DNA from: Cytophagales bacterium
Lineage (GTDB): Bacteria; Bacteroidota; Bacteroidia; Cytophagales; Spirosomataceae
Length of the DNA stretch: 64,000 bases
Reading direction: 5' to 3'
Assembly: GCA_013298025.1 (NCBI GenBank)
Contig: JAAFJE010000006.1
Location: forward strand, 124,001 to 188,000
Positions 1 to 64,000 of the stretch are shown piece by piece. Numbering within the stretch: the first letter of the stretch is position 1; each line of letters begins with the position of its first letter. The position numbers and the translations under genes were made by a program. The notes beneath the pieces are model-generated. The model was not told where the DNA came from. It made no database searches and saw only the letters and a program-made list of their open reading frames with translations.

Positions 1-554
1 AGTACACGCTTGGCACCAGCGGCTTTGAGCTTTTCGCCAGCCAATGCTACGCCTTCGTTGCTACCCGAAATCACGACTTGCCCCGGGCAGTTGTAGTTGG
101 CCGCCACGACTACGGCATCTACCGAAGCACAAATTTCTTCAATTACATTATCGGCCAAGTTCAATACCGCTGCCATCGTTGAAGGGTTTGCTTCGCAAGC
201 TTTTTGCATGGCTAAAGCTCTTTTCGATACCAAAACTAAGCCATCTTCAAAGCTTAAAGCTCCTGCGGCTACCAAGGCCGAAAATTCGCCCAATGAGTGC
301 CCTGCTACCATGTCGGGCTGAAAATTTGGGGTTTCTTTGGCAAGAATAACCGAGTGTAAAAAAATGGCGGGTTGTGTTACCTTGGTTTGTTTGAGTTCTT
401 CGTCGGTACCGCTAAACATGATGTCGGTAATGCGAAAACCTAGTATTTCGTTGGCTTTTTCAAAAAGAGCCTTGGCTGATTCAGACTTTTCGTAAAGGTC
501 TTTGCCCATACCGATAAATTGTGAGCCTTGCCCTGGAAAAACGTATGCTTTCAT
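1..554 (-). CDS. fabD: Malonyl-CoA:ACP transacylase, partial (C-terminus outside window)
   Basis: FabD moves the malonyl group from CoA to acyl carrier protein, supplying the extender unit of fatty-acid synthesis in the cytoplasm. Reading the minus strand from ATG at 552-554, the N-terminus MKAYVFPGQGSQ carries the family's FPGQGSQ oxyanion-hole motif. GHSLGEF, with the nucleophile near Ser87, lies about 85 residues in, followed by the conserved Arg in SKRALAMQ. About 184 of the usual roughly 290-300 residues are visible; the rest runs off the left edge. The next gene leftwards is not visible, so operon membership cannot be judged. Identification is firm because both catalytic blocks are intact. 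Confidence 0.93.
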   Translation of the reverse strand, partial: MKAYVFPGQGSQFIGMGKDLYEKSESAKALFEKANEILGFRITDIMFSGTDEELKQTKVTQPAIFLHSVILAKETPNFQPDMVAGHSLGEFSALVAAGALSFEDGLVLVSKRALAMQKACEANPSTMAAVLNLADNVIEEICASVDAVVVAANYNCPGQVVISGSNEGVALAGEKLKAAGAKRV

Positions 555-636
555 GCTTATGAATGAATATATATTGATAAATACAGTTTGGTTGCCTCTT
601 GTATAAGAAGGCACAAAAATACATATTCACAGGCTT

Positions 637-1065
637 CTATCCCAAAAACCGCCGTTTTAATTCGGGACTAGGTAGCATACAACTTTCTTTTTTTCCGAAA
701 AAACGGTACCGTCTTTGGGCTATTTGGTCGTAAATCCAGTTTCGCCACTTGAGCGGAACTAAACGCAAAAACCGCAAATATCTCCAGCCTCCTGTTAGCT
801 CTGCTGCAATCAATAAGGCGGCTTCAGATTTGGTATATAGTTGTTCATTTTTGTATAAAACAACGCTATCGAAAGGCTGATGAGCTATGGAAGAACGAGC
901 GAGTATTTCTTGGGCAAAAGAAGATTGTAGGGAAGCAAAAACAAATTTCTCGTTGGGGTCGTGGCGGATGATAAACTGCACACTGTGGTTGCATAAATTG
1001 CATACGCCGTCAAATAATACCAGATACGACGCTTGCACAGAAGTAGATGAATGCTGTATCATCAT
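637..1065 (-). CDS. DCC-family (DUF393) thiol-disulfide oxidoreductase-like protein
   Basis: This 142-residue protein belongs to the DCC/DUF393 family, whose name comes from the motif DxxCxxC; here it reads DGVCNLC with Cys22 and Cys25. The family is annotated as thiol-disulfide oxidoreductase-like on the basis of this CxxC, but substrates are unknown. The length is normal for the family. Reading frames extend to a TTG at 1074, but ATG at 1065 (or 1062) is the more likely start. A 14-bp stem-loop (1073-1106) ends only seven bases before this start. The gene lies downstream of and in the same direction as the T9SS protein gene. Confidence 0.8.
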   Translation of the reverse strand: MMIQHSSTSVQASYLVLFDGVCNLCNHSVQFIIRHDPNEKFVFASLQSSFAQEILARSSIAHQPFDSVVLYKNEQLYTKSEAALLIAAELTGGWRYLRFLRLVPLKWRNWIYDQIAQRRYRFFGKKESCMLPSPELKRRFLG

Positions 1066-1072
1066 TTGGAGC

Positions 1073-1106
1073 AATAGGTTAGACGAAAAGCATCGTCTAA
1101 CCTATT
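1073..1106 (-). other. Perfect 14-bp hairpin just before the DCC gene start
   Basis: Arms 1073-1086 and 1093-1106 are perfect complements (AATAGGTTAGACGA and its inverse) around a six-base loop. In the minus direction it follows the T9SS gene and ends seven bases before the DCC-family ATG at 1065. No U-tract follows it in that direction, so it is not a textbook intrinsic terminator. It may mark a transcript end or affect initiation on the DCC message. Confidence 0.55.
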
Positions 1107-1137
1107 TTGTTAGGTACTAATACAAAATTGTGAATTG

Positions 1138-1166
1138 TTAATTAGTGGATTAATGCTTTGATTTTT
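1138..1166. repeat. Dispersed repeat TTAATTAGTGGATTAAT (copy 1)
   Basis: The 17-mer TTAATTAGTGGATTAAT at 1138-1154, then two variable bases and TTTGATTTT, recurs at 18656-18683 with only the two spacer bases different. Both copies lie in short intergenic gaps on the 3' side of minus-strand genes. Origin unknown. Confidence 0.5.
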
Positions 1167-1180
1167 AGTGTTTTATGAAT

Positions 1181-4042
1181 TTATCTTACAATTTCTACAT
1201 AACCTTTAAGCTTAACCGAAGCTTTCGCTGGGTCGAAGGTAAGGAAGGTAGCACTGCAATGATAAAAATAAGAACCACTCGCTACATCCTTGCCATTGGC
1301 ATCTTTACCATCCCAATTCAGGTCATTTCCAGTATATTCATATACTTTTTGTCCATCTCGGTTATAAATGCTTATCGTCAGCGATTTAACGAAGCGAGGG
1401 CATTTGAGTGGTTGGAATGTATCGTTTTTGCCATCGCCATTAGGCGTAAAAATATTAGGCAAAGCCAAGCTCGGACAGTTATCTTTACAAACAACATTGC
1501 TCTTGTCGCTCACATCTCCGTATTTATTGGTTGCCGTAACATAGTAGCATCCCATGTACGAATCGGTGCGGGCATCGGTATAAGTTGTTGGTACAGGCAA
1601 ACCTCCTGTAATATCAGCCAATTTGTTGAAAGTGGCATCTGAACTACTGCCATAGTAAAGCGTATATTTGACAATATCTTTATCACAAGGACTGCCATTG
1701 ACTTGGTTCGGAATAGTCCAATTTAAGATATTATTAAACGTCGTAATGTTGCAGTTTGCTTCATTTTTGATGTAAGTATCACAGTCGAGTGCGTCAATGT
1801 TTAATACAGGCGGACACGGTATAATATCGCTTTTAGGCGTTGCACAATTGATTTGAGAGAAATTATACAACAAATCTTTGACTTTGGTAGAATTATAAGA
1901 ACCCACTGTTTCAACTTTATAACAATACGACGAATCGGGCGACATGGTTACGGGGAAATTTCCATCAGCCGCAAATTTATCTTGTCCGTCGTCGGTATAA
2001 GTGAACGTTGCCGCACCTTGTACTGGCACATCGGCAATGCGTGTGAAGATGCCCGAGCCGGGTTTGGTTTCTCGGTAAATGCGATGCGTCTGGTTTTCGT
2101 TCGACCAAGCTACATTGGCTTGCCACGTGAGTACAACTCTACGTTTGTCGGCGGTGGTACTCAAGCGAACACTGCTCGAAATTTCGGTACTATCGAGTAG
2201 CGTAAGGCTGCCTGCTTGTGTATAATAAAACAACAATTTGTAGCGGTACGCATTGTCTTGCGTATTGAGTTTGGTATCTACAAAAACCGTATCGGCGGTA
2301 GTACCCGACAAATCTGTATTGATGTTGCTTCCTACTTGGGCAAAGCCTGTAGCTCCCGAAAGCCCCGTAGCTCTTAGCAAGCGATATTGGTAAGGGCCTT
2401 TAAATTGGGTTGTGTTCAAGCCAATGGGGCGTGTCCATTTTACCGTAATTTCTCCGTCTGTAGTAGAAGTTTTATCAACCGTAACATTCGTAATGAGCGG
2501 CATAGCCGACTCAAGGCGTGTACACACTTGGTCGGAAGCAACGCTTAAACCGCCTGTTGGTTGAGCAAAACTTGCTACTATACGGTAGCTGTAATCTTGT
2601 CCCAATTTGAGGTTTTGGTCGATATAAGAAGTAGCCGAAATAGGCACTCTGGCAATTTCGGTATAGCCCAGCCCTGCGGGGATACCCGTTTGGCAGGCCG
2701 TTGGTACAAAGCTATCGCAGCCATTTTTTCGGTAAATAATCAATTCTGCTCCTACATTTTGACAACTGTAGGCATCCCAAGTGAGGGTAATCGAACGAGC
2801 ACCAGCATCACCAACAGCTTTTAAGTTTTTGACACGAGGAGCTACGATTTTGATTTTCCAAACCTTACTATCAACCAATTGGGGGAACAAAGGTGGCGTT
2901 CGGTTATAGCCTGTTGGCAAATCTTCTACCTTAAAAAACACGTCGTAGGGCTGTTGACGAATATGCCCACAACCCGTTTGCCAACGGAACGTGCCTGTAG
3001 CCGTAGGCGATTGTGCTGCACTGGCGGTGAAGGTAGCGTAAGGTGTAGCGAATGTTACCCCATTGCTGCCAATAGGCCCATATACCAAGCCCGACGACGT
3101 AAGGTTCATGGCATCTCGACGACCGCTTTTAGAAGGCGTGTCGGTGGCTGTAACAGTAGCTTGAATAAGTGTACCTGCTTCTACGCAAATATCGTCGGGA
3201 CCTTTGATTACTGGAGCACTGTTGTCGGCATCTTTTACCTCAATTTGCATATCACGCACTGTTTCCGAAATTTTTACGCCATTTCTCCATTCTTCAATCA
3301 CAAAAGCACAGTTGTAAAGCCCCACCTCTTGAGGCGTATTCCAAATCAAATCGCCAGTGATAGCATTAATTGTAAAGCTCGAAGGAGAAGCCGCTACTTG
3401 GTCGGGTTGTACAAAGCCTGAAATGGCAGTACCACGTCCCGTACAAGTTGACTGTAAGCCTTGGCGACAAGCAATGAGGCGGTATGCCAAGCTATCGCCT
3501 TGTAAATCAACGGCATTGGGGTTGTGAATAAATTTTTGCCCTACTACCGCCGTGAAGTCCACAGCAGGGTTGAGTAGTAAAGGCGTTGTATTTAAGCCCA
3601 AGCCTGCGTCGATGCGGAAAATGGTTTCTACGTAAAAGCCAATTTGGTCGGAGTTGGGAATATTACGCACGTTAGCGTTTCGGTTTTGGATGGCTATGTT
3701 GACCCGATAGGTATTGGGGGCAGAGTAGGTATAAGTAGCCTTATAAACCCCCTTCCAAGTACCATTGCCGAGGTCTTCGCCATTACCTCCGCCATTAGAG
3801 CGCGTAGCAACAGCCGAGCCAATACCATCGCCAAAACAAAACAGTACATCACGTTGCTGTAACCATGCTTGGTTGTTTTCGCAGTAAATGGTAAGCGTAA
3901 ATTCATAAGTTAAGGAAGTGCTAGAAATACGTCTAACCGTAATTTCTCCTCCTTTCATGTGTGTTGCCAAGGCTTTGGGCGTAGCCCACAAGCTTAATAA
4001 GAAGCTCCCTAATAAAAGGTATAAGTAAGTTGATTTCATCAT
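1181..4042 (-). CDS. Large secreted protein with T9SS type-B (gliding-motility-associated) C-terminal domain
   Basis: A 953-residue exported protein. It begins with a hydrophobic signal peptide ending near ATPKALA, followed by THMKGGEITVRR, a start commonly seen in large Bacteroidota surface proteins. The middle holds repeated beta-sandwich regions resembling fibronectin type III (for example around WTRPIGLN and LTWQANVAW). The last roughly 90 residues, from LPNIFTPNGDGKND with IYNRDGQKVYEY and NWDGKDANGKDVASGSYFY, form a gliding-motility-associated type-B sorting domain. This domain directs export through the type IX system to the cell surface or medium. The specific function, such as adhesin or matrix protein, is unknown. 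The gene is divergent from sdhC across a 510-bp AT-rich gap. Confidence 0.88.
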   Translation of the reverse strand: MMKSTYLYLLLGSFLLSLWATPKALATHMKGGEITVRRISSTSLTYEFTLTIYCENNQAWLQQRDVLFCFGDGIGSAVATRSNGGGNGEDLGNGTWKGVYKATYTYSAPNTYRVNIAIQNRNANVRNIPNSDQIGFYVETIFRIDAGLGLNTTPLLLNPAVDFTAVVGQKFIHNPNAVDLQGDSLAYRLIACRQGLQSTCTGRGTAISGFVQPDQVAASPSSFTINAITGDLIWNTPQEVGLYNCAFVIEEWRNGVKISETVRDMQIEVKDADNSAPVIKGPDDICVEAGTLIQATVTATDTPSKSGRRDAMNLTSSGLVYGPIGSNGVTFATPYATFTASAAQSPTATGTFRWQTGCGHIRQQPYDVFFKVEDLPTGYNRTPPLFPQLVDSKVWKIKIVAPRVKNLKAVGDAGARSITLTWDAYSCQNVGAELIIYRKNGCDSFVPTACQTGIPAGLGYTEIARVPISATSYIDQNLKLGQDYSYRIVASFAQPTGGLSVASDQVCTRLESAMPLITNVTVDKTSTTDGEITVKWTRPIGLNTTQFKGPYQYRLLRATGLSGATGFAQVGSNINTDLSGTTADTVFVDTKLNTQDNAYRYKLLFYYTQAGSLTLLDSTEISSSVRLSTTADKRRVVLTWQANVAWSNENQTHRIYRETKPGSGIFTRIADVPVQGAATFTYTDDGQDKFAADGNFPVTMSPDSSYCYKVETVGSYNSTKVKDLLYNFSQINCATPKSDIIPCPPVLNIDALDCDTYIKNEANCNITTFNNILNWTIPNQVNGSPCDKDIVKYTLYYGSSSDATFNKLADITGGLPVPTTYTDARTDSYMGCYYVTATNKYGDVSDKSNVVCKDNCPSLALPNIFTPNGDGKNDTFQPLKCPRFVKSLTISIYNRDGQKVYEYTGNDLNWDGKDANGKDVASGSYFYHCSATFLTFDPAKASVKLKGYVEIVR

Positions 4043-4552
4043 GTTTTATCGTAAGAAAAGTTGGGAGTGACCAAGTACCTTTTCAAGGTTTTGCCCAATC
4101 AACCGTACTTTAGTTCGGACAATTTAATAGAATATTTTTTTTGTAACTAACAAAACAAAAAATTCAAACACAAAGTTGGGTTATCAGTTGCAAACAATTG
4201 TTAGAATTACTTAAAAAGAGCGATAGCAATCATAACAATTGTATAAGTATTGAAAACGAAGGAAAGAGTCGAAATTGCAACAAAATGTTTATTTTTTTTA
4301 CGAAAAGTACTCAATTTTAAGAAAACCACAACAAATACACTTAAAACAGTACAAAAACGTAGAATTATTGTAAATAATTGCTAAAATCTTATATATTATT
4401 TGATTGACAGGCGTTTCGATTGTAGTTTTGAGTTCAATTTTTTAAACTAATTAATAGTTAATAGGAATCTGCCAATACAAAAAAAATGTTTGTAAAAGCG
4501 ATAAAAAAACTATTAATTATTAAGTAATTAACAACCAATAACTTATAAAAAA
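4043..4552. other. AT-rich divergent intergenic region upstream of sdhC
   Basis: About 510 bases without a credible gene, between the divergently read T9SS protein gene and sdhC. It is strongly AT-rich with many A/T runs. The one site recognised is a Bacteroidota-type promoter for sdhC, listed separately. No clear promoter was found for the leftward gene. Confidence 0.6.
4399..4430 (+). promoter_or_regulatory. Bacteroidota-type promoter for sdhCAB
   Basis: TTTG at 4399-4402, a 20-bp spacer, then TAGTTTTG (matching TAnnTTTG) at 4423-4430. This fits the -33/-7 consensus of the Bacteroidota primary sigma factor. A transcript starting near 4437 would have a leader of about 115 bases before sdhC. 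The match is by eye and the site is untested. Confidence 0.6.
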
Positions 4553-5221
4553 ATGTCTTGGGTAACAAAAAATTTATCAAGTTCGTTGGGCCGAAAGCTC
4601 ATCATGGCGGTAACAGGCTTATCGTTGGTAGCCTTCCTTGTTGTCCATTGTGGAATCAATGCTTGCATTTTTGTAAATGACGGTGGCGAAACTTTCAATG
4701 CGGCGGCAGAGTTTATGGCGAAAAACTTTTTTATTCGTGCGGCTGAGTTTGGTCTTTTCGCAGGGTTATTACTGCACATCATTGATGGATTGGTCTTATG
4801 GTCGGCCAATAGCAAGAAACGTCCTGTGAAGTACGCTGTTGTGTCAAAAACGAACAGTACATGGTATTCTCGCTCAATGGGCTTGTTGGGTACATTATTG
4901 TTGATTTTCTTGGTATTACACTTAAAACACTTCTGGGTTGTAAGCCGTTTTACCGACCACATCACGAGTGGTGAAGAAACATTGTTCCAAGAAATGAAGG
5001 AAACATTCCAATACCTTTGGGTTGTGATTGTGTATGTAGTGGGTTGTATCTCTTTGTCTTACCATTTATTACATGGATTTCAAAGTGCATTTCAATCGCT
5101 TGGATGGAATCACCCTAAATATACCCCATTTGTAAAATCGTTTGGTGCTGGATTTGCTATCATCGTGCCATTGGTTTTTGCAGCCATGCCTGTAGCAATC
5201 TATTTAGGATTCATTCAGTAG
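4553..5221 (+). CDS. sdhC: Succinate dehydrogenase/fumarate reductase cytochrome b subunit
   Basis: This is the membrane anchor of complex II. It binds heme b and passes electrons between the SdhAB catalytic dimer and quinone. The 222-residue product has five hydrophobic segments, as in the single-subunit (B-type) cytochromes of Bacillus and Wolinella relatives. Segments include LIMAVTGLSLVAFLVVH and FGLFAGLLLHIIDGL, with histidines inside or at the ends of helices (VVHCG, LLHIID, LVLHLKHF, SYHLLHG) that suit heme ligation. It is the first gene of the sdh operon, 63 bases upstream of sdhA, behind a recognisable promoter. No separate sdhD is present, as expected for this type. Confidence 0.93.
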   Translation: MSWVTKNLSSSLGRKLIMAVTGLSLVAFLVVHCGINACIFVNDGGETFNAAAEFMAKNFFIRAAEFGLFAGLLLHIIDGLVLWSANSKKRPVKYAVVSKTNSTWYSRSMGLLGTLLLIFLVLHLKHFWVVSRFTDHITSGEETLFQEMKETFQYLWVVIVYVVGCISLSYHLLHGFQSAFQSLGWNHPKYTPFVKSFGAGFAIIVPLVFAAMPVAIYLGFIQ

Positions 5222-5284
5222 TTGTTTGTTGCTTGAAAACAGCACTGTCGCTAAAAATATTCATCATTACATAATTCATAAGTT

Positions 5285-7273
5285 ATGGCAACTTCACCAA
5301 AATTAGATGCTAAAATCCCTGGTGGTCAACTGGCTGAAAAATGGACAAAATTCCGTTCAACAGTACCATTAGTAAACCCCGCTAACAAGCGGAATATCGA
5401 AATCATTGTTGTAGGAACCGGCTTGGCTGGTGCTTCTGCGGCAGCTTCTTTGGCAGAAATGGGCTATAAAGTTAAGGCTTTCTGCTTCCAAGATTCTCCT
5501 CGTCGTGCACACTCTATTGCTGCTCAAGGGGGTGTGAATGCTGCTAAAAACTACCAAAACGATGGTGACTCTGTGTATCGTTTATTCTACGATACCATCA
5601 AAGGTGGCGACTACCGTGCAAGAGAGGCAAACGTTCACCGTTTGGCAGAGGTATCGGGTAGTATCATCGACCAATGTGTGGCTCAGGGTGTTCCTTTTGC
5701 TCGTGAATACGGTGGCTTGTTGTCGAACCGCTCTTTCGGTGGTACACAAGTACAACGTACTTTCTATGCGGCTGGACAAACGGGGCAACAATTATTGTTA
5801 GGTGCTTATTCTGCTTTACAGCGCCAAGTTGGTTTGGGTAACGTACAGATGTTTACTCGCCACGAAATGATGGACGTTGTGATGGTAGAAGGCAAAGCCC
5901 GTGGTATCATCGCTCGTGATTTGATTTCTGGTAAATTAGAACGCCACTTTGGTCATGCTGTATTGTTGTGTACAGGTGGATACGGAAACGTATTCTATTT
6001 GTCAACCAATGCGATGGGTTCAAACGTTACGGCGGCTTGGAAAGCACATAAAAAAGGTGCTTTCTTCGGAAACCCTTGCTATACACAAATTCACCCAACT
6101 TGTATTCCTGTATCAGGCGACCACCAATCGAAATTGACATTGATGTCTGAATCATTGCGTAACGATGGTCGTATTTGGGTGCCTAAAAAACAAAACGATA
6201 CTCGTCCTGCCAACCAAATTCCAGAAGACGAACGTGACTATTACTTGGAGCGTCGTTATCCTGCGTTTGGTAACTTAGTACCTCGTGATATTGCTTCTCG
6301 TGCTGCCAAAGAGCGTTGCGATGCTGGCTATGGGGTAGGTGCTTCTAAAATGGCTGTTTACCTCGACTACGCTGCGGCTATCTTGCGTTACGGTCGTGCC
6401 GAAGCCAACAAAAGAGGTATCCAAAACGCATCGGAAGAAGACCTTAAAGTAATGGGTAAAGAAGTGGTGAAAGAGAAATACGGTAACTTGTTTGATATGT
6501 ACAAACAAATTACTGGTGAAGACCCTTACGAAGTGCCAATGCGTATTTATCCTGCGGTGCACTATACCATGGGTGGACTTTGGGTTGACTACAACTTGAT
6601 GACTACCGTTCCGGGCCTTTATGCTTTGGGTGAAGCCAACTTCTCTGACCATGGTGCCAACCGTTTGGGTGCTTCTGCCTTGATGCAAGGTTTGGCTGAT
6701 GGTTATTTCGTGATTCCTTATACTATTGGTTCTTATTTATCGGGCGAAATTCGTACCAAAGCTATTCCTACAGATGCTCCTGAATTTGTGGCAGCAGAGA
6801 AAGCTGTACAAGATACCATCAACCAATTGATGACTATCAAAGGCACAAAATCGGTTGATTATTTCCACAAAAAATTAGGTAAAATCATGTGGGATAAATG
6901 CGGTATGGCTCGTAACGAAGCTGGCTTGAAAGAAGCTATTTCCGAAATCCAGGCCCTTCGCAAAGAGTTCTGGTCGGATGTACGTATTCCGGGCGATGCC
7001 GATGAGTTCAACCCTGAATTGGAAAAAGCAGGTCGTGTAGCCGACTTCATCGAATTGGGCGAATTGATGTGTATCGATGCCCTCAACCGCAACGAATCGT
7101 GCGGTGGTCACTTCCGTGAAGAGTACCAAACAGAAGAAGGCGAAGCAAAACGTGACGACGAAAATTACGCTTACGTTGCTGCTTGGGAATACAAAGGCGA
7201 ATCTCAATTTGAACTACACAAAGAAGAATTGGTGTACGAGAATATTAAGATTGCCCAAAGAAGTTACAAATAA
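5285..7273 (+). CDS. sdhA: Succinate dehydrogenase/fumarate reductase flavoprotein subunit
   Basis: The catalytic subunit of complex II oxidises succinate to fumarate with FAD at the cytoplasmic face of the inner membrane. At 662 residues it has the long form usual in Bacteroidota. The dinucleotide-binding loop [11 protein letters not shown] lies near residues 44-54. His76 in [14 protein letters not shown] is the expected site of covalent FAD attachment. Further family blocks are IHPTCIP and the substrate-binding region [10 protein letters not shown], then [20 protein letters not shown]. The gene sits between sdhC and sdhB, but its usual tight junction with sdhB is broken by roughly 550 bp carrying a four-helix-bundle gene and repeats. 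Confidence 0.96.
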
Positions 7274-7287
7274 TTTGAAAGTTTGAT

Positions 7288-7308
7288 GATTTGAAAATTT
7301 GAAAATGA
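7288..7308. repeat. Left inverted repeat flanking the four-helix-bundle gene
   Basis: The 21 bases at 7288-7308, built from GATTTGAAAATTTGAAAAT plus GA, match the inverse complement of 7776-7796 at 19 of 21 positions. They begin 14 bases after the sdhA stop codon. The same TTTGAA core makes up the repeats at 18.8 kb and 55.8-56.3 kb. Confidence 0.65.
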
Positions 7309-7391
7309 AAGTTTCAAAAAGTGTTTAGTTAAAAATTGAAGAAGATTTTTTATTTTTAATATAAAAATACTTCAAACTAAAACTACACTTT

Positions 7392-7748
7392 ATGCGAAAC
7401 GATAAAGAAAATCTTATTGTTAGTAAGACACTTTCATTTTCAATAAAAATCATCAAATTCTGTGAGGTATTAGAATTCAATAGAAAGTTTGTGATTGCGA
7501 ACCAATTGTTAAGAGCAGGAACATCTATTGGAGCAAATGTTTGGGAAGCTCAGAATGCAGAAAGTAAGGTAGATTTTATTCATAAAATAAAAATTGCCGC
7601 TAAAGAAGCCGACGAAGTAAGTTATTGGCTAAAACTTTGTGCATTATCAGAGTCTTACCCGCAACCAGAACAAAGTATCATTGAAGAATTAGCTCAAATT
7701 ATTCGGATACTATCGAGAATAATCAGTAGCTCAAAAATGAACAAATAA
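7392..7748 (+). CDS. Four-helix-bundle protein (S23/23S-rRNA intervening-sequence type)
   Basis: This 118-residue, wholly helical protein matches the family of proteins encoded in 23S rRNA intervening sequences, which is structurally related to the Avd accessory proteins of diversity-generating retroelements. Family hallmarks seen are [21 protein letters not shown], followed by [21 protein letters not shown] and a C-terminal helix rich in Ile and Leu. Its biochemical role is unknown in most hosts. It lies inside the sdh operon between sdhA and sdhB, same strand, with inverted TTTGAA repeats on both sides. Its codon use looks more AT-rich than its neighbours. This suggests later insertion as a cassette. 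No reverse transcriptase or rRNA gene is nearby. Confidence 0.85.
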
Positions 7749-7775
7749 CAATTTTATTGTAAAGTTATTATTTAG

Positions 7776-7813
7776 TCATTTTCAAATCTTCAAATTTTCA
7801 AATCTTCAAATTG
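7776..7813. repeat. Right inverted repeat and TTCAAAT repeats flanking the four-helix-bundle gene
   Basis: Positions 7776-7796 (TCATTTTCAAATCTTCAAATT) pair with 7288-7308 as an inverted repeat with two mismatches. The TTCAAAT motif then continues to about 7813, nine bases before the upstream candidate start of sdhB. It is the same family as the 18.8-kb and 56-kb repeats. Confidence 0.65.
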
Positions 7814-7821
7814 ATTCAGAA

Positions 7822-8583
7822 ATGGAAGGAAATATGAACCTGACGCTCAAGGTGTGGCGTCAAAAAAATGCCAACACAGAAGGCAATTTTGAAACATACG
7901 ACGTAACTGGTATTTCTGAGGATATGTCGTTCCTCGAAATGTTCGACGTATTGAACGAAAGACTTATCAACGATGGCAAAGAGCCTATCGCTTTCGACCA
8001 CGACTGCCGTGAAGGTATTTGCGGTATGTGTTCGATGTATATCAACGGTAGCCCACACGGCCCAAAACGTGGCGTAACTACTTGTCAGTTGCACATGCGT
8101 TCGTTCCAATCGGGCGAAACCATTACGGTAGAGCCTTGGAGAGCTTCGGCGTTCCCTGTGGTGAAAGACTTGGTTGTAAACCGCTCGTCGTTCGACCGTA
8201 TCATTGCAGCAGGAGGTTTCGTTTCTGTTAATACTGGTAACGCACAAGATGCCAACGCTTTACCAATTCCGAAAGAAAATGCAGACGACGCTTTCGCCGC
8301 CGCTGCTTGTATCGGTTGTGGCGCTTGCGTTGCAGCTTGTAAAAATGCCTCAGCTATGTTGTTTACTTCGGCTAAGATTTCACAATTATCGTTGTTGCCA
8401 CAAGGACAAGCAGAACGCTTGATTCGTGCCGAGAAAATGGTAGCTCAAATGGATGCCGAAGGCTTTGGTGCATGTACCAACACAGGTGCTTGTGAGGCTG
8501 AATGTCCTAAAGAAATTTCTTTAGAAAACATCGCTCGCATGAACCGTGAGTATTTCGGTGCTGTGGTATCGTCTAAAGGATAA
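7822..8583 (+). CDS. sdhB: Succinate dehydrogenase/fumarate reductase iron-sulfur subunit
   Basis: SdhB wires electrons from the flavin of SdhA to the quinone site through three iron-sulfur clusters. In the 253-residue reading, the 2Fe-2S ligands are Cys62, Cys67, Cys70 and Cys88 (CREGICGMC and TTCQLHM). The next cluster is bound by [13 protein letters not shown] near 163-173, and the last by [14 protein letters not shown] near 214-224. A second ATG at 7834 gives [12 protein letters not shown], a more family-like N-terminus, so the protein may be 249 residues; GGAAGGA at 7824-7830 lies too close to be a clear ribosome site for it. It ends the operon and is followed by a strong terminator. Confidence 0.95.
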
Positions 8584-8605
8584 TAGCAAATACGCTTATG
8601 ATTTG

Positions 8606-8637
8606 AGCCTCGTAGCTACGTGCTACGAGGCTTTTTT
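8606..8637 (+). terminator. Intrinsic terminator of the sdh operon
   Basis: Perfect 11-bp stem (8606-8616 with 8622-8632), five-base loop and a T6 run at 8632-8637, 23 bases after the sdhB stop. It also touches the 3' end of the convergent HNH gene. Confidence 0.9.
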
Positions 8638-9519
8638 ATGTCGATGGAGTTAAGATTTGTCTTATGATTGTGCTCATGACTTCCTTATTAGGCAAATCAA
8701 TCCCATTACTTGTATTGTTGATGATAAAATCTTCAAAATTATTCAATATGGCAACATAAAAGCTCCAATATTCTGTACTTGGATTGTCTATTTGTTCTAA
8801 TATTTTACTTATCAATCGGTTGATTTCAATTGTAAGTCTTTGATGGTTAGGTATTTCATATTGGTATATCCGCACGAAATCTTTTTGATATTCTTTAATA
8901 ATAGCCTTTCTCTTTTTAATCAATTCATCTCTTTGTAATCCATATACTTCAATTGAAATTCTACCTCTTTCTGATGTACTTTCAATAGAGCCATTAGGTA
9001 AAAACGTCAAGTGTGAGGCAGGGTCATCAATGGCTGGATGTAGCAAAAGAGGCTCTTCTGCTAATAACGATTCATGTAAAATATGACATTGAGCAATTGC
9101 TAATCTTCCTGTTGTGTCTAAAGGAGCTTGATGTACTCGATTCTCTTCTTGTTCAAGAGGGAACTGCTTTTTTTGTAAATTCGATTACAAATTTGGCAAG
9201 ACAGTAACAAGTTAGTCCACTCATAACCAAGCCAATAGTAATGGTTTTTAAAACGAAAATGCTCAACATCATGAAATGCACCTGCATGGGTGTTAGTTTC
9301 ACAAAAGGCACATTTATCGTTAAAAATTGTACTAAGCTCATTTTTTACAGCAGTAGAACCATACACATTGTTATCAAAATCATGCTGTCCTTGTTGAGCT
9401 AAGGCTTGCTCGATTTTTGATTGACCTAAAGGATTATTTTTAGAATGACTTCTCTCTTTGGTGGCATCTTCCCAAAGTTCAGCAGGAGGATTATCGAAAT
9501 AGGGTGTAATTTTTTTCAT
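8636..9519 (-). pseudogene. HNH endonuclease-like (PtuB/TIGR02646-type) gene with a frameshift in an A7 run
   Basis: The gene reads in two frames. The first part (9519 down to about 9168) has CxxC at Cys70/Cys73 (DKCAFC), the HNH core HDVEHFRFK, and CQICN at 108-112. After IYKK this frame ends 11 codons on, at 9118. Starting from the same A7 run (9168-9174) in the -1 frame, the protein continues KKQFPLEQEENRVHQ through LLLHPAIDDPASHL to 8636, a normal C-terminus for this family. Rejoined length is about 294 residues. The lesion may be a real mutation, a sequencing error, or -1 slippage on the A-run. The start overlaps the stop of the upstream ATPase gene by ATGA, typical of a coupled two-gene defence unit. 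Confidence 0.75.
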
Positions 9520-11222
9520 TTCACTAATCCTTCTGCACGAAGTTTTTTAAGCCGTTCTTGTATTGCTGAAATTTCTATTACTTCATTAAAATCACTTGTT
9601 GGCATCATTTCATCTGCGGTGGTATCACGAGCAAACAAAGTTTGAAAACCAAAAACAGGTGAGGTTAAGAGTGCTTCTGGACTTAGTTGGCGAAAATTAA
9701 AATCATCATCTTTTCTATCAATTGTAATACCGTTTTCAGCGTTTCGCTCAACTGTTAAAATAACAGGTTTATTGTTTTTGGGTAAACCTAACATCGGAAT
9801 TGGACTATGTGTAGTAGCGATAAACTGTACTTTGGGAAAAACCTCAGAAAGCAATTTGGGTAATTCATATTGGTACTTCGGATGCAAATGAGCATCTATT
9901 TCATCAATCAGCACAATACCCGAAAGCTCATCTAAATCATCCGATTTTTCAGAAAGACGCATAACCATATCGCCAACCATTGTCAAAATATTGCGAAATC
10001 CTGCTGCTAAATCGTTCAAAGATACAGCCTCGTAAAGCTGATTATTTTCGTCTTTTTCGTGATAAATCACTTTTGGATTTCCTTTGTTTGGCTCTATGGT
10101 GATGTCTTTTAAATGAGGAATAAGCCTTAAAAAAATACTTTTTAATTTGTCAAAACGAGGCTTATCATAAGCATTGTAGTTGATTAACTTTTGCTCAATA
10201 TTATAAAGTTGCCCGTCGTCATGAAACAAAGAATAGGTTTTTTGCTGACTTCTCTCTAAAGCTGTGGCATCGCCTCCAGCCAAACGAAACCTTGAAACGC
10301 CATAAGTAGCCAAGGAGACGACGTTCTGTGTGCCTGTGCCAAATTGATTATTAAAGGGTTGTCCATCAACTATGGCATTGACTAAAATAGTAGCTTCTTT
10401 TGGGCTTGGAACAACAAAACTTTCATCGCCAATCAAGCCTTTGGCAATTGCCCTCAAGACAGAGGTTTTACCAAAACCATTCTCGCCTGTTAGAAAAATC
10501 CATTGAGAACTAAGTGGTAAATCTTCAATACATAATCTTTTAATTCCTTGAAAATTAGCAATATAAATTCTTGAGAGTGCATTTGGAAGACATTCTTTAG
10601 TAATGTTTTCTCTCAGTTTTGCATCTGCTAAAATCTGGTCTTTTAAACTTTGTATAAGCGTATTTTTTAGGTTATTTCTGATAGCTTCAACTCTTGCACA
10701 ATCTGATTCAAATTGAGCTTGGTCAATAAATCCTACTATATCATCATTCGGGTTTTGCTTGAGATATTTGTCAATTGATAGTTTTGTGTCTTTGACGAAC
10801 CTTATTAAATTTATTACAGGATTACCAAAAGTTTTTTCTGTATGAGACCATCTGTTTTTACCTAGTTCTTGTCTAAACCCTAAACGATTTGCCATGTTTT
10901 CAAAATAAGATGTACGCAATAGGTCTATCTTATTTTGAGCATTATCTTTACCATCGCCATAGACCTCTAAATCACAATATGCTTGTTTTTCAATATCAAA
11001 AGGTAAGTAAAGACGAATGGTATGAGTGCCAAATTTTGTATTATCAAATTTCCAAAAAGAAATATGCAAACACTTATTATCACCATAAAACCAATAACCT
11101 TTTTTAAAAAGTTCGTCGTCATTTGGGCGAATCCTAAACCTGAACTCATGGTTGGCATGATGCAAGCCAATTAAGTATTCGTAAATGGCATCGTGTATGG
11201 CTATGATGTTTTGTTCGGTCAT
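9516..11222 (-). CDS. AAA/OLD-type ATPase of a PtuA-like (Septu/retron-effector) defence pair
   Basis: A 568-residue ABC/SMC-class ATPase (start ATG at 11222, MTEQNI; an upstream in-frame start to 11270 would add 16 unlikely residues). The first roughly 240 residues form an N-terminal domain of unknown fold. Walker A is GENGFGKT at 246-253. A signature-like segment SLNDLAAGFRN begins at 401, Walker B IVLIDE is at 436-441 followed by DAHLHP, and the H-loop ATTHSP is near 469-474. This order is that of PtuA and related effectors, which pair with an HNH protein in Septu and some retrons. Its stop overlaps the HNH start. No reverse transcriptase is visible, so a retron is not supported. An anti-phage role is inferred. 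Confidence 0.8.
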   Translation of the reverse strand: MTEQNIIAIHDAIYEYLIGLHHANHEFRFRIRPNDDELFKKGYWFYGDNKCLHISFWKFDNTKFGTHTIRLYLPFDIEKQAYCDLEVYGDGKDNAQNKIDLLRTSYFENMANRLGFRQELGKNRWSHTEKTFGNPVINLIRFVKDTKLSIDKYLKQNPNDDIVGFIDQAQFESDCARVEAIRNNLKNTLIQSLKDQILADAKLRENITKECLPNALSRIYIANFQGIKRLCIEDLPLSSQWIFLTGENGFGKTSVLRAIAKGLIGDESFVVPSPKEATILVNAIVDGQPFNNQFGTGTQNVVSLATYGVSRFRLAGGDATALERSQQKTYSLFHDDGQLYNIEQKLINYNAYDKPRFDKLKSIFLRLIPHLKDITIEPNKGNPKVIYHEKDENNQLYEAVSLNDLAAGFRNILTMVGDMVMRLSEKSDDLDELSGIVLIDEIDAHLHPKYQYELPKLLSEVFPKVQFIATTHSPIPMLGLPKNNKPVILTVERNAENGITIDRKDDDFNFRQLSPEALLTSPVFGFQTLFARDTTADEMMPTSDFNEVIEISAIQERLKKLRAEGLVK

Positions 11223-11792
11223 TGCTTTTAGATTTAGGTGTAAAAATAATAAAAAATCTAAGGAGAACAATCTTGCATTTTACCCTAATAAGCCTGATGA
11301 ATGACAAGTAATAAACTATACGGTCTAAAATTTTTCATTGAATAAAAGTTGATGATAATACAAAAATGAGGAAAAAGGTAGCCTAAACATTTCTGTATGT
11401 CAAAATTTATATTTCTCTTGCAAATGCGCAAACTATACCTACTTTTGCAGAGATGTTTAACTCCAGAAATGCGATACGGCGAGCTACGCAAATACTTTGT
11501 GCGTTGCCTAAAATTATTTCAAATAAAGCTTTCTTATCAGTGGCGAATACCAAATTAGCAGTCATACAAAACTGATGAAAGTCTGTTAACAAGGATTTAT
11601 TCTTTGCATCATGCTTATTCTAAATAAGTAATTTACTATATTTGAATACAATGATGGCTCATAGAGCGTCAATAGGTACAATACTGGCGTATTTTATCTA
11701 TATCAAATTTACGGCATTTATCTATTAAGCTAGGCGTTTTTCGAGGGTTATTTCAACGCCTGAACTGATAACTTTATAAGACACAAAAATTT
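11223..11792. other. Intergenic region between the defence pair and the Hpt gene
   Basis: About 570 AT-rich bases between the leftward ATPase gene and the rightward Hpt gene. Only short, low-quality reading frames occur. It must hold promoters for both flanking genes, but no consensus promoter or hairpin stood out. No non-coding RNA structure was recognised. Confidence 0.5.
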
Positions 11793-12146
11793 ATGTTTCA
11801 TTTTTCAAGAAAAATAGATTCAGATTATCTGAACATCATATATGGGAATGATGAGGAGATTGTCAAAACAATGATGATGATTTTCTTAAACGATAGCCTT
11901 CCTTCTTGGCAAGGCACAAAAGGGGCTATTCAATCGAGAGATTATGAAAGTGCTAAAAAAGAGGTGCATCGCATCAAGCCTTCTTTTACGATGGTAGGGC
12001 TGAAAGATTTCCACGAGCCTGTGCAGTTGCTGGAAGCACTCTTGAAAGCACCCAACGACCCCAAACAAATTGCCGATTTGTACCAACTTATCGACGACGA
12101 GCTTACCTTGGTATTGCCTTTGATTGATGAATTTATGAATAGGTAA
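11793..12146 (+). CDS. Histidine phosphotransfer (Hpt) domain protein
   Basis: A stand-alone 117-residue Hpt protein, an intermediate carrier in multistep phosphorelays. It passes phosphate between a hybrid kinase receiver and a final response regulator in the cytoplasm. The phospho-accepting site is His59 in AKKEVHRIKPSFTMVGL, in the expected HxxKxxxxxxG arrangement, within an all-helical protein of typical length. No kinase or regulator adjoins it. The hybrid kinase at 45.3 kb in this window carries its own Hpt domain, so the partner is unknown. The start is the first ATG of the frame. Confidence 0.8.
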   Translation: MFHFSRKIDSDYLNIIYGNDEEIVKTMMMIFLNDSLPSWQGTKGAIQSRDYESAKKEVHRIKPSFTMVGLKDFHEPVQLLEALLKAPNDPKQIADLYQLIDDELTLVLPLIDEFMNR

Positions 12147-12288
12147 GCGTATATATTCGCTAAAAAGCTTGAGTAATAAACCTTCCACTATAGGGTAAAT
12201 ACTATTGTGATTTTAAGTATTTTGCAATGGTTTTTTCAGTAAAACGCTATTTATGAACGTTTTATGCCCTACTCATAACCGAATCTTT

Positions 12289-13500
12289 ATGAAGAATACG
12301 CTCGAAGTACTACTTGTTACGGCCATGTTCCTCGTAGTTTACACGTATGTAGGCTATGGCTTGGTAGCTTGGATTTTTGTAAAAATCAGAAAAGCGATGG
12401 GCAAAGTGTTTCCTATCATGAACGACCCAACGTTTCAGCCCGATGTCACCTTGGTTGTACCTGCCTACAACGAAATGTCGTGTATCGAAAGTAAGCTTTT
12501 CAATTCCCTAAGCCTTGAATATCCTTCTCGTAAAATTGAATTTCTATTCGTTACAGAGGGTTCTACCGATGGCACAACCGAGTTTGTCGAACAAGCCCAA
12601 ACGCAATATCCCAACATCAGAATCATCGGGGGCAATGTTCGCCGTGGGAAAATAGAGGCGATGAATATGGCTGTAAAAACCATCAAAAACCCGATTGTGA
12701 TTTTTACAGATGCCAATACCACTCTCAACAAAGAGGCGATTAAAAATATTGTTCGGCACTTTAAAGATGAAAAAGTAGGGGCGGTTGCTGGCGAAAAGCG
12801 TATCCAAATGAACGATGCCGAAGCGGCGGCTGGGGCAGGAGAGGGTTTGTACTGGAAATACGAATCGTTTCTGAAAAAGCTCGATACCGAACTGTACAGC
12901 GTTGTAGGAGCGGCAGGAGAGTTGTTTGCCGTAAGAACTAATCTTTTCCATGAAGTAGAAAAAGATACTTTACTCGACGATTTTATTATTTCTTTGCGGA
13001 TTGCCGCCGAAGGTTTTAGGGTTATTTATGAGCCAGAAGCTTATGCCATTGAACGCCCTTCGTTTTCTATCCAAGATGAAATGAAACGCAAAGTGCGTAT
13101 TGCATCGGGTGGTTTTCAAGCAATTGCCCGTTTGGCTTTTCTTTGGAATATTTTCAAATATGGCTGGCTGTCGTTTCAGTATGTATCGCACCGAGCGATG
13201 CGCTGGGCGGTTGCACCGTTTTGCTTGCCTTTGATGTATTTGCTCAACGTATTGCTGGTGTTGCCCATTGGTGAGTCGTGGTTGCCGGCTTATGTTTATA
13301 CGGGTTTACTACTTGCCCAAACTGCTTTTTATGGATTAGCAATAATGGGTTATAGGCTTGAAAATAAACAAATTAGAGTGAAGGCTTTGTTTGTTCCTTT
13401 TTATTTTTCGTTTATGAACTGGTGTGCGATTCAAGGATATTTGCGTTATAGAAAAGGATTAACGTCGGGTATTTGGGAGAAAGTAAAACGAGCCGAATAA
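12289..13500 (+). CDS. Glycosyltransferase family 2, membrane-bound
   Basis: A 403-residue inverting GT-A glycosyltransferase (start ATG 12289, MKNTLEVLL; ATG 12253 would add 12 residues). An N-terminal membrane helix precedes the catalytic domain. Seen in order are the nucleotide-sugar-binding start VTLVVPAYNE, EGSTDGT, the metal-binding FTDANT, and the acidic block LLDDFIISLR. KRKVRIASGGFQA follows, occupying the place of the QxxRW-type motif of processive enzymes. Two to three hydrophobic segments close the protein. This layout matches synthases of cell-surface or exported polysaccharides, but no polysaccharide cluster surrounds it and the product is unknown. Confidence 0.85.
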   Translation: MKNTLEVLLVTAMFLVVYTYVGYGLVAWIFVKIRKAMGKVFPIMNDPTFQPDVTLVVPAYNEMSCIESKLFNSLSLEYPSRKIEFLFVTEGSTDGTTEFVEQAQTQYPNIRIIGGNVRRGKIEAMNMAVKTIKNPIVIFTDANTTLNKEAIKNIVRHFKDEKVGAVAGEKRIQMNDAEAAAGAGEGLYWKYESFLKKLDTELYSVVGAAGELFAVRTNLFHEVEKDTLLDDFIISLRIAAEGFRVIYEPEAYAIERPSFSIQDEMKRKVRIASGGFQAIARLAFLWNIFKYGWLSFQYVSHRAMRWAVAPFCLPLMYLLNVLLVLPIGESWLPAYVYTGLLLAQTAFYGLAIMGYRLENKQIRVKALFVPFYFSFMNWCAIQGYLRYRKGLTSGIWEKVKRAE

Positions 13501-13510
13501 GTTAAAAAAA

Positions 13511-13542
13511 GGCAGTGTAAGCACAAGGTTACACTGCCTTTT
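13511..13542. terminator. Bidirectional intrinsic terminator
   Basis: Perfect 10-bp stem GGCAGTGTAA (13511-13520 with 13529-13538), eight-base loop, an A-run before it and a T-run after it. It lies between convergent genes and can serve both strands. Confidence 0.9.
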
Positions 13543-13546
13543 TTGT

Positions 13547-14464
13547 TTATTTATCGCACCAACGATACGCTTCAATAAGCTTTTGTTCGCCTTCTTTTCC
13601 TGCAAAAGCATTGCCATGCTCCATGCCTAAGACAAAATTGCGACCTGTGGCTTGTGATTTCTCTCGAATGTGTTGGAATATTTTTTTGTAATTGACTTCT
13701 CCTGTCGTTGGTTCTTTGCGTCCGGGTTCGTCGCCAATTTGAAAATACCCGATTTCTTCCCAAGTCAAATCTATGTGATACATGAGCCTTCCTTCGTTGC
13801 GTTGGATATGCCACATATCAAATAAAAACTTACAAGATGGGCTATTTACGGCTTTACATATCATATAGGTTTGGTCGGAATAACGCAAAAATAAATCGGG
13901 ATTGTCGCTTAGGGCTTCTAGTACCATCACCAATCCGTATGGCTCAAAAATAGCCGATGCTTGTCGCAACGATTCAATCACATGGGCTGTTTGAATGCCG
14001 AGGGGTAAATTACGGTCGAAATTCCCTGGTACAACGGTCATATATTTGGCACGGCATCGCTTGGCGACTTCAACGGCTTCTTTGCATTTTTTCAGAAAAG
14101 CTTCTCGCCAAGCTTTATCGCCTGTAGTAAGGGTCGATTTGGGTGGCCAATTGTCGAAAGAAACAACAAATACGCCCATGGTCATGCCTAGCTTTTCTAA
14201 AGTATCGCCTATTTTTTGCTGTAATTCAGGCGGTTTACTCATCATGCCATTGTCTTCTATAGCCCTAAAACCATTATCGTACATAAACTTGATTTGGTCG
14301 ATAGGGTCTTTGCCTGCACTGTTTTCAAACATACCAAAATGAGGAGCATACAACTGCGAAAAAGCAGTAGTTTCGGTCATGCTAGTGGCAGTAGCAATGG
14401 GTGCTGTCATGGAGGTAAGGCCCGTAGCAGTCAAAACTTGCTGGGTAAAGGTTCTTCTTTTCAT
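13547..14464 (-). CDS. Exported TIM-barrel isomerase (hydroxypyruvate isomerase/sugar epimerase family)
   Basis: A 305-residue xylose-isomerase-like TIM-barrel protein. The N-terminus MKRRTFTQQVL resembles a twin-arginine signal (RR followed by a short hydrophobic stretch ending near TAPIATA), so export to the periplasm is likely. Barrel blocks with metal-site character include YMTVVPGNFD, VMVLEAL (Glu ligand), KFLFDMWHIQ (Asp and His ligands), IGYFQIGDEPGR and FVLGMEHGNA. They match the Hyi-type sugar phosphate isomerase/epimerase family common in Bacteroidota. The true substrate is unknown. The gene is monocistronic, convergent with the glycosyltransferase and separated from it by a shared terminator. 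Confidence 0.82.
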   Translation of the reverse strand: MKRRTFTQQVLTATGLTSMTAPIATATSMTETTAFSQLYAPHFGMFENSAGKDPIDQIKFMYDNGFRAIEDNGMMSKPPELQQKIGDTLEKLGMTMGVFVVSFDNWPPKSTLTTGDKAWREAFLKKCKEAVEVAKRCRAKYMTVVPGNFDRNLPLGIQTAHVIESLRQASAIFEPYGLVMVLEALSDNPDLFLRYSDQTYMICKAVNSPSCKFLFDMWHIQRNEGRLMYHIDLTWEEIGYFQIGDEPGRKEPTTGEVNYKKIFQHIREKSQATGRNFVLGMEHGNAFAGKEGEQKLIEAYRWCDK

Positions 14465-14555
14465 AGTTTGGTTGGAAGTTTGAGTATAGCCATTTGTAAA
14501 GAAATTTTGTTGATTTCAACTGTGTAATATTTGACCTCTAATGTAACATTATTAT

Positions 14556-16274
14556 TTATTTCCTACGATACTTGTACCGCATGGTGTCTTGTGCCAGTTG
14601 GCTGTCGTTGTTGAAATGGACAAGCTCAGATGCCAAATAAGGCTTTTGGGGAAGTTCCTGTGCCAGTATTTCATAAGCGACTTCTCGTATTTGGGTAGCG
14701 TATTGCTTTTCTCGTTTGTATTCATGTGCCAATACCTGCAAAAAGGTTTCTCGTTGCCATGCGGGTACGTCTTGTGCATAAACCTGCATTAAGCTATGCC
14801 AACGCACATTTTCGTCGGGAATGTTGTGTAGGTAATTGTTCAGGCAATTGAAAGCATCTTGGTTGGTTTTCCAGCCTTGTAGCAAGATGTTTTGTCCGAG
14901 TTCGGGCTTGCCCATTTTATTTTTATAAATGAGCGATGCTTTGATGTATTGGTTTCTTTTTTCAAAATCGGTTGCCAATAACTGATAATGTTGCAAGGCT
15001 TCTGGCTTGTGGTTGAGCTTCATGTACAAATCGCCAACGGCTTCGTGGTTGCCTAGTTCGGTGTGTAGTTGTATGGCTTTTTGGTACATATTGCCTTTTT
15101 CATAGCATAAGGCTGCCTTGGGTTTATCTTTGAGGTATTTCAAGTAAATCATGGCGGCTTCTTCATAATAGCCTCCGTCTTGGAGTGCTTGGGCAGCACT
15201 ATGGTAATCTTTCAACAAACGCATATAAGTAAAAGCTGCGTCTTTGTATTGTTTTTTAGCTATAAGTTCCTGTGCGGTAGTCGAATACTGCTGATACAAT
15301 TTTTGGTAAAGGTCGTTGTTGACAACACTTCCGCCTCCTTGTGCTCCTGCTCCATTGCTGTGCAACCAGTCGAGTAAGCTCCAGCGAGGTATAAGGTCTA
15401 GTAGTGCATTGGTACTTTTTTCTCCTCTTTCTGTGTTGTCGCCCAAGGGAATGGCGTATTTCAAGGCTTCTTGTGGATTGTTTTTGAGCATATCTAAAAA
15501 CTTATCCATTACTTTTCTATTTCTTTCTTCTAAAGCTGCCAAATCTATTTGCATTTGTTGGGTATCGACTGGTGCTTTGCCTGTGATTGATTTCCAAAAG
15601 GAGGTAAGTTGCGTCAATAATTCCTTGGGCTGATAGTTTTCGGGCTTATACGACTGCGGTGTCTTTTTATGGAAAAGGCGTTTATAAAGGGCTAATTTGG
15701 CTTTTTCTCGCCACGAAAGTTTGTCTGGTTCAAGCTTTTGGGGTGCAGTTCTAGGGAATAATTGTTCTTCTAACTGGGCGTTTTCAGGCTGTGCTATTAC
15801 TTCATACGAAAGAATGGTCTGAGGAATAAATACCGAAGGGGCTGGTCGCCGACAAGCCACTTGTCGCTCTGTTGGAATGGTCAGTATATCTGTCCAAACG
15901 AGCGGTTCGCTCAGTTCGACAAGCCCAATGATTGGATGCCAAAAGGCGGGTTTTCCTAAAAAAAGGCGGTCTAGGTCTTTGCTCGAAAGCAAGGGTGAAA
16001 CCTTGGTTTTTTCAGGAATATATAAAATTTGTTCGATGCTTTGTACAAAAGTATGTAAGCGAACATCAATGCGTTGTGGGTCGAATGCGGCAAGCAACAG
16101 ACAGCCCCAAACACTATGAGGGGTAGTGTCGGGTAAGGGATACACCTGTGTATTGGCGAGCGACAAGCCTAGGGCTTGTATTTCTTTGAGCCACAAGTTG
16201 GGCGAAGCACCCACGATTAAAATACCTGCTATCGGATAGCTGTTATGGTTGTGGGGTGTTAAACTGAGTTTCAT
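14556..16274 (-). CDS. bpX-type TPR protein of a MoxR-vWA-propeller system
   Basis: A 572-residue cytoplasmic protein and last gene of a five-gene operon. The N-terminal about 190 residues (AGILIVGASPNLWLKEIQALG, then WGCLLLAAFDP) resemble the conserved bpX modules linked to MoxR and vWA genes. A charged linker follows. From about residue 330 to 540 lies a helical repeat array with TPR-like units such as AAFTYMRLLKDYHSAAQALQ, AAMIYLKYLKDKPKAALCYE and AIQLHTELGNHEAVGDLYMKL. Its start overlaps the end of the vWA/propeller gene by 32 bases, indicating coupled translation. A scaffold role is inferred; no enzymatic motif is visible. Confidence 0.65.
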   Translation of the reverse strand: MKLSLTPHNHNSYPIAGILIVGASPNLWLKEIQALGLSLANTQVYPLPDTTPHSVWGCLLLAAFDPQRIDVRLHTFVQSIEQILYIPEKTKVSPLLSSKDLDRLFLGKPAFWHPIIGLVELSEPLVWTDILTIPTERQVACRRPAPSVFIPQTILSYEVIAQPENAQLEEQLFPRTAPQKLEPDKLSWREKAKLALYKRLFHKKTPQSYKPENYQPKELLTQLTSFWKSITGKAPVDTQQMQIDLAALEERNRKVMDKFLDMLKNNPQEALKYAIPLGDNTERGEKSTNALLDLIPRWSLLDWLHSNGAGAQGGGSVVNNDLYQKLYQQYSTTAQELIAKKQYKDAAFTYMRLLKDYHSAAQALQDGGYYEEAAMIYLKYLKDKPKAALCYEKGNMYQKAIQLHTELGNHEAVGDLYMKLNHKPEALQHYQLLATDFEKRNQYIKASLIYKNKMGKPELGQNILLQGWKTNQDAFNCLNNYLHNIPDENVRWHSLMQVYAQDVPAWQRETFLQVLAHEYKREKQYATQIREVAYEILAQELPQKPYLASELVHFNNDSQLAQDTMRYKYRRK

Positions 16275-18615
16275 ATTGTATAATATCTTCTATGAAAGAT
16301 TTGATGTATGTTTCCCAAAATATAACTATATCTTGCGTTTGGCTATGCACTGGATGTTTGAAAAAAGCGTTGCCAGCAAAAATACTATCGGTGCTTGCCC
16401 CTAAATGATATTGCACAATGGTGGGTAGATAAATATACGAAAAATTTCCCGTCTGATTGGGCTTGCCTAGCATAATGATACCCAAAGGATGCACGACAAT
16501 TTGATAGCCATTAGTAAAATAAAAAACGTTTGGCTCTGTGCTATGCGGTTGGGCGGCTATCCAACTATCCATGTTGTTGTCGGGTGACAACAAAAGATTT
16601 TTGTGTAGTAATTTATACGCATTGTTGTTGATACAAAGATGCTTATTTCGATTGATATACAGTCTTTTTACATTGATAATGACGTTTTTCTTGAAAGTTT
16701 GTGCCTTGATGACAGGACTTGTGTATGAGGCCGAAAATTGCTCGGCAACAGGCGGTGGACTTTCGGCTACCTCTTCTTTTATTTGCCCGTCAACTAACTG
16801 AAAAGTGGTGCTTAGGTCTGAGTTCATCTTTATGAAAAAGGCATTTTGGTGAAAAACAAACATTTTTTTCCTACAAAAACGCCAATCAAAACGATGATTT
16901 GCTTGGGTGTTTTGTTGAATATCAATGATACTCAATTGTTCTTCATCGCCTTCATAGCAAAGGAGTTGTAGGTGGCCGTGGCTGGTATTTCCAAGGGCGT
17001 AGTCACTCGCTACGGGCACTTGGGCGTAGTGCATAAGCCAACCTCGTTGGTCGGGAAATGATTCAAGTAAAAAGTTTTTAAAAATATGAAAAACCTTATT
17101 GTCGGTGGTCAACGTGTATTTAGATTTGGTCGGGTAAAGCAACAGTGGAAGCAAATGCGTAGCATTGCTACTAGGCGTTTGCGTAGGTATATTTCTTTTT
17201 TTCGACCATATATTTTTTAAGGGTAATACCAATTTTTGTAGGTGTCGGCGGCTCTTGTTTTGGTGGCGGTATAAATCAATTTGCCCTGTGGCATCGGTAA
17301 AAACCCAGTATTGAATAGCCGCTTGGTATTGGGCTAATACCCGTTGCATATCAGGTTTTTGGGTCGCCTCTTGACTACTGATAAAGAAAATCTCTTGGTT
17401 TTTTTTCGGAGGATTTTCTTTGAAATAAGCCTCCAAACCTTTGTGGGCATCGAGGTTTCCCGACAAATAGCCTGTGCTTTGTATGGTTTCGACAAGGCTG
17501 TCGTATTGCAATGTTTCGTAATGTTCGCCTATGGCAAATGCTTGGCACAGCAAGCTCGACTTGGGATGCTTGCTGATGGCGATGGCAACAGCATGGGCGA
17601 GTATTTTCGGAATCCCCCAATTTTTAATAGAAATATCAAGGAGCAATATTCTTGACATCTGCTCGGTTTGTGGCGGTGCTTCTCGCTGATAATACAACGA
17701 TTCGTTGTTGGCAATTCGTACCAAAAACAGGGTTTCGCTGTAGGCAAATTCCGATAGTAATAGCTGGTCGAAATGACCTTTGTTCGATAAATCGGAAACA
17801 CCTCCAAGGGCTTGCTGACTAGGAAGCCGTGGATGAAAAGGTACGTTTAAGCCCGACCATAAGTAAGAAATTAAACAGCCTATCGGAAAGGTATGCTGAT
17901 GGGCGATAAGTTCATCTACAAAATGCTGTTCTTTGGCAAGCGGTTGGGTATTCAATACTGGCTCTAAAACCAAGGGTTCGTTTAGAATACCAGCGTTTTT
18001 GAGGACTTCTTCGAGGTCTTGGGTAGTTTTAATTGCCCTTGCTAATAGCCTGATATTGGTAAAATCTTTCTTGAAAATGGCTGGTGTCAAAGGCCTAGGC
18101 GGTAAAATATCGTTGAAATGTTGCTCAAAAGCGATAAATTTATCTGGCGATGGTGCTTTGGGCTTCACCAAAGGCAGTATTTTATCCCTGCGATAACGCA
18201 AGTGCATTTGTTGTATTAGGCTCGACAACAACAGCAGACGATTTTCACCTTGTTTAACGGTTGCTGGAAGTTGACTAATCAAGGCAAGGAACGCCAAGGA
18301 CTCTTCCAACATATTGCGGTAGTCGAGTAGGGCAGGGTCTTGGGGAAAAGTATCGAGTTGAGGTAATAATTGATGGCGTACTTGTGCCAACGCCGTGGGG
18401 GCATCGGCATTGGTGGCGATAAACAACAACAGGAGCGTTCCTAAAGGCGGAATGCTCCCAAACGATTGGAGGGCTTCGAGGAGTTGCGGTAAATACACAA
18501 TGGTGTTTCCTTCGGCAATTGTAATAACCATGTCGTCGTTGGCACTGGTAGCTTCCTCAAAGTCCCATGTCCAAAAGTAGTTTTCTATATTTCCAAAATA
18601 GTCTTGAAATTTCAT
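16243..18615 (-). CDS. vWA plus beta-propeller protein of a MoxR-vWA-propeller ternary system
   Basis: A 790-residue protein. Residues 1 to about 260 are a helical module. GGVSDLSNKGHFDQLLLSEFA near 271-291 and NNESLYYQREAP form the block that precedes the vWA domain in this family. The vWA strand RILLLDISIKNWG places a metal-site-like Asp327-x-Ser at its end, but the second Ser of the classical DxSxS motif is Lys, so metal binding may be weakened. From about 490 onward short beta-strand blocks fit a propeller. MoxR ATPases act as chaperone-like partners of vWA proteins. Here both are co-transcribed, with a roughly 200-bp repeat-containing gap upstream. Confidence 0.72.
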   Translation of the reverse strand: MKFQDYFGNIENYFWTWDFEEATSANDDMVITIAEGNTIVYLPQLLEALQSFGSIPPLGTLLLLFIATNADAPTALAQVRHQLLPQLDTFPQDPALLDYRNMLEESLAFLALISQLPATVKQGENRLLLLSSLIQQMHLRYRRDKILPLVKPKAPSPDKFIAFEQHFNDILPPRPLTPAIFKKDFTNIRLLARAIKTTQDLEEVLKNAGILNEPLVLEPVLNTQPLAKEQHFVDELIAHQHTFPIGCLISYLWSGLNVPFHPRLPSQQALGGVSDLSNKGHFDQLLLSEFAYSETLFLVRIANNESLYYQREAPPQTEQMSRILLLDISIKNWGIPKILAHAVAIAISKHPKSSLLCQAFAIGEHYETLQYDSLVETIQSTGYLSGNLDAHKGLEAYFKENPPKKNQEIFFISSQEATQKPDMQRVLAQYQAAIQYWVFTDATGQIDLYRHQNKSRRHLQKLVLPLKNIWSKKRNIPTQTPSSNATHLLPLLLYPTKSKYTLTTDNKVFHIFKNFLLESFPDQRGWLMHYAQVPVASDYALGNTSHGHLQLLCYEGDEEQLSIIDIQQNTQANHRFDWRFCRKKMFVFHQNAFFIKMNSDLSTTFQLVDGQIKEEVAESPPPVAEQFSASYTSPVIKAQTFKKNVIINVKRLYINRNKHLCINNNAYKLLHKNLLLSPDNNMDSWIAAQPHSTEPNVFYFTNGYQIVVHPLGIIMLGKPNQTGNFSYIYLPTIVQYHLGASTDSIFAGNAFFKHPVHSQTQDIVIFWETYIKSFIEDIIQYETQFNTPQP

Positions 18616-18655
18616 CTAGGTAAATAAGGAAGTATCAATGTGAAATTATAAAATA

Positions 18656-18683
18656 TTAATTAGTGGATTAATAATTTGATTTT
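18656..18683. repeat. Dispersed repeat TTAATTAGTGGATTAAT (copy 2)
   Basis: The 17-mer TTAATTAGTGGATTAAT at 18656-18672, two different spacer bases and TTTGATTTT at 18675-18683. It is the same element as 1138-1166 and lies in the gap between two genes of the MoxR-vWA operon. Confidence 0.5.
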
Positions 18684-18778
18684 CAATAACTTATTTTTGA
18701 GTTTGACTGATTTTGATGTTGCACGATTACTTAATACTGTAGCCTTGTGAATTGTACGAAGGTGTTTAAAATAGCTCT

Positions 18779-18822
18779 CCATTTTCAAATCTTCAAATTT
18801 CCAAATCTTCAAATTTTCAAAT
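18779..18822. repeat. TTCAAAT repeat cluster at the 3' end of a bpX gene
   Basis: Five to six TTCAAAT/TCCAAAT units in a row, the same family as those around the four-helix-bundle gene and in the 56-kb array. The stop codon of the adjacent minus-strand gene (18817-18819) falls inside this repeat. Confidence 0.7.
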
Positions 18823-19551
18823 CCACTCCTCATAGCTTTGTCGAAAAGAGCTTCTACTGAGTGGCTGTAAAAGTGCTTGGTTGAAGGTGAAAAACGTGCC
18901 ATCTGTTGCAAAAATAGCAAAGGTATCATTTGCTATGTGCAGCATAGAAGGAAGCATAGGTCTGAGTATTGGCAATGCTAAATCGAAACCAACGGGTAGA
19001 AAGCACTGGGCATCTCGCCAAAACATAGTGCCTTGGATGGGCAAATTGGGTTCGCCGAGTAAAAAGATAGCTTCTTGTTCGAGCATCATCCATTGCAATC
19101 GGGCCAGTCTGACGCTGGGTGCTTGTTCGATATATGCTTCGAGTTGTTGCCGATGCGTAAGCATACCAACGGCTGCTTTTTCGAGCGATGAAGCCACCAA
19201 GCGAATTTCTACTTTTGTTTGCAAGCCAAAGTAATTGAAGTTATAGGCTGGCAATTCGATAGGCAAGGCACGCTCAATGGCTGTCCACAACAACGAAGGA
19301 ATAGGCATTTCGGGCAACAGACTGTGTTGTTTGTATAAATGCGGTGCTTTGGCATAATATACCGTTTTGTAAGGAATCGCCTTTACTTCTATCGAATCTA
19401 TTTGTTCTTTCGTCCAATCTTTTATCCAAAAGTTATCTTCTTCGCTTGCTACCATCAGATTGCTCCAATGCCTAATGCCGCTCAGGTGGTCGAGGTAAAC
19501 TTTGGCTATTTGTACAAAATAACTCAAATGCTCTGTAGAATTTGTTGCCAT
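18817..19551 (-). CDS. bpX-type protein of a MoxR-vWA-propeller system
   Basis: A 244-residue protein (start ATG 19551, MATNSTEH; a longer frame to 19605 starts within the MoxR gene and is less likely). It overlaps the MoxR gene end by 28 bases, so translation is probably coupled. No catalytic motif is visible. Blocks such as LLGEPNLPIQGTMFW, CFLPVGFDLALPILRPML and HIANDTFAIFATDGTFF resemble the small bpX partner proteins that always accompany MoxR-vWA pairs in Bacteroidota. Its stop codon is provided by the TTTGAA repeat, so its C-terminus may have been altered by repeat insertion. Which numbered bpX subfamily it belongs to is uncertain. Confidence 0.62.
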   Translation of the reverse strand: MATNSTEHLSYFVQIAKVYLDHLSGIRHWSNLMVASEEDNFWIKDWTKEQIDSIEVKAIPYKTVYYAKAPHLYKQHSLLPEMPIPSLLWTAIERALPIELPAYNFNYFGLQTKVEIRLVASSLEKAAVGMLTHRQQLEAYIEQAPSVRLARLQWMMLEQEAIFLLGEPNLPIQGTMFWRDAQCFLPVGFDLALPILRPMLPSMLHIANDTFAIFATDGTFFTFNQALLQPLSRSSFRQSYEEWI

Positions 19552-20657
19552 AGTGTTTCTACTGCTTGTTGAATGTGCTGTCGGTGTTGCACGTGACTTA
19601 CCCAACTACTGCGGTTTTGTAAATAGCGTAATTGGTCTTTTATCAGGTTTTGTTCTTCAAAACTGAGGTTTCCTTCTTGCCATTTATCTTGCAATTGTTG
19701 TACTTCTTTCATCAATTCCTCGCTGTTGGGTGCTTTGTTGAAAAGTACTTGCGGATGGCTCTGGGGTTCTATTTGGTTGCCAATTAGGTTATCAACCAAG
19801 CCTGCCAAGATTTCTATTTGTTCTTCGGTATCCCAAATGTGTTTGAGTACCCACAGGTCTGAAATGAGTACTTTGGTTCGTCCACACAGCAACGCTGAGG
19901 CAACCAATAAATTTTGGATTTTTACAGCCCTGCGGTCAGATATTTTGATGCCTGTGTTGCGGAGGGTATGCACCAAATTGACGTAGGGCTTACGTACTTC
20001 GCTGAGGTCTATTTGTTTGCTGGCTTGTTGTAGGGCTTGTACTTCGGTGATGCTGATACTCGGTTTGAGGCTGGTGTCAAGTTTGGCGAGTTTCCAGCCT
20101 TCTATCAATACCTTTTCTAGCAAATCGGGGGCTACGTAGTCGCATTTGATGCGTATCAAAAAACGGTCTAAAAGGGCATTGAGTGCCTCATCTTCGGGCA
20201 GCACATTGCTTGCTCCTACAAACATCAGGGCTGGTAATTGACGGGTTTCTTTGCCTCTTCTAAAAATACGTTCGTTTAGTGCCATGAGCAAGCTATTCAA
20301 AATGGCACTGTTGGCATTGAATATTTCGTCTAAAAAAACCATAGAAGCTTCTGGAAGCATTCCTTGGGTATTGGTGACGAGCTCGCCTTCTTTGAGTTTT
20401 CGGATGTCGAAAGGCCCAAAAAGCTCGTTGGGTTCGGTAAAACGGGTGAGTAAATATTCAAAGTTTTGTCCTTCTTCTATACAACTGGCAAAGAGCTTTA
20501 CAATAGCACTTTTGGCTGTTCCTGGAGGGCCGAGCAAAAAGGCGTTTTCTTGGGCAACCAAGCTAATGCCTAGTAAATCAATGATGTCGTCTTTGCCAAT
20601 AAAGACTTTTTTTAGATAAGTAAGTACTTGATTGAGTTTTTCTATGGTGTTGTTCAT
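19524..20657 (-). CDS. MoxR-family AAA+ ATPase
   Basis: A 377-residue AAA+ ATPase of the MoxR/RavA branch, chaperone-like motors that usually act on vWA-domain partners. Walker A is GPPGTAKS at 43-50 and Walker B MVFLDE at 106-111. The following NANSAILNSLLMALNER is the sensor region typical of MoxR, and ALLDRFLIRIKCDY carries the expected arginine finger. A C-terminal helical part (about 240-377) includes the RavA-like lid. It is the second gene of the operon, 31 bases after the first and overlapping the third. In the bpX ternary systems this ATPase is thought to remodel the vWA/propeller partner; here that is inferred from order. Confidence 0.9.
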   Translation of the reverse strand: MNNTIEKLNQVLTYLKKVFIGKDDIIDLLGISLVAQENAFLLGPPGTAKSAIVKLFASCIEEGQNFEYLLTRFTEPNELFGPFDIRKLKEGELVTNTQGMLPEASMVFLDEIFNANSAILNSLLMALNERIFRRGKETRQLPALMFVGASNVLPEDEALNALLDRFLIRIKCDYVAPDLLEKVLIEGWKLAKLDTSLKPSISITEVQALQQASKQIDLSEVRKPYVNLVHTLRNTGIKISDRRAVKIQNLLVASALLCGRTKVLISDLWVLKHIWDTEEQIEILAGLVDNLIGNQIEPQSHPQVLFNKAPNSEELMKEVQQLQDKWQEGNLSFEEQNLIKDQLRYLQNRSSWVSHVQHRQHIQQAVETLWQQILQSI

Positions 20658-20688
20658 CAGTAAAAATGAGATAAGGAGTTAAAAATGT

Positions 20689-21366
20689 TTACCACAACGC
20701 TGGTGCGTATGGCCCTAGGGCTATGGCTACCCAAGTTGCCCAAGGTTGATGCCCTGCCAACTCTTTTCGGTTGTATTGAATGATGCGTTGGGCATATAGG
20801 TTTTGAATACAAGGGTGTTGAAATGTATCGTGTTGGGTATCGAGTTGTGTAATGGCTAATTCCTTGTAGGCAACGCCTGAATAATGCCATTGGGCAAGTA
20901 TTTTTTGTAAAAATGCTATCAAGGGGTCTTCTGGCGATATATGTTCAAGGAAAGTAAGTAAGTCGGGCATGAAACGCAAGCATAAATCGGCCGATAATAC
21001 CGCCGAAGGACTCATCGCATCGGGAAAAGGCGTAAACAACTGTGTAAACGCCGTAGGCTCATGCTTGCGATAAAGCACCAATTGGGTGGCAGTGTAAAGG
21101 GTTTGAGCAGCCCAAAGAGCGGCAGTTTCGTCGAAAGTAGGAATTGGTAAGGGATAATCCCATGCTTCTTGGGTGTATGCTTCTTTGAGATATTGCACTA
21201 CAAGGGCTTGTTCCTGAGCCGAGGTTTGAAGGAGATGGTTCGATAAAATCACTTCTTCTTGTGTTCGAAGGGTTTTTATCATTTGTAAAAAAGGATAATT
21301 CATGGTTGATGTAAGGTTAGAGCTGTAAGTTTGGGTTTTGCTTGAAGACTTTAGGTGAAAAAGCAT
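20689..21366 (-). CDS. bpX-type helical protein, first gene of the MoxR-vWA operon
   Basis: Up to 225 residues; a second ATG at 21303 (MNYPFLQM) gives about 204 and may be the true start. The protein is mostly helical with no enzymatic motif. Blocks such as ETAALWAAQTLYTATQLVLYRKHE, SAVLSADLCLRFMPDLLTFLEHISPEDPL and IQNLYAQRIIQYNRKELAG match what I recall of the bpX partner found at the head of these operons. It lies 31 bases upstream of the MoxR gene on the same strand. A role as adaptor or substrate-recognition partner of the ATPase is inferred. Confidence 0.6.
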   Translation of the reverse strand: MLFHLKSSSKTQTYSSNLTSTMNYPFLQMIKTLRTQEEVILSNHLLQTSAQEQALVVQYLKEAYTQEAWDYPLPIPTFDETAALWAAQTLYTATQLVLYRKHEPTAFTQLFTPFPDAMSPSAVLSADLCLRFMPDLLTFLEHISPEDPLIAFLQKILAQWHYSGVAYKELAITQLDTQHDTFQHPCIQNLYAQRIIQYNRKELAGHQPWATWVAIALGPYAPALW

Positions 21367-21501
21367 TATGTTACCTAAAGTCTTCTAATAATTTAACAGG
21401 GGGGCAGGAGAATTGTGCAAATTTGATTTTTGATTAAAAATATGTAAGTTTTTGAAAATCAAAATACTAATTTGCATTTTTCCATTATTGCTTTGGTGTA
21501 T

Positions 21502-22167
21502 TTAGCACACCCCATTGCGAACAGCCCAAGCAACCAAGCCCGCCACGTTTTTTGTACCCGTTTTTTCCATCAGTCTGTTTCTATGTCCTTCAACAGTTCT
21601 TGTACTGATAAACAGCTTATCAGCAATTTGTGGGGTGGTATAGCCTTCGCAGATTAATGTTAATATTTCCAGTTCTCTATCCGATAAATCAACAGGAAGG
21701 AGCAATTTGGTTTGTTCTCTTCTAAGAGGTTTTTGCGTAAAACGATTGTGCATTACCTTGATTAAGAAAGCTCCATAGTAATAATCTTCTTTTACTACGG
21801 TATAAATCGCTTTTTCTACTTCATCGGGGTCGGCATCTTTCAACAAATAACCATTTGCCCCTAACTCCATGAGGCGTGTCACAAATTGGTCTTCGTCGTG
21901 CATCGAAATAACAATAACCTTGACATGAGGATATGTTTTTTTGATTTGCTCGGTAGCCCTAATGCCATCTAAAACAGGCATTTGTAAGTCCATCAGGATA
22001 ACGTCTGGCATTTTGGCTGGTAGTGCATCAATCAGTTCTTGCCCGTTTGGTGCTTCAATAACAACCGCAAAGTCGTCATTCATATTATTCAACAAAGAAA
22101 CCATTCCTCGACGAAATAAGGCGTGGTCATCGGCAACAGCTATGCTAATTTTAGGTTGCTGGCTCAT
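21502..22167 (-). CDS. LuxR-family (NarL-type) response regulator
   Basis: A 221-residue transcription factor. Residues 7-125 are a receiver domain with the acidic pair VADDH, phospho-acceptor Asp60 in DVILMDLQMP, and Lys in LLKDA. The C-terminus is a LuxR-type helix-turn-helix, LSDRELEILTLICEGYTTPQIADKLFISTRTVEGHR. It follows the histidine kinase gene by 26 bases on the same strand and is surely its partner. A second, very similar kinase at 25.9 kb has no regulator beside it, so this protein may serve both. Targets are unknown. Confidence 0.92.
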   Translation of the reverse strand: MSQQPKISIAVADDHALFRRGMVSLLNNMNDDFAVVIEAPNGQELIDALPAKMPDVILMDLQMPVLDGIRATEQIKKTYPHVKVIVISMHDEDQFVTRLMELGANGYLLKDADPDEVEKAIYTVVKEDYYYGAFLIKVMHNRFTQKPLRREQTKLLLPVDLSDRELEILTLICEGYTTPQIADKLFISTRTVEGHRNRLMEKTGTKNVAGLVAWAVRNGVC

Positions 22168-22193
22168 GAATGAATTATAAAGTTTATCAAAAA

Positions 22194-22982
22194 TTAATGA
22201 TTTGAAGGATTGGTTATCGGCACGGCAATAATAAAACTTGAACCTTTTCCAATTGCAACATCAAATTTAACGACTCCTTTGATAAGACTTATACGGCTTT
22301 CGATATTTTTTATTCCGATACCTCTGCTAGGCTTATTCACTTCTCTTAAATCAAAGCCTTTGCCATCGTCAGAAACTTGCAAAATAAGCTGGGATTTATT
22401 TTCTGATAAAACAATATTGATTTGATTGGCTTGTGCGTGTTTTAGGGCATTGTTGACCAATTCTTGTGACGTTCTGTACAAGGCGAGTTCTATTTTTGCA
22501 TCGTATCGTTTGGTCAAATCACCGCATTCAAATACAATGGGTAGTCCTGTATGAGAAGTCATTTTGAGCGAAAAATCTTTGAGTGCTTCTATCAAGCCAA
22601 ATTCGTCTAAGGTGCTTGGCATGAGGTCTTTAGATATTCTTCTGACGTTAGAAAGGGCTTCGTTGAGGAGCTCTTGGGTATTGTTGAAAAGCTGTTCTCG
22701 TTTGGCTTCGTTGGCAAAAAATTTGTTCATTTGCGATAAACTCATGCGTGTTGCCGAGAGCAATGTGCCTATTTCGTCGTGCAAATCGCCCCCAATTTGC
22801 CTCCGAACAATCTCTTGGGAAAGAACACTGGCTTCGAGTAATGCCTCTTCTTGGGCGGCTTTCTGCAAACGCTGTCGATGGTAATAAAGTATAACAAAAA
22901 TAATAATAGCTGAAACGGGTAATAATATCGCTATTGTGCCAAAAACCACAATTTGTATCTCGTTCATTCTCATTTGTGACAT
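22194..22982 (-). CDS. Membrane sensor histidine kinase (HisKA_3 type), module A
   Basis: A 262-residue kinase with one N-terminal membrane helix (about 10-34) and no extracellular sensing domain. It is followed by a coiled-coil-like segment and the HisKA_3 dimerisation helix with His68 in GGDLHDEIGTLLS. The ATPase part has QELVNNALKHA, DDGKGFDL and SRGIGIKNIESRI. Because it has almost nothing outside the membrane, sensing is probably done by partner membrane proteins encoded just upstream. A strong GAGGAGG site lies six bases before ATG 22982; the alternative ATG 22967 aligns better with the paralogue. Its start overlaps the end of a 50-aa membrane protein gene. Confidence 0.9.
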   Translation of the reverse strand: MSQMRMNEIQIVVFGTIAILLPVSAIIIFVILYYHRQRLQKAAQEEALLEASVLSQEIVRRQIGGDLHDEIGTLLSATRMSLSQMNKFFANEAKREQLFNNTQELLNEALSNVRRISKDLMPSTLDEFGLIEALKDFSLKMTSHTGLPIVFECGDLTKRYDAKIELALYRTSQELVNNALKHAQANQINIVLSENKSQLILQVSDDGKGFDLREVNKPSRGIGIKNIESRISLIKGVVKFDVAIGKGSSFIIAVPITNPSNH

Positions 22983-23122
22983 ATAAGTCCTCCTCTTTTT
23001 TGCTTCACTAATTTTCTATGGAATACATAGACTAAGATAATAACAGATATGGAAAAAACCAACATGGCTGTTGTGCCGGTTTCTATAATGGAAATTATTT
23101 CGGAAGCATCTTGTTTAAGCAT
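22970..23122 (-). CDS. Small single-helix membrane protein, module A (50 aa)
   Basis: A small gene read from ATG 23120-23122 to TGA 22970-22972, overlapping the kinase start. The peptide begins MLKQDASEIISIIETGTTAM, continues as one hydrophobic helix (about 19-34), and ends in a basic tail with KQKRGGL. A 46-residue protein at 25771-25911, in the same position before the other kinase, shares QDASxIISIIxTGT, a helix ending VYV, and KQKxGGL. Conservation of sequence, topology and position between two diverged modules is good evidence that both are real genes. The function is unknown; a link between the multi-pass membrane protein and the kinase is inferred. Confidence 0.75.
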   Translation of the reverse strand: MLKQDASEIISIIETGTTAMLVFSISVIILVYVFHRKLVKQKRGGLICHK

Positions 23123-23164
23123 AGTTTTGTACAAAGAAAAGATAGAACAAATAAATACTTGTGT

Positions 23165-23818
23165 CTAGGTGGTATTAGACGCATTTGTGCCGTGTTTATG
23201 TAATAGAAATGCAATTCCCAAAGCTATGCGATGGATAATTAAAAGGTAATGGATTATATTCCAGTAAGATACAATGTTTGTATCTTTGCTATCGTATATG
23301 TACTTTGCATATAAATGGACATATACAACACCTGAAAAGTAAATTAAAACGCCAACACTTATCCAAAAATGAGGGTATGTGAGCACATTTTCGGTAGTTG
23401 AATCATAAAATAACTGATAAAAAAACGATAAGGAAAATAGCATTATACTAAGATTGACAATGCTGTGGGTATAAGAATTAATCGTATTAAAATCGTGCTG
23501 ATACCAATAAAAATAGGTTATACTAACCAATGCCAATGAGCCTAAAAACAAGACCGCTTTTTTGAGGAGAGGCAAAGATAACCTTGTATAAAAATAATAG
23601 CCCCAAAAGAGTAAGTCAGAATAGGTAATGGTATTATTTAAAAAATGATTCCTCCAGCCATTCAACGCAAAAATCCAGCCAACAATTTCGTACAATAGAA
23701 ATACAAACATATATTGATACACAAGGTTGAGTTCAGAACGCAATAGGTCTTTGCGATGAATATACCCGACAACCAAAGGAAATAACAAAAGTAAAGATGA
23801 AATACTAGCAGAAATCAT
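23165..23818 (-). CDS. Multi-pass membrane protein of sensor module A (unknown family)
   Basis: A 217-residue protein with about seven predicted membrane helices. It shares clear blocks with the product of 24413-25084: YEIVGWIFALNGWRNHFLNN, YSDLLFWGYY, FFYQLFY and HFWISVGVLIYFSGV. It therefore belongs to a family duplicated within this locus. It heads a minus-strand unit with the 50-aa protein, kinase and regulator. No enzymatic motif is visible. The family is not one I can name; as the kinase lacks a sensing domain, an input role is inferred. Confidence 0.7.
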   Translation of the reverse strand: MISASISSLLLLFPLVVGYIHRKDLLRSELNLVYQYMFVFLLYEIVGWIFALNGWRNHFLNNTITYSDLLFWGYYFYTRLSLPLLKKAVLFLGSLALVSITYFYWYQHDFNTINSYTHSIVNLSIMLFSLSFFYQLFYDSTTENVLTYPHFWISVGVLIYFSGVVYVHLYAKYIYDSKDTNIVSYWNIIHYLLIIHRIALGIAFLLHKHGTNASNTT

Positions 23819-24094
23819 TATATTTGAATCTGTTTGTTGAGTATGTAAAGATGATGGAAAATACGATTTTTTTGTTCTTTGTATTAAAAGTTTAAAGATA
23901 CAAAAAAGCCTGATTGCTTGCTATTGCATCTTCCCGACACAATACAAAAATAGCCATTGCTCAAGATAACAATTACGTACAAACCCCTTTTTTATAGCGT
24001 ATTTATACGCTATTTGATGAGTATTCCTTGAAAAAAACCTAGCACATATATAGCTTAGTGTTCTAGTTGAACCTTTAACAATCATTTAACGACA

Positions 24095-24397
24095 ATGAGT
24101 CAAATAATTAATCCCGAAGAACACCCAGACGATTTTCAATCAGTATTAGGGCTAATCCAGCATTATCAAGACACAAAAAAGGAAAACTCCATTGATGCTC
24201 ATTTTCTTAGCAAAGACGCTATCCAGAAATTCCTAGATAATCCCGACTTTGATGCTTTTAAAGTACATCATGGGAGAACAAGTGAAGGAACAAGAACATT
24301 AGTTTTTGAAGGAGTAACTAAAACTGGAACAAGCTTGAATACCTATGTGGCCAACATTCCCGATTGTCCACCATCATGTAATTGGGAGAATTCCTAA
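24095..24397 (+). CDS. Hypothetical 100-aa protein at the head of sensor module B
   Basis: I do not recognise this protein. It is soluble and acidic at the start (MSQIINPEEHPDDFQSVLG), with a helical middle and a C-terminal part (TRTLVFEGVTKTGTSLNTYV) likely to be beta-strand, ending CPPSCNW. The two Cys of CPPSC could bind metal or be redox active, but nothing else supports that. It lies 15 bases before the first membrane protein of module B on the same strand. The preceding 276 bases hold no gene and must contain the promoters of both divergent modules. Confidence 0.55.
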   Translation: MSQIINPEEHPDDFQSVLGLIQHYQDTKKENSIDAHFLSKDAIQKFLDNPDFDAFKVHHGRTSEGTRTLVFEGVTKTGTSLNTYVANIPDCPPSCNWENS

Positions 24398-24412
24398 TAT
24401 ATTATATGTATT

Positions 24413-25084
24413 ATGACATTACTGTTAATTCCTCCAATAACTTATATTTCGTCTTTAACATTAATTATTCCAATAATTATTGGAATAATTAATGTTAAAA
24501 CAATTCATCAAACCCCTCTAAAAATCATATTTTACTATTGTTTTGTTTTTGCTTTTTATGAAATTGTAGGATGGGTATATGCAATAAACGGCTGGAGAAA
24601 TCACTTCTTAGCTAATTCCGTTGCTTATACAGATGTATTATTTTGGGGGTATTATTATTATCTTGTAATAAAGGAAAGGCTCAATAGGCGTTTTATTGTT
24701 ACACTAAGTATTGTGACACTCTCTGTGGTAATTTGGGTTCATGTAGGACATGATTATAACAGGGTGAATTCACTTGCCGTAAGTATGGTAAATATCACAA
24801 TGATTATCATTGCTCTGATGTTTTTCTATCAGTTATTGAATAGCCTAGAAGTAGAAAACTTATTTAAATACGCTCATTTCTGGATTGGAATAGCTGTTTT
24901 AGTCTTTTTTTCAGGCGTATTTTTTATGCTTATTTTTGCTGATTATATAAGTTATAACAAAAATAAAAATATCGTCCAATATTGGTATTTGAAAGACTAC
25001 TTATTATCATTTCATAGAATTTTCCTAGGTGCAGGTCTTTGGTATAGCAAAGAATTAGTGCAAAGTAAGACTTCAGTAAAGTAA
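24413..25084 (+). CDS. Multi-pass membrane protein 1 of sensor module B
   Basis: A 223-residue protein of about seven membrane helices, homologous to the product of 23165-23818. Shared blocks are YEIVGWVYAINGWRNHFLANS, YTDVLFWGYYYY, MFFYQLLN, HFWIGIAVLVFFSGV and SFHRIFLGAGL. Residues 14-29, its first membrane helix, are encoded by a perfect 46-bp palindrome (24454-24499). Codon use is very AT-rich. The ATG at 24413 follows the previous stop by 15 bases. An input role for the downstream kinase is inferred from order. Confidence 0.7.
   Translation: MTLLLIPPITYISSLTLIIPIIIGIINVKTIHQTPLKIIFYYCFVFAFYEIVGWVYAINGWRNHFLANSVAYTDVLFWGYYYYLVIKERLNRRFIVTLSIVTLSVVIWVHVGHDYNRVNSLAVSMVNITMIIIALMFFYQLLNSLEVENLFKYAHFWIGIAVLVFFSGVFFMLIFADYISYNKNKNIVQYWYLKDYLLSFHRIFLGAGLWYSKELVQSKTSVK
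24454..24499. repeat. Perfect 46-bp palindrome inside a coding sequence
   Basis: Each 23-base half is the exact inverse complement of the other with no central spacer (left half starts TTTAACATTAATTATT, centre CCAATAATTATTGG). It lies within the gene for membrane protein 1 and encodes part of its first membrane helix. Confidence 0.9.
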
Positions 25085-25152
25085 TAATATTTTACGATTT
25101 AAGGGTAGGAAATAGAGAGAATACTTTTGTATGATTAAATAGTACGTGTAAA

Positions 25153-25827
25153 ATGCTTAGAAGCCTTGTTTATGTATCATCGGTATCCGTTCTTCTTCCA
25201 TTGGTTCTTGCCTTGATAAGAATACGCTATCTCGATAGAGTATTAAAAATATTACTTGTGTATTTATTTGCATCACTTACAATTGAAGTATTCGCTACCT
25301 TTTGGGCGTTTGTGTTGCATAAGCCTAATCATTTTATGATTAATACCTTTACGGTGGTCGAATGTATTTTGATAAGTTTTATGTATCACCAAGTATTTAC
25401 GATTAGTTTCTTAAAAAGAATAGTACCCACTGTTACAGCCACTTTTACAGTTTTCTCAATTACTTTATTTATACTAAAATCGTTTTTCGTATTCAATAGT
25501 ACGATAAGTACCCTTGCTTGTCTGTTGATTAGCACTTGGGTGTTTGTTTACTTTTATCAGATTTTACAGCAGCTACAGTACCAAACATTGTTTCAAGTTC
25601 CTATGTTTTGGATAAGTATAGGTTGCTCTTTTTACTTTTCAGGGAATTTATTTTTGTTTCTCTACGGAGAAATTATCTTGAACGAAAAAAGTAAAATGCT
25701 TTATGCCAATCTTTGGATAATCTATTATATATTACTTTTCATCTTTAGAATCCTTTTAGCAGTAGGTTTATGGTTCAGCAAGACGCATCTACAATCATCT
25801 CTATTATCCAGACAGGAACAGCAGTGA
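25153..25827 (+). CDS. Multi-pass membrane protein 2 of sensor module B
   Basis: A 224-residue, about seven-helix membrane protein, more distantly related to the two other membrane proteins here. NHFMINTFT, FYQILQQLQYQTLFQVPMFWISIGCSFYFSGN and FRILLAVGLWFSKTHLQ correspond to blocks in those proteins. It follows membrane protein 1 by 68 bases. Its last 57 bases overlap, in another frame, the start of a 46-aa membrane protein gene, so the two are probably translated together. The function is unknown and an input role is inferred. Confidence 0.68.
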   Translation: MLRSLVYVSSVSVLLPLVLALIRIRYLDRVLKILLVYLFASLTIEVFATFWAFVLHKPNHFMINTFTVVECILISFMYHQVFTISFLKRIVPTVTATFTVFSITLFILKSFFVFNSTISTLACLLISTWVFVYFYQILQQLQYQTLFQVPMFWISIGCSFYFSGNLFLFLYGEIILNEKSKMLYANLWIIYYILLFIFRILLAVGLWFSKTHLQSSLLSRQEQQ

Positions 25828-25911
25828 TGTTATTCTTTTCTACTTCTATCATTGTTTTGGTGTATGTGTTACATGAGAGATTAATTAAACAAAAAATGGG
25901 AGGTTTGTAAA
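25771..25911 (+). CDS. Small single-helix membrane protein, module B (46 aa)
   Basis: A short gene from ATG 25771 to TAA 25909-25911, overlapping the end of membrane protein 2 by 57 bases in a different frame. The peptide begins MVQQDASTIISIIQTGTAVM, has one hydrophobic helix and ends in a basic KQKMGGL tail. It matches the 50-aa protein at 22970-23122 in sequence and position, which supports it as a real gene. The kinase gene starts 14 bases later. A role as linker or modulator of the kinase is inferred. Confidence 0.75.
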
Positions 25912-25925
25912 AGAAATAACAAAAA

Positions 25926-26696
25926 ATGGACGCTATAAAAATGGTCATATTAGGAACAGTTGCGATGCTGCTACCCATATCGGCCGTTATTCTATTTGTT
26001 ATTGTTTACTACCATCGTCAACGTATTCAACAAAAAGCCCACGAAGAAGCCCTACAGCAAGCGATGCTTGAGGCTAGTGTTCTTTCACAAGAGGTAGTGC
26101 GTCGCCAAATTGGGGGCGACCTGCACGACGAAATCGGTACGCTGTTGTCTGCTACCAGAATGAGCCTTGCTTTATTAAAGAAACATCACCTCGGTACATC
26201 CAAAAGCGAACAGCTATTCAACCAAACCCAAGAGCTACTCAACGAAGCCCTCAATAATGTACGGAGGATTTCTAAGGACTTGATGCCTAGTACCTTAGAT
26301 GAATTTGGTCTATTGGAAGCCTTGAAGGATTTTTCCCAAAAAATGACCTTGCACACCAAGATGCCCATTTCTTTTGTGTATGGTGAGTTGCGTAAACGCT
26401 ATGATGCTAAAATAGAACTTTCCTTGTACCGAACAGCCCAAGAGTTAGTCAATAATGCCCTCAAACATGCGGAGGCAAGTCAAATAAAAATTATATTATT
26501 TGAAGAAAATGCTGTGCTTTCTTTGCAGGTCATAGACGACGGAAAGGGCTTCGACCTAGGCGAAGTAAACAAACCCAACAGAGGCATTGGTATCAAAAAT
26601 ATTGAAAGCCGTATTAGCTTGATTCAAGGACAAATCAAATTTGATATTGAAATGGGTAAAGGCTCAAATTTTATCGTTTCTGTACCTTTGCAATAA
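25926..26696 (+). CDS. Membrane sensor histidine kinase (HisKA_3 type), module B
   Basis: A 256-residue paralogue of the kinase at 22194-22982, with one N-terminal membrane helix (about 6-28) and a helical linker. The HisKA_3 helix has His67 in GGDLHDEIGTLLS, and the ATP-binding blocks are QELVNNALKHA, DDGKGFDL and NRGIGIKNIESRI. It has no sensing domain of its own. It ends module B and is followed after 11 bases by the convergent thiamine diphosphokinase gene, so no response regulator is linked. The LuxR-type regulator at 21.5 kb is the obvious candidate partner. Confidence 0.9.
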   Translation: MDAIKMVILGTVAMLLPISAVILFVIVYYHRQRIQQKAHEEALQQAMLEASVLSQEVVRRQIGGDLHDEIGTLLSATRMSLALLKKHHLGTSKSEQLFNQTQELLNEALNNVRRISKDLMPSTLDEFGLLEALKDFSQKMTLHTKMPISFVYGELRKRYDAKIELSLYRTAQELVNNALKHAEASQIKIILFEENAVLSLQVIDDGKGFDLGEVNKPNRGIGIKNIESRISLIQGQIKFDIEMGKGSNFIVSVPLQ

Positions 26697-26707
26697 TTTG
26701 TTTTGTG

Positions 26708-27370
26708 CTAATCGTTGCATTCCATCATCAATAAATCTCCTTTTTCATAGGTGATTTTCACAAAACCATCTTCGGCGGCTTCGTTGCTACTGCCTGTGCG
26801 ATAACCCAACGTAAGCGATTCGTTGGCAAGGTTGTATTTAAGCCCGTCGGTAATAATTCCTTCTACCACGCCAATCGGAATCAACGAAATGGGCGTGGCT
26901 TTGGCATACCATTTCTCGAAACGCTTGGGTAAAAGATAAATTTTGGAGTAATCATCTAATAAGACAATTTTCAGGCTATCTCTAAACCGAGTGATATTGG
27001 TAATGTTGGTCATGGTATGGTCGGCTCTTCGGCCTGTAGCCCAAACCACATTGGCAGCTTTGAAGCCTTTTTCAACCAAATAATCAAAGGCTTTTTCTAA
27101 ATCATGTTTTTCTTGGTCGGGGGTATAAACAACCTCTAAAGGATATTGCTTGGCCTTGATGGCTTCGGTGTCTAAGTTTCTATCGAAATCGCCCAAGAGT
27201 ACATCAACCTTGATGCCCAAGTCTAGCACCCGATGAATGGCAGAATCGAGTACAATCACCAAGGGCGACCACTCTAAGAGTTGTCCGAGCAACTCCATAC
27301 TACAGGCTTCGCCATTGGCAATGATAAGGGCAGGTTCTTGGTCGTCTCGAATTATGTGGTGTGATGACAT
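26708..27370 (-). CDS. Thiamine diphosphokinase
   Basis: Thiamine pyrophosphokinase transfers pyrophosphate from ATP to thiamine, giving the active cofactor. The 220-residue protein shows the N-terminal catalytic region with LLGDFDRN (metal-binding Asp pair near 60-63), the DQEKHDLEKAFDYL block and ATGRRADHTMTNI. SLIPIG and the C-terminal beta-strand region contain the GSSNEA motif of the thiamine-binding domain. Length is normal. It is followed on the same strand by mobA and moaC upstream, so it is co-oriented with molybdenum-cofactor genes, although thiamine is a separate pathway. Confidence 0.88.
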   Translation of the reverse strand: MSSHHIIRDDQEPALIIANGEACSMELLGQLLEWSPLVIVLDSAIHRVLDLGIKVDVLLGDFDRNLDTEAIKAKQYPLEVVYTPDQEKHDLEKAFDYLVEKGFKAANVVWATGRRADHTMTNITNITRFRDSLKIVLLDDYSKIYLLPKRFEKWYAKATPISLIPIGVVEGIITDGLKYNLANESLTLGYRTGSSNEAAEDGFVKITYEKGDLLMMECND

Positions 27371-27385
27371 GGTTTGATGGTAAAT

Positions 27386-27943
27386 TTAGGACTGTTGGAA
27401 TAATGCCTTTTGTTGAGGCGTATTGATATTGGTAAGGGCTTGGGCTTGTTGTATGGTCAGGCGTTCAATTAGTTGATTTTGTAATACTTTCATCGCAGAT
27501 TTACGACCAGCCAAGTATGCTTCTGTTAAATACGGGGCAATTTCTGGTTCGTAAATGGTCAACAATGGCTCTGGAAACTGCTCTCCTGGATTATTAAAAG
27601 CCGTTGCCATTTTACTAGGATTGCGTTGTGTTACCAATTCCGCTATGACCTTTTGGTCAACTAAAGGCATATCGCAGGCTACTACCAGCCACGCCGCTGT
27701 TGGGTCATGAGCAAATGCCGATAAAATGCCTACAATAGGGCTATTGACTTCGGTGTATTGGTCTCTAATAAAAGGCAAATCGGTGTGTTGATGAGCATTG
27801 ATAGACACAAATACGGCTGTACAATAATCGCTTAAAAGGTCATATAGATACTGTTCTTGGCTTACGCCATGATAAGCAATTAGGCGTTTTTCTTCGCCCA
27901 TGCGTGTACTTTGTCCTCCAGATAAAATAAGGCCTTTGAGCAT
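27386..27943 (-). CDS. mobA: Molybdenum cofactor guanylyltransferase-like NTP transferase
   Basis: MobA attaches GMP to molybdopterin to form the dinucleotide cofactor. The 185-residue protein (ATG 27943; a TTG eight codons upstream is unlikely) has the nucleotide-binding start LILSGGQSTRMGEEKRL, and the metal-binding VACDMPL is near residue 92. C-terminal residues match the family only loosely, so a related nucleotidyl transferase cannot be fully excluded. The moaC gene ends ten bases or less upstream, and moeA is divergent, which supports a cofactor role. Confidence 0.82.
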   Translation of the reverse strand: MLKGLILSGGQSTRMGEEKRLIAYHGVSQEQYLYDLLSDYCTAVFVSINAHQHTDLPFIRDQYTEVNSPIVGILSAFAHDPTAAWLVVACDMPLVDQKVIAELVTQRNPSKMATAFNNPGEQFPEPLLTIYEPEIAPYLTEAYLAGRKSAMKVLQNQLIERLTIQQAQALTNINTPQQKALFQQS

Positions 27944-27956
27944 TTTGGTTTGTGTG

Positions 27957-28433
27957 TTAAGATTCAATACCTATTGTTCTTTTACCCCCAGTTTTACGTA
28001 AAAGCTTGGTTTCCTTGATGATAAGCTCGTGCGAAAAGGCTTTGCACATATCATAGATAGTCAGGGCTGCAATGCTCGCACCTGTGAGGGCTTCCATTTC
28101 TACGCCCGTTTTGGCAGTAATGGTGCAGGTACATTCTATCCACACTTCCAAACCTTGCAAGCGAATGTCGAATTTACACGATTCCAATCCTATCGGATGA
28201 CAAAGCGGAATGAGGTCGGCAGTGCGTTTTACACCCATTGTGCCAGCTATGATGGCCGTTTGAAAAACAGCCCCTTTTTTGGTGTAAATATCTCCTTGCT
28301 GAAACTGGGCTACAATCTCAGGCGTAAGAACAACGATGCTTCTTGCCGTAGCTGTTCGTTTCGTTATTTGTTTGTCAGAAACATCCACCATACTAGGGTT
28401 TTGTTGTTCGTCGAGATGTGAAAAATCTTGCAT
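27957..28433 (-). CDS. moaC: Cyclic pyranopterin monophosphate synthase
   Basis: MoaC makes cyclic pyranopterin monophosphate, the first stable intermediate of molybdopterin synthesis, working after MoaA. The 158-residue protein has the family blocks FSHLDEQQNPSMVDVS, TAIIAGTMGVKRTADLIPLCHPIGL, TGVEMEALTGASIAALTIYDMCKA and KTGGKRT, including the conserved Lys, His and Asp of the active site. The length is normal. It is the first gene of a minus-strand run with mobA and thiamine diphosphokinase and is divergent from moeA. No moaA is in the window. Confidence 0.95.
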   Translation of the reverse strand: MQDFSHLDEQQNPSMVDVSDKQITKRTATARSIVVLTPEIVAQFQQGDIYTKKGAVFQTAIIAGTMGVKRTADLIPLCHPIGLESCKFDIRLQGLEVWIECTCTITAKTGVEMEALTGASIAALTIYDMCKAFSHELIIKETKLLRKTGGKRTIGIES

Positions 28434-28522
28434 TGAAAGGATGTTTTATACCATTGTTTCCACAAAATTAAAGGTATGTATTGCCTAAAGCTAAAACAAA
28501 TTGCTGAAATTTGTTTATTCGC

Positions 28523-29752
28523 ATGATTCAACCCATATTTTTATCCATGATTTCGGTACAAGAAGCCCTCAATTATATTGCACAATCGCCCCTCAATCGC
28601 CGCATACAGCAGGTTGATTTACTTGATTCTATCGGAAAAATATTGGCAGAAGATGTCATAGCCGACCGTGATTTTCCTCCTTTCAATCGAGTGGCAATGG
28701 ATGGCATTGCGGTTGCTTATCAGCATACTGGTCAAACTTGGATTATCGAAAATGTTCAATACGCAGGCAGCCCACAAATCACCTTGTCAGACCCAGCCCA
28801 TAGCATAGAAGTCATGACTGGGGCTATTTTGCCAGAAGGATGCGATACCGTCATTCGGTACGAAGACCTTGAAATACTACCAGCCGAAGGCAATAAGCTT
28901 GCCCGTTTGTTATTGCCATTAGAGGAAATAAAAAAAGGACAGCATGTGCATCCCAAAGGAATAGATAGAAAAGAAGGAAGCATCGTTCTTGCCAAAGGGT
29001 TGCGGATTAGCCCTGCTGAAATAGCCATTTTGGCTACCGTTGGAAAAACGCAAGTATGGGTAGAAATGCCTCCTCAAGTAGCTATTATTTCGACAGGCGA
29101 CGAGTTGGTTGAAATCGACGAAACACCACTGGCTTATCAAATTCGCCAATCGAATAGCTATATGCTTGCTAGTGCTTTGCAACAAAAAGGCATCGCCTCT
29201 CAGCGTTTTCATTTGACCGACGACCCCGAAATATTGCACCAGCATTTAGCCAATATCCTCGAAAATTACGAAGTGGTCTTGCTCAGTGGAGGTGTTTCGG
29301 CAGGGAAAAAAGATTATGTTCCTGCCATACTTACCGCTTTAGGCGTACAAAAATGCTTTCATAAAGTAGCACAAAAACCCGGAAAACCCTTTTGGTTTGG
29401 TGTGAAAACCAACGAAACAGGCGAAGTAACACGACAGGTCTTTGCTTTGCCTGGCAATCCTGTTTCTACTTTTTTATGCTTTTTGCAATATGCTCAGGCT
29501 GCTATTACACGCCAAGCTGTTCGATACGAAGACGTATATTTGGCTCAAAAAGTGCATTTTAAGCCTGCTCTCACTTATTTTGCCCCAGCAAAAACCTATT
29601 TTGACGAAGGCAAACAGATGGCTGTTCCTTTTGAAGGAAGTGGTTCGGCCGATTTTGCTAACCTTACCAGTTGCGATGGCTTCGTGATATTGCCAGCCGA
29701 ACAGCAGGAATTCCCCGCAGGAACATTGGTAAAGTTTATTCGTTTTCGTTAA
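28523..29752 (+). CDS. moeA: Molybdopterin molybdenumtransferase
   Basis: MoeA inserts molybdate into adenylylated molybdopterin. The 409-residue protein (ATG 28523; ATG 28547, MISVQEALNYI, is also plausible) begins with the usual EALNYIAQSPL and has DFPPFNRVAMDGIAV, TGAILPEGCDTVI and ISTGDELVEI. The catalytic gephyrin-like region follows, with LLSGGVSAGKKDYVP, PGKPFWFG and FALPGNPVSTFLCF. It is divergent from moaC with a gap under 100 bases that should contain both promoters. Confidence 0.95.
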   Translation: MIQPIFLSMISVQEALNYIAQSPLNRRIQQVDLLDSIGKILAEDVIADRDFPPFNRVAMDGIAVAYQHTGQTWIIENVQYAGSPQITLSDPAHSIEVMTGAILPEGCDTVIRYEDLEILPAEGNKLARLLLPLEEIKKGQHVHPKGIDRKEGSIVLAKGLRISPAEIAILATVGKTQVWVEMPPQVAIISTGDELVEIDETPLAYQIRQSNSYMLASALQQKGIASQRFHLTDDPEILHQHLANILENYEVVLLSGGVSAGKKDYVPAILTALGVQKCFHKVAQKPGKPFWFGVKTNETGEVTRQVFALPGNPVSTFLCFLQYAQAAITRQAVRYEDVYLAQKVHFKPALTYFAPAKTYFDEGKQMAVPFEGSGSADFANLTSCDGFVILPAEQQEFPAGTLVKFIRFR

Positions 29753-29827
29753 ATTGGAGTATTGTTTCAGTTGGTGCAATAGATATCGAAGATACGACAG
29801 CCGAGAATAGCTAAAGAGCATAATACC

Positions 29828-31360
29828 ATGACACAGAAATATCCAGTAGGGATTCAAAATTTTGAAAAGCTTCGTAGCGAAAATTTTTTGTATGTTGACA
29901 AAACCGCATTTATCTATAGGATGGCAAATGTGGGAGGGTATTACTTTTTATCTCGTCCTCGTCGGTTTGGTAAGTCGTTGTTGATTAGTACATTAGAATG
30001 TTTGTTTCTGGGTAAAAGAGCATTGTTCAAAGGTTTGTACATCGAAGATAAATGGGATTGGGAGCAAAGTTATCCTATCATTCGGATGTCGTTTAGCAAT
30101 ATTGGACACCAAGAAAAAGGGTTAACCAAGGCTATTATCGACGAGCTAGACCACCTTGCCGACCAGTATGGGCTAGTGTTGAAGGAAACCTTTATGAGTG
30201 GTAAATTCAAGGAGTTGATAGAAAAACTTTCAGTCAGCAGGGGTAAAGTAGTGGTTTTGATAGATGAATACGATAAGCCTATCATTGATTACATAGGAGA
30301 GCATAGCGAGGAAAAGGTAGCGATGGCATTAGAAAATCGGGCGATATTGAAAAGGTTTTACTCGATATTGAAAGATGCTGACCCTCACCTGAAATTGGTC
30401 TTTATTACGGGTGTTTCTAAGTTTTCACGGGTGAGTATTTTTTCTGATTTGAATAATTTACAAGACCTGACGACCAATAAGTTTTTTGCAGGTTGCTGTG
30501 GCATTACTCCCGAAGAATTGGGCTTTTATTTTTCCGAAGAGTTACAAGAAACGAGTGCCGAGCAGATAAAACAATGGTACAATGGCTATTCTTGGGATGC
30601 CAAAACGAGTGTATATAATCCATTTTCGTTGTTGAATTTCTTTGTACAGGGATATGAATTTAAGAATTATTGGTTTGAAACAGGCACGCCTACGTTTCTT
30701 ATCAAGCTGTCAAAACAGGCACATTTATACGATTTTGAAACCATCGCCATCGGAGCGAACGCCTTGGTTGCGTATGATATTGAGAAGTTAGAACTGATAC
30801 CTTTGATGTTTCAGACGGGCTATTTGACGATAAAGTCTTACAATCCTATGAGCGATGTGTATGAGTTGGGTTATCCCAACCACGAGGTAAGGAAGTCGTA
30901 TATCGAAGTATTGATGTCATCCTATTGTCAAAGCGATATGGGTTATGGCGTGGTGTATGTCGATAAAATCAGGCAGTTGTTAGAGCAAGGGGATATTGCC
31001 CGTTTGGAAGAAATGTTGAACACTATTTTCAAGTCATTGCCTTATGAATTATGGCAACGAGAAAATGAGCATTTTTACCATGCGATAGTACATTTGATAT
31101 TTTCGTTACTAGGAGTTTATGTTCAGTCGGAAGTACAAACCTCAGATGGTCGTATGGATGCCTTGATACGCTTGTCGAAATATGTGTATTGCATAGAATT
31201 TAAGCTAGACGAATCGGCAGAGCAGGCATTAGCACAAATCAAGTCGAAGGGATATTTGCAGGCTTTTGCTGCGGAAGGCAAGAAGTTGGTGGGTATTGGC
31301 ATCAATTTTTCGAGCCAACAAAAGAAAGTAGAAGGATTGAAATGGGAGGAGTTTGCTTAA
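29828..31360 (+). CDS. AAA-ATPase-like/PD-(D/E)XK nuclease superfamily protein, copy 1
   Basis: A 510-residue protein of the AAA-ATPase-like plus DUF1703 (PD-(D/E)XK) family, common in multiple copies in Bacteroidota genomes. The start MTQKYPVGIQNFEKLR and LYVDKT are family hallmarks. Walker A is RPRRFGKS ending near residue 50, and Walker B-like VVLIDEYDKP is near 145. The C-terminal nuclease fold has MDALIRL and YCIEFKL (the D...ExK pattern) near 440-460. The biological role is unknown; links to DNA restriction or mobile elements have been suggested for this class. A nearly identical second copy starts 17 bases later. Confidence 0.88.
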   Translation: MTQKYPVGIQNFEKLRSENFLYVDKTAFIYRMANVGGYYFLSRPRRFGKSLLISTLECLFLGKRALFKGLYIEDKWDWEQSYPIIRMSFSNIGHQEKGLTKAIIDELDHLADQYGLVLKETFMSGKFKELIEKLSVSRGKVVVLIDEYDKPIIDYIGEHSEEKVAMALENRAILKRFYSILKDADPHLKLVFITGVSKFSRVSIFSDLNNLQDLTTNKFFAGCCGITPEELGFYFSEELQETSAEQIKQWYNGYSWDAKTSVYNPFSLLNFFVQGYEFKNYWFETGTPTFLIKLSKQAHLYDFETIAIGANALVAYDIEKLELIPLMFQTGYLTIKSYNPMSDVYELGYPNHEVRKSYIEVLMSSYCQSDMGYGVVYVDKIRQLLEQGDIARLEEMLNTIFKSLPYELWQRENEHFYHAIVHLIFSLLGVYVQSEVQTSDGRMDALIRLSKYVYCIEFKLDESAEQALAQIKSKGYLQAFAAEGKKLVGIGINFSSQQKKVEGLKWEEFA

Positions 31361-31376
31361 TAAAAATGTAAATGCC

Positions 31377-32918
31377 ATGACACAGAAATATCCAGTAGGG
31401 ATTCAAAATTTTGAAGAAATACGTACAGGAGGCTATTTGTATGTTGACAAAACTGCGTTTGTTCATAAATTAGTTACGCAGGGAAAATATTACTTTTTAT
31501 CTCGTCCTCGTCGGTTTGGTAAGTCGTTGTTGATTAGTACATTAGAGTGTTTGTTTCTGGGTAAAAAGGCATTGTTTAAAGGCTTATACATCGAAAATAA
31601 ATGGGATTGGGAGCAAAGTTATCCTATCATTCGGATGTCGTTTAGCAATATTGGACACCAAGAAAAAGGATTAACCAAGGCTATTATCGACGAGCTAGAC
31701 CACCTTGCCAGTCAGTATGGGCTAGAGTTGAAGGAAGCCTTTATGAGTGGTAAATTCAAGGAGTTGATAGAAAAATTGGCAGCCAGTAGGGGGAAAGTGG
31801 TGGTGTTGATAGACGAATACGATAAGCCTATCATTGATTACATAGGAGAGCATAGCGAGGAAAAGGTAGCGATGGCATTAGAAAATCGGGCGATATTGAA
31901 AAGGTTTTACTCGATATTGAAAGATGCCGACCCCCACCTGAAATTGGTCTTTATTACGGGTGTTTCTAAGTTTTCACGGGTAAGTATATTTTCTGATTTG
32001 AATAATTTACAAGACCTGACGACCAATAAGTTTTTTGCAGGTTGCTGTGGCATTACTCCCGAAGAATTGGGCGTTTATTTTTCCGAAGAGTTACAAGAAA
32101 CGAGTGCCGAGCAGATAAAACAATGGTACAATGGCTATTCTTGGGATGCCAAAACGAGTGTATATAATCCATTTTCGTTGTTGAATTTCTTTGTACAGGG
32201 ATATGAATTTAAGAATTATTGGTTTGAAACAGGCACGCCTACGTTTCTTATCAAGCTGTCAAAACAGGCACATTTATACGATTTTGAAACCATCGCCATC
32301 GGAGCGAACGCCTTGGTTGCGTATGATATTGAGAAGTTAGAACTGATACCTTTGATGTTTCAGACGGGCTATTTGACGATAAAGTCTTACAATCCTATGA
32401 GCGATGTGTATGAGTTGGGTTATCCCAACCACGAGGTAAGGAAGTCGTATATCGAAGTATTGATGTCATCCTATTGTCAAAGCGATATGGGTTATGGCGT
32501 GGTGTATGTCGATAAAATCAGGCAGTTGTTAGAGCAAGGGGATATTGCCCGTTTGGAAGAAATGTTGAACACTATTTTCAAGTCATTGCCTTATGAATTA
32601 TGGCAACGAGAAAATGAGCATTTTTACCATGCGATAGTACATTTGATATTTTCGTTACTAGGAGTTTATGTTCAGTCGGAAGTACAAACCTCAGATGGTC
32701 GTATGGATGCCTTGATACGCTTGTCGAAATATGTGTATTGCATAGAATTTAAGCTAGACGAATCGGCAGAGCAGGCATTAGCACAAATCAAGTCGAAGGG
32801 ATATTTGCAGGCTTTTGCTGCGGAAGGCAAGAAGTTGGTGGGTATTGGCATCAATTTTTCGAGCCAACAAAAGAAAGTGGAAGGATTGAAATGGGAGGAA
32901 CTATTTTTTGATACATAA
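31377..32918 (+). CDS. AAA-ATPase-like/PD-(D/E)XK nuclease superfamily protein, copy 2
   Basis: A 513-residue tandem copy of the previous protein (ATG 31377; a TTG eight codons earlier is unlikely). Domain order and motifs are the same: LYVDKT, RPRRFGKS, VVLIDEYDKP, then the DALIRL/IEFKL nuclease core. The two differ mainly in about residues 14-36 and at scattered sites up to about 235. From there to near the end the proteins appear identical, and the C-terminus differs (EELFFDT rather than EEFA). Such uneven similarity points to recent duplication or gene conversion. It ends 33 bases before the dipeptide epimerase gene. Confidence 0.88.
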   Translation: MTQKYPVGIQNFEEIRTGGYLYVDKTAFVHKLVTQGKYYFLSRPRRFGKSLLISTLECLFLGKKALFKGLYIENKWDWEQSYPIIRMSFSNIGHQEKGLTKAIIDELDHLASQYGLELKEAFMSGKFKELIEKLAASRGKVVVLIDEYDKPIIDYIGEHSEEKVAMALENRAILKRFYSILKDADPHLKLVFITGVSKFSRVSIFSDLNNLQDLTTNKFFAGCCGITPEELGVYFSEELQETSAEQIKQWYNGYSWDAKTSVYNPFSLLNFFVQGYEFKNYWFETGTPTFLIKLSKQAHLYDFETIAIGANALVAYDIEKLELIPLMFQTGYLTIKSYNPMSDVYELGYPNHEVRKSYIEVLMSSYCQSDMGYGVVYVDKIRQLLEQGDIARLEEMLNTIFKSLPYELWQRENEHFYHAIVHLIFSLLGVYVQSEVQTSDGRMDALIRLSKYVYCIEFKLDESAEQALAQIKSKGYLQAFAAEGKKLVGIGINFSSQQKKVEGLKWEELFFDT

Positions 32919-32951
32919 AAATTATTCAACAAACTAAACAACAGGCGTATT

Positions 32952-33968
32952 ATGAAACTTGTGTTGCACACCTTTGACTTACCTTTGAGGCATACATTTA
33001 CGATTACGCACGAATCGAGAGATGTACAACCGACCTTGATTGTAGAGCTACAAGATGGTAATTTTAGCGGTTTTGGCGAGGCCACCGAAACGCCTTATTA
33101 TGGTGTTACGATTGAAAAAATGATAGCCCAATTAGAAAGCGTCAGACACCTCATTGAAGCATACGATTGGCAAGAACCTAAAGATTTTTGGGAAATCATG
33201 GCGGTGCATTTGAAAGACGACCATCCTTTTGCTTTATGTGCCCTCGACATTGCCGCCAATGATTTATGGGCAAAAAAACAGCAATTGCCTTTGTACCGTG
33301 CTTGGGGACTGAATCCAAGCCATAATCCTATTACCGATTATACAATTGGCATTGATACCATTGAAAAAATGGTAGCCAAAATGCAAGAAGTGCCTTTCCC
33401 TTTGTATAAAATTAAGTTAGGAACACCATACGATATAGCCATTGTACAAGCCCTTCGCACGCATACCGATGCGGTGTTTAGGGTAGATGCTAATACCGCT
33501 TGGGGCGTAGAAGAAACCATCCAAAATGCCCTTGCCTTGCAAGCGTTAGGCGTAGAATTTATAGAACAACCCATGAAAGCCGATAATTGGGAAGGCATGA
33601 AAAAAGTCTTTGCCGAGTCGGTATTGCCGATTATTGCCGACGAAAGTTGTATTGTAGAAGAAGATGTAGCCCGTTGTTATGGCTTTTTTCACGGCATCAA
33701 TATCAAACTGATGAAATGCGGAGGCCTTACGCCTGCTTTACGCATGATTGCTCACGCCAAAAAATTAGGCTTGAAAGTCATGGTAGGTTGCATGACCGAG
33801 TCGAATGTAGGATGCTCGGCTATTGCCCAATTGTTGCCCTTACTCGATTATGTGGATATGGACGGCATTTTACTGGTCGATGACCGCATCTCTACTGGTG
33901 TAAGCATTGATTATGGTCAAGTAATATATGCCAGCGAAAATGGTACAGGGGCTAAGTTGATTCGCTAA
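32952..33968 (+). CDS. L-Ala-D/L-Glu dipeptide epimerase
   Basis: An enolase-superfamily enzyme that epimerises L-Ala-D-Glu to L-Ala-L-Glu, letting the cell reuse murein peptides. In the 338-residue protein the muconate-lactonising subgroup residues are all visible: the Lys153-x-Lys155 base (KIKLG), metal ligands Asp179 (RVDAN), Glu205 (IEQP) and Asp230 (ADES), and the second base Lys255 in IKLMKCGG. Length is normal. It opens a four-gene run with a PLP enzyme, a serine hydrolase and an NlpC/P60 peptidase. That setting is known for dipeptide epimerases in Bacteroidota. Confidence 0.92.
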   Translation: MKLVLHTFDLPLRHTFTITHESRDVQPTLIVELQDGNFSGFGEATETPYYGVTIEKMIAQLESVRHLIEAYDWQEPKDFWEIMAVHLKDDHPFALCALDIAANDLWAKKQQLPLYRAWGLNPSHNPITDYTIGIDTIEKMVAKMQEVPFPLYKIKLGTPYDIAIVQALRTHTDAVFRVDANTAWGVEETIQNALALQALGVEFIEQPMKADNWEGMKKVFAESVLPIIADESCIVEEDVARCYGFFHGINIKLMKCGGLTPALRMIAHAKKLGLKVMVGCMTESNVGCSAIAQLLPLLDYVDMDGILLVDDRISTGVSIDYGQVIYASENGTGAKLIR

Positions 33969-33983
33969 ATTGCTATTACACAG

Positions 33984-35039
33984 ATGCTTTACCATACAAC
34001 TACTTTACCTCATAATTATTTGCAAACAGCCCAGCAACGCTACCGTTGGTTTAGCGGAACGGCTTATTTGGGTATAGCCCAACATCCTGTTTTTCAACAA
34101 GCTTTTGTCGAAGCTATTGCCCAATGGGGAACATCGTGGGGAAGCAGTCGCAACAATACCATTCGTCTAACGGTGTACGAAGAAGCTGAAGCTCGCCTAG
34201 CCGACGACTTTCATGCTCCTGCTTGCCTAACGATGCCTTCAGGAATGGCAGCCGGACAACTTTGTTTGCAATATGTACAACAACAGGGCTTTACGTGTCT
34301 GTATGCACCCAAAACGCATCCAGCTTTGTGGGAATACAATGCCATGATTCCAACACAGTCGTATGCCGAATGGAGCAATACCATTGCCCAGCAAGTGCAA
34401 CAACACCCTGCCGAGCGAATTTGTATTTGTAGCGATACCATAGGCTCGCCTTATGTAGAAGCTTTTCGGTTTGATTGGATACAGGCATTGCCCAACAACA
34501 AAGAAATTATTATCTTGCTAGATGCTTCGCATAGCTTGGGCATACAAAATTTTTCTGATTTGTTGGGTTGTAGCACAATATTTGAGCCAAATCCTAATGT
34601 AAAGCTCGTGGTGACAAGTTCGCTTAATAAAGCAATGGGAATGCCCGGTGGACTTATCTTGGGCGACTCGGCCTTGCTCGCTGCCCTGCGACTTCTGCCG
34701 AGTTTTGCAGGAAGCTCGCCAATGATGCCCGCTTTGTTGCAGGCATACATATACGCACAGGGGCTTTACCCTATACAAAAAGACATATTATTAAAAAATA
34801 TTACCTTATTTAACCAAAACTTACAAGCGCATTACTTTGCATCTCTTCCTGCGTATCCGGCCTACTGTACGCAACAAGAAGGACTGCACGAGTACCTAAA
34901 ACAACACGGCATTATGACTTCTTGTTTCCCGTATCCGAGTATATACGATAAGCCCGTTTCTCGGATTGTCATTAGTGCGATGCACCAACAAGAAGACCTT
35001 ACTTTTCTGGCAGAAAAGTGTAATGCGTTCAGTTTTTAA
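33984..35039 (+). CDS. PLP-dependent aminotransferase-fold protein (class I/II, KBL-like)
   Basis: A 351-residue fold-type-I PLP enzyme. MPSGMAAGQL holds the phosphate-binding turn, ILLDASHSLGI supplies the Asp that pairs with the pyridine ring, and TSSLNKAMGMPGG contains the Schiff-base Lys216. The closest family I can name is the 2-amino-3-ketobutyrate CoA ligase/8-amino-7-oxononanoate synthase-type subgroup, but the protein is short and the substrate unclear. It lies 15 bases after the dipeptide epimerase and three bases before the serine hydrolase. A role in handling amino acids from cell-wall peptides is inferred. Confidence 0.78.
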   Translation: MLYHTTTLPHNYLQTAQQRYRWFSGTAYLGIAQHPVFQQAFVEAIAQWGTSWGSSRNNTIRLTVYEEAEARLADDFHAPACLTMPSGMAAGQLCLQYVQQQGFTCLYAPKTHPALWEYNAMIPTQSYAEWSNTIAQQVQQHPAERICICSDTIGSPYVEAFRFDWIQALPNNKEIIILLDASHSLGIQNFSDLLGCSTIFEPNPNVKLVVTSSLNKAMGMPGGLILGDSALLAALRLLPSFAGSSPMMPALLQAYIYAQGLYPIQKDILLKNITLFNQNLQAHYFASLPAYPAYCTQQEGLHEYLKQHGIMTSCFPYPSIYDKPVSRIVISAMHQQEDLTFLAEKCNAFSF

Positions 35040-35042
35040 CTT

Positions 35043-36302
35043 ATGTTTTTTATGAAAAAAATAATTGTCAAAATTTTGATGCTTTTGTGTATGACAGCAC
35101 CAAGCTTTGCCCAAGCAATTGATTATCAATTACTACCAGAACTTATGCAGTCGCAACCTGAAAAGTTTCAATTTATTTTAGATAATGCCAATCGTCTTCG
35201 TGTGCAAATTCTCTATACCCAAATCAACCGAGATGCACGCAACCATCCTAGTTTTACTTCTTATGGCTTTCGGCTCAATGCTCAAGAATATTTCTATCCA
35301 GCTAGTACGGTCAAATTTCCTGCTTGTATTTTAGCTTTGGAAAAATTGAATAAGTTAAATATCAAAGGGTTAGATAAAGATACGCCAATGTTTACTGGGG
35401 TGTCTTACGACAAACAAACCAGCGTCAGCAGCGATTTTACTGCGCCAAACGGCCTTCCTTCGATTGCCCATTATATCAAAAAGATTTTGATGGTGTCTGA
35501 CAACGATGCCTTCAATCGCCTGTATGAATGGCTAGGGCAAGATGGCTTCAACGATGGCTTGCGTGCCAAAGGCTATGACCAAACACGCATGGTGCATCGC
35601 CTCCAGATTAGTATGAATGCCGAGCAAAACAAACGTACTAATCCTATTACTTTTAAAAATGGCGACCAAGTTATTTATGAACAACCCCTCGCTACGGCGA
35701 CCAAAAACTACTTTCCACTTACGCCCATCAAACTGGGCAAGGGCTATTATAAGGGCGATTCTTTGGTAAAAGAACCGATGGATTTTACGACGAAAAACTT
35801 TTTTCCCTTGCTAGAACAACAGGCTATTTTGAAGGCTATTCTCTTTCCACAGGCAGTTGAACCAGCCCAACGGTTTGATTTAAAAGCACAAGATTATGCT
35901 TTTTTGTATAAATATATGTCGCAAATGCCTACTGAAAGCGTATCGCCTGTGTATGATGCAACAGCTTTTTATCCAGCTTATTGTAAATTTCTCCTGTATG
36001 GTGGCGATAAAAATGCTGCCCTGAATCCTAATCTCCGTATCTTCAATAAAGTGGGGGATGCCTATGGTTTCTTGCTCGACAATGCCTACATCGTCGATTT
36101 TTCCAGAGGTGTCGAGTTTATGCTCAGTGCTGTGATTTTATGCAATGAAGACCAAATTTTCAACGATAATCAATACGACTACGAAACCATTGGGTTTCCT
36201 TTTATGAAGCACCTCGGCGAACTTATTTATGAGTATGAAGCCAAAAGACCTAAAAAACATTCACCCAACCTCGCTAAATTTAAGCTTGACTATGACAAAT
36301 AA
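35043..36302 (+). CDS. Exported serine hydrolase, class A beta-lactamase fold
   Basis: A 419-residue exported protein with signal peptide ending near PSFAQA. The active-site motifs of the class A beta-lactamase/penicillin-binding superfamily are visible: Ser88-x-x-Lys91 in YPASTVKFP, and Ser152-Asp153-Asn154 in MVSDNDAFN. A KTG-like strand may be NKVGDAYGF. At over 400 residues it is longer than true beta-lactamases and has a large insert after SDN, so a peptidase or amidase acting on murein peptides is more likely than antibiotic resistance. It overlaps the NlpC/P60 gene by 11 bases. Substrate is inferred from neighbours. Confidence 0.82.
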   Translation: MFFMKKIIVKILMLLCMTAPSFAQAIDYQLLPELMQSQPEKFQFILDNANRLRVQILYTQINRDARNHPSFTSYGFRLNAQEYFYPASTVKFPACILALEKLNKLNIKGLDKDTPMFTGVSYDKQTSVSSDFTAPNGLPSIAHYIKKILMVSDNDAFNRLYEWLGQDGFNDGLRAKGYDQTRMVHRLQISMNAEQNKRTNPITFKNGDQVIYEQPLATATKNYFPLTPIKLGKGYYKGDSLVKEPMDFTTKNFFPLLEQQAILKAILFPQAVEPAQRFDLKAQDYAFLYKYMSQMPTESVSPVYDATAFYPAYCKFLLYGGDKNAALNPNLRIFNKVGDAYGFLLDNAYIVDFSRGVEFMLSAVILCNEDQIFNDNQYDYETIGFPFMKHLGELIYEYEAKRPKKHSPNLAKFKLDYDK

Positions 36303-37536
36303 ACCGATTATACACTTTTTTTGCTATGTACAACAAAAAACAAAGTTGGGTATAAGTGTGGTGTTTTGGCTGTTTTGGCTCAATACTTTCGCCCAAACGC
36401 CTGTACAATCCCATCGGGTCAGCGACGATACAGCCGTAGCACAACTGATTGGGCAGTATGCCCGTAAGTATGCACCCGACAAACGCACCGCTATTTTTCA
36501 ACTAGAAAGTGTAGTGCAAAAAGACCTAGCACAAGTGACACTTTCGGGTAGAACCAACTTGGTACAAGCCAAAAATACCTTGGTCGAACGCCTCAAAAAA
36601 GACCAATGGGAAGTAATCGACCAAGTAAAAACCTTGCCGTCGGCAGAGGTGGGCGACAAAACTTGGGGCTTGGTAGAAGTTTCGGTTTGTAATATGCGGT
36701 ATAGTCCCAAGCATTCGGGCGAAATGGCAACACAGGCGTTGATGGGAACGCCCGTAAAGATTTTGGATAAAGAAGGAAGTTGGTTGCTGATTCAAACGCC
36801 CGACCACTATATCGCTTGGGTTGACCGTGGAGCGATAACTGGAATCACGCCTGAACAATACCAAGCATGGAAAAAACAAGTCAAAATTATTTATACCCAA
36901 GCCTACGGACAAGCCTATCGGCAGGCTGACGCTATGGGCGAAAGCGTTTCAGACATGGTGGCAGGCTGTATAATGGCTTTAGTCGAAGAAAAAGAATCCT
37001 ACTTTGTGGTTCGTTTGCCCGATACAAGAATAGCCTATATATCGAAAAACGAAGCACAGCTCTATGCTTATTGGTTGAAAAACAGCAAAATAACAGATAT
37101 GTCACTTGTCAAAACGGCCAAACGATTGATGGGCGTGCCGTATTTATGGGGAGGCACTTCTTTTAAAGGCGTGGACTGTAGTGGCTTTACCAAAACGGTT
37201 TATTTCTTGAATGGCATCATTTTGCCAAGAGATGCTTCGCAACAAGTGCAAATAGGGGAAACGGTTGATAAAACGGGCGAATGGGATAAACTCAAGGTAG
37301 GGGATTTGTTGTTTTTTGGAGAAAAACGAGAAGATGGTTCAGAGCGAGTAGTACACGTAGGGATGTGGATTGGCAATCAGGAATTTATTCATTCTTCCGA
37401 CAAAGTACGCATCAGTAGTATGAATCCCAATGCCCCCAACTACGACGAATTTAACCATAAACGCTACCTCAGAGCCAAGCATCTCAGCGAAAATAATGGT
37501 TGGCAAAAGCTTAAAACCGATAGCATTTATTGGTAA
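36292..37536 (+). CDS. NlpC/P60 (C40) cell-wall peptidase with SH3-like domains
   Basis: A 414-residue exported cysteine peptidase (ATG 36292, MTNKPIIHFF; a longer frame exists to 36229). The signal segment ends near LNTFAQ. One or two bacterial SH3-like regions follow (CNMRYSPKHSGEMATQALMG, then LLIQTPDHYIAWVD). The C-terminal catalytic domain has nucleophile Cys295 in GVDCSG, His near 355 in VVHVGMW and His near 369 in FIHSS. Relatives cleave gamma-D-Glu-diamino acid bonds, yielding L-Ala-D-Glu, the substrate of the epimerase three genes upstream. The ATG overlaps the preceding stop. Confidence 0.9.
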   Translation: MTNKPIIHFFCYVQQKTKLGISVVFWLFWLNTFAQTPVQSHRVSDDTAVAQLIGQYARKYAPDKRTAIFQLESVVQKDLAQVTLSGRTNLVQAKNTLVERLKKDQWEVIDQVKTLPSAEVGDKTWGLVEVSVCNMRYSPKHSGEMATQALMGTPVKILDKEGSWLLIQTPDHYIAWVDRGAITGITPEQYQAWKKQVKIIYTQAYGQAYRQADAMGESVSDMVAGCIMALVEEKESYFVVRLPDTRIAYISKNEAQLYAYWLKNSKITDMSLVKTAKRLMGVPYLWGGTSFKGVDCSGFTKTVYFLNGIILPRDASQQVQIGETVDKTGEWDKLKVGDLLFFGEKREDGSERVVHVGMWIGNQEFIHSSDKVRISSMNPNAPNYDEFNHKRYLRAKHLSENNGWQKLKTDSIYW

Positions 37537-37537
37537 A

Positions 37538-37591
37538 GGATGTTGGATTTTTAATTTAAACACTATTGTTAAAATTAAAAATCCAACATCC
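37538..37591. terminator. Long 20-bp hairpin (GGATGTTGGAT element) ending the recycling operon
   Basis: Arms 37538-37557 and 37572-37591 are perfect 20-bp complements around a 14-base loop, starting two bases after the NlpC/P60 stop. It lies between convergent genes. The GGATGTTGGAT core recurs as an imperfect inverted repeat at 43625-43703. Confidence 0.7.
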
Positions 37592-37606
37592 GTACTCAAG
37601 TAATGC

Positions 37607-37963
37607 TTATTCTCCGCCAAAAATACCTTTTACTTTATTCCAAACACCTTCGGCGGCTTCTTTTGCTTCGTCCAATTTTTCACTTGCAGCTTCTTGGATT
37701 GCCTCAATTTTCTCGCCAGCTTCTTCTTTAAAAGCATCTACTTTTTCCGATACCACAGCCGAAACTTCTTCAATTTTATTTTCGGCAACTTCGGCAAATG
37801 CTTCTAGTTTTTCGCCTGCGGCACTGGCTATCGCTTCCGATTGGGCAGCTACCGTTTTTACGGTATCGCTTACGGTATCGGTGAGGGCTTCTACTTTTTC
37901 TACAGCCGCATCTTTTAGGTTGTCTAATTGGCTTTTTTGAGGTTCAGTTGAATTAGTTTCCAT
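37607..37963 (-). CDS. Small amphipathic-repeat protein (LEA/apolipoprotein-like)
   Basis: A 118-residue, low-complexity helical protein (ATG 37963, METNSTEPQ; upstream in-frame codons are unlikely). About nine repeats of roughly 11 residues rich in Ala, Glu, Lys and Val (for example KLEAFAEVAENK, KVDAFKEEAGEK, KLDEAKEAAEG) predict one long amphipathic helix. The end, VWNKVKGIFGGE, is also amphipathic. There is no signal peptide. The pattern resembles LEA group 3 and apolipoprotein-like proteins linked with desiccation or membrane protection. Function is inferred from composition only. It is downstream of lgt's end in the opposite order, same strand as lgt. Confidence 0.7.
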   Translation of the reverse strand: METNSTEPQKSQLDNLKDAAVEKVEALTDTVSDTVKTVAAQSEAIASAAGEKLEAFAEVAENKIEEVSAVVSEKVDAFKEEAGEKIEAIQEAASEKLDEAKEAAEGVWNKVKGIFGGE

Positions 37964-38095
37964 TTGTGTGTTTTTATTTAGGTTAAACATTTGCATTGTG
38001 CAATAGTAATCTACAAATAAAAACCTGATTTTCAAGCAAAAAACGCACATATTTGTCAAATTTCTCACCAATTTAATTTATGCTTAATTAATCTA

Positions 38096-38971
38096 CTACC
38101 CTTGGATTGCGTTGGCATCTTTCGTGGCTGTTTCTTTTTTGTTGAAAGCATACCACAAAATACCCAAACCAAACAAAACGCCTGGAATACTCAAAATTTG
38201 TCCCATATTGAGGGTCATCCCATCTTCAAATCCTACTTGATTTTCTTTCAAAAATTCATACAAAAAACGAAGGATAAACAGTATCACCAAAAATGTCCCT
38301 GTCATGAGTCCCTCACGGGTCTTTTCCTTTTTCACGTTCCAGATGGCAAATAGTATGATAAACAGCACAATGCAACTGAGGCATTCGTACAGTTGGGCTG
38401 GGTGTCGTGGCACAACACTTTCGTAGTCGTGGTGCAACGAAGGGTCGTTGAAAAAGTTGAACGCCCAAGGTACGTCTGTGGGTTTCCCTACTATTTCGGA
38501 GTTCATCAAATTGCCAAAGCGAATACAGGCTCCTCCAAGGGCTACGGTAGGTACAACTCGGTCGGTTACATACAAATAGCTTTGGTCGGGATGCTTGCGT
38601 ACATACAAATAAAACGCTAAAAATAGCCCAATGGCGGCCCCATGACTAGCCAAGCCTGCATACGGAGGCGTAACCATGCTAATGAAAAAATGTACGGGGT
38701 CGTTGAGTAGCGTAGGGTATTCGTAAAAGAAATAATGCCCCATTCTAGCCCCTAATACCGTGGCAATCATGGCATACAGCAAAAGCTCGTCGGCTTGTTC
38801 TAGGGGACGTTTTTCTTTTTTGAAAAAATAACTTAACACCTGATAGCCCAACAAAAAAGCCGTGGCAAACATAAGGCCATACCAACGAATAGGAAAACCG
38901 CCTATCAATGGAATACTTTGAGGGAAAGTAAATATTTCGGGACTTGTGTGCCAGTCGATGAATAATAACAT
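38096..38971 (-). CDS. lgt: Prolipoprotein diacylglyceryl transferase
   Basis: Lgt transfers diacylglycerol from phosphatidylglycerol to the lipobox Cys of prolipoproteins, the first step of lipoprotein maturation in the inner membrane. The 291-residue protein has about seven membrane helices, the N-terminal PIRWYGLMFATAF block and conserved ARMGHYFFYE. GLASHGAAIGLF follows, then the signature region RFGNLMNSEIVGKPTDVPWAF with its essential Arg and Asn, and HPAQLYE. It lies downstream of two rhodanese genes on the same strand. Confidence 0.96.
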   Translation of the reverse strand: MLLFIDWHTSPEIFTFPQSIPLIGGFPIRWYGLMFATAFLLGYQVLSYFFKKEKRPLEQADELLLYAMIATVLGARMGHYFFYEYPTLLNDPVHFFISMVTPPYAGLASHGAAIGLFLAFYLYVRKHPDQSYLYVTDRVVPTVALGGACIRFGNLMNSEIVGKPTDVPWAFNFFNDPSLHHDYESVVPRHPAQLYECLSCIVLFIILFAIWNVKKEKTREGLMTGTFLVILFILRFLYEFLKENQVGFEDGMTLNMGQILSIPGVLFGLGILWYAFNKKETATKDANAIQG

Positions 38972-39022
38972 AGTTTCAGAAGTCTATGAGTGAATAATAA
39001 ATTGAGTAAGGAACAAAACGAC

Positions 39023-39340
39023 TTACAAACTCAAGTACGCTTCAAGTCCTCCTTCGAGGTTTCGGGCTTGTGCGAAGCCTTTTTTATGAAGAATGGTGGT
39101 GGCTACTTTGCTTTGTAAACCTGTGTAACACAATACCACAAATTCTTCGTTTTGCCAAGCATTGAGCAAATCAAGCTTTTCGAGTAAAACATCCATCGTA
39201 ATACATAGCCCTCCGAGGTTGAAATCGGCTATTTCGTCGGGCGTTCTGATGTCGAGTAGCTTCAAATGAGGCAGCCTAGCTTTAAATTCAGCCGCCTGAA
39301 TGGCTTGTGTCATAGCTACGTGTAAAAGCCTATTCTCCAT
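39023..39340 (-). CDS. Rhodanese-like protein (single domain)
   Basis: A 105-residue single-domain rhodanese (ATG 39340; ATG 39313, MTQAIQAAEF, also possible). LLDIRTPDEIADFNLGG is the N-terminal rhodanese block, and the catalytic loop is VLCYTGLQS with the sulfur-carrying Cys. Such proteins move sulfane sulfur or act in redox roles. A second, similar rhodanese gene lies 56 bases upstream on the same strand; the pair probably arose by duplication and diverged. Confidence 0.85.
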   Translation of the reverse strand: MENRLLHVAMTQAIQAAEFKARLPHLKLLDIRTPDEIADFNLGGLCITMDVLLEKLDLLNAWQNEEFVVLCYTGLQSKVATTILHKKGFAQARNLEGGLEAYLSL

Positions 39341-39396
39341 AAAATTGCAGATTCGTCCACAATTTTGTAAAGAATAGGCTTTTGCTTCATTGGGTG

Positions 39397-39693
39397 TTAG
39401 TCTAATTGATTATAGGCTAAAATACCGCCAAGTACATTACGAACATTGGTAAAGCCTTGGCTTTGTAAGAAAGCTTGTGCTCTTCCTGAGCGAGCACCCG
39501 AGCGACAATGCACGATCAATTCTTCAGATTTCCAAGCGTCAATCTCTCCGAGCCTGTCGGGGAGCTCCATCAAAGGAATGAGTTTTGCTCCAAGATTTTG
39601 CTCTTCATATTCGTACTCTTCTCTTACATCTAAGAAGTTGAGTTTTTCGCCTGCCTCTAGGCGTTCTTTTAATTCTTCTACAGTTATATCCAT
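39397..39693 (-). CDS. Rhodanese-like protein (single domain)
   Basis: A 98-residue single-domain rhodanese. FLDVREEYEYEEQNLGAKLIP is the N-terminal block, and the active-site loop is HCRSGARSGRA, closer to the canonical CRxGxR loop than that of its neighbour. NVLGGILAY is the usual C-terminal glycine block. Likely a cytoplasmic sulfur-transfer protein. It is in a minus-strand run with the T9SS protein upstream and another rhodanese and lgt downstream. Confidence 0.88.
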   Translation of the reverse strand: MDITVEELKERLEAGEKLNFLDVREEYEYEEQNLGAKLIPLMELPDRLGEIDAWKSEELIVHCRSGARSGRAQAFLQSQGFTNVRNVLGGILAYNQLD

Positions 39694-39747
39694 GAATCTG
39701 CATATTTAACGGGGTACACTGGGCATTGGGGAGAGTTGGTGAACCCA

Positions 39748-41628
39748 CTATTTGATAACTTTAATTTTTCTGACAAAAGTATGATGTTCGTCTGATAGTT
39801 TCAACAAATAAATGCCTGAATTAAAATTTTGTAAATCTAGCTCAGGTTGGACTATGGTTGTTTTCAAAAGGGTTTGTCCGAGCATATCGCTTATTTCAAC
39901 AGATTTCAACAAACTATTGTTCCAATAAATCATGCCTGTCGTCGGATTCGGATACACCACTAAGGCTTCGTTGTCGGTTGGGTTTTCATTACCCAAAATC
40001 ACTTCGGTGACGCTACCGCCCATCACAGGGCGTATCATAAGGCTACCTGTGGCGGCTTTGAACGTAGCATTGTTTTGGACGCTGGCGAGGTTTTCCCAAG
40101 TGGTGCTTAGGGTGTAAAAGCATTTGTTTACGGAGGCTGGCGAGTCTTTATCGAGGCCAATCACTACGGGGTCGTAGTCGGTGTATTGCAAATACCCTAC
40201 ATAAAACGTATCGCTTACGGCCACAGGGGCAAAGGTATATTCGACAAAACCGTCTTTTATCGAAGCATAATTTATTTTGGTATAAAGCGAGCGTAATACT
40301 TTATCGGGCTTGCCTTGGGCGTTGCTCATAACCTGAATGCTGATAGGATTGCCTTCGATATTGCTTACAGCAGGCAATAAATGCAACCGCACACCCGACA
40401 CCACATCTGATTTTTGGTTGATAAATTGCACCGCCACTCGCCCGAATCCTTTGCCCAAATACGCTCCCGCTTCGGCAGTGCCGTCGTCATAAGCATAATA
40501 ATCGCTTAGGACTACGACCGATTTTAGGGTATCGTTTTGCTTGAGTCGTTGCTCGTCGTTGGTCACAAGGGCTACTTTTACTTCTAAACGAGTGCTGTCG
40601 CCTGTGAGTTGGTTGGCAATGCTCAAGGGATGTGCCAACGGGCTTGCCGCAATGGTATTGGATGTTGTGGCAGCGATGGCTTTTGCTTGGACGAAGGCTT
40701 GTTGTAAAAGGGTCTTTTTGCGTAGGTCTGTTATGGTAAAATGATAATCAAAAAAGTTGTTGTTGTTGAACAAATTCGTTACGTCGGTTTTGATAGAATC
40801 GGCTAAGGTCTTACTCGGATTTGCCAAGATTTGTCGCAAAGGCATGGCCCTATAAGAACGCAACAAGGGGCTAAGGTTTTGCCTTAATGCCAAATCTTGA
40901 TAAAAAGCATTCGCCTGACTGCGTTGGGCTGCCAAATACACGTAGTCGATATGCCAAACGTCAAATAAGCCCGATTGTCGCCCGAAGGCTATGATTCGGA
41001 ATTGGAAATTACGGTGCAAATACAGGTTTTTGGCTTGTACCCGAATAAAAGCTTGCTGAAAATTGACCGCCGCTGTATTGCCTTGTGCACGCCAGACGGT
41101 TTGCCAGATACCGCCACTGGTATAAAACTGCACACAGAGCGAGTCGGTGGTTTCGGGCGTATCGCCTAACGAACGATTTTGCCAAAAAAAGCTCAAATAC
41201 AGCGAATCGCTGGGGGCGTATTGTGCCAAATCAATGACTTGCGAAAGCAGCGTGTCGGTAGCTCCTTGGGCAAGGGCATTGCTGAAATCGTAGGGCTTGC
41301 CATCGGCTTTGAGACCGTCGAAGGTGGCGACAAACTGGGTGGGGGCTGTCAAGGTCATGCCATTATTAATGCTTGTACCACCAGTATTTTGCCACAATTG
41401 CGGATTGAGTTTTCCTGACGAAAAATCATCCCAAAAAGGTAAACTCAGGCTTTGGGTAGCGGTCAGGCGTGCCTGATTCGTTGTAGGTGGAGGCAAAGGA
41501 ACAGTAAAGAATTGTCCGACGCTCGTTTGCACATACACAAAAAAGAGTGGTAAAATAAACCACTCTTTTTTGTGCCTTCCGATGCTTACAAATAAGCGAT
41601 AAACCTTGAGGGCAAAGAAATTATTCAT
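39748..41628 (-). CDS. Secreted protein with T9SS type-A C-terminal sorting domain
   Basis: A 626-residue exported protein. The N-terminus has a basic region (GRHKK) then hydrophobic EWFILPLFFVYVQTS, a signal peptide ending near VGQ. The mature part starts with a jelly-roll-like region (LPFWDDFSSG, LYLSFFWQN, FRIIAFGRQSG, VWHIDYVYL). The C-terminal about 75 residues, VYPNPTTGMIYWNNS through GIYLLKLSDEHHTFVRKIKVIK, are a type-A sorting domain for export by the type IX system. Function of the mature protein is unknown. A terminator-like hairpin lies inside the signal-peptide coding region. Confidence 0.87.
   Translation of the reverse strand: MNNFFALKVYRLFVSIGRHKKEWFILPLFFVYVQTSVGQFFTVPLPPPTTNQARLTATQSLSLPFWDDFSSGKLNPQLWQNTGGTSINNGMTLTAPTQFVATFDGLKADGKPYDFSNALAQGATDTLLSQVIDLAQYAPSDSLYLSFFWQNRSLGDTPETTDSLCVQFYTSGGIWQTVWRAQGNTAAVNFQQAFIRVQAKNLYLHRNFQFRIIAFGRQSGLFDVWHIDYVYLAAQRSQANAFYQDLALRQNLSPLLRSYRAMPLRQILANPSKTLADSIKTDVTNLFNNNNFFDYHFTITDLRKKTLLQQAFVQAKAIAATTSNTIAASPLAHPLSIANQLTGDSTRLEVKVALVTNDEQRLKQNDTLKSVVVLSDYYAYDDGTAEAGAYLGKGFGRVAVQFINQKSDVVSGVRLHLLPAVSNIEGNPISIQVMSNAQGKPDKVLRSLYTKINYASIKDGFVEYTFAPVAVSDTFYVGYLQYTDYDPVVIGLDKDSPASVNKCFYTLSTTWENLASVQNNATFKAATGSLMIRPVMGGSVTEVILGNENPTDNEALVVYPNPTTGMIYWNNSLLKSVEISDMLGQTLLKTTIVQPELDLQNFNSGIYLLKLSDEHHTFVRKIKVIK
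41536..41574. terminator. Terminator-like hairpin inside the T9SS gene's signal-peptide region
   Basis: Perfect 16-bp stem (41536-41551 with 41559-41574), seven-base loop; the stem itself includes A6 and T6 runs. In the minus direction it lies about 100 bases after the PASTA gene stop and 54 bases after the T9SS gene start. Confidence 0.65.
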
Positions 41629-41674
41629 ACGAGAAAAGAATGCGTTGCGATAGATACAATCGGCAAAGGCGCTA

Positions 41675-42448
41675 TTATTGTTCGCTTGGAGGGTTTCCAG
41701 CTACCCAAAGGTCGATGATTTCGCCCACTTTGATTTCACCTTCTTCACAACTAGGGTTTTGGCGAATGACCGTGCCTGCGGCTTCGCTGGCTTCGGGTAC
41801 ATAAATTACTGTACCTTTTTGCAAACCAGAACCCGTAATAATCAGAATGGCTTCGTCATAAGGCTTTCCAACCACGCAAGGAATTTCGATTTCGGCGTTG
41901 CCTGTGCCATTACCTACAATCAACGTTACTTTAGAGCCTTTTGGTATCAACGAACCTGCTTCGATATTATTACCTTGGTGTTTTACGCCCAATACCTCAT
42001 TTTCTCGAATATCGTTTTGGTATTCTAAAGCAGGTTTTAGCAAGCCAGCAATGAGCAATTGCTGTTCGGCACTACGCACCGACATCTCGGTAAGCTTGGG
42101 CAATTTAATCAAAGGTGCAGTTTCGGTATTGATGGTCAAGTAAATTTTACGCCCTTGTTTTACCTTTGAATTGGCAAGTGGATATTGCGAAAGCACAGTT
42201 AAGGGCTGTACGCCAGGAGTAAAAGTACTGTCGGTTACTTCGTAGTCGAGGTTGCGTTCGGCGAGTAAATCTTCTGCTTGCTCCATCGTTAAGCCTTTCA
42301 AGCTAGGCACGGTGATAGTTTCGCCGTGATTGGTACTCCAAGGAAGGTAAACAAAGAAAAACCCAAAGAACAAAACCATCAGTAAGCATATAATGATACC
42401 AGCATGGATAAAAACGTCTTTTTTAGAATCGGTTGGAATTTTTATCAT
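41675..42448 (-). CDS. PASTA-domain membrane protein
   Basis: A 257-residue inner-membrane protein with a short cytoplasmic N-terminus, one membrane helix (about 13-33) and three PASTA domains facing the periplasm. The domains begin at about ITVPSLKGLTMEQAEDLL, IKLPKLTEMSVRSAEQQL and IEIPCVVGKPYDEAILII. PASTA domains bind peptidoglycan or muropeptides in Ser/Thr kinases and penicillin-binding proteins. No kinase or transpeptidase domain is present here. This architecture is standard in Bacteroidota, with unknown role. It is divergent from the sugar kinase gene. Confidence 0.88.
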   Translation of the reverse strand: MIKIPTDSKKDVFIHAGIIICLLMVLFFGFFFVYLPWSTNHGETITVPSLKGLTMEQAEDLLAERNLDYEVTDSTFTPGVQPLTVLSQYPLANSKVKQGRKIYLTINTETAPLIKLPKLTEMSVRSAEQQLLIAGLLKPALEYQNDIRENEVLGVKHQGNNIEAGSLIPKGSKVTLIVGNGTGNAEIEIPCVVGKPYDEAILIITGSGLQKGTVIYVPEASEAAGTVIRQNPSCEEGEIKVGEIIDLWVAGNPPSEQ

Positions 42449-42681
42449 TTTTGTCTTCTTTAACGGGATACAATAAGGTTATGAATGAGCCAACTAGCAA
42501 CTGTCGCGCTGTTTTTTGTTGCAATTTAGTAAGATTAGTTTGTTTTTGACAAATTGCTTTTGAAAGATTCCGCCATCTTGGTGATTTATTCCATGAAAGG
42601 ATGACAAGATATTGGATTGTTTGGTGATGATTTTTAAATAAATCTTGTAATTTGCGTCACGAAAAAAACCATTTTTATAAC

Positions 42682-43611
42682 ATGAAAAAATATGCTTTAT
42701 TGTCGGCAGGCGAATTACTTGTCGATTTAATTGGTACAGAGCTCGCCGAAAATATTTTACATACCAGTGCTTTTGAGCGTTTTCAGGGTGGAAGCCCAGC
42801 CAATATGGCTGCCAATATGGCTCGTTTGGGGCAACCTGTAGCCCTCATTTCTTGTGTTGGCAACGACAACCTAGGGGTGTTTTTGAAAGAAGAAGTAGCC
42901 AAAACGGGCATTGATGTGAGCCATATTGCCATAGACTCGCTGCTTCCTACCAGTATTGTGGTGGTATCTCGTACCAAGGGTACACCCGATTTTATTGCCT
43001 ATCGCACCGCCGACCGTATGCTGTTGCCTGCCCATATCAGCGATGAGCTACTGGCCGATTCGGCTATTTTTCATACTACTTGTTTTGCTTTGAGCCAAGA
43101 ACCTGCCCAAAGTACACTTGTCGATGCGGCCCGCCGTGCCAACACTCTTGGCTGTAAAGTGAGTATCGATTGCAATTATGCACCCCAAATTTGGCCCGAC
43201 CGCCAGCAGGCTTGGCAGGTTATTTCGGCTTATTGTGGCCAAAATGCCCTTGTCAAACTCAGCGAAGACGATGCCGAGCGTATTTATGGCTATGTGGTGG
43301 ACGAAGAAAAAATCCTGAGTGATTTTCATGCGATGGGTGCCGACCTCATTTGTCTGACCAAAGGAGGCGATGGCTCTGTGATTTCGTACAACCAAGGCAA
43401 AGACCGTATTTTGGTAGGCGTAAAGCCCATTGACGTAATAGATGCGACGGGTGCAGGTGATGCCTATTGGGCTGGTTTTCTGACGGCCTACACCCAAGGG
43501 GCTAGTCCGGCTGTATGTGCCGAGGCTGGTGCCAACTTGGCTGCTTTGAAGCTCGTAACCAAAGGCCCTCTGCCTGCCAAGGTCGATAAAGCGATTTTGC
43601 AGATAAAATAA
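42682..43611 (+). CDS. PfkB-family carbohydrate kinase (fructokinase-like)
   Basis: A 309-residue ribokinase-fold sugar kinase (ATG 42682; a TTG ten codons upstream is unlikely). The N-terminal sugar-binding signature GGSPANMAANMARLG and the C-terminal signature DATGAGDAYWAGFL, with the catalytic Asp in GAGD, are both intact. CLTKGGDGSV is the ATP-side block. Closest by motif to fructokinases, but PfkB specificity cannot be read reliably from motifs. No sugar-utilisation genes adjoin it. It is followed by a GGATGTTGGAT inverted repeat. Confidence 0.85.
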   Translation: MKKYALLSAGELLVDLIGTELAENILHTSAFERFQGGSPANMAANMARLGQPVALISCVGNDNLGVFLKEEVAKTGIDVSHIAIDSLLPTSIVVVSRTKGTPDFIAYRTADRMLLPAHISDELLADSAIFHTTCFALSQEPAQSTLVDAARRANTLGCKVSIDCNYAPQIWPDRQQAWQVISAYCGQNALVKLSEDDAERIYGYVVDEEKILSDFHAMGADLICLTKGGDGSVISYNQGKDRILVGVKPIDVIDATGAGDAYWAGFLTAYTQGASPAVCAEAGANLAALKLVTKGPLPAKVDKAILQIK

Positions 43612-43624
43612 ATACTGGTGCTAT

Positions 43625-43703
43625 CGGATGTTGGATTGTTGATTTCGGAATAAAATACATTTTAACCCATGTTTTCAATCCGTTATCAAGTATCCAACAT
43701 TCG
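43625..43703. repeat. Imperfect inverted repeat (GGATGTTGGAT element), copy 2
   Basis: 43625-43645 and 43683-43703 form an imperfect 21-base inverted repeat with core GGATGTTGGAT/ATCCAACAT. It sits 13 bases after the sugar kinase stop. The same core makes the hairpin at 37538-37591, suggesting a small dispersed family. Confidence 0.5.
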
Positions 43704-43796
43704 TCTGTGGCTCTTGGCTCGTTTAACCCTACTTTTATGCAATAAAATAAGGCTTTTTGTTGTCTGCTAAAAAATAATAAAACATCTTTGTTGGAC

Positions 43797-43826
43797 ATTG
43801 GATTTTCTACACAAAAGCTATTTTTG
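43797..43826 (+). promoter_or_regulatory. Candidate promoter for the arginyltransferase-like gene
   Basis: ATTG at 43797-43800, 18-bp spacer, TATTTTTG (TAnnTTTG) at 43819-43826, 33 bases before the ATG at 43860. The -33 element is weak. Confidence 0.4.
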
Positions 43827-43859
43827 TGTTTTAGTTAGAGATAAAAATTAATTGCGTAA

Positions 43860-44918
43860 ATGTTTGCAGACGTAGTGTTTCCTAGAATATTAGCAGCAAA
43901 AGAACTCGATGCCTATCTTGCCGAAGGGTGGTTTAGAATGGGGCAGAGTGTTTTTACGACTAATTTCTTAAAATTTCATGACGTGCTGTATAGTGCTTTA
44001 TGGTTACGCATCGACTTGCCACGAGTAGTGCTACCGAGCACTTACCAGAAGCTGATGAAGCAAAATGCACGTTTTCAACTCAAGATACAGCCAGCCCATA
44101 TTACGCCCGAACACGAAAAGCTTTTTGCTACTTATCGGGCTTCTGTAAAATTTGAAACCTCTCCGTCTTTGCAGCAATTGCTGTATGGCGAAAGCCAAAA
44201 AAATATCTTTCGCTGTTATGAAATCAATGTATATGACCAGCAAAAATTGATTGCTACAGGCTTTTTTGACATGGGCGAAAACAGCGTTGAAGGCATTTCT
44301 TGTTTCTATGACCCTGCCTACAAAAAGTATAGTTTGGGTAAATATTTGATGTTTTTGAAAATTGAATTTTGCTTACAACGCCAAATTCAATACTTTTACC
44401 CGGGCTATTTTGTGCCGGGTTATCCTTTGTTCGATTATAAACTCAGCTTGGCAAAAGCAGGGTTAGAGTACCTTGATTACTACACCGACCAATGGCAGTC
44501 TATCAGTATGTTTGATGAAAATAATACGCCATTGAGAAAAATTAAAAATAAACTAGAAGAACTGTCGTTGTTACTATATGAAAACCAAGTGTTTAATCAG
44601 GTGTTAATTTATGAGTACTTCGATGCCAATTTGGTAAGCAACCTGAATGGATTAAGCTTGCTTGAATATCCCCTTATCTTGTATTGCTTCGAGTTTACGG
44701 AAGAGTATATCAATCCATTGATTGTGTTTGATGCCAAATACGACACATATCATTTGATGCTGTGCAATAGTATGTACGAAATGGAATACCTGCATCCTAA
44801 ACCAACGCATTACGGCAAACATTTGTTGCAACCTGCCAAAGCCCTATTTTCGTGCGAGTCGCCCGAGTTGATGGCTCACGTCGTAACGCATTCACTCAAA
44901 AAAGCCGTAACTTCATAA
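43860..44918 (+). CDS. Arginyl-tRNA-protein transferase-like (ATE/BPT, GNAT fold) protein
   Basis: A 352-residue protein resembling the C-terminal catalytic region of arginyl/leucyl-tRNA-protein transferases, which add an amino acid to N-termini of proteins. Matching blocks are EGWFRMGQSVFTTNF, YEINVYDQQKLIATGFFDMGENSVEGISCFYDP and YKKYSLGKYLMFLKIEFC, then the YFYPGYFVPGYPLFDYKLS strand typical of ATE1/BPT. The N-terminal cysteine-rich region of eukaryotic ATE1 is absent. A C-terminal about 150-residue extension is family-specific to Bacteroidota. Enzyme activity is inferred. It has its own promoter-like site. Confidence 0.72.
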   Translation: MFADVVFPRILAAKELDAYLAEGWFRMGQSVFTTNFLKFHDVLYSALWLRIDLPRVVLPSTYQKLMKQNARFQLKIQPAHITPEHEKLFATYRASVKFETSPSLQQLLYGESQKNIFRCYEINVYDQQKLIATGFFDMGENSVEGISCFYDPAYKKYSLGKYLMFLKIEFCLQRQIQYFYPGYFVPGYPLFDYKLSLAKAGLEYLDYYTDQWQSISMFDENNTPLRKIKNKLEELSLLLYENQVFNQVLIYEYFDANLVSNLNGLSLLEYPLILYCFEFTEEYINPLIVFDAKYDTYHLMLCNSMYEMEYLHPKPTHYGKHLLQPAKALFSCESPELMAHVVTHSLKKAVTS

Positions 44919-45279
44919 ATGAAAAAAAACTCGTAATTTTATATAAAAACTCATAAAAATTAGCTATCTTTTACCTTAGTAAATATCCCAATCCTATCTC
45001 GATTACCATTTTGTGAAAGCTTAATTAAAAAAAACGAATACATTTATCAATAAATTAAGCAGTAGTACAGCTTTGTGATTTTTGACTTATGAATTTTAAA
45101 AACAACAATCTGTTGATTATTAGTTTTTTATCAATCATAAATCAAACCTCTTTATACTTAATACCGTATTTTTGTAAACATAAAAGTAGGTATGACGCTA
45201 TTTTTTTGTCTTTGCGGTACGCTATCGAACTATTTATGGGACTTCCCCTTAATGTAATTCTTACTAACCTAAATTACAA
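44919..45279. other. Intergenic region upstream of the hybrid kinase
   Basis: About 360 AT-rich bases. They contain only a 64-codon frame (45089-45283) whose end overlaps the kinase ATG by ATGA. The frame is hydrophobic and not recognisable, so it is not called as a gene. No promoter was clear. Confidence 0.5.
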
Positions 45280-48200
45280 ATGAACTTTCCGTACAAAGCC
45301 TTGTATCGGTTGAACTTATGGGAAAAATCTTCTTGTGCTTTGCTGCAAGGAGCTTTTTGGAACAATTACCACATAACACAACAAAAGATTACCCAAATGC
45401 TTGGGATGCTTGTCTTCGGATTAAGCCTATATTTGTATTGCCCAACCATTTATGCCCAACGTACACTTGGAACGATTGATTTACGTCAAAAAAACATTAC
45501 TGCTACGAGCGAAAGCATTCCGCTCGATTCGTCGTGGCGTTTTTATTGGCAGCAATTTTATTCCCCTACGCTTTTAGCAACTCAACAGCCCAAGCCCAAT
45601 GCCTATATTCCTTTTACGCAAGTTTGGAATACATTACCCTTCCTTCAGCCGAAATTTGCCCGTAAAGCCTTTGGTTATGCAACTTACAGCTTGGATGTAC
45701 TGATAGACCACCGCAAAAATCCCACTATTTGCTTGAATGTGCCAGAGGTGTATTCGAGCTACAAACTTTGGATAAACAACCACCTTGTTGCCAGCAACGG
45801 ACAAGTTGCCACAAGAAAGGAACAGTACCGTCCGCAATGGTTGCCACAGCTTGTCAATTATGATGCCACAACCGACACCTTACATTTGGTGATGCACATA
45901 GCCAATTTTGACCATTACAAAGGCGGGGCATTCTTGCCTATCAAAATAGGCAGTACCACCGAACTCTACGAAGAACGAGAGCATGAATTGGCACTAGATA
46001 TGCTTGTGACGGGGATGCTGCTCATGGGAGCGATGTTGTTTTTTAGCCTGTATTTTATGGGCGAAAAAACGCAGGAAGTGTTGTTTTTTGCCATATTTTG
46101 TTTGTTTTTTATTTACCGCATCATCGGGGTCGATAACCTGTATTATTTGCACCATCTGTTTCCTACGCTAGATTGGCACGTGACCATACATATCGAATAT
46201 TTTGCCATGTATGCCTGTATTTTTACGTTTAGCGTTTTTATTCGTAAGTTGTATCCGAATGAAACCAAGGATGTTTTTCTCAAAATTATTTTGGGTAGTA
46301 CCTTGGGCTATATGATTACGCTTGCTGTTGCACCGATTCATGTGTTTACTTACCTATCCAACTTTTTCTACCTGATAATTCTCTTGTTTGTGACTTACAA
46401 TTTTATTGTCGTACTCAGGGCGTTTTTCAACCAACGCCAAGGCTCGTTTTTTGCCTTTTGGGGGGTATTGGTTTTTGGCATATCTATCTGTTTGAGTATT
46501 TTAGGTTTTTACAAAATCATCCCTTACAATCCGATGTATTTCTTTGTCGGATACATTGGCTTTATTTTCTTTCAAAGCCTTATTTTGCCCCATCGTTTTT
46601 CTGATACCATGCGCAAAGCAAGAGATTTGGCAGAACAAGGAGGCAAGGCAAAATCTGAATTTTTGGCCAATATGAGCCACGAAATCAGAACCCCTCTCAA
46701 TGGTATTATCGGGTTTACAGACTTATTATTGAAAACAAAGCTAGACGAAACCCAACAAAAATATTTAGCTACGGTTTTTCAATCGGCCAATGCCCTGCTT
46801 GATATTATCAACGATATTTTAGATTTTTCTAAAATTGAGGCTGGAAAACTAGAACTCATACCCGAAAAAGTTGACCTGCTCGAATTGAGTACCCAAGTGG
46901 TAAATATTATTTCGGTTCAAGCCGACGAAAAACGATTGGAAGTATTGCTCAATGTGCCACCCAATATTCCTCGTTTTACGCATATCGACCCTGTACGTTT
47001 GCGACAAATTTTGGTCAATTTGTTGGGTAATGCCGTCAAGTTTACCGATAAAGGCGAAATAGAATTAAAAATAGCAATCCTAGAGCATTTCCCCAATGGC
47101 GAAACCTCGTTGCGTTTCTCGGTAAGAGATACAGGTATTGGTATTGATGTAGAAAAACAAGAAAAAATCTTTGAAGCTTTTGCCCAAGAAGATGCTTCTA
47201 CCACTCGTAAATTTGGTGGTACAGGTCTTGGCTTGACCATCTCTAATCGCCTTTTAGGCCTGATGGAATCGCAATTGCACTTGCAGAGCATCAAAGGAGA
47301 GGGAAGTACATTTTATTTCGACCTTTCGTTGGTTTGTGAAGAAGGCGAGCCACTTCAATGGCAAGGCATTGAGCATATCAAAAAAGTATTGATTGTGGAC
47401 GACAACCACAACAACCGTAATATTTTGCAAGATATGCTTGCCCTCAAAGGCATTGCGTCGCAACAGGCAACCAATGGCATTGTGGCCCTTGAAATATTAG
47501 AGAAAGGCCATGTTTTCGACGTGATTTTGATGGATTTCCACATGCCTTATATGGATGGCATCGAAACGATTCGACATATTCGCAAAAAAACAAGCTATGA
47601 TAATCAGGCGATTATCCTTTTGGCAAGCTCTTCCGATGACCCTTATATTGGTCGTGCCTGCCAAGAACTAAGCGTGGCTCATCGCTTGTTGAAACCTATC
47701 AATATACAGCAGTTGTATAATGCTTTGGCAAGAATTAAAGAAGTTTCAGCCAACAATACCCTGCCCATATTCGATACGCAAACACAACAATTGGCTTTGC
47801 ATTCAGAAAATATTACGTTGATGATTGTAGAAGACAACCCTGTAAATATGCTTTTGGCACGTACTATTTTCAAAAGTTTACTGCCCCAAGCCAGTATTTT
47901 AGAAGCAGAAAATGGACAAATAGCCGTGAATTTCTATAAGCAATTTCATATCGACATCATCTTTATGGACGTACAAATGCCCGTGATGGGTGGCTACGAT
48001 GCCGCCAAGGCCATTCGGGCATTTGAGCAAGGCAACAGGCGTGTTCCGATTATTGCCCTCACGGCAGGAACAGTAAAAGGCGAACGAGAAAAATGCCTCG
48101 AAGCTGGCATGGACGACTACGTGACCAAGCCCGTGGTAAAAGCGACATTGGCACAAGCCCTCAACAATTGGATTGCCCTAGAATGGGGAACACAAGCCAC

Positions 48201-48567
48201 CGAAACATCGCCCCAAGTGCTTAATATTGAGCAAGAAGACGAGCATTTCGATAGGGTTTTGTTTGCCCAACGCCTCGACAACGATGCCGATTTTATGAAA
48301 CAATTGCTGTCTATTGCCCAGCAACAATTGGGGATTTTTGAACAAGATTTACAACAATTACTCGCCGAGAAAAACCTCAGTGCTTTAAAATCGCTTGGAC
48401 ATAAGATGAAAGGAACAGCCGTTTCGAGTTGTTTTCCTAACTTGGCGTATTGGTCGGAACGCCTCGAAAGGGTTGAGTCGATAGACCTAGAAGAAATGAC
48501 CAATATTGTGGAGCATATCAAGGAAGAATTTAAGATTTTACAAGAAATATTAAAGCATCATGCCTAG
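45280..48567 (+). CDS. Hybrid sensor histidine kinase with 7TMR-DISM input, two receivers and Hpt
   Basis: A 1095-residue one-protein phosphorelay. A signal segment ending near PTIYAQ is followed by an extracellular 7TMR-DISM type-2 domain (about 65-220), seven membrane helices (about 240-440) and HisKA with His near 467 ([15 protein letters not shown]). Then come the ATPase domain with FGGTGLGL, receiver 1 with Asp near 751 (VILMDFHMP), receiver 2 with Asp near 897 (IIFMDVQMP), and a C-terminal Hpt with His near 1041 ([11 protein letters not shown]). DISM domains often sense carbohydrate-like ligands. An internal ATG at 45397 would remove an odd 39-residue extension before the signal peptide and may be the real start. 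The final regulator is not linked. Confidence 0.92.
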
Positions 48568-48697
48568 GGAATATCTTGTTTTTAATAACCCATCTGATGA
48601 AGCCGATATAGAAGACAAAATCGGAGTTGTTGGTGGTACGAAAAGCGAATTACATGATGTACAGAAATGTTTAAACGTTTTGAAAACAATCTTTTAG
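48560..48697 (+). CDS. Possible 45-aa small protein overlapping the hybrid kinase end
   Basis: A short frame from ATG 48560, eight bases before the kinase stop ends, to TAG 48695-48697. The peptide ([20 protein letters not shown] at the start) is soluble and acidic and looks protein-like rather than random. No family is recognised. It could equally be debris between the kinase and the broken nuclease gene. Confidence 0.3.
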
Positions 48698-48739
48698 AAT
48701 AATTTTGTTTCTTTGAAAAGAATTTTAATCTGTTGAAAC

Positions 48740-49541
48740 ATGCTTGGTAATTTAGATAACGAAGTGATTTTCAAAAAAGCTTTTACCGATAAAACTGTAT
48801 TTAAGGCTTTTGTTCGTGATATTTTGGGCATTGAAGTAGAAGTAGAAAAAATAGAAATAGAAAAGAAGTTTGAGCCTAAAATTGGTTACGTCGATTTTGA
48901 GTTAGACATTTTTGCTGAAAGTGTAGATAAACGAATTTGTATCGAAACGCATCGAGTATGACCACCACTTTGATAGGTTTCTACACTATTTTTTAATGCT
49001 CATTGCCGAGCAGCAAAGAAACAGCAAAGAATATGATATTGATAGAACCGTTTATGTGATTGTTGTTTTAACAGCCCCCTATAAAATCAGCGAAAAAAAC
49101 GGCAAACCTATTCTTGACGAGGTTTTGTTGCTCAACTTAAACCCACAAACGTTACAAGGCGAAATCCGAGAATTATATGGGCATCAGTTTGTTTGCCTAA
49201 ATCCAAATCATCCCAATAGCGAAACGCCTAAACAAATCAGGGATTGGTTAGATTTGATTTACCAATCTATTCATAGTCCAGAAAGACCTGTTTTGAATAC
49301 ACAAAACGAGGGTATAAGAAAGGCTATGGAATTGATAAGCTTTGAAAATTTAACCCCCGAAGAAAGAACAAACGCCAAAAATAAAGAGGCTACGAGAATT
49401 GTTCTGATGAAAGAAAGGACAGCAGAGAAAATGGAAATTGCTAGAAAACTCATTAAGCGTCATTTAACAAATGAGGAAATAGCAGAAGATACAGGTTTAA
49501 CAGTTGAACAGATAGAGCAACTGCGTAGCGAAAAAGACTAA
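48740..49541 (+). pseudogene. Rpn-family PD-(D/E)XK nuclease/transposase-like gene, frameshifted
   Basis: The first part (48740-48961) reads LGNLDNEVIFKKAFTDKTVFKAFVRDILGIEVEVEKIE, then the PD-(D/E)XK core VDFELDIFAES and RICIE, before a premature stop after THRV. In the next frame the protein continues EYDHHFDRFLHYFLMLIAEQQ to 49541, with the usual C-terminal tail HLTNEEIAEDTGLTVEQIEQL. The break falls where the family has the catalytic E-x-Q/K motif (RICIEIQR in relatives), so residues of the active site are missing. These proteins promote recombination or are remnants of transposons. The copy is presumably inactive. Confidence 0.8.
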
Positions 49542-49933
49542 AAACTGCACCCAACATTAGGTTTGCGAAAAGGTGGGCTAATGTATGTAATGTAGGCTTT
49601 TGTGCTCTCTAAAAACTTTGTGCGTAGGGTAGCTGTCAAATCCCGCCCTTCGCAAACATTTTTCCGTTAGTAGTAATCCCCAATCCCGAATATCCCATTT
49701 CCCAATCCCTTCGCTCATCTCAAACACTTTTTTTCGCTACTGTGTATGTCATAACAAAAGAATTTGGCGTTTTGGTATTAATCTGCAATTTTTGTAGTAA
49801 GAAATTTGTTGTTTAAATAGACACAATTCTACAAAAGGCTTGGCTGGAGTAGCCGATTGCAGAAAAGGGTAAGCACCTCGTGTGCGTTGTTTTACAGAAT
49901 TTATTGGGTATCCAGCATATTTTACTATCAACA
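49542..49933. other. Intergenic region upstream of trxB
   Basis: About 390 bases with no credible gene, promoter of clear consensus or strong hairpin. It probably contains the trxB promoter and remnants beyond the broken nuclease gene. Confidence 0.5.
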
Positions 49934-50872
49934 ATGGCAGAACATATTAAGTGCCTAATTATAGGCTCAGGACCCGCAGGTTATACCGCAGCAATTTATG
50001 CTTCAAGAGCAGGACTTACACCTGTGATGTATCAAGGTAGCCAACCTGGCGGACAATTAACGATTACCAACGACGTGGAAAATTTCCCTGGGTATCCGGA
50101 GGGTATTCAAGGGCCAGTGATGATGCAAGACCTTGAAAAACAGGCTCGTCGCTTTGGTACAGATGTTCGTTATGGCATGGCAACGGCGGTTGATTTCTCG
50201 ACTTCACCTAAAAAAATTACGGTTGACAATGCTACCGAACTTACCGCCGATGCTGTTATTATTGCTACAGGTGCATCGGCCAAATGGCTTGGCTTGGAGT
50301 CAGAACAAAAATACAATGGTTTAGGCGTTTCGGCTTGTGCGGTATGCGATGGCTTTTTCTTCCGTAACCAAGAAGTGGCTATTGTGGGTGGTGGCGACAC
50401 CGCCGCCGAAGAGGCTACCTATTTGGCAAACCTTTGTGCCAAAGTTCACATGATTGTGCGTAGAGATGAATTGCGTGCTTCGCTTATCATGCAGAAACGA
50501 GTAAAAAATAATCCTAAAATAGAAATCCATTGGAACTCTATTACAGATGAAATCTTAGGCGATGTCAACGGCGTTACAGGGGTTCGATTGAAAGATGCTA
50601 ATTCTGGCGAAACAAAAGAAATCAATGTAACGGGCTTCTTTGTGGCTATTGGTCACAAACCAAATACTGAAATATTTAAAGATTACCTCGAACTCGACGA
50701 AGCGGGCTATATTCAAACAATCAAAGGTTCTAGTAAAACCAATGTTGAAGGAGTATTTGCTTGTGGCGATGCACAAGACAATGTATATCGCCAAGCCGTA
50801 ACCGCCGCCGGAACAGGTTGTATGGCCGCCCTCGATGCCGAACGCTGGTTGGCTGCCAACGAATTACATTAA
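49934..50872 (+). CDS. trxB: Thioredoxin-disulfide reductase
   Basis: TrxB reduces thioredoxin with NADPH through FAD and a redox-active disulfide in the cytoplasm. The 312-residue protein (ATG 49934, MAEHIKCLI; upstream in-frame codons are unlikely) has the FAD loop GSGPAGYTAAIYASRAGL and the active-site Cys135-Ala-Val-Cys138 in CAVCDGFFF. The NADPH loop VGGGDTAAEEA and the C-terminal FAD block GVFACGDAQDNVYRQAVTAAGTG are also intact. Length is normal. The M23 peptidase gene follows after 34 bases. Confidence 0.96.
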   Translation: MAEHIKCLIIGSGPAGYTAAIYASRAGLTPVMYQGSQPGGQLTITNDVENFPGYPEGIQGPVMMQDLEKQARRFGTDVRYGMATAVDFSTSPKKITVDNATELTADAVIIATGASAKWLGLESEQKYNGLGVSACAVCDGFFFRNQEVAIVGGGDTAAEEATYLANLCAKVHMIVRRDELRASLIMQKRVKNNPKIEIHWNSITDEILGDVNGVTGVRLKDANSGETKEINVTGFFVAIGHKPNTEIFKDYLELDEAGYIQTIKGSSKTNVEGVFACGDAQDNVYRQAVTAAGTGCMAALDAERWLAANELH

Positions 50873-50906
50873 TGCCAAGGCTTTTGAATTTCAAACATAC
50901 CATGAC

Positions 50907-52022
50907 ATGAACATACGCCGTAGTTTCTTGACTATATGCCTCACCTTTGTCGGTTGCTTGTCGGCTTTTGCCCAACAAGAAAAAGGTGCATTCAAAAATA
51001 ATCCTAAAATCAAAGTAAAGGACAATACAGGTCTTTATAAAGAGAAGGATAAAAAACAGGACGATTTGGATGAAGCCCTCAAATTGCAGTTCAAAACCGA
51101 ATTTGAAACGGTTGACAAACAAGTCACAGGCACAACCGATAAGTTTGAACCTGTGCGTGCCGTAAATGCCACTGTGAGTAGTTTCGATACCACTTCGGTT
51201 GACGAAAGCGACCCGCTTGTCGTTGAAATGCAAGACGAAATGCGTCCATCGGGTAGCGACGATTTCGTTGCCGTGGCATCGTACTTTTCTATTTGGGATA
51301 GCCAAAATATCGACCCTTATGGCATCAATGCCAAAGATTTTGACGATGTGGTTGACCTAGAATTGTTTAATAAAGAACAAGGTCGCTATTGGAGTGTTCC
51401 TTCCAATGCACCCAAACTTACGTCTAAATTTGGCCCTCGCTGGGGGCGTATGCACGCAGGTGTTGATATTGATTTAGAAACAGGCGACCCTGTGTATGCT
51501 GCCTTCGATGGCATTGTACGGGTGTCGGGCTATGATGGAGGAGGCTATGGTAACTTCTTGGTAGTGAGGCATTATAATGGTATAGAAACGCTCTATGGTC
51601 ACTTGTCACGCAAAAGCTACGAATCGGGTATGTATGTAAAAGCAGGCGATGAGCTAGGCAAAGGTGGCAATACGGGGCGAAGCACTGGCTCGCATTTGCA
51701 CTTTGAAACACGCTACGAAGGCAACCCACTCAATCCAACTTATGTGTTTAATTTCGTTGGTGAGGGGACAGAACCTGTCTCGAACCACTTGCTTATCTCG
51801 GCAAGAGTATTCGATACGTATGGCTTGGCCTTGGGCAACGAATATGGCGATGCTGGTAACAAAGTAGTTACTCGTCGCACGGCTTGGACCACCGCACGTC
51901 AGGGCGATACGCTTACTTCTATTGCCAACAGAGCTGGGATTTCTGTAGAAAAACTCGCTCGCCTCAATGGAATGCGTATTTCTTCTAATTTGAGAGTTGG
52001 TCGTCGTTTAAGGATACAGTAA
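50907..52022 (+). CDS. Exported M23 metallopeptidase with LysM domain
   Basis: A 371-residue murein-processing protein (ATG 50907; longer in-frame codons upstream overlap trxB and are unlikely). The signal peptide ends near LSAFAQ. A long charged region is followed by the M23 (lysostaphin-type) domain with zinc ligands His183 and Asp187 in HAGVD and the His-Leu-His pair in GSHLHFE near 263. The C-terminal LysM domain (ARQGDTLTSIANRAGISVEKLARLN) binds peptidoglycan. It may be an endopeptidase or an activator of cell-wall hydrolases. It ends in a strong terminator. Confidence 0.92.
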   Translation: MNIRRSFLTICLTFVGCLSAFAQQEKGAFKNNPKIKVKDNTGLYKEKDKKQDDLDEALKLQFKTEFETVDKQVTGTTDKFEPVRAVNATVSSFDTTSVDESDPLVVEMQDEMRPSGSDDFVAVASYFSIWDSQNIDPYGINAKDFDDVVDLELFNKEQGRYWSVPSNAPKLTSKFGPRWGRMHAGVDIDLETGDPVYAAFDGIVRVSGYDGGGYGNFLVVRHYNGIETLYGHLSRKSYESGMYVKAGDELGKGGNTGRSTGSHLHFETRYEGNPLNPTYVFNFVGEGTEPVSNHLLISARVFDTYGLALGNEYGDAGNKVVTRRTAWTTARQGDTLTSIANRAGISVEKLARLNGMRISSNLRVGRRLRIQ

Positions 52023-52050
52023 ATACATTTGTTCTTTTCTCATAAAAAAA

Positions 52051-52085
52051 GCTCTTGACAATATCAATTGTCAAGAGCTTTTTGG
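52051..52085 (+). terminator. Intrinsic terminator after the M23 peptidase gene
   Basis: Perfect 13-bp stem AGCTCTTGACAAT (52051-52063 with 52068-52080), four-base loop, A-run before and T-run after, 28 bases past the stop codon. Confidence 0.9.
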
Positions 52086-52097
52086 TTTATTATTAAT

Positions 52098-52130
52098 ACT
52101 AATGGCATGACTTCGAGTCATGCCATTAGT
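52098..52130. other. Second perfect hairpin, no T-run
   Basis: Arms 52098-52111 and 52117-52130 are perfect 14-bp complements (ACTAATGGCATGAC) around TTCGA. It lies between the terminator and the end of the convergent membrane protein gene. It lacks a T-run on either side, so its role is unclear. Confidence 0.6.
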
Positions 52131-52148
52131 AAAACAACAGAAGAATGG

Positions 52149-52526
52149 CTATTTTTCTCGATTAATCAGTTTATTAATAGAATGATAAAGTGTTATAATA
52201 GAAGAGATTATGAATAAAAAAACTGAAATGAAAACCGCTGTATCTCCATTGTAGTAAATAGTATTCGATTGTGTTAGAAGCAATAAAAAATAGATAACAA
52301 TAATGGTAATTGTAACAATATCATCTACTTTATTGTTGATTTTTGAATACGTAGAGTAGATGAAATATATGATTGAAGTAATGGAAAAGGTACTAAATAG
52401 TATTTGTAAAAGACCACCAGTTAAATTTAATAGAATTATCAAAAAAACAGGAAATGATAATTTATCTCCAGGAATTATTAACAGTAGCGAAAAAATGATT
52501 GTCGGAATTTTATAGTATATTTTCAT
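52149..52526 (-). CDS. Small hypothetical membrane protein
   Basis: A 125-residue protein with about four hydrophobic segments (IPTIIFSLLLIIP, PVFLIILLNLTGGLLQILF, IVTITIIVIYFLLLLTQ, AVFISVFLFIISSIITLY). I do not recognise the family. Very AT-rich codons and no conserved polar motif. It is downstream of the Crp/Fnr gene by 68 bases on the same strand and may be its target or partner, but this rests only on position. Confidence 0.55.
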   Translation of the reverse strand: MKIYYKIPTIIFSLLLIIPGDKLSFPVFLIILLNLTGGLLQILFSTFSITSIIYFIYSTYSKINNKVDDIVTITIIVIYFLLLLTQSNTIYYNGDTAVFISVFLFIISSIITLYHSINKLINREK

Positions 52527-52594
52527 ATTATTTTGTGTTTAAATCTATCACAAAATAATTAGTTGTAAAGCTTCTAAAAATTGATACAAATCAT

Positions 52595-53164
52595 TTAATT
52601 GTATTTTGAGGCTCGTATTCTACTTAACGTTTCTGGTTCAATTTCTATAAATGAAGCAATTTTTTTTAATGAAACTCTATTCAAAATATTGGGAATATGA
52701 TTTATTAAATACCGATATTTTTCTTCGCTACTCTTAGATCTCAAAATAAAATTTCTTTGTATGCTTTCGCAATAGTATTTTTCAGTTAATACTCTTCCAT
52801 GAAAATTAAATTCGGGAAAATTATCATAGATAGCCAATATATCAGAATAGTTAATATACCACAACGTGCATTCCTCAAGTGTTTCAATAAATTCATACGA
52901 AGGTGTTTGGTTATAAAAACTTTGAATTGAAAAAATCAAGTCATTTTCCTGATAGAACCAAGTGGTATGTTCCTTGCCATCTGTTAAATAATAGGCACGA
53001 ATAATTCCTTTTTCAATAAAAAATATTTTATTTGAAATATGTCCAGCTTCTAACAAAATTGACTTTTTACTAACTCGTAGTTTCTTTATTTTGGACTTTA
53101 AATGAAAAATAAGTTTCTCCGAAAGAGGTTTTATAGAGTTTAGAATAGTAAATAATTGCTCCAT
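52595..53164 (-). CDS. Crp/Fnr-family transcriptional regulator
   Basis: A 189-residue regulator. Residues 25-120 form the cyclic-nucleotide-binding-like beta barrel (ILLEAGHISNKIFFIEKGIIRAYY, TTWFYQENDLIF). The C-terminal winged-helix has VSLKKIASFIEIEPETLSRIRAS as helix-turn-helix. The phosphate-binding cassette of true cAMP receptors is not evident, as in many Bacteroidota members, so the effector is unknown. The AT-rich coding sequence resembles that of the small membrane protein that follows. Confidence 0.85.
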   Translation of the reverse strand: MEQLFTILNSIKPLSEKLIFHLKSKIKKLRVSKKSILLEAGHISNKIFFIEKGIIRAYYLTDGKEHTTWFYQENDLIFSIQSFYNQTPSYEFIETLEECTLWYINYSDILAIYDNFPEFNFHGRVLTEKYYCESIQRNFILRSKSSEEKYRYLINHIPNILNRVSLKKIASFIEIEPETLSRIRASKYN

Positions 53165-53290
53165 ATATAGCGAATATTTTATGATTCAGTAGGCTTAATT
53201 GCAGTTCAGACTGACTCATTAAGATAGTACATAAAAGAATCGAAAGCAAATTTTCATCTGTAAGATGTAGGGCAAACGTATCACAATTAA

Positions 53291-53343
53291 CCCCCAAGAG
53301 CGTATTGTCAAATTTCTACAATTTGTCAATACGCTCTTGGGGG
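53291..53343. other. Strong 17-bp hairpin downstream of the TonB-type receptor gene
   Basis: Arms 53291-53307 and 53327-53343 (CCCCCAAGAGCGTATTG and its inverse) are perfectly complementary, extended by six more pairs after one mismatch. It lies 39 bases after the receptor stop in the minus direction. No T-run follows on that strand, so termination is likely but not certain. Confidence 0.65.
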
Positions 53344-53382
53344 TATGTTTTGAAACTTTGTTTGTTACGAGTTGGAAACTTT

Positions 53383-55797
53383 TTAATTGGCTTTCACCCG
53401 ATTATTTTCAGATTCCGAACCTGTTTTGCGATTACGGGTGGCTTTGAGTTTTTGGTTGCCAAATGAGTAATTAAACGATAAGCGTATATTACGTGAGGCT
53501 TGGCGTTGATAATAACTGAGGTTGATGTCCTGAAATTCGATTGTGCCGCTTACTTTTTCTGTATAAAAAACGTCGTTGAAACTGAGCGAAAGTTTGCCTT
53601 TTCCTTCAAACATTTTTTGTTGTAAGCCTATCGTCAATGCTCCCATTGGTTTGAGTCGCAAAAATTCTTGTTGTGAATGAGTCATGTACCAGCCGTTGAT
53701 TTCTGCTCCTAAGTTTTTCAAAATTTTGATGTTTACATTGATGTACGCCAACCAATTGACACGTCCTTGGTCGAAGGTTGCTCCTAAATAATTAGCGTTG
53801 TAGCTGTTGTAAATCAGTTGATTACCCCCAAATCCTGAGATTCTTTTGCCGATATTTAAAGGGAAATTGAGTTCGACAAAGTAATTTTTATACGTAGCCA
53901 AATTTTGTGCCGTCGTAAAAGTACGCTTGGTTTCAAGGTCTTGTTGTGGGGCATTTTCTATAATCACATCGTCGGTTTTGTTATAGCCCAAAGCAAAGAA
54001 CGGCTGTCCATCGAAAGTCACTTGCATTTTGATTTCGTTGGTCAATTGCGGTTTAAGCAAAGGATTCCCTTTGGTATAAGTCAATGAGTCGATTTGGTAC
54101 TGAAAAGGATTTTGTTGCTGGTAACTTGGTCGGTCTATTCTACGATTGAAAGAGGTAGTCAGTGCCAAGTTTTTGTTGATTTTACGGGTCAAATATACGC
54201 TTGGGAACAACTGCAAATAGTTACGGTCGAGTACGTTTTTGTTTTCTGCCCGACTAAAACCTGTGGCAATGGTTTGCTCGGCTCGTAGTCCCGTTTGGAT
54301 TTCCCATTTCTCACTCAATTTTGTATTAAAATTGATATATGCTGCATTGATGTTTTCTTTGTAATTAAACACATTACTGCGTACTACGTCTAATTGTTGA
54401 GCTCTGTAAAATTTCAAATCGTTATCAATAGTAGCAAAGCTGACCTTCGCCCCTGTTTCCCATTTGGTATGGGCGTTTACAGGGTAAGTATAATCCATTT
54501 TAGCAGTAAAAAACTTCACTGGATTATCTACTTCTTGCGAAGTTTTGCGGTTAATATCATTGTCTATTACCGTGATAAGGTTCTGGCTTTTAAGGCGATA
54601 GGTTACATAATCTAAATCCACGTTCAATTCTCTTCCTGTGGTATCAAAGCTATGTTTCCAGTTGAGGTTATAGCCGATGTTTGAGCGACTGACAGGTTGC
54701 TCGTTGATGGTCTGAAAAGCATTTTTCAATACTTTACTCGTGGCATCATATACGTTGGTGATGGCTCGGTTTGTACCCGTGCCTTGGCGGTCGAAGCCTG
54801 TAAGGAGGATACCAAAAGTATTTTTACGATTGATATAAAAGTCGATACCTGCCCGAGCATTGTGTACTTTGGCTTCGTTGGGCATCATGGTAGCATTGTT
54901 GAAAAGGTCGTTGCCAATGATGCGGTCAATTTTGGTAAGTTCGTAATAAGTACGGTCGGCGTAAGTATAATTCCCGAAAACGTTGATTTTTCCTTTGCGA
55001 TGGTTGACCGATAGCGTTGGCGACAAGCCTCCAAAAAAGTCGTTGGCACTGCGGTTTACTTCACGGTTGTCGAACCAAGAACCACGAGTCGAAAAGCCAA
55101 TAGAGCCATTTGTGCCCAAATCGGCATTGCGTTTCATAATAATATTGATGATAGCTCCGCCCGAAGCGTCATAACGTGCTGATGGATTTTTGATGACCTC
55201 AATTTTGTCGATGGCATTGCTGGGCATATCACGCAAAACCTGATTCATGTCGGTATATTGCGAAGGCTTGCCATCAATCATAATCGACACCGAAGCTTTG
55301 CCTGCAATAGTGATGCGTTCTTGGGCGATAATCAAGCCGGGTACTTTTTGCAAAACTTCCAAAGCTGTACTTCCTGCCGCCGTTGGGCTACTGGCTACAT
55401 TGACAATCATTTTATCAATGCGTTGTTCTAAAAAAGGCTTTTGAGCCGTTACGGTTACTTCGTCGAGTTGCTTGCTACTGGCTACTAATTGAAGCGTTGG
55501 TACTTGAACAGCCTTGTTTTCTACCACAAAAGTAGGTGACAATAAGCGGTTATAGCCCACCATTGAGGCGGCCATGAGGTACTTGCCATTTTTAACGGCA
55601 TCGAAGGTATAATTGCCATCGGCATCGGTCAAGTTGGCTTTTACCATCGACGAATCTTTTGCCGATAACAAGGCGATTGTTGCAAAGGGTGCAGCTTGTT
55701 TTTTCTCATCTAATACTTTACCAGAAACGACTTGTTGGGCAAAACTGAGATGACCAATAAAAATGAGATTGATGAAGAGTAAAAGGCTTTTTTTCAT
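53383..55797 (-). CDS. Outer-membrane TonB-dependent receptor-like beta-barrel protein
   Basis: An 804-residue outer-membrane protein. The signal peptide ends near GHLSFAQ. A carboxypeptidase-regulatory-like domain follows (QVVSGKVLDEKKQAAPFATI), as in Bacteroidota receptors. A plug region comes next, with VTVTAQKPFLEQRIDKMIVNV and VLQKVPGLIIAQERITIAGK. The C-terminal barrel of the outer-membrane-protein type ends in FNYSFGNQ with a basic tail. No SusD-like partner adjoins it, so it is probably not a glycan-uptake pair. Substrate is unknown. Its promoter side faces a large TTTGAA/TTCAAA repeat array. Confidence 0.88.
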   Translation of the reverse strand: MKKSLLLFINLIFIGHLSFAQQVVSGKVLDEKKQAAPFATIALLSAKDSSMVKANLTDADGNYTFDAVKNGKYLMAASMVGYNRLLSPTFVVENKAVQVPTLQLVASSKQLDEVTVTAQKPFLEQRIDKMIVNVASSPTAAGSTALEVLQKVPGLIIAQERITIAGKASVSIMIDGKPSQYTDMNQVLRDMPSNAIDKIEVIKNPSARYDASGGAIINIIMKRNADLGTNGSIGFSTRGSWFDNREVNRSANDFFGGLSPTLSVNHRKGKINVFGNYTYADRTYYELTKIDRIIGNDLFNNATMMPNEAKVHNARAGIDFYINRKNTFGILLTGFDRQGTGTNRAITNVYDATSKVLKNAFQTINEQPVSRSNIGYNLNWKHSFDTTGRELNVDLDYVTYRLKSQNLITVIDNDINRKTSQEVDNPVKFFTAKMDYTYPVNAHTKWETGAKVSFATIDNDLKFYRAQQLDVVRSNVFNYKENINAAYINFNTKLSEKWEIQTGLRAEQTIATGFSRAENKNVLDRNYLQLFPSVYLTRKINKNLALTTSFNRRIDRPSYQQQNPFQYQIDSLTYTKGNPLLKPQLTNEIKMQVTFDGQPFFALGYNKTDDVIIENAPQQDLETKRTFTTAQNLATYKNYFVELNFPLNIGKRISGFGGNQLIYNSYNANYLGATFDQGRVNWLAYINVNIKILKNLGAEINGWYMTHSQQEFLRLKPMGALTIGLQQKMFEGKGKLSLSFNDVFYTEKVSGTIEFQDINLSYYQRQASRNIRLSFNYSFGNQKLKATRNRKTGSESENNRVKAN

Positions 55798-55805
55798 GAT
55801 ATATC

Positions 55806-55969
55806 AATTTGAAAATTTGCTTTATTAATTTGAAAATTTGGTGATTTGAAGATTTGAAAATGGTCTTCGTTAATTTGAAAATTTGGTGATTTGAAGATTT
55901 GAAAATGGTCTTCGTTAATTTGAAAATTTGCTTTATTAATTTGAAAATTTGGTGATTTGAAGATTTGAA
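55806..55969. repeat. TTTGAA-oriented repeats upstream of the receptor gene
   Basis: Direct repeats built of AATTTGAAAATTTG, GGTGATTTGAAGATTTG and AAAATGGTCTTCGTTAAT blocks, in the opposite orientation to the 24-bp array that follows. Together they form a large imperfect inverted structure whose centre is a hairpin at 55955-55991. Confidence 0.8.
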
Positions 55970-55991
55970 AATGGTCTTCAAATCTTCAAAT
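55955..55991. other. Hairpin at the junction of two oppositely oriented repeat arrays
   Basis: Arms ATTTGAAGATTTGAA (55955-55969) and its inverse complement (55977-55991) with a seven-base loop. This is the symmetry centre where the repeat orientation flips. Confidence 0.75.
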
Positions 55992-56296
55992 TGGCACATC
56001 TTCAAATTTTCAAATTGGCACGTCTTCAAATCTTCAAATTGGCACATCTTCAAATTTTCAAATTGGCACATCTTCAAATTTTCAAATTGGCACATCTTCA
56101 AATTTTCAAATTGGCACATCTTCAAATCTTCTAAATTGGCACATCTTCAAATCTTCAAATTGGCACATCTTCAAATTTTCAAATTGGCACATCTTCAAAT
56201 CTTCAAATTGGCACATCTTCAAATTTTCAAATTGGCACATCTTCAAATCTTCAAATTGGCACATCTTCAAATTTTCAAATCACCATATCTTCAAAT
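55977..56296. repeat. 24-bp tandem repeat array, about 12 units
   Basis: Each unit is two TTCAAAT-type heptamers followed by TGGCACATC; the GGCAC mark recurs at 55993, 56017, 56041, 56065, 56089, 56113, 56138, 56162, 56186, 56210, 56234 and 56258. The spacing is 24 bases, except one 25-base step caused by an extra T near 56132. Because 24 is a multiple of three, long reading frames open on both strands (octapeptides such as WHIFKFSN and CQFENLKM); these are not believed to be genes. The position is the gap between the receptor and TlpA genes. Confidence 0.92.
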
Positions 56297-56498
56297 TCTC
56301 TAAGTTAGATGCAACATCCACACGCAAAGTTGCACCGACCTTTGTAGTTTAGCTAAGAAATCCTATCGAATGGGCGAATATGTCTGTAAATGGTTTGATT
56401 AAAGGATAAAAGCCATTAACTTGGAACAGAAACCATTGGATTTTTGTTAATCTATAGAATTGGTAGAATTTTATCAACAACATAACAAGCATTGTATC

Positions 56499-57701
56499 AT
56501 GAAATTTATTAAAATTGTTTGTGTGCTTTTGTTAACGTCTTTGTTTACAAAAATTTATGCACAGCAAGGTGTCCTCAAAGCAGGTGTTTGGAGAGGGACA
56601 TTTACGTTGTATGCCGGACAAGAATCGCCTTTTAATTTTGAAGTAAAAGGAAAAAATGTGTATTTATTGAACGCCTCCGAACGCTTTGAACTCAAAAACT
56701 TTAGCATCAAAGGCGACTCGTTGTTTATTCCGATTGATGTATTCGATGCCGTGTTGGCGGCTAAGATTGAGCCAAGTGGCGACAAACTCACGGGCTTTCT
56801 CAAGAAAAATGCCAGTGTTACGCCAATTCCTTTTCAAGCAAGCTTTGGTAAAAGATACCGCTTTTTCGAGCAAGCTACGCCTGTCGAAAGTAGTTTAGCG
56901 GGCAAGTGGGAAGTACTGGTTGGTACGGCTACTACGCCTATTATTGGGGTTTTTGAACAAAAAAATAGCGGTGTTACGGGAACATTTTTGTCAAAAACGG
57001 GCGATTATCGCTTTTTAGAAGGCAACGTCAAAGGAAAAGATTTTTACTTGTCGGCTTTTAGCGGTTCGAGTCCTTCGTTAATCAAAGGGCGTATCGAAGG
57101 CGATGTAATTGAAGGTGAAATGATTAGTGCTTCGGGAACTAGGCCATTTAAAGGAAAGAAAAATGACCAAGCCGAGTTGCCTGATGCCTACAGTTTGACC
57201 AAGGTAAAAGAAAACAAGGTTTTTTCCTTCGCTTTTCCCGATGCTTTTACAGGTCAAACCGTGACTTTACAAGATGCAAAATACAAGGGAAAAGTAGTGG
57301 TGGTGACAATCTTGGGAAGTTGGTGTCCCAACTGTATTGACGAAGCGTCGTTTTTAGCTCCTTGGTACAAAACCAATGCCAAACGTGGGGTAGAATTGGT
57401 GGGCTTGTCGTTTGAACGCAAAAACGACCCCGAATTTGCCAAAACACGCTTGCAAGCCCTCAAAAATCGCTTTGGTATCGAGTACGATTTACTCTTTGCA
57501 GGCCTGGCCGATACCAAATATGCGTCTTCGGTATTGCCAGGTTTGACAGACATCGTGTCGTTTCCTACAACTATCTTTATCAATAAAAAAGGGGAAGTTG
57601 CCAAAATTCACACAGGCTATTCAGGCCCTGCTACAGGCAAATACTATGACGCTTTTGTCAAAGAATTTAACAACGAAATCAATACCTTGTTGAAAGACTA
57701 G
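56499..57701 (+). CDS. TlpA-like exported thiol-disulfide protein
   Basis: A 400-residue exported protein (ATG 56499, MKFIKIVCV; a TTG 13 codons upstream is unlikely). The signal peptide ends near KIYAQ. About 200 residues of beta-rich N-terminal region follow (GVWRGTFTLYAGQ), of a DUF4369-like or lipocalin-like kind. The C-terminal thioredoxin fold has the active site Trp275-Cys276-Pro-Asn-Cys279 and the cis-Pro region VSFPTTIFINKKGEV. TlpA/ResA-type proteins reduce disulfides in the periplasm, for example for cytochrome c maturation. The partner here is unknown. A 17-bp hairpin follows the gene. Confidence 0.88.
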   Translation: MKFIKIVCVLLLTSLFTKIYAQQGVLKAGVWRGTFTLYAGQESPFNFEVKGKNVYLLNASERFELKNFSIKGDSLFIPIDVFDAVLAAKIEPSGDKLTGFLKKNASVTPIPFQASFGKRYRFFEQATPVESSLAGKWEVLVGTATTPIIGVFEQKNSGVTGTFLSKTGDYRFLEGNVKGKDFYLSAFSGSSPSLIKGRIEGDVIEGEMISASGTRPFKGKKNDQAELPDAYSLTKVKENKVFSFAFPDAFTGQTVTLQDAKYKGKVVVVTILGSWCPNCIDEASFLAPWYKTNAKRGVELVGLSFERKNDPEFAKTRLQALKNRFGIEYDLLFAGLADTKYASSVLPGLTDIVSFPTTIFINKKGEVAKIHTGYSGPATGKYYDAFVKEFNNEINTLLKD

Positions 57702-57727
57702 GGAAACATATAGCACTGCGAATACAA

Positions 57728-57764
57728 GAATTTGGATGTGTTTTAAGAAAACACATCCAAATTC
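57728..57764 (+). other. Perfect 17-bp hairpin after the TlpA-like gene
   Basis: Arms 57728-57744 and 57748-57764 (GAATTTGGATGTGTTTT and its inverse) with a three-base loop, 27 bases after the stop codon. No clear T-run follows. Probable transcript end or RNA-stability structure. Confidence 0.65.
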
Positions 57765-57836
57765 TACAAGAGCCAACAAGCCAACAGGCATCTTCACAAT
57801 TTATTTTTGCCTAATTCATAAATTTTACAAGAAATA

Positions 57837-57867
57837 CTTGTTAAGTCAATTTTGTTGACTAAATTTG
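57837..57867 (+). promoter_or_regulatory. tetR promoter with embedded palindromic operator
   Basis: CTTG at 57837-57840, 19-bp spacer, TAAATTTG (TAnnTTTG) at 57860-57867, 30 bases before ATG 57897. The palindrome AGTCAAnnnnnTTGACT at 57844-57860 fills the spacer, the ideal place for a repressor. The same arms recur at 58754-58768. Confidence 0.68.
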
Positions 57868-57896
57868 GACTCAAATCCAAAAATGGTCGAAAAGTC

Positions 57897-58505
57897 ATGG
57901 ATAAAGTCCTTCAGAAAGATGAAATAATCGTGAAAGAAGTGGTTGAAGCAGCCAAGGCTTTGTTTCAACGCTATGGGCTAAAAAAGACCACGATGGAAGA
58001 TATTGCCAAATATGTAGGCAAAGGAAAAAGTACGCTTTACTATTATTTTCCCAGTAAAAATGAAATATTTGAAGCTGTGGTCGAATACGAAATGAAAGAA
58101 CTCTTTCGTTCTATTGCTGCCGTTGCGAATGACGCAACAACTGCAAGAGCCAAGCTCAAAGTGTATGTGACGAATCGTTTTGCCAAGCTACAAGAAATGG
58201 CCAATCTCAGTCAAGTATTGAAGGAAGAAATTATGGGTCATGCTTGTATGATTTTTCAATTGAAAAAGAAATACTTGGAGGTAGAAATCAACTTGGTGTA
58301 TGAATTTATCAAATTTGGGGTTGCCCAACAAGAGTTTAAATTGATGGACGACGAACACTGCGACACCTTAGCAAGGGTGATTGTAGCAACGTTTAAAGGT
58401 TTTGAAATGCCCAATTTAGCGGTTTTAGATTTGTCGAAAAATATTGCCGAACATACCGATTTTTTAATTGATACGTTTATTGAAGGAATTGCAGCGAAAA
58501 AATAG
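57897..58505 (+). CDS. TetR-family transcriptional regulator
   Basis: A 202-residue repressor-type regulator (ATG 57897; in-frame codons upstream run through the promoter and operator and are rejected). Residues about 8-60 are the DNA-binding domain with AKALFQRYGLKKTTMEDIAKYVGKGKSTLYYYFPSKNEIFEAVV. The C-terminal helices form the ligand pocket and dimer interface and give no clue to the ligand. A palindrome sits inside its own promoter, and another lies about 155 bases upstream of the inositol-phosphate synthase gene. Autoregulation and control of the downstream lipid operon are inferred. Confidence 0.9.
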   Translation: MDKVLQKDEIIVKEVVEAAKALFQRYGLKKTTMEDIAKYVGKGKSTLYYYFPSKNEIFEAVVEYEMKELFRSIAAVANDATTARAKLKVYVTNRFAKLQEMANLSQVLKEEIMGHACMIFQLKKKYLEVEINLVYEFIKFGVAQQEFKLMDDEHCDTLARVIVATFKGFEMPNLAVLDLSKNIAEHTDFLIDTFIEGIAAKK

Positions 58506-58922
58506 AACATTTTTTCATCCTTTTTTGTTTGAATAAGTAGCCTTGCGAGTGACTTGGCATGAGTCTTTTACCCTTATATATTTCCATTCCAACTAAAAAA
58601 TACGATACTGCTCAATGGCAGTACATAAAGGCTATTATAGCCATTTTTACTTACTAACTACTATTTGTTTGTGAAGGCTTTCGTTCAAAAGCCCTTTTTC
58701 TGATTTATTTTTTAGACTAAAAAACGATTTTGGTCTATAGTTTTAAACGTTTTGTCAACAAAATTGACTATTTAGTCGCTAAAATTGAGCTACACCACAG
58801 TATAAAATGGGCAAAAGTTGTCATATACAAATAACTCTGTCCTAAAACGATGACTTTATATTTTCCGAACGAGCATTTATAAAAACCTTAATTCACCCGT
58901 ATATTTTACAGACAAATAGATT
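58506..58922. other. Intergenic control region upstream of the inositol-lipid operon
   Basis: About 417 bases without a gene. It contains the second GTCAA/TTGAC palindrome and a small TTTAG-TCG-CTAAA inverted repeat (58771-58783). No consensus promoter was clear, but a transcript start between 58780 and 58920 is expected. Confidence 0.55.
58754..58768. promoter_or_regulatory. Predicted TetR operator upstream of inositol-phosphate synthase
   Basis: GTCAACAAAATTGAC has the same GTCAA-n5-TTGAC arms, once inverted, as 57845-57859 in the tetR promoter; the two 15-mers are exact inverse complements. It lies 154 bases before the ATG at 58923. Confidence 0.62.
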
Positions 58923-60254
58923 ATGAACATGAATCACTTAATTGCACAAACTAAAGGTAAATTAGGCATTTTATTGCCAGGTATGGGGGCTGTTGCCACT
59001 ACTTTTGTCGCTGGTGTACTGGCGGCTCGCAAAGGTATTGCTCACCCGACGGGTTCGCTTACGCAAACGGCCAACATTCGTCTGGGTAAACGCACAGAAA
59101 ATCGTAATCCGAAAATTAAAGATTTTGTTCCCTTAGCTTCTCTCGATAGTCTGGTATTTGGTGGTTGGGATGTATATGGCGACAACATGTACGAAGCAGC
59201 CCTAAACGCAGGCGTGCTTGAGCCTCACACGTTGGCACAGGTACGCCCTGAGCTAGAGCGTATTGTACCTATGAAAGCCGTATTCGACAAGCATTATGCA
59301 AGAAATTTGGATGGCACTCACGTAAAGCCACAAACGAGCAAATTGGCTTTGGTAGAAGAGTTAATCGCTGATATTGAGGATTTTAAGCAAGCCAACGACT
59401 GTGAAAGATTAGTGATGGTGTGGTGTGCTTCTACCGAAATTTATCACGAAGCACAGGAGGTACATTCTTCTTTAGCCAAGTTTGAAGAAGGTTTGGCCAA
59501 CAACCATCCTGCCATTGCTCCGTCTATGATGTATGCTTATGCTGCTCTCAAATCGGGCGTACCTTTTGCAATGGGAGCTCCCAATTTATGCCTCGATATT
59601 CCGGCTTTAGAAGAATTGGCCTTGCTTACCAATACGCCTATTGCTGGTAAAGATTTCAAAACGGGACAAACCCTGATGAAAACCATCGTAGCACCAGGAT
59701 TGAGAGCTAGAGCTTTGGGCGTAAGAGGCTGGTTTTCAACGAATATCTTAGGTAATCGTGATGGCTTGGTACTCGATGCTCCTGAAAATTTCAAGACCAA
59801 AGAGGTATCGAAAGGCAGTGTATTGGAAGGAATTTTAGACGGCGAACAAAACCCTGAACTTTGGGGCGACATTCATCATAAGGTACGCATTGAGTATTAT
59901 CCGCCTTTGGGCGATAACAAAGAAGGTTGGGACAATATCGACATTTTTGGTTGGATGGGCTATCAAATGCAAATCAAAATCAATTTCTTGTGTCGTGATT
60001 CTATCTTGGCCGCTCCGATTGTACTTGATTTAGCCTTATTTCTTGACTTCGCCAAGAGGGCAGAGTTGTCGGGTATTCAAGAATGGCTTTCGTTTTATTG
60101 GAAAGCTCCCCAAACTTTACCTGAATTAGAGCCGATTCATGATTTATTCAAGCAATTAGAAAAGCTCGAAAATACCCTTCGTTACTTGATGGGCGAAGAG
60201 TTGATTACTAATTTGGGCATGGATTATTACGAAGATGTAGCCGAAGAAATCTAA
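58923..60254 (+). CDS. Inositol-3-phosphate synthase
   Basis: This enzyme converts glucose 6-phosphate to myo-inositol 3-phosphate with NAD, the entry step to inositol lipids. The 443-residue protein has the NAD-binding loop LLPGMGAVATTFVAG near 17-31. Conserved family blocks follow: FGGWDVYGDNMYEAA, MVWCASTEI, GVPFAMGAPNLCLDIP, GKDFKTGQTLMKT (with active-site Lys residues), RALGVRGWFSTNILGNRDG and SILAAPIVLDLALF. The length matches bacterial forms. It is the first gene of an operon with pgpA, gtrA, a DUF5686 gene and a CDP-alcohol phosphatidyltransferase. A predicted TetR site lies upstream and an intrinsic terminator directly follows. Confidence 0.95.
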   Translation: MNMNHLIAQTKGKLGILLPGMGAVATTFVAGVLAARKGIAHPTGSLTQTANIRLGKRTENRNPKIKDFVPLASLDSLVFGGWDVYGDNMYEAALNAGVLEPHTLAQVRPELERIVPMKAVFDKHYARNLDGTHVKPQTSKLALVEELIADIEDFKQANDCERLVMVWCASTEIYHEAQEVHSSLAKFEEGLANNHPAIAPSMMYAYAALKSGVPFAMGAPNLCLDIPALEELALLTNTPIAGKDFKTGQTLMKTIVAPGLRARALGVRGWFSTNILGNRDGLVLDAPENFKTKEVSKGSVLEGILDGEQNPELWGDIHHKVRIEYYPPLGDNKEGWDNIDIFGWMGYQMQIKINFLCRDSILAAPIVLDLALFLDFAKRAELSGIQEWLSFYWKAPQTLPELEPIHDLFKQLEKLENTLRYLMGEELITNLGMDYYEDVAEEI

Positions 60255-60265
60255 TGACGTATATG

Positions 60266-60295
60266 ACCTACGCAAGAACTTGCGTAGGTTTTTTT
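60266..60295 (+). terminator. Intrinsic terminator abutting the pgpA start codon
   Basis: Stem ACCTACGCAA/TTGCGTAGGT (60266-60275 with 60280-60289), four-base loop, T7 at 60289-60295. The T-run ends two bases before the pgpA ATG at 60298, so transcripts reaching pgpA must read through or start within or after it. Confidence 0.85.
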
Positions 60296-60297
60296 CC

Positions 60298-60765
60298 ATG
60301 AAAGAAAAAATCTATAAAATCGTTGCTTCTGCCTTTGGTGTAGGGTTTATTCCCAAAGGTTCTGGCACGTTTGGAGCAATACTGGCTTGTGTGGGCGTTG
60401 TGGGCGTGCATGAATCTGTTGGCGATAACGCTTTTTTGTATAATACTATATTGCTGACTTTGAGTATAGTTGGACTGTGGATTGGGCAGAAGTCGGCTGC
60501 TTATACCGAACAGCTTTGGGGAGAAGATGCTTCCAAAATTGTGATAGACGAGGTCGTTGGACAATGGATTAGCCTGTGTTTTATTCCTTTTTCTTGGCGT
60601 AATCTTTTGCTAGGACTTCTCTGGTTTCGCTTGTATGATATTTTTAAGCCGTTCTATATCAGGCGTTTCGAGCAATATCCGAACGGATGGGGTGTGATGC
60701 TCGACGATGTAGCAGCAGGGCTGTGGGCTAACGTAAGTTTACAAATATTGATTTTGATACTGTAG
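60298..60765 (+). CDS. pgpA: Phosphatidylglycerophosphatase A-family lipid phosphatase
   Basis: PgpA removes phosphate from phosphatidylglycerol phosphate in the inner membrane. In inositol-lipid clusters of Bacteroidota a PgpA-type enzyme is instead linked to phosphatidylinositol-phosphate dephosphorylation. The 155-residue protein (ATG 60298; a TTG upstream lies in the terminator) shows GVGFIPKGSGTFGA, the acidic DEVVGQW, WFRLYDIFKPFYIRRFE and VMLDDVAAGLWAN, with membrane helices between them. The setting beside inositol-phosphate synthase and a CDP-alcohol transferase favours the inositol-lipid role, but this is inference. Confidence 0.88.
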   Translation: MKEKIYKIVASAFGVGFIPKGSGTFGAILACVGVVGVHESVGDNAFLYNTILLTLSIVGLWIGQKSAAYTEQLWGEDASKIVIDEVVGQWISLCFIPFSWRNLLLGLLWFRLYDIFKPFYIRRFEQYPNGWGVMLDDVAAGLWANVSLQILILIL

Positions 60766-60770
60766 TCGTA

Positions 60771-61178
60771 ATGATTAAAAACCTCATCGTGTTTCTTAGG
60801 TTTGTTTCTGCCTCTGGCATTGCCACAGGGGTTGACTTTGGCATGGCCTATACATTCCTGCATACGTGGTCGTGGTCGCCGACGCTTGCCACGGTATTGG
60901 GCAATGTAGCTGGGGCTTTGGTTGGCTTTTGGATTAGCAAACAATGGGTTTTTAAATCTACCTCGGATTTTGGGTCGCAGGCAATCAAGTACGCTTTGGT
61001 TGCTTCTGGCAATTCGTTGATGAATACCACAGGTGTATGGCTTTTAACGTTGTGGGTATCATGGCATTACCTGCTCGTTCGTATTATTGTTGCCCTTTTT
61101 GTGTTTGTAGTATATAGCTACGGACTCAATCAATGGTTTGTGTTTAAGGAAAAAAATCATGAAGAATTATCTATATAA
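60771..61178 (+). CDS. GtrA-family membrane protein
   Basis: A 135-residue, four-helix membrane protein of the GtrA/DPMS family, thought to help flip or position lipid-linked sugars. Blocks FLRFVSASGIATGVDFGMAY, GNVAGALVGFWISKQWVFK and the final YGLNQWFVFKEK match the family. It lies five bases after pgpA and overlaps the DUF5686 gene by 20 bases, so the three are probably translated together. A part in mannosylating or moving inositol lipids is possible but not shown. Confidence 0.88.
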   Translation: MIKNLIVFLRFVSASGIATGVDFGMAYTFLHTWSWSPTLATVLGNVAGALVGFWISKQWVFKSTSDFGSQAIKYALVASGNSLMNTTGVWLLTLWVSWHYLLVRIIVALFVFVVYSYGLNQWFVFKEKNHEELSI

Positions 61179-63753
61179 TTGCCGCATTACCTCTATCGTT
61201 TCGCTGTATCTATTACTTGGCTTGGTCTTTTTGGGAGGAAGCACCACTGGGGTTTATGGACAAACTACGCAGGTTAAAGGGCGTATTTCCGACCAAAAGA
61301 CCAACGAGCCAATTCCTTTTGTCAATGTGAGTGTTGTCGGAACAACACAGGGCGTTCAGGCTGATGTCAATGGCAATTATACCTTGACCATCAGTAACGT
61401 GGGTGCTGGAAAAATACAATTCTCTTCGGTAGGGTATCGTAGTGTACAGAAGGCTTTTAAGGTCAATGCAACGCAAACAATTTATATCAAACTACAGAGT
61501 ACAACGCAAAATTTAAGTGAGGTAGTGGTGAAGGGAAAAAAAGAAAAGTACCGCAACAAAGACAACCCTGCCGTAACACTGATTAGAAAAGTAATTGAGC
61601 ATAAAGACGACAATCGCAAAGAAAGCCTCGACTTTTATCAATACGAAAAATACGAAAAGCTTCAACTTGATTTGAGCAATATCGACGAAGCTTATAAAAA
61701 CAAAAAGATTTTCAAAAACTTTCAGTTTATTTTTGATAATCTCGATACTGCCAAACTCACAGGCAAAGTGTCGTTGCCGCTTTACCTAAAAGAAACGGTT
61801 GCAGATGTGTATTATCGCAAAAACCCTAAAGAGGAAAAAAGCTATATCAAAGGCGAAAAGAAAGTGGGTTTAGAACAGTTTCTCGACAACGATGGCATGG
61901 GGGCTTACCTCAATCGGATGTACGAAGAGGTAAATATTTACGACAATAATATCAGTTTGTTGTCGCAGCAATTTATCAGTCCTATTTCGCCGTTATCGCC
62001 TACGTTCTATCGTTTTGTTATTTTAGATACGCTTCAATTTCAGCAAATTAAGTGTATTAAATTGGGTTTTTCGCCACGCAACCAAGCCGATTTTGCTTTT
62101 GTAGGCAATATGCTGGTAGCACTCGATTCGTCGTATGCAGTGCGTCAAATAAGCATGGGTGTACCCAAAAATATCAACCTCAACTTTGTGGCTGATATGT
62201 CGATTGAGCAAGAATTTCAGCCAACCGAGCAACAGTTTTTGATGCTGTCAAAAGATGAAATTAGCATTGAATTTAATTTATTTAAAACTGAAAATTCGAG
62301 AGGAGTGATAGGCAAAAGAGCGGTGTCTTATCGGAATTATCGTTTGAACACACCCATCAATCAGAGCTATTTTAAGCCTATTCAAAAGAATGTATTGGTC
62401 GAAAATGCCCTTAGCCAAGGCGATGATTTTTGGGAAAAAGCACGCCACTCGCAGCTTAGTAAGGTCGAGTCAAACATTTATGCGATGGCCGATAGCATTC
62501 AGCAAGTGCCTGCTTTCAAGCGTTTTATGACTGTCGCTGGGTTGTTGATGTTTGGCTATCACGATTTTGGTAAGTTTGAAATTGGTCCCGTCAATACTTT
62601 TTACAGCTTCAATCCTGTAGAAGGCTTTCGGTTGCGTTTGGGTGGGCGAACCATGGCAAAGCTCAATCCTCGCTTGTATTTTGAAACCTACTTGGCGTAT
62701 GGTTTCAAAGACGAACGTTGGAAAGGATATGCTGGTGTGACCTATAATTTAGGAAAAAACTCAATTTACCAATTTCCCAATCATTACCTACGATTTTCGT
62801 ACCAAGACGAAGTGCGTATTCCGGGACAAGAGTTACAGTTTGTACAGGAAGACAACTTTTTACTATCGTTCAAACGAGGTGTAAACGATAAAATGACCTA
62901 TAACAAAATAGTTAGGGTTGACTACCGCAAAGAATCTCGCTCGGGTATCAGTTATGAGCTAGGGTTTAAGCACCTGACCCAAGAAGCGGCAGGGAGTCTG
63001 AGTTTTGAAAGAGCCACCGATACCGAAGGTTTGTATATCAAAGACAAAGACCTTACCAGTACCGAGTTTTCTTTTAACCTAAGATTTGCCCCTAACGAAC
63101 AGTTTTATCAAGGTAAAAATTATCGGATTCCGATTATCAACAAATATCCCATTTTGCAAGCACGGTATTCGTTGGGTGTTGCCAATTTCTTAAAAGGTGA
63201 TTACAATTACCACAATCTTACGCTCAGGGCCAATAAACGCTTTTTTCTTTCACCGATTGGTTTTACGGATGTCACAGCCGAAGCAGGCAAGATTTGGGGA
63301 ACTGTGCCTTATCCTTTGTTGATGATTCATCGAGCCAATCAGTCGTATTCGTACCAATTGGAGTCATACAACTTGATGAACTTTTTGGAATTTGTGAGTG
63401 ACCAATACGCTGGTATTTTCGTAGATCATTATTTTAATGGCTTCTTTTTTAATAAAATTCCTTTGTTGAAAAAACTCAAATTACGAGAAATCATTACGAT
63501 AAAAGCCTTGTACGGAAGCCTAAGCGACCGCAATAATCCTGCTTACAACGAAAGTTTGTATCGTTTTGCAGTAGATGAACAAGGACGCTCCTTGACTTAC
63601 CAACTAAACAATGGCCCGTATCTGGAAGCCAGTGTGGGAATTGGAAATATTTTGAAGTTTTTCCGAGTTGACTTAGTAAAAAGGCTTACTTACCTCGATA
63701 ACCCCAATGTATCGGAATATGGTATCAGAGGCAGGTTTAAGCTTGATTTTTAG
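61159..63753 (+). CDS. DUF5686/carboxypeptidase-regulatory-like outer-membrane protein
   Basis: An 864-residue outer-membrane protein (ATG 61159, MKNYLYN; earlier in-frame codons lie within gtrA). The signal peptide ends near GVYGQ. Next is a carboxypeptidase-regulatory-like domain (VKGRISDQKTNEPIPFVNVSV). The DUF5686 region starts at about VKGKKEKYRNKDNPAVTLIRKVIEHK, and the C-terminal half looks like a beta barrel (FSYQDEVRIPGQEL, ELGFKHLTQEA, ISEYGIRGRFKLDF-like end). The function of DUF5686 proteins is unknown. Placing it inside a lipid operon hints at a role in envelope biogenesis. Confidence 0.85.
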   Translation: MKNYLYNCRITSIVSLYLLLGLVFLGGSTTGVYGQTTQVKGRISDQKTNEPIPFVNVSVVGTTQGVQADVNGNYTLTISNVGAGKIQFSSVGYRSVQKAFKVNATQTIYIKLQSTTQNLSEVVVKGKKEKYRNKDNPAVTLIRKVIEHKDDNRKESLDFYQYEKYEKLQLDLSNIDEAYKNKKIFKNFQFIFDNLDTAKLTGKVSLPLYLKETVADVYYRKNPKEEKSYIKGEKKVGLEQFLDNDGMGAYLNRMYEEVNIYDNNISLLSQQFISPISPLSPTFYRFVILDTLQFQQIKCIKLGFSPRNQADFAFVGNMLVALDSSYAVRQISMGVPKNINLNFVADMSIEQEFQPTEQQFLMLSKDEISIEFNLFKTENSRGVIGKRAVSYRNYRLNTPINQSYFKPIQKNVLVENALSQGDDFWEKARHSQLSKVESNIYAMADSIQQVPAFKRFMTVAGLLMFGYHDFGKFEIGPVNTFYSFNPVEGFRLRLGGRTMAKLNPRLYFETYLAYGFKDERWKGYAGVTYNLGKNSIYQFPNHYLRFSYQDEVRIPGQELQFVQEDNFLLSFKRGVNDKMTYNKIVRVDYRKESRSGISYELGFKHLTQEAAGSLSFERATDTEGLYIKDKDLTSTEFSFNLRFAPNEQFYQGKNYRIPIINKYPILQARYSLGVANFLKGDYNYHNLTLRANKRFFLSPIGFTDVTAEAGKIWGTVPYPLLMIHRANQSYSYQLESYNLMNFLEFVSDQYAGIFVDHYFNGFFFNKIPLLKKLKLREIITIKALYGSLSDRNNPAYNESLYRFAVDEQGRSLTYQLNNGPYLEASVGIGNILKFFRVDLVKRLTYLDNPNVSEYGIRGRFKLDF

Positions 63754-63810
63754 TCAAAAGTTTGTTTTTTATTTGCTCAAATACACATTCACTTAATTGC
63801 TTCAAACGAT

Positions 63811-64000
63811 ATGTATGCCTTAAAATCAGCGGGACAACAGGTGATTTATAGAATCATCAACCCATTTATCAAACTTTTGATTGCCCTCAAAATAACGCCC
63901 AATATGGTGACAACGGTGGGCTTATTGCTCAACTTGGTAGCGGCAGGCGTTTTTATTTACGGAGCGGAGGCTTCGAGAAGAGGCGATATGGATATTATAG
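63811..64000 (+). CDS. CDP-alcohol phosphatidyltransferase, partial (C-terminus outside window)
   Basis: Reading from ATG 63811 the first 63 residues are visible. LLIALKITPNMVTTVGLLLNLVAAGVFIYGA is the N-terminal membrane region of CDP-alcohol phosphatidyltransferases; the catalytic DG...AR...G...D motif lies beyond the window. These enzymes join a CDP-diacylglycerol to an alcohol or alcohol phosphate. With inositol-phosphate synthase and PgpA in the same operon, a phosphatidylinositol-phosphate synthase is the likely identity. It follows the DUF5686 gene by 57 bases. Confidence 0.78.
   Translation, partial: MYALKSAGQQVIYRIINPFIKLLIALKITPNMVTTVGLLLNLVAAGVFIYGAEASRRGDMDII

Follow-up and report, generated by a model that had tools for sequence, protein, structure and literature searches.

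What are the two very short genes that lie between a membrane protein gene and a histidine kinase gene in two modules of this locus, and what might their products contribute to signalling? The window, meaning the whole analysed stretch of 64,000 nucleotides from a Cytophagales bacterium, contains the following features of interest (TM, transmembrane; MP, membrane protein of the seven-helix family).

21502..22167, minus strand: response regulator with a receiver domain and a LuxR/NarL-type helix-turn-helix (Pfam Response_reg 5.9e-29, GerE 2.3e-16)
22194..22982, minus strand: kinase A, one TM segment, HisKA_3, HATPase_c
22970..23122, minus strand: mini-protein A, 50 aa, one TM helix
23165..23818, minus strand: MP_A, multi-pass protein of the seven-helix family
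24095..24397, plus strand: small soluble protein with a C-terminal CPxxC, one match in the whole genome
24413..25084, plus strand: MP_C, second multi-pass protein of module B
25153..25827, plus strand: MP_B, seven-helix protein
25770..25910, plus strand: mini-protein B, 46 aa, one TM helix
25926..26696, plus strand: kinase B, one TM segment, HisKA_3, HATPase_c

The first-pass annotation had recognized the MP, the mini-protein and the kinase of each module and proposed that their repeated order represents a sensing complex. It passed over the response regulator (no other adjoins the two modules), as well as the third MP (24413-25084) and the CPxxC protein (24095-24397).

Two small genes conserved between membrane protein and kinase

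The mini-proteins are real, conserved genes. Their products are 67% identical, which bears out the relatedness noted earlier, and the coordinates given for mini-protein A were exact. For mini-protein B the gene, its length and its strand were correctly called, but the start at 25771 was one base off and out of frame. A profile scan of the whole family showed that 12 of 222 genomes carry stand-alone copies, at 13 loci spread over four genera (E 8.5e-16 or better), and all 13 are situated between an MP and a kinase, as in both modules of the window. The last 58 bases of MP_B overlap mini-protein B; overlaps of 46 or 58 bases occur at eight of the 13 loci, but at neither module A of the window nor the locus of genome G152. 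The profile also had matches in 16 further genomes, at E 2e-4 to 1e-3 and in frames of 269-331 aa; 14 of these coincide with kinase matches and two lie directly behind an MP. Genome G125 has an interrupted copy. An additional order-wide scan scored at most 18 candidates per genome, so that its misses are weak evidence.

Several observations indicate that the encoded peptide matters. Over codons 20-44, which lie outside the MP overlap, pN/pS among eight sequences was 0.28 in frame, compared with 0.86 and 2.56 in the two alternative frames, indicating that the frame is under selection. Conservation along the helix peaks at a periodicity of 98-99 degrees per residue, a signal not equalled in any of 5000 shuffles, which points to one conserved helix face, made up of I12, G16, M20, S24, I28 and V31. 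The in-frame selection, the constant position and the separation of profile scores rule out that the mini-proteins are chance frames. Neither mini-protein matches any NCBIfam model, curated small-regulator families included, and a Pfam search of the 13 sequences gave weak matches throughout (best E 0.004, 17.7 bits, under its cut-off of 25.8). Genome G597 encodes two similar stand-alone frames (E 8.8e-10 and 2.9e-8), with no MP or kinase of the operon type detected near them and no MP match genome-wide; the mini-protein family may thus be wider than the role proposed below, or profile scores may be inflated for hydrophobic helices.

An operon of Bacteroidota and its seven-helix protein

The conserved core of the operon consists of a small protein with a CPxxC tail, the MP, the kinase and a response regulator, and this combination, with a NarL-type regulator, co-occurs across Bacteroidota. 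Of 296 genomes sampled from the phylum, 56 contained the operon type, and within the family its MP was found in 170 of the 222 genomes. Among 61 loci with adjoining MP and kinase, which were chosen rather than randomly sampled, 47 had no mini-protein, 13 had one and one had the interrupted copy. The basic pathway can therefore dispense with the mini-protein. The first-pass annotation had itself named loci with kinase and MP but no small frame as evidence against its proposal; the order MP, mini-protein, kinase does hold at all 13 stand-alone loci, yet the mini-protein does not belong to the system in general. In 59 of the 61 loci a regulator comes after the kinase, and a relative of the small protein lies upstream in 54. 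Its CPxxC tail is present in 48 of these and is not universal, being absent from six loci, including those of the mini-bearing genus g32 and of G125. MP and kinase genes overlap or directly abut in 20 of 36 loci lacking the mini-protein. Our literature search found no description of the operon, in agreement with the earlier view that the arrangement is undescribed; some queries returned nothing or only unrelated papers.

Both kinases, which are 73% identical, are identified by their domains as HisKA_3 sensor histidine kinases. Only HisKA_3 and HATPase_c exceed their Pfam cut-offs of 24 and 26.4 bits (37.8 and 42.3 in kinase A, 39.5 and 44.2 in kinase B), behind a single N-terminal TM segment. 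This supports the claim that each mini-protein precedes a kinase lacking a sensing domain; that each follows a multi-pass membrane protein was likewise correct. The closest solved relative of kinase B in a profile search is DesK (E 9.5e-15).

MP_A is 42% identical to MP_C and 29% to MP_B. AlphaFold2 predicts MP_B with confidence as a seven-helix bundle (mean pLDDT 87.5, pTM 0.82). Of the 50 nearest solved structures listed, 48 are rhodopsins or GPCRs, none of them significant: TM-scores reach 0.67 (to 5azd), and 0 of 436 matches had E 0.001 or better. With the MP as query, none of 93 matches in the viral library reached significance either. None of 11 MP sequences had any Pfam match at E 0.1 or better, LiaF-type and 7TMR-DISM models included, and NCBIfam gave no match for P0005-P0007. 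The retinal-binding lysine is not conserved, with K in the TM7 core of 11 of 60 aligned sequences and none in MP_B. Across the same 60 sequences, loops 1, 3, 5 and 7 carry more K+R (1.6-3.0) than loops 0, 2, 4 and 6 (0.8-1.4), suggesting an orientation with the N-terminus outside and the C-terminus inside. For the small protein, the structure model had a mean pLDDT of 75.5, 0 of 872 fold matches had E 0.001 or better, and no Pfam or NCBIfam family scored above cut-off in the members tested. A sequence search of solved structures with the mini-proteins, the MP and the small protein likewise yielded nothing above cut-off.

Relationship of the mini-protein to the kinase anchor

The adjacency of mini-protein and kinase had been noted before, but not that the two are related in sequence. 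Compared with the kinase N-termini of loci without a mini-protein, the mini-protein profile reached a probability of 95.6 and a score of 39.3, which indicates homology between the mini-protein and the N-terminal TM anchor of the kinase itself. None of 150 class-preserving column shuffles reached this score (highest 22.5), and each of the seven MP helices scored 6.9-15.4; both controls rule out that any TM helix would match. The mini-protein genes hence resemble copies of the neighbouring kinase's membrane anchor that have become detached. They have residues that are absent from kinase anchors (S24, LV-x-x-LH) and are closer to one another than to any anchor. Even the mini-proteins of the distant genus g32 had mean scores of 49.5-58.0 against the core mini-proteins, compared with 24.8-28.7 against kinase anchors and 18, 23 and 13 against the anchors of g32 itself, so that a separate recent copying in this genus is not favoured.

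In the kinase tree, a single clade holds all 13 mini-protein loci and the interrupted one, with a support of 94/91 that is under the usual mark of 95. The tree fits a single gain of the mini-protein but is not decisive. Within this clade the mini-protein is present wherever an MP adjoins the kinase, save for the interrupted copy. The two members without it, G176 and G178, have the kinase and the regulator, next to which neither an MP nor a small protein nor a mini-protein was detected, and one weak MP match each elsewhere in the genome; joint loss of mini-protein and MP is represented by this one event.

Possible role in the membrane

We consider it probable (roughly 0.6) that the mini-protein is a paralogue of the kinase anchor that is interposed between receptor and kinase as an extra TM subunit, where it sets their coupling. 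It would have arisen once, inside an older operon of CPxxC protein, seven-helix MP, HisKA_3 kinase and NarL-type regulator. The kinase has one TM helix as its sole input part, so the MP, as the likely receptor, would signal to it through the membrane. Made next to the MP, the mini-protein would take the orientation of the kinase anchor, outside to inside with its basic tail inside, and add a second, kinase-like helix to the MP-kinase junction; its packing against the MP and/or the kinase helix would set the coupling. We infer a receptor role for the MP, physical contact, and an effect that may be either activating or restraining. If this is true, a kinase regulator arose by detachment of the kinase's own membrane anchor, which would be a simple way in which new small membrane regulators could originate. 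The case also highlights an operon type whose seven-helix and CPxxC proteins, in the members tested, lack a Pfam match above cut-off.

The homology to the anchor could also be read as that of a decoy, which competes with the kinase TM helix for a place on the MP or in the kinase dimer and thereby holds the kinase off in a dominant-negative-like manner. Kinases are often held in check by small membrane proteins, with MgrB repressing PhoQ according to excerpts of two papers (PMC10576120, PMC8404706), but mini-proteins that possess their own residues and resemble each other more than any anchor are not simple mimics, and we regard this explanation as possible rather than likely. A functionless remnant of a second kinase that lost its catalytic part would share the same homology; selection on the frame and its persistence at 13 loci of four genera make this very improbable, even though G125 does show an interrupted copy. 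It also seems quite unlikely that the frame merely serves ribosome traffic from MP to kinase, with an incidental peptide. The overlaps with the MP at eight loci and the close spacing of MP and kinase elsewhere would suit such coupling, but amino acids are conserved past the overlap, the helix shows face periodicity, and the overlap is missing at module A and in G152.

A rather doubtful alternative concerns the MP itself, which might be a transporter or enzyme whose state is read by the kinase, the mini-protein stabilizing it. The lack of Pfam matches in all 11 MP sequences and of significant fold matches would allow this, and transporters serve kinases as sensors according to an excerpt of a review; the small size and the modelled seven-helix bundle nearest to receptors and rhodopsins weakly favour a receptor. 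Taking the extra-subunit reading further, we tentatively suggest that the MPs may form a family of undescribed, stand-alone rhodopsin/GPCR-like receptors of Bacteroidota that drive a histidine kinase via single TM helices. The receptor of one lineage would bind a homologous helix pair, the kinase's own and the detached copy, and the CPxxC protein could be a ligand or co-sensor.

The PhoQ regulator MgrB, and likewise SafA and UgtS, resemble the mini-proteins in size (~47 aa) and in having one TM helix. In the excerpts cited above, MgrB acts on its sensor kinase through the membrane, as the mini-protein putatively does, and its TM region mediates contact with PhoQ; its N-terminus is cytosolic and its C-terminal part periplasmic, opposite to the orientation predicted for the mini-protein. 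PhoQ has a periplasmic sensor of its own, whereas the kinases here have no input domain. The mini-protein is moreover encoded between receptor and kinase and homologous to the kinase anchor, a homology that these excerpts do not state for MgrB. Accessory membrane proteins also control kinases in systems of the LiaFSR, Bce and Abx1-CovS type, for which PMC3578759 and the review cited above mention no one-helix third partner in the excerpts. LiaFSR, as portrayed there, shares with the present operon a membrane protein, a HisKA_3 kinase and a NarL-type regulator; it differs in that our MP lacks a Pfam match and our kinases scored 106.1 and 101.4 bits against the curated LiaS model, whose cut-off is 450.

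Other bacterial seven-helix proteins include the 7TMR-DISM and LytS-type receptors, and BtsS is described as a kinase of this sort in an excerpt of PMC10653868. Signalling is a putative role of the MP, which stands alone and without a Pfam match, whereas those receptors carry output domains fused to their seven helices. Sensory rhodopsin II is a seven-helix receptor that signals to the TM helices of its transducer HtrII. In contrast to that receptor, the MP has no conserved retinal lysine, and its putative partner would be a one-helix kinase together with the mini-protein.

The mini-protein as a gene

The divergent module pair spans 21502-26696 of the window and is composed as follows.
Minus strand, in order: MP_A (a seven-helix multi-pass membrane protein, MP), mini A (a one-helix protein of 50 aa), kinase A (HisKA_3 and HATPase_c behind one TM segment), response regulator
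Plus strand, in order: 100-aa protein ending in CPxxC, MP_C, MP_B, mini B (46 aa), kinase B

Kinases A and B share 73% identity (186/255) and minis A and B 67%; MP_A is 42% identical to MP_C and 29% to MP_B. The mini query matched these two copies only in the whole genome, and the CPxxC-tailed small protein (24095-24397) is likewise its only match there. No regulator gene follows kinase B in the window, the next larger frame there being on the opposite strand. Elsewhere in the window, residues 728-820 of a 1095-aa frame (45280-48567, plus strand) resemble a receiver (profile E 8e-15), and the frame perhaps encodes a hybrid two-component protein.

Among 222 family genomes, mini B as query found 12 at E 0.1 or better and nine, its own included, at E 1.6e-7 or better. 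A 13-row mini profile matched 28 of the 222 at 0.001. Stand-alone frames were found at 13 loci in 12 genomes (E 8.5e-16 or better), and the other 16 matching genomes were weak (2e-4 to 1e-3), 14 of them at the same places as kinase matches and two directly behind an MP. The order membrane protein, mini, kinase proposed by the first-pass annotation holds at all 13 stand-alone loci, and at eight the mini starts inside the MP end (overlap 46 or 58 bases). Pooled pairwise, uncorrected and over non-independent pairs, pN/pS of the mini was 0.32 (44 codons, 10 sequences) and 0.28 outside the MP overlap (8 sequences), whereas the two shifted frames gave 0.86 and 2.56. The assembly of genome G125 shows an interrupted mini frame (L173:3080-3400), from either real decay or sequencing error.

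Relation to the kinase anchor

The mini profile matched the kinase N-termini of 36 mini-less loci with a probability of 95.6 and a score of 39.3 over 42 columns, and those of the 13 mini-bearing loci with 93.1 and 34.0. Column shuffling, with hydrophobic and other columns kept apart, never reached these scores in 150 rounds (maxima 22.5 and 19.5, respectively); the seven MP helices scored 6.9 to 15.4. Despite this relation to the anchors, the kinases' own N-terminal TM segments, the minis are by their scores a separate set, since the three minis of a distant genus, g32, score on average 49.5 to 58.0 against the core minis (those outside g32) and 24.8 to 28.7 against 49 kinase anchors, and 13 to 23 against their own kinases' anchors. 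Conservation in the mini helix varies with a helical periodicity of 98-99 degrees, a signal that none of 5000 shuffles equalled in strength; the periodicity of the anchors is weaker (p 0.066 with and 0.023 without a mini).

Genome G597, from another family of the class, contains two stand-alone mini-like frames (E 8.8e-10 and 2.9e-8), each with one helix and in the 43-48 aa range of the pair:
L228, 483-614, minus strand: mini-like frame
L229, 5381-5527, plus strand: mini-like frame

On average these frames score 57.4 and 59.5 when compared with the core minis, and 31.1 and 22.3 with kinase anchors, a comparison biased by their selection with the mini profile. Each follows the gene of a secreted protein that, judging by its C-terminal motif, appears to be T9SS-sorted. 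Neither an MP nor such a kinase lies near them, no MP match was found anywhere in G597 at 0.01, and the three kinase matches of this genome fall within frames 627 to 992 aa long. Either the mini family would be wider than its role in the operon, or kinship is overstated when hydrophobic helices are scored by profile; for the operon minis, overstated kinship is disfavoured by the shuffle controls.

Operons with and without the mini

A cut-off of 0.001 gives MP in 170 of the 222 family genomes; of a sample of 296 genomes from the phylum, 56 have it at 1e-6. Searches of an open-access library of papers turned up no account of the operon. Across 61 kinase loci with an MP upstream, which were chosen and not random, a regulator follows the kinase in 59 (the exceptions are window module B and L175, the latter at a contig end), a small-protein relative lies upstream in 54, and CPxxC occurs near its end in 48; the six small-protein loci lacking this tail include those of g32 and G125. 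Tandem MP genes precede one kinase in the window (MP_C and MP_B, 24413-25827) and, often alternating with CPxxC genes, at L181, L182, L187 and L192, as if several receptors fed one kinase.

A small frame conserved between MP and kinase, as the three-part sensing complex of the first-pass annotation implied, is found at few of these loci: 13 of the 61 carry a mini, one an interrupted mini, and 47 have MP and kinase without it (36 measured, 11 judged by profile only). MP adjoins the kinase or overlaps it, to within about 6 bases, in 20 of the 36 measured loci, and in 16 a gap of 59 to 664 bases holds no mini-like frame. Most MP-kinase operons lack the mini, which, like the G597 frames, counts against the role at the receptor-kinase junction proposed for it below.

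In a tree of 57 kinases, those of the 13 mini-bearing loci form one clade with the G125 kinase and the two mini-less kinases of G176 and G178 (support 94/91, slightly below the usual mark); the ten core mini loci received 100/100. No MP, small protein or mini was detected beside the G176 and G178 kinases, and elsewhere each genome has a single weak match to MP (7e-14 and 9.6e-6). Given this clade and these absences, the simplest account is one gain of the mini and one loss, jointly with the adjoining MP. This joint loss, a single event, points to MP as the partner of the mini.

Receptor, kinase and small protein

The MP_B model (mean pLDDT 87.5, pTM 0.82, from 11 sequences) has seven TM helices, helix 1 in two pieces (2-11, 14-22), and loop charges over 60 rows indicate an N-out, C-in topology. 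None of its 436 matches to solved structures reached E 0.001 or better. By title, 48 of the best 50 of these 436 are GPCRs or rhodopsins; of the other two, one is LYCHOS and one bears no title beyond 'membrane protein'. The highest TM-score, 0.67, was to thermophilic rhodopsin 5azd. MP lacks a conserved retinal lysine: 11 of 60 rows have a K in the TM7 core, where MP_B has none. We take MP as a seven-helix receptor-like bundle on the basis of this model and claim no kinship, because GPCRs and rhodopsins may come first for any bundle of this kind.

The kinase probably takes its input from the adjacent MP, as the TM helix is the only part of these kinases able to receive a signal; sensory rhodopsin with HtrII provides an analogy for this junction. 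At the receptor-kinase junction of the operon the mini would add a second kinase-like helix, in a putative contact that could act with either sign. The MP-kinase pair fits the general pattern, described in PMC8534201 with a further instance in PMC3578759, of kinases controlled by or sensing through accessory membrane proteins. Small TM proteins that act on kinases have precedents: according to PMC10576120 and PMC8404706, MgrB represses PhoQ, which it touches along the TM helices. What sets the mini apart is its kinship with its own kinase's anchor and its place between receptor and kinase.

The small-protein model had a lower confidence (75.5) than that of MP_B, and its fold search returned nothing usable. 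A few relatives (L188:5588-6016, L039:4774-5253, L041:2688-3221 and L230:5841-6320) have N-termini resembling a lipoprotein signal or membrane anchor, which suggests that these are exported and located outside the cytoplasm.
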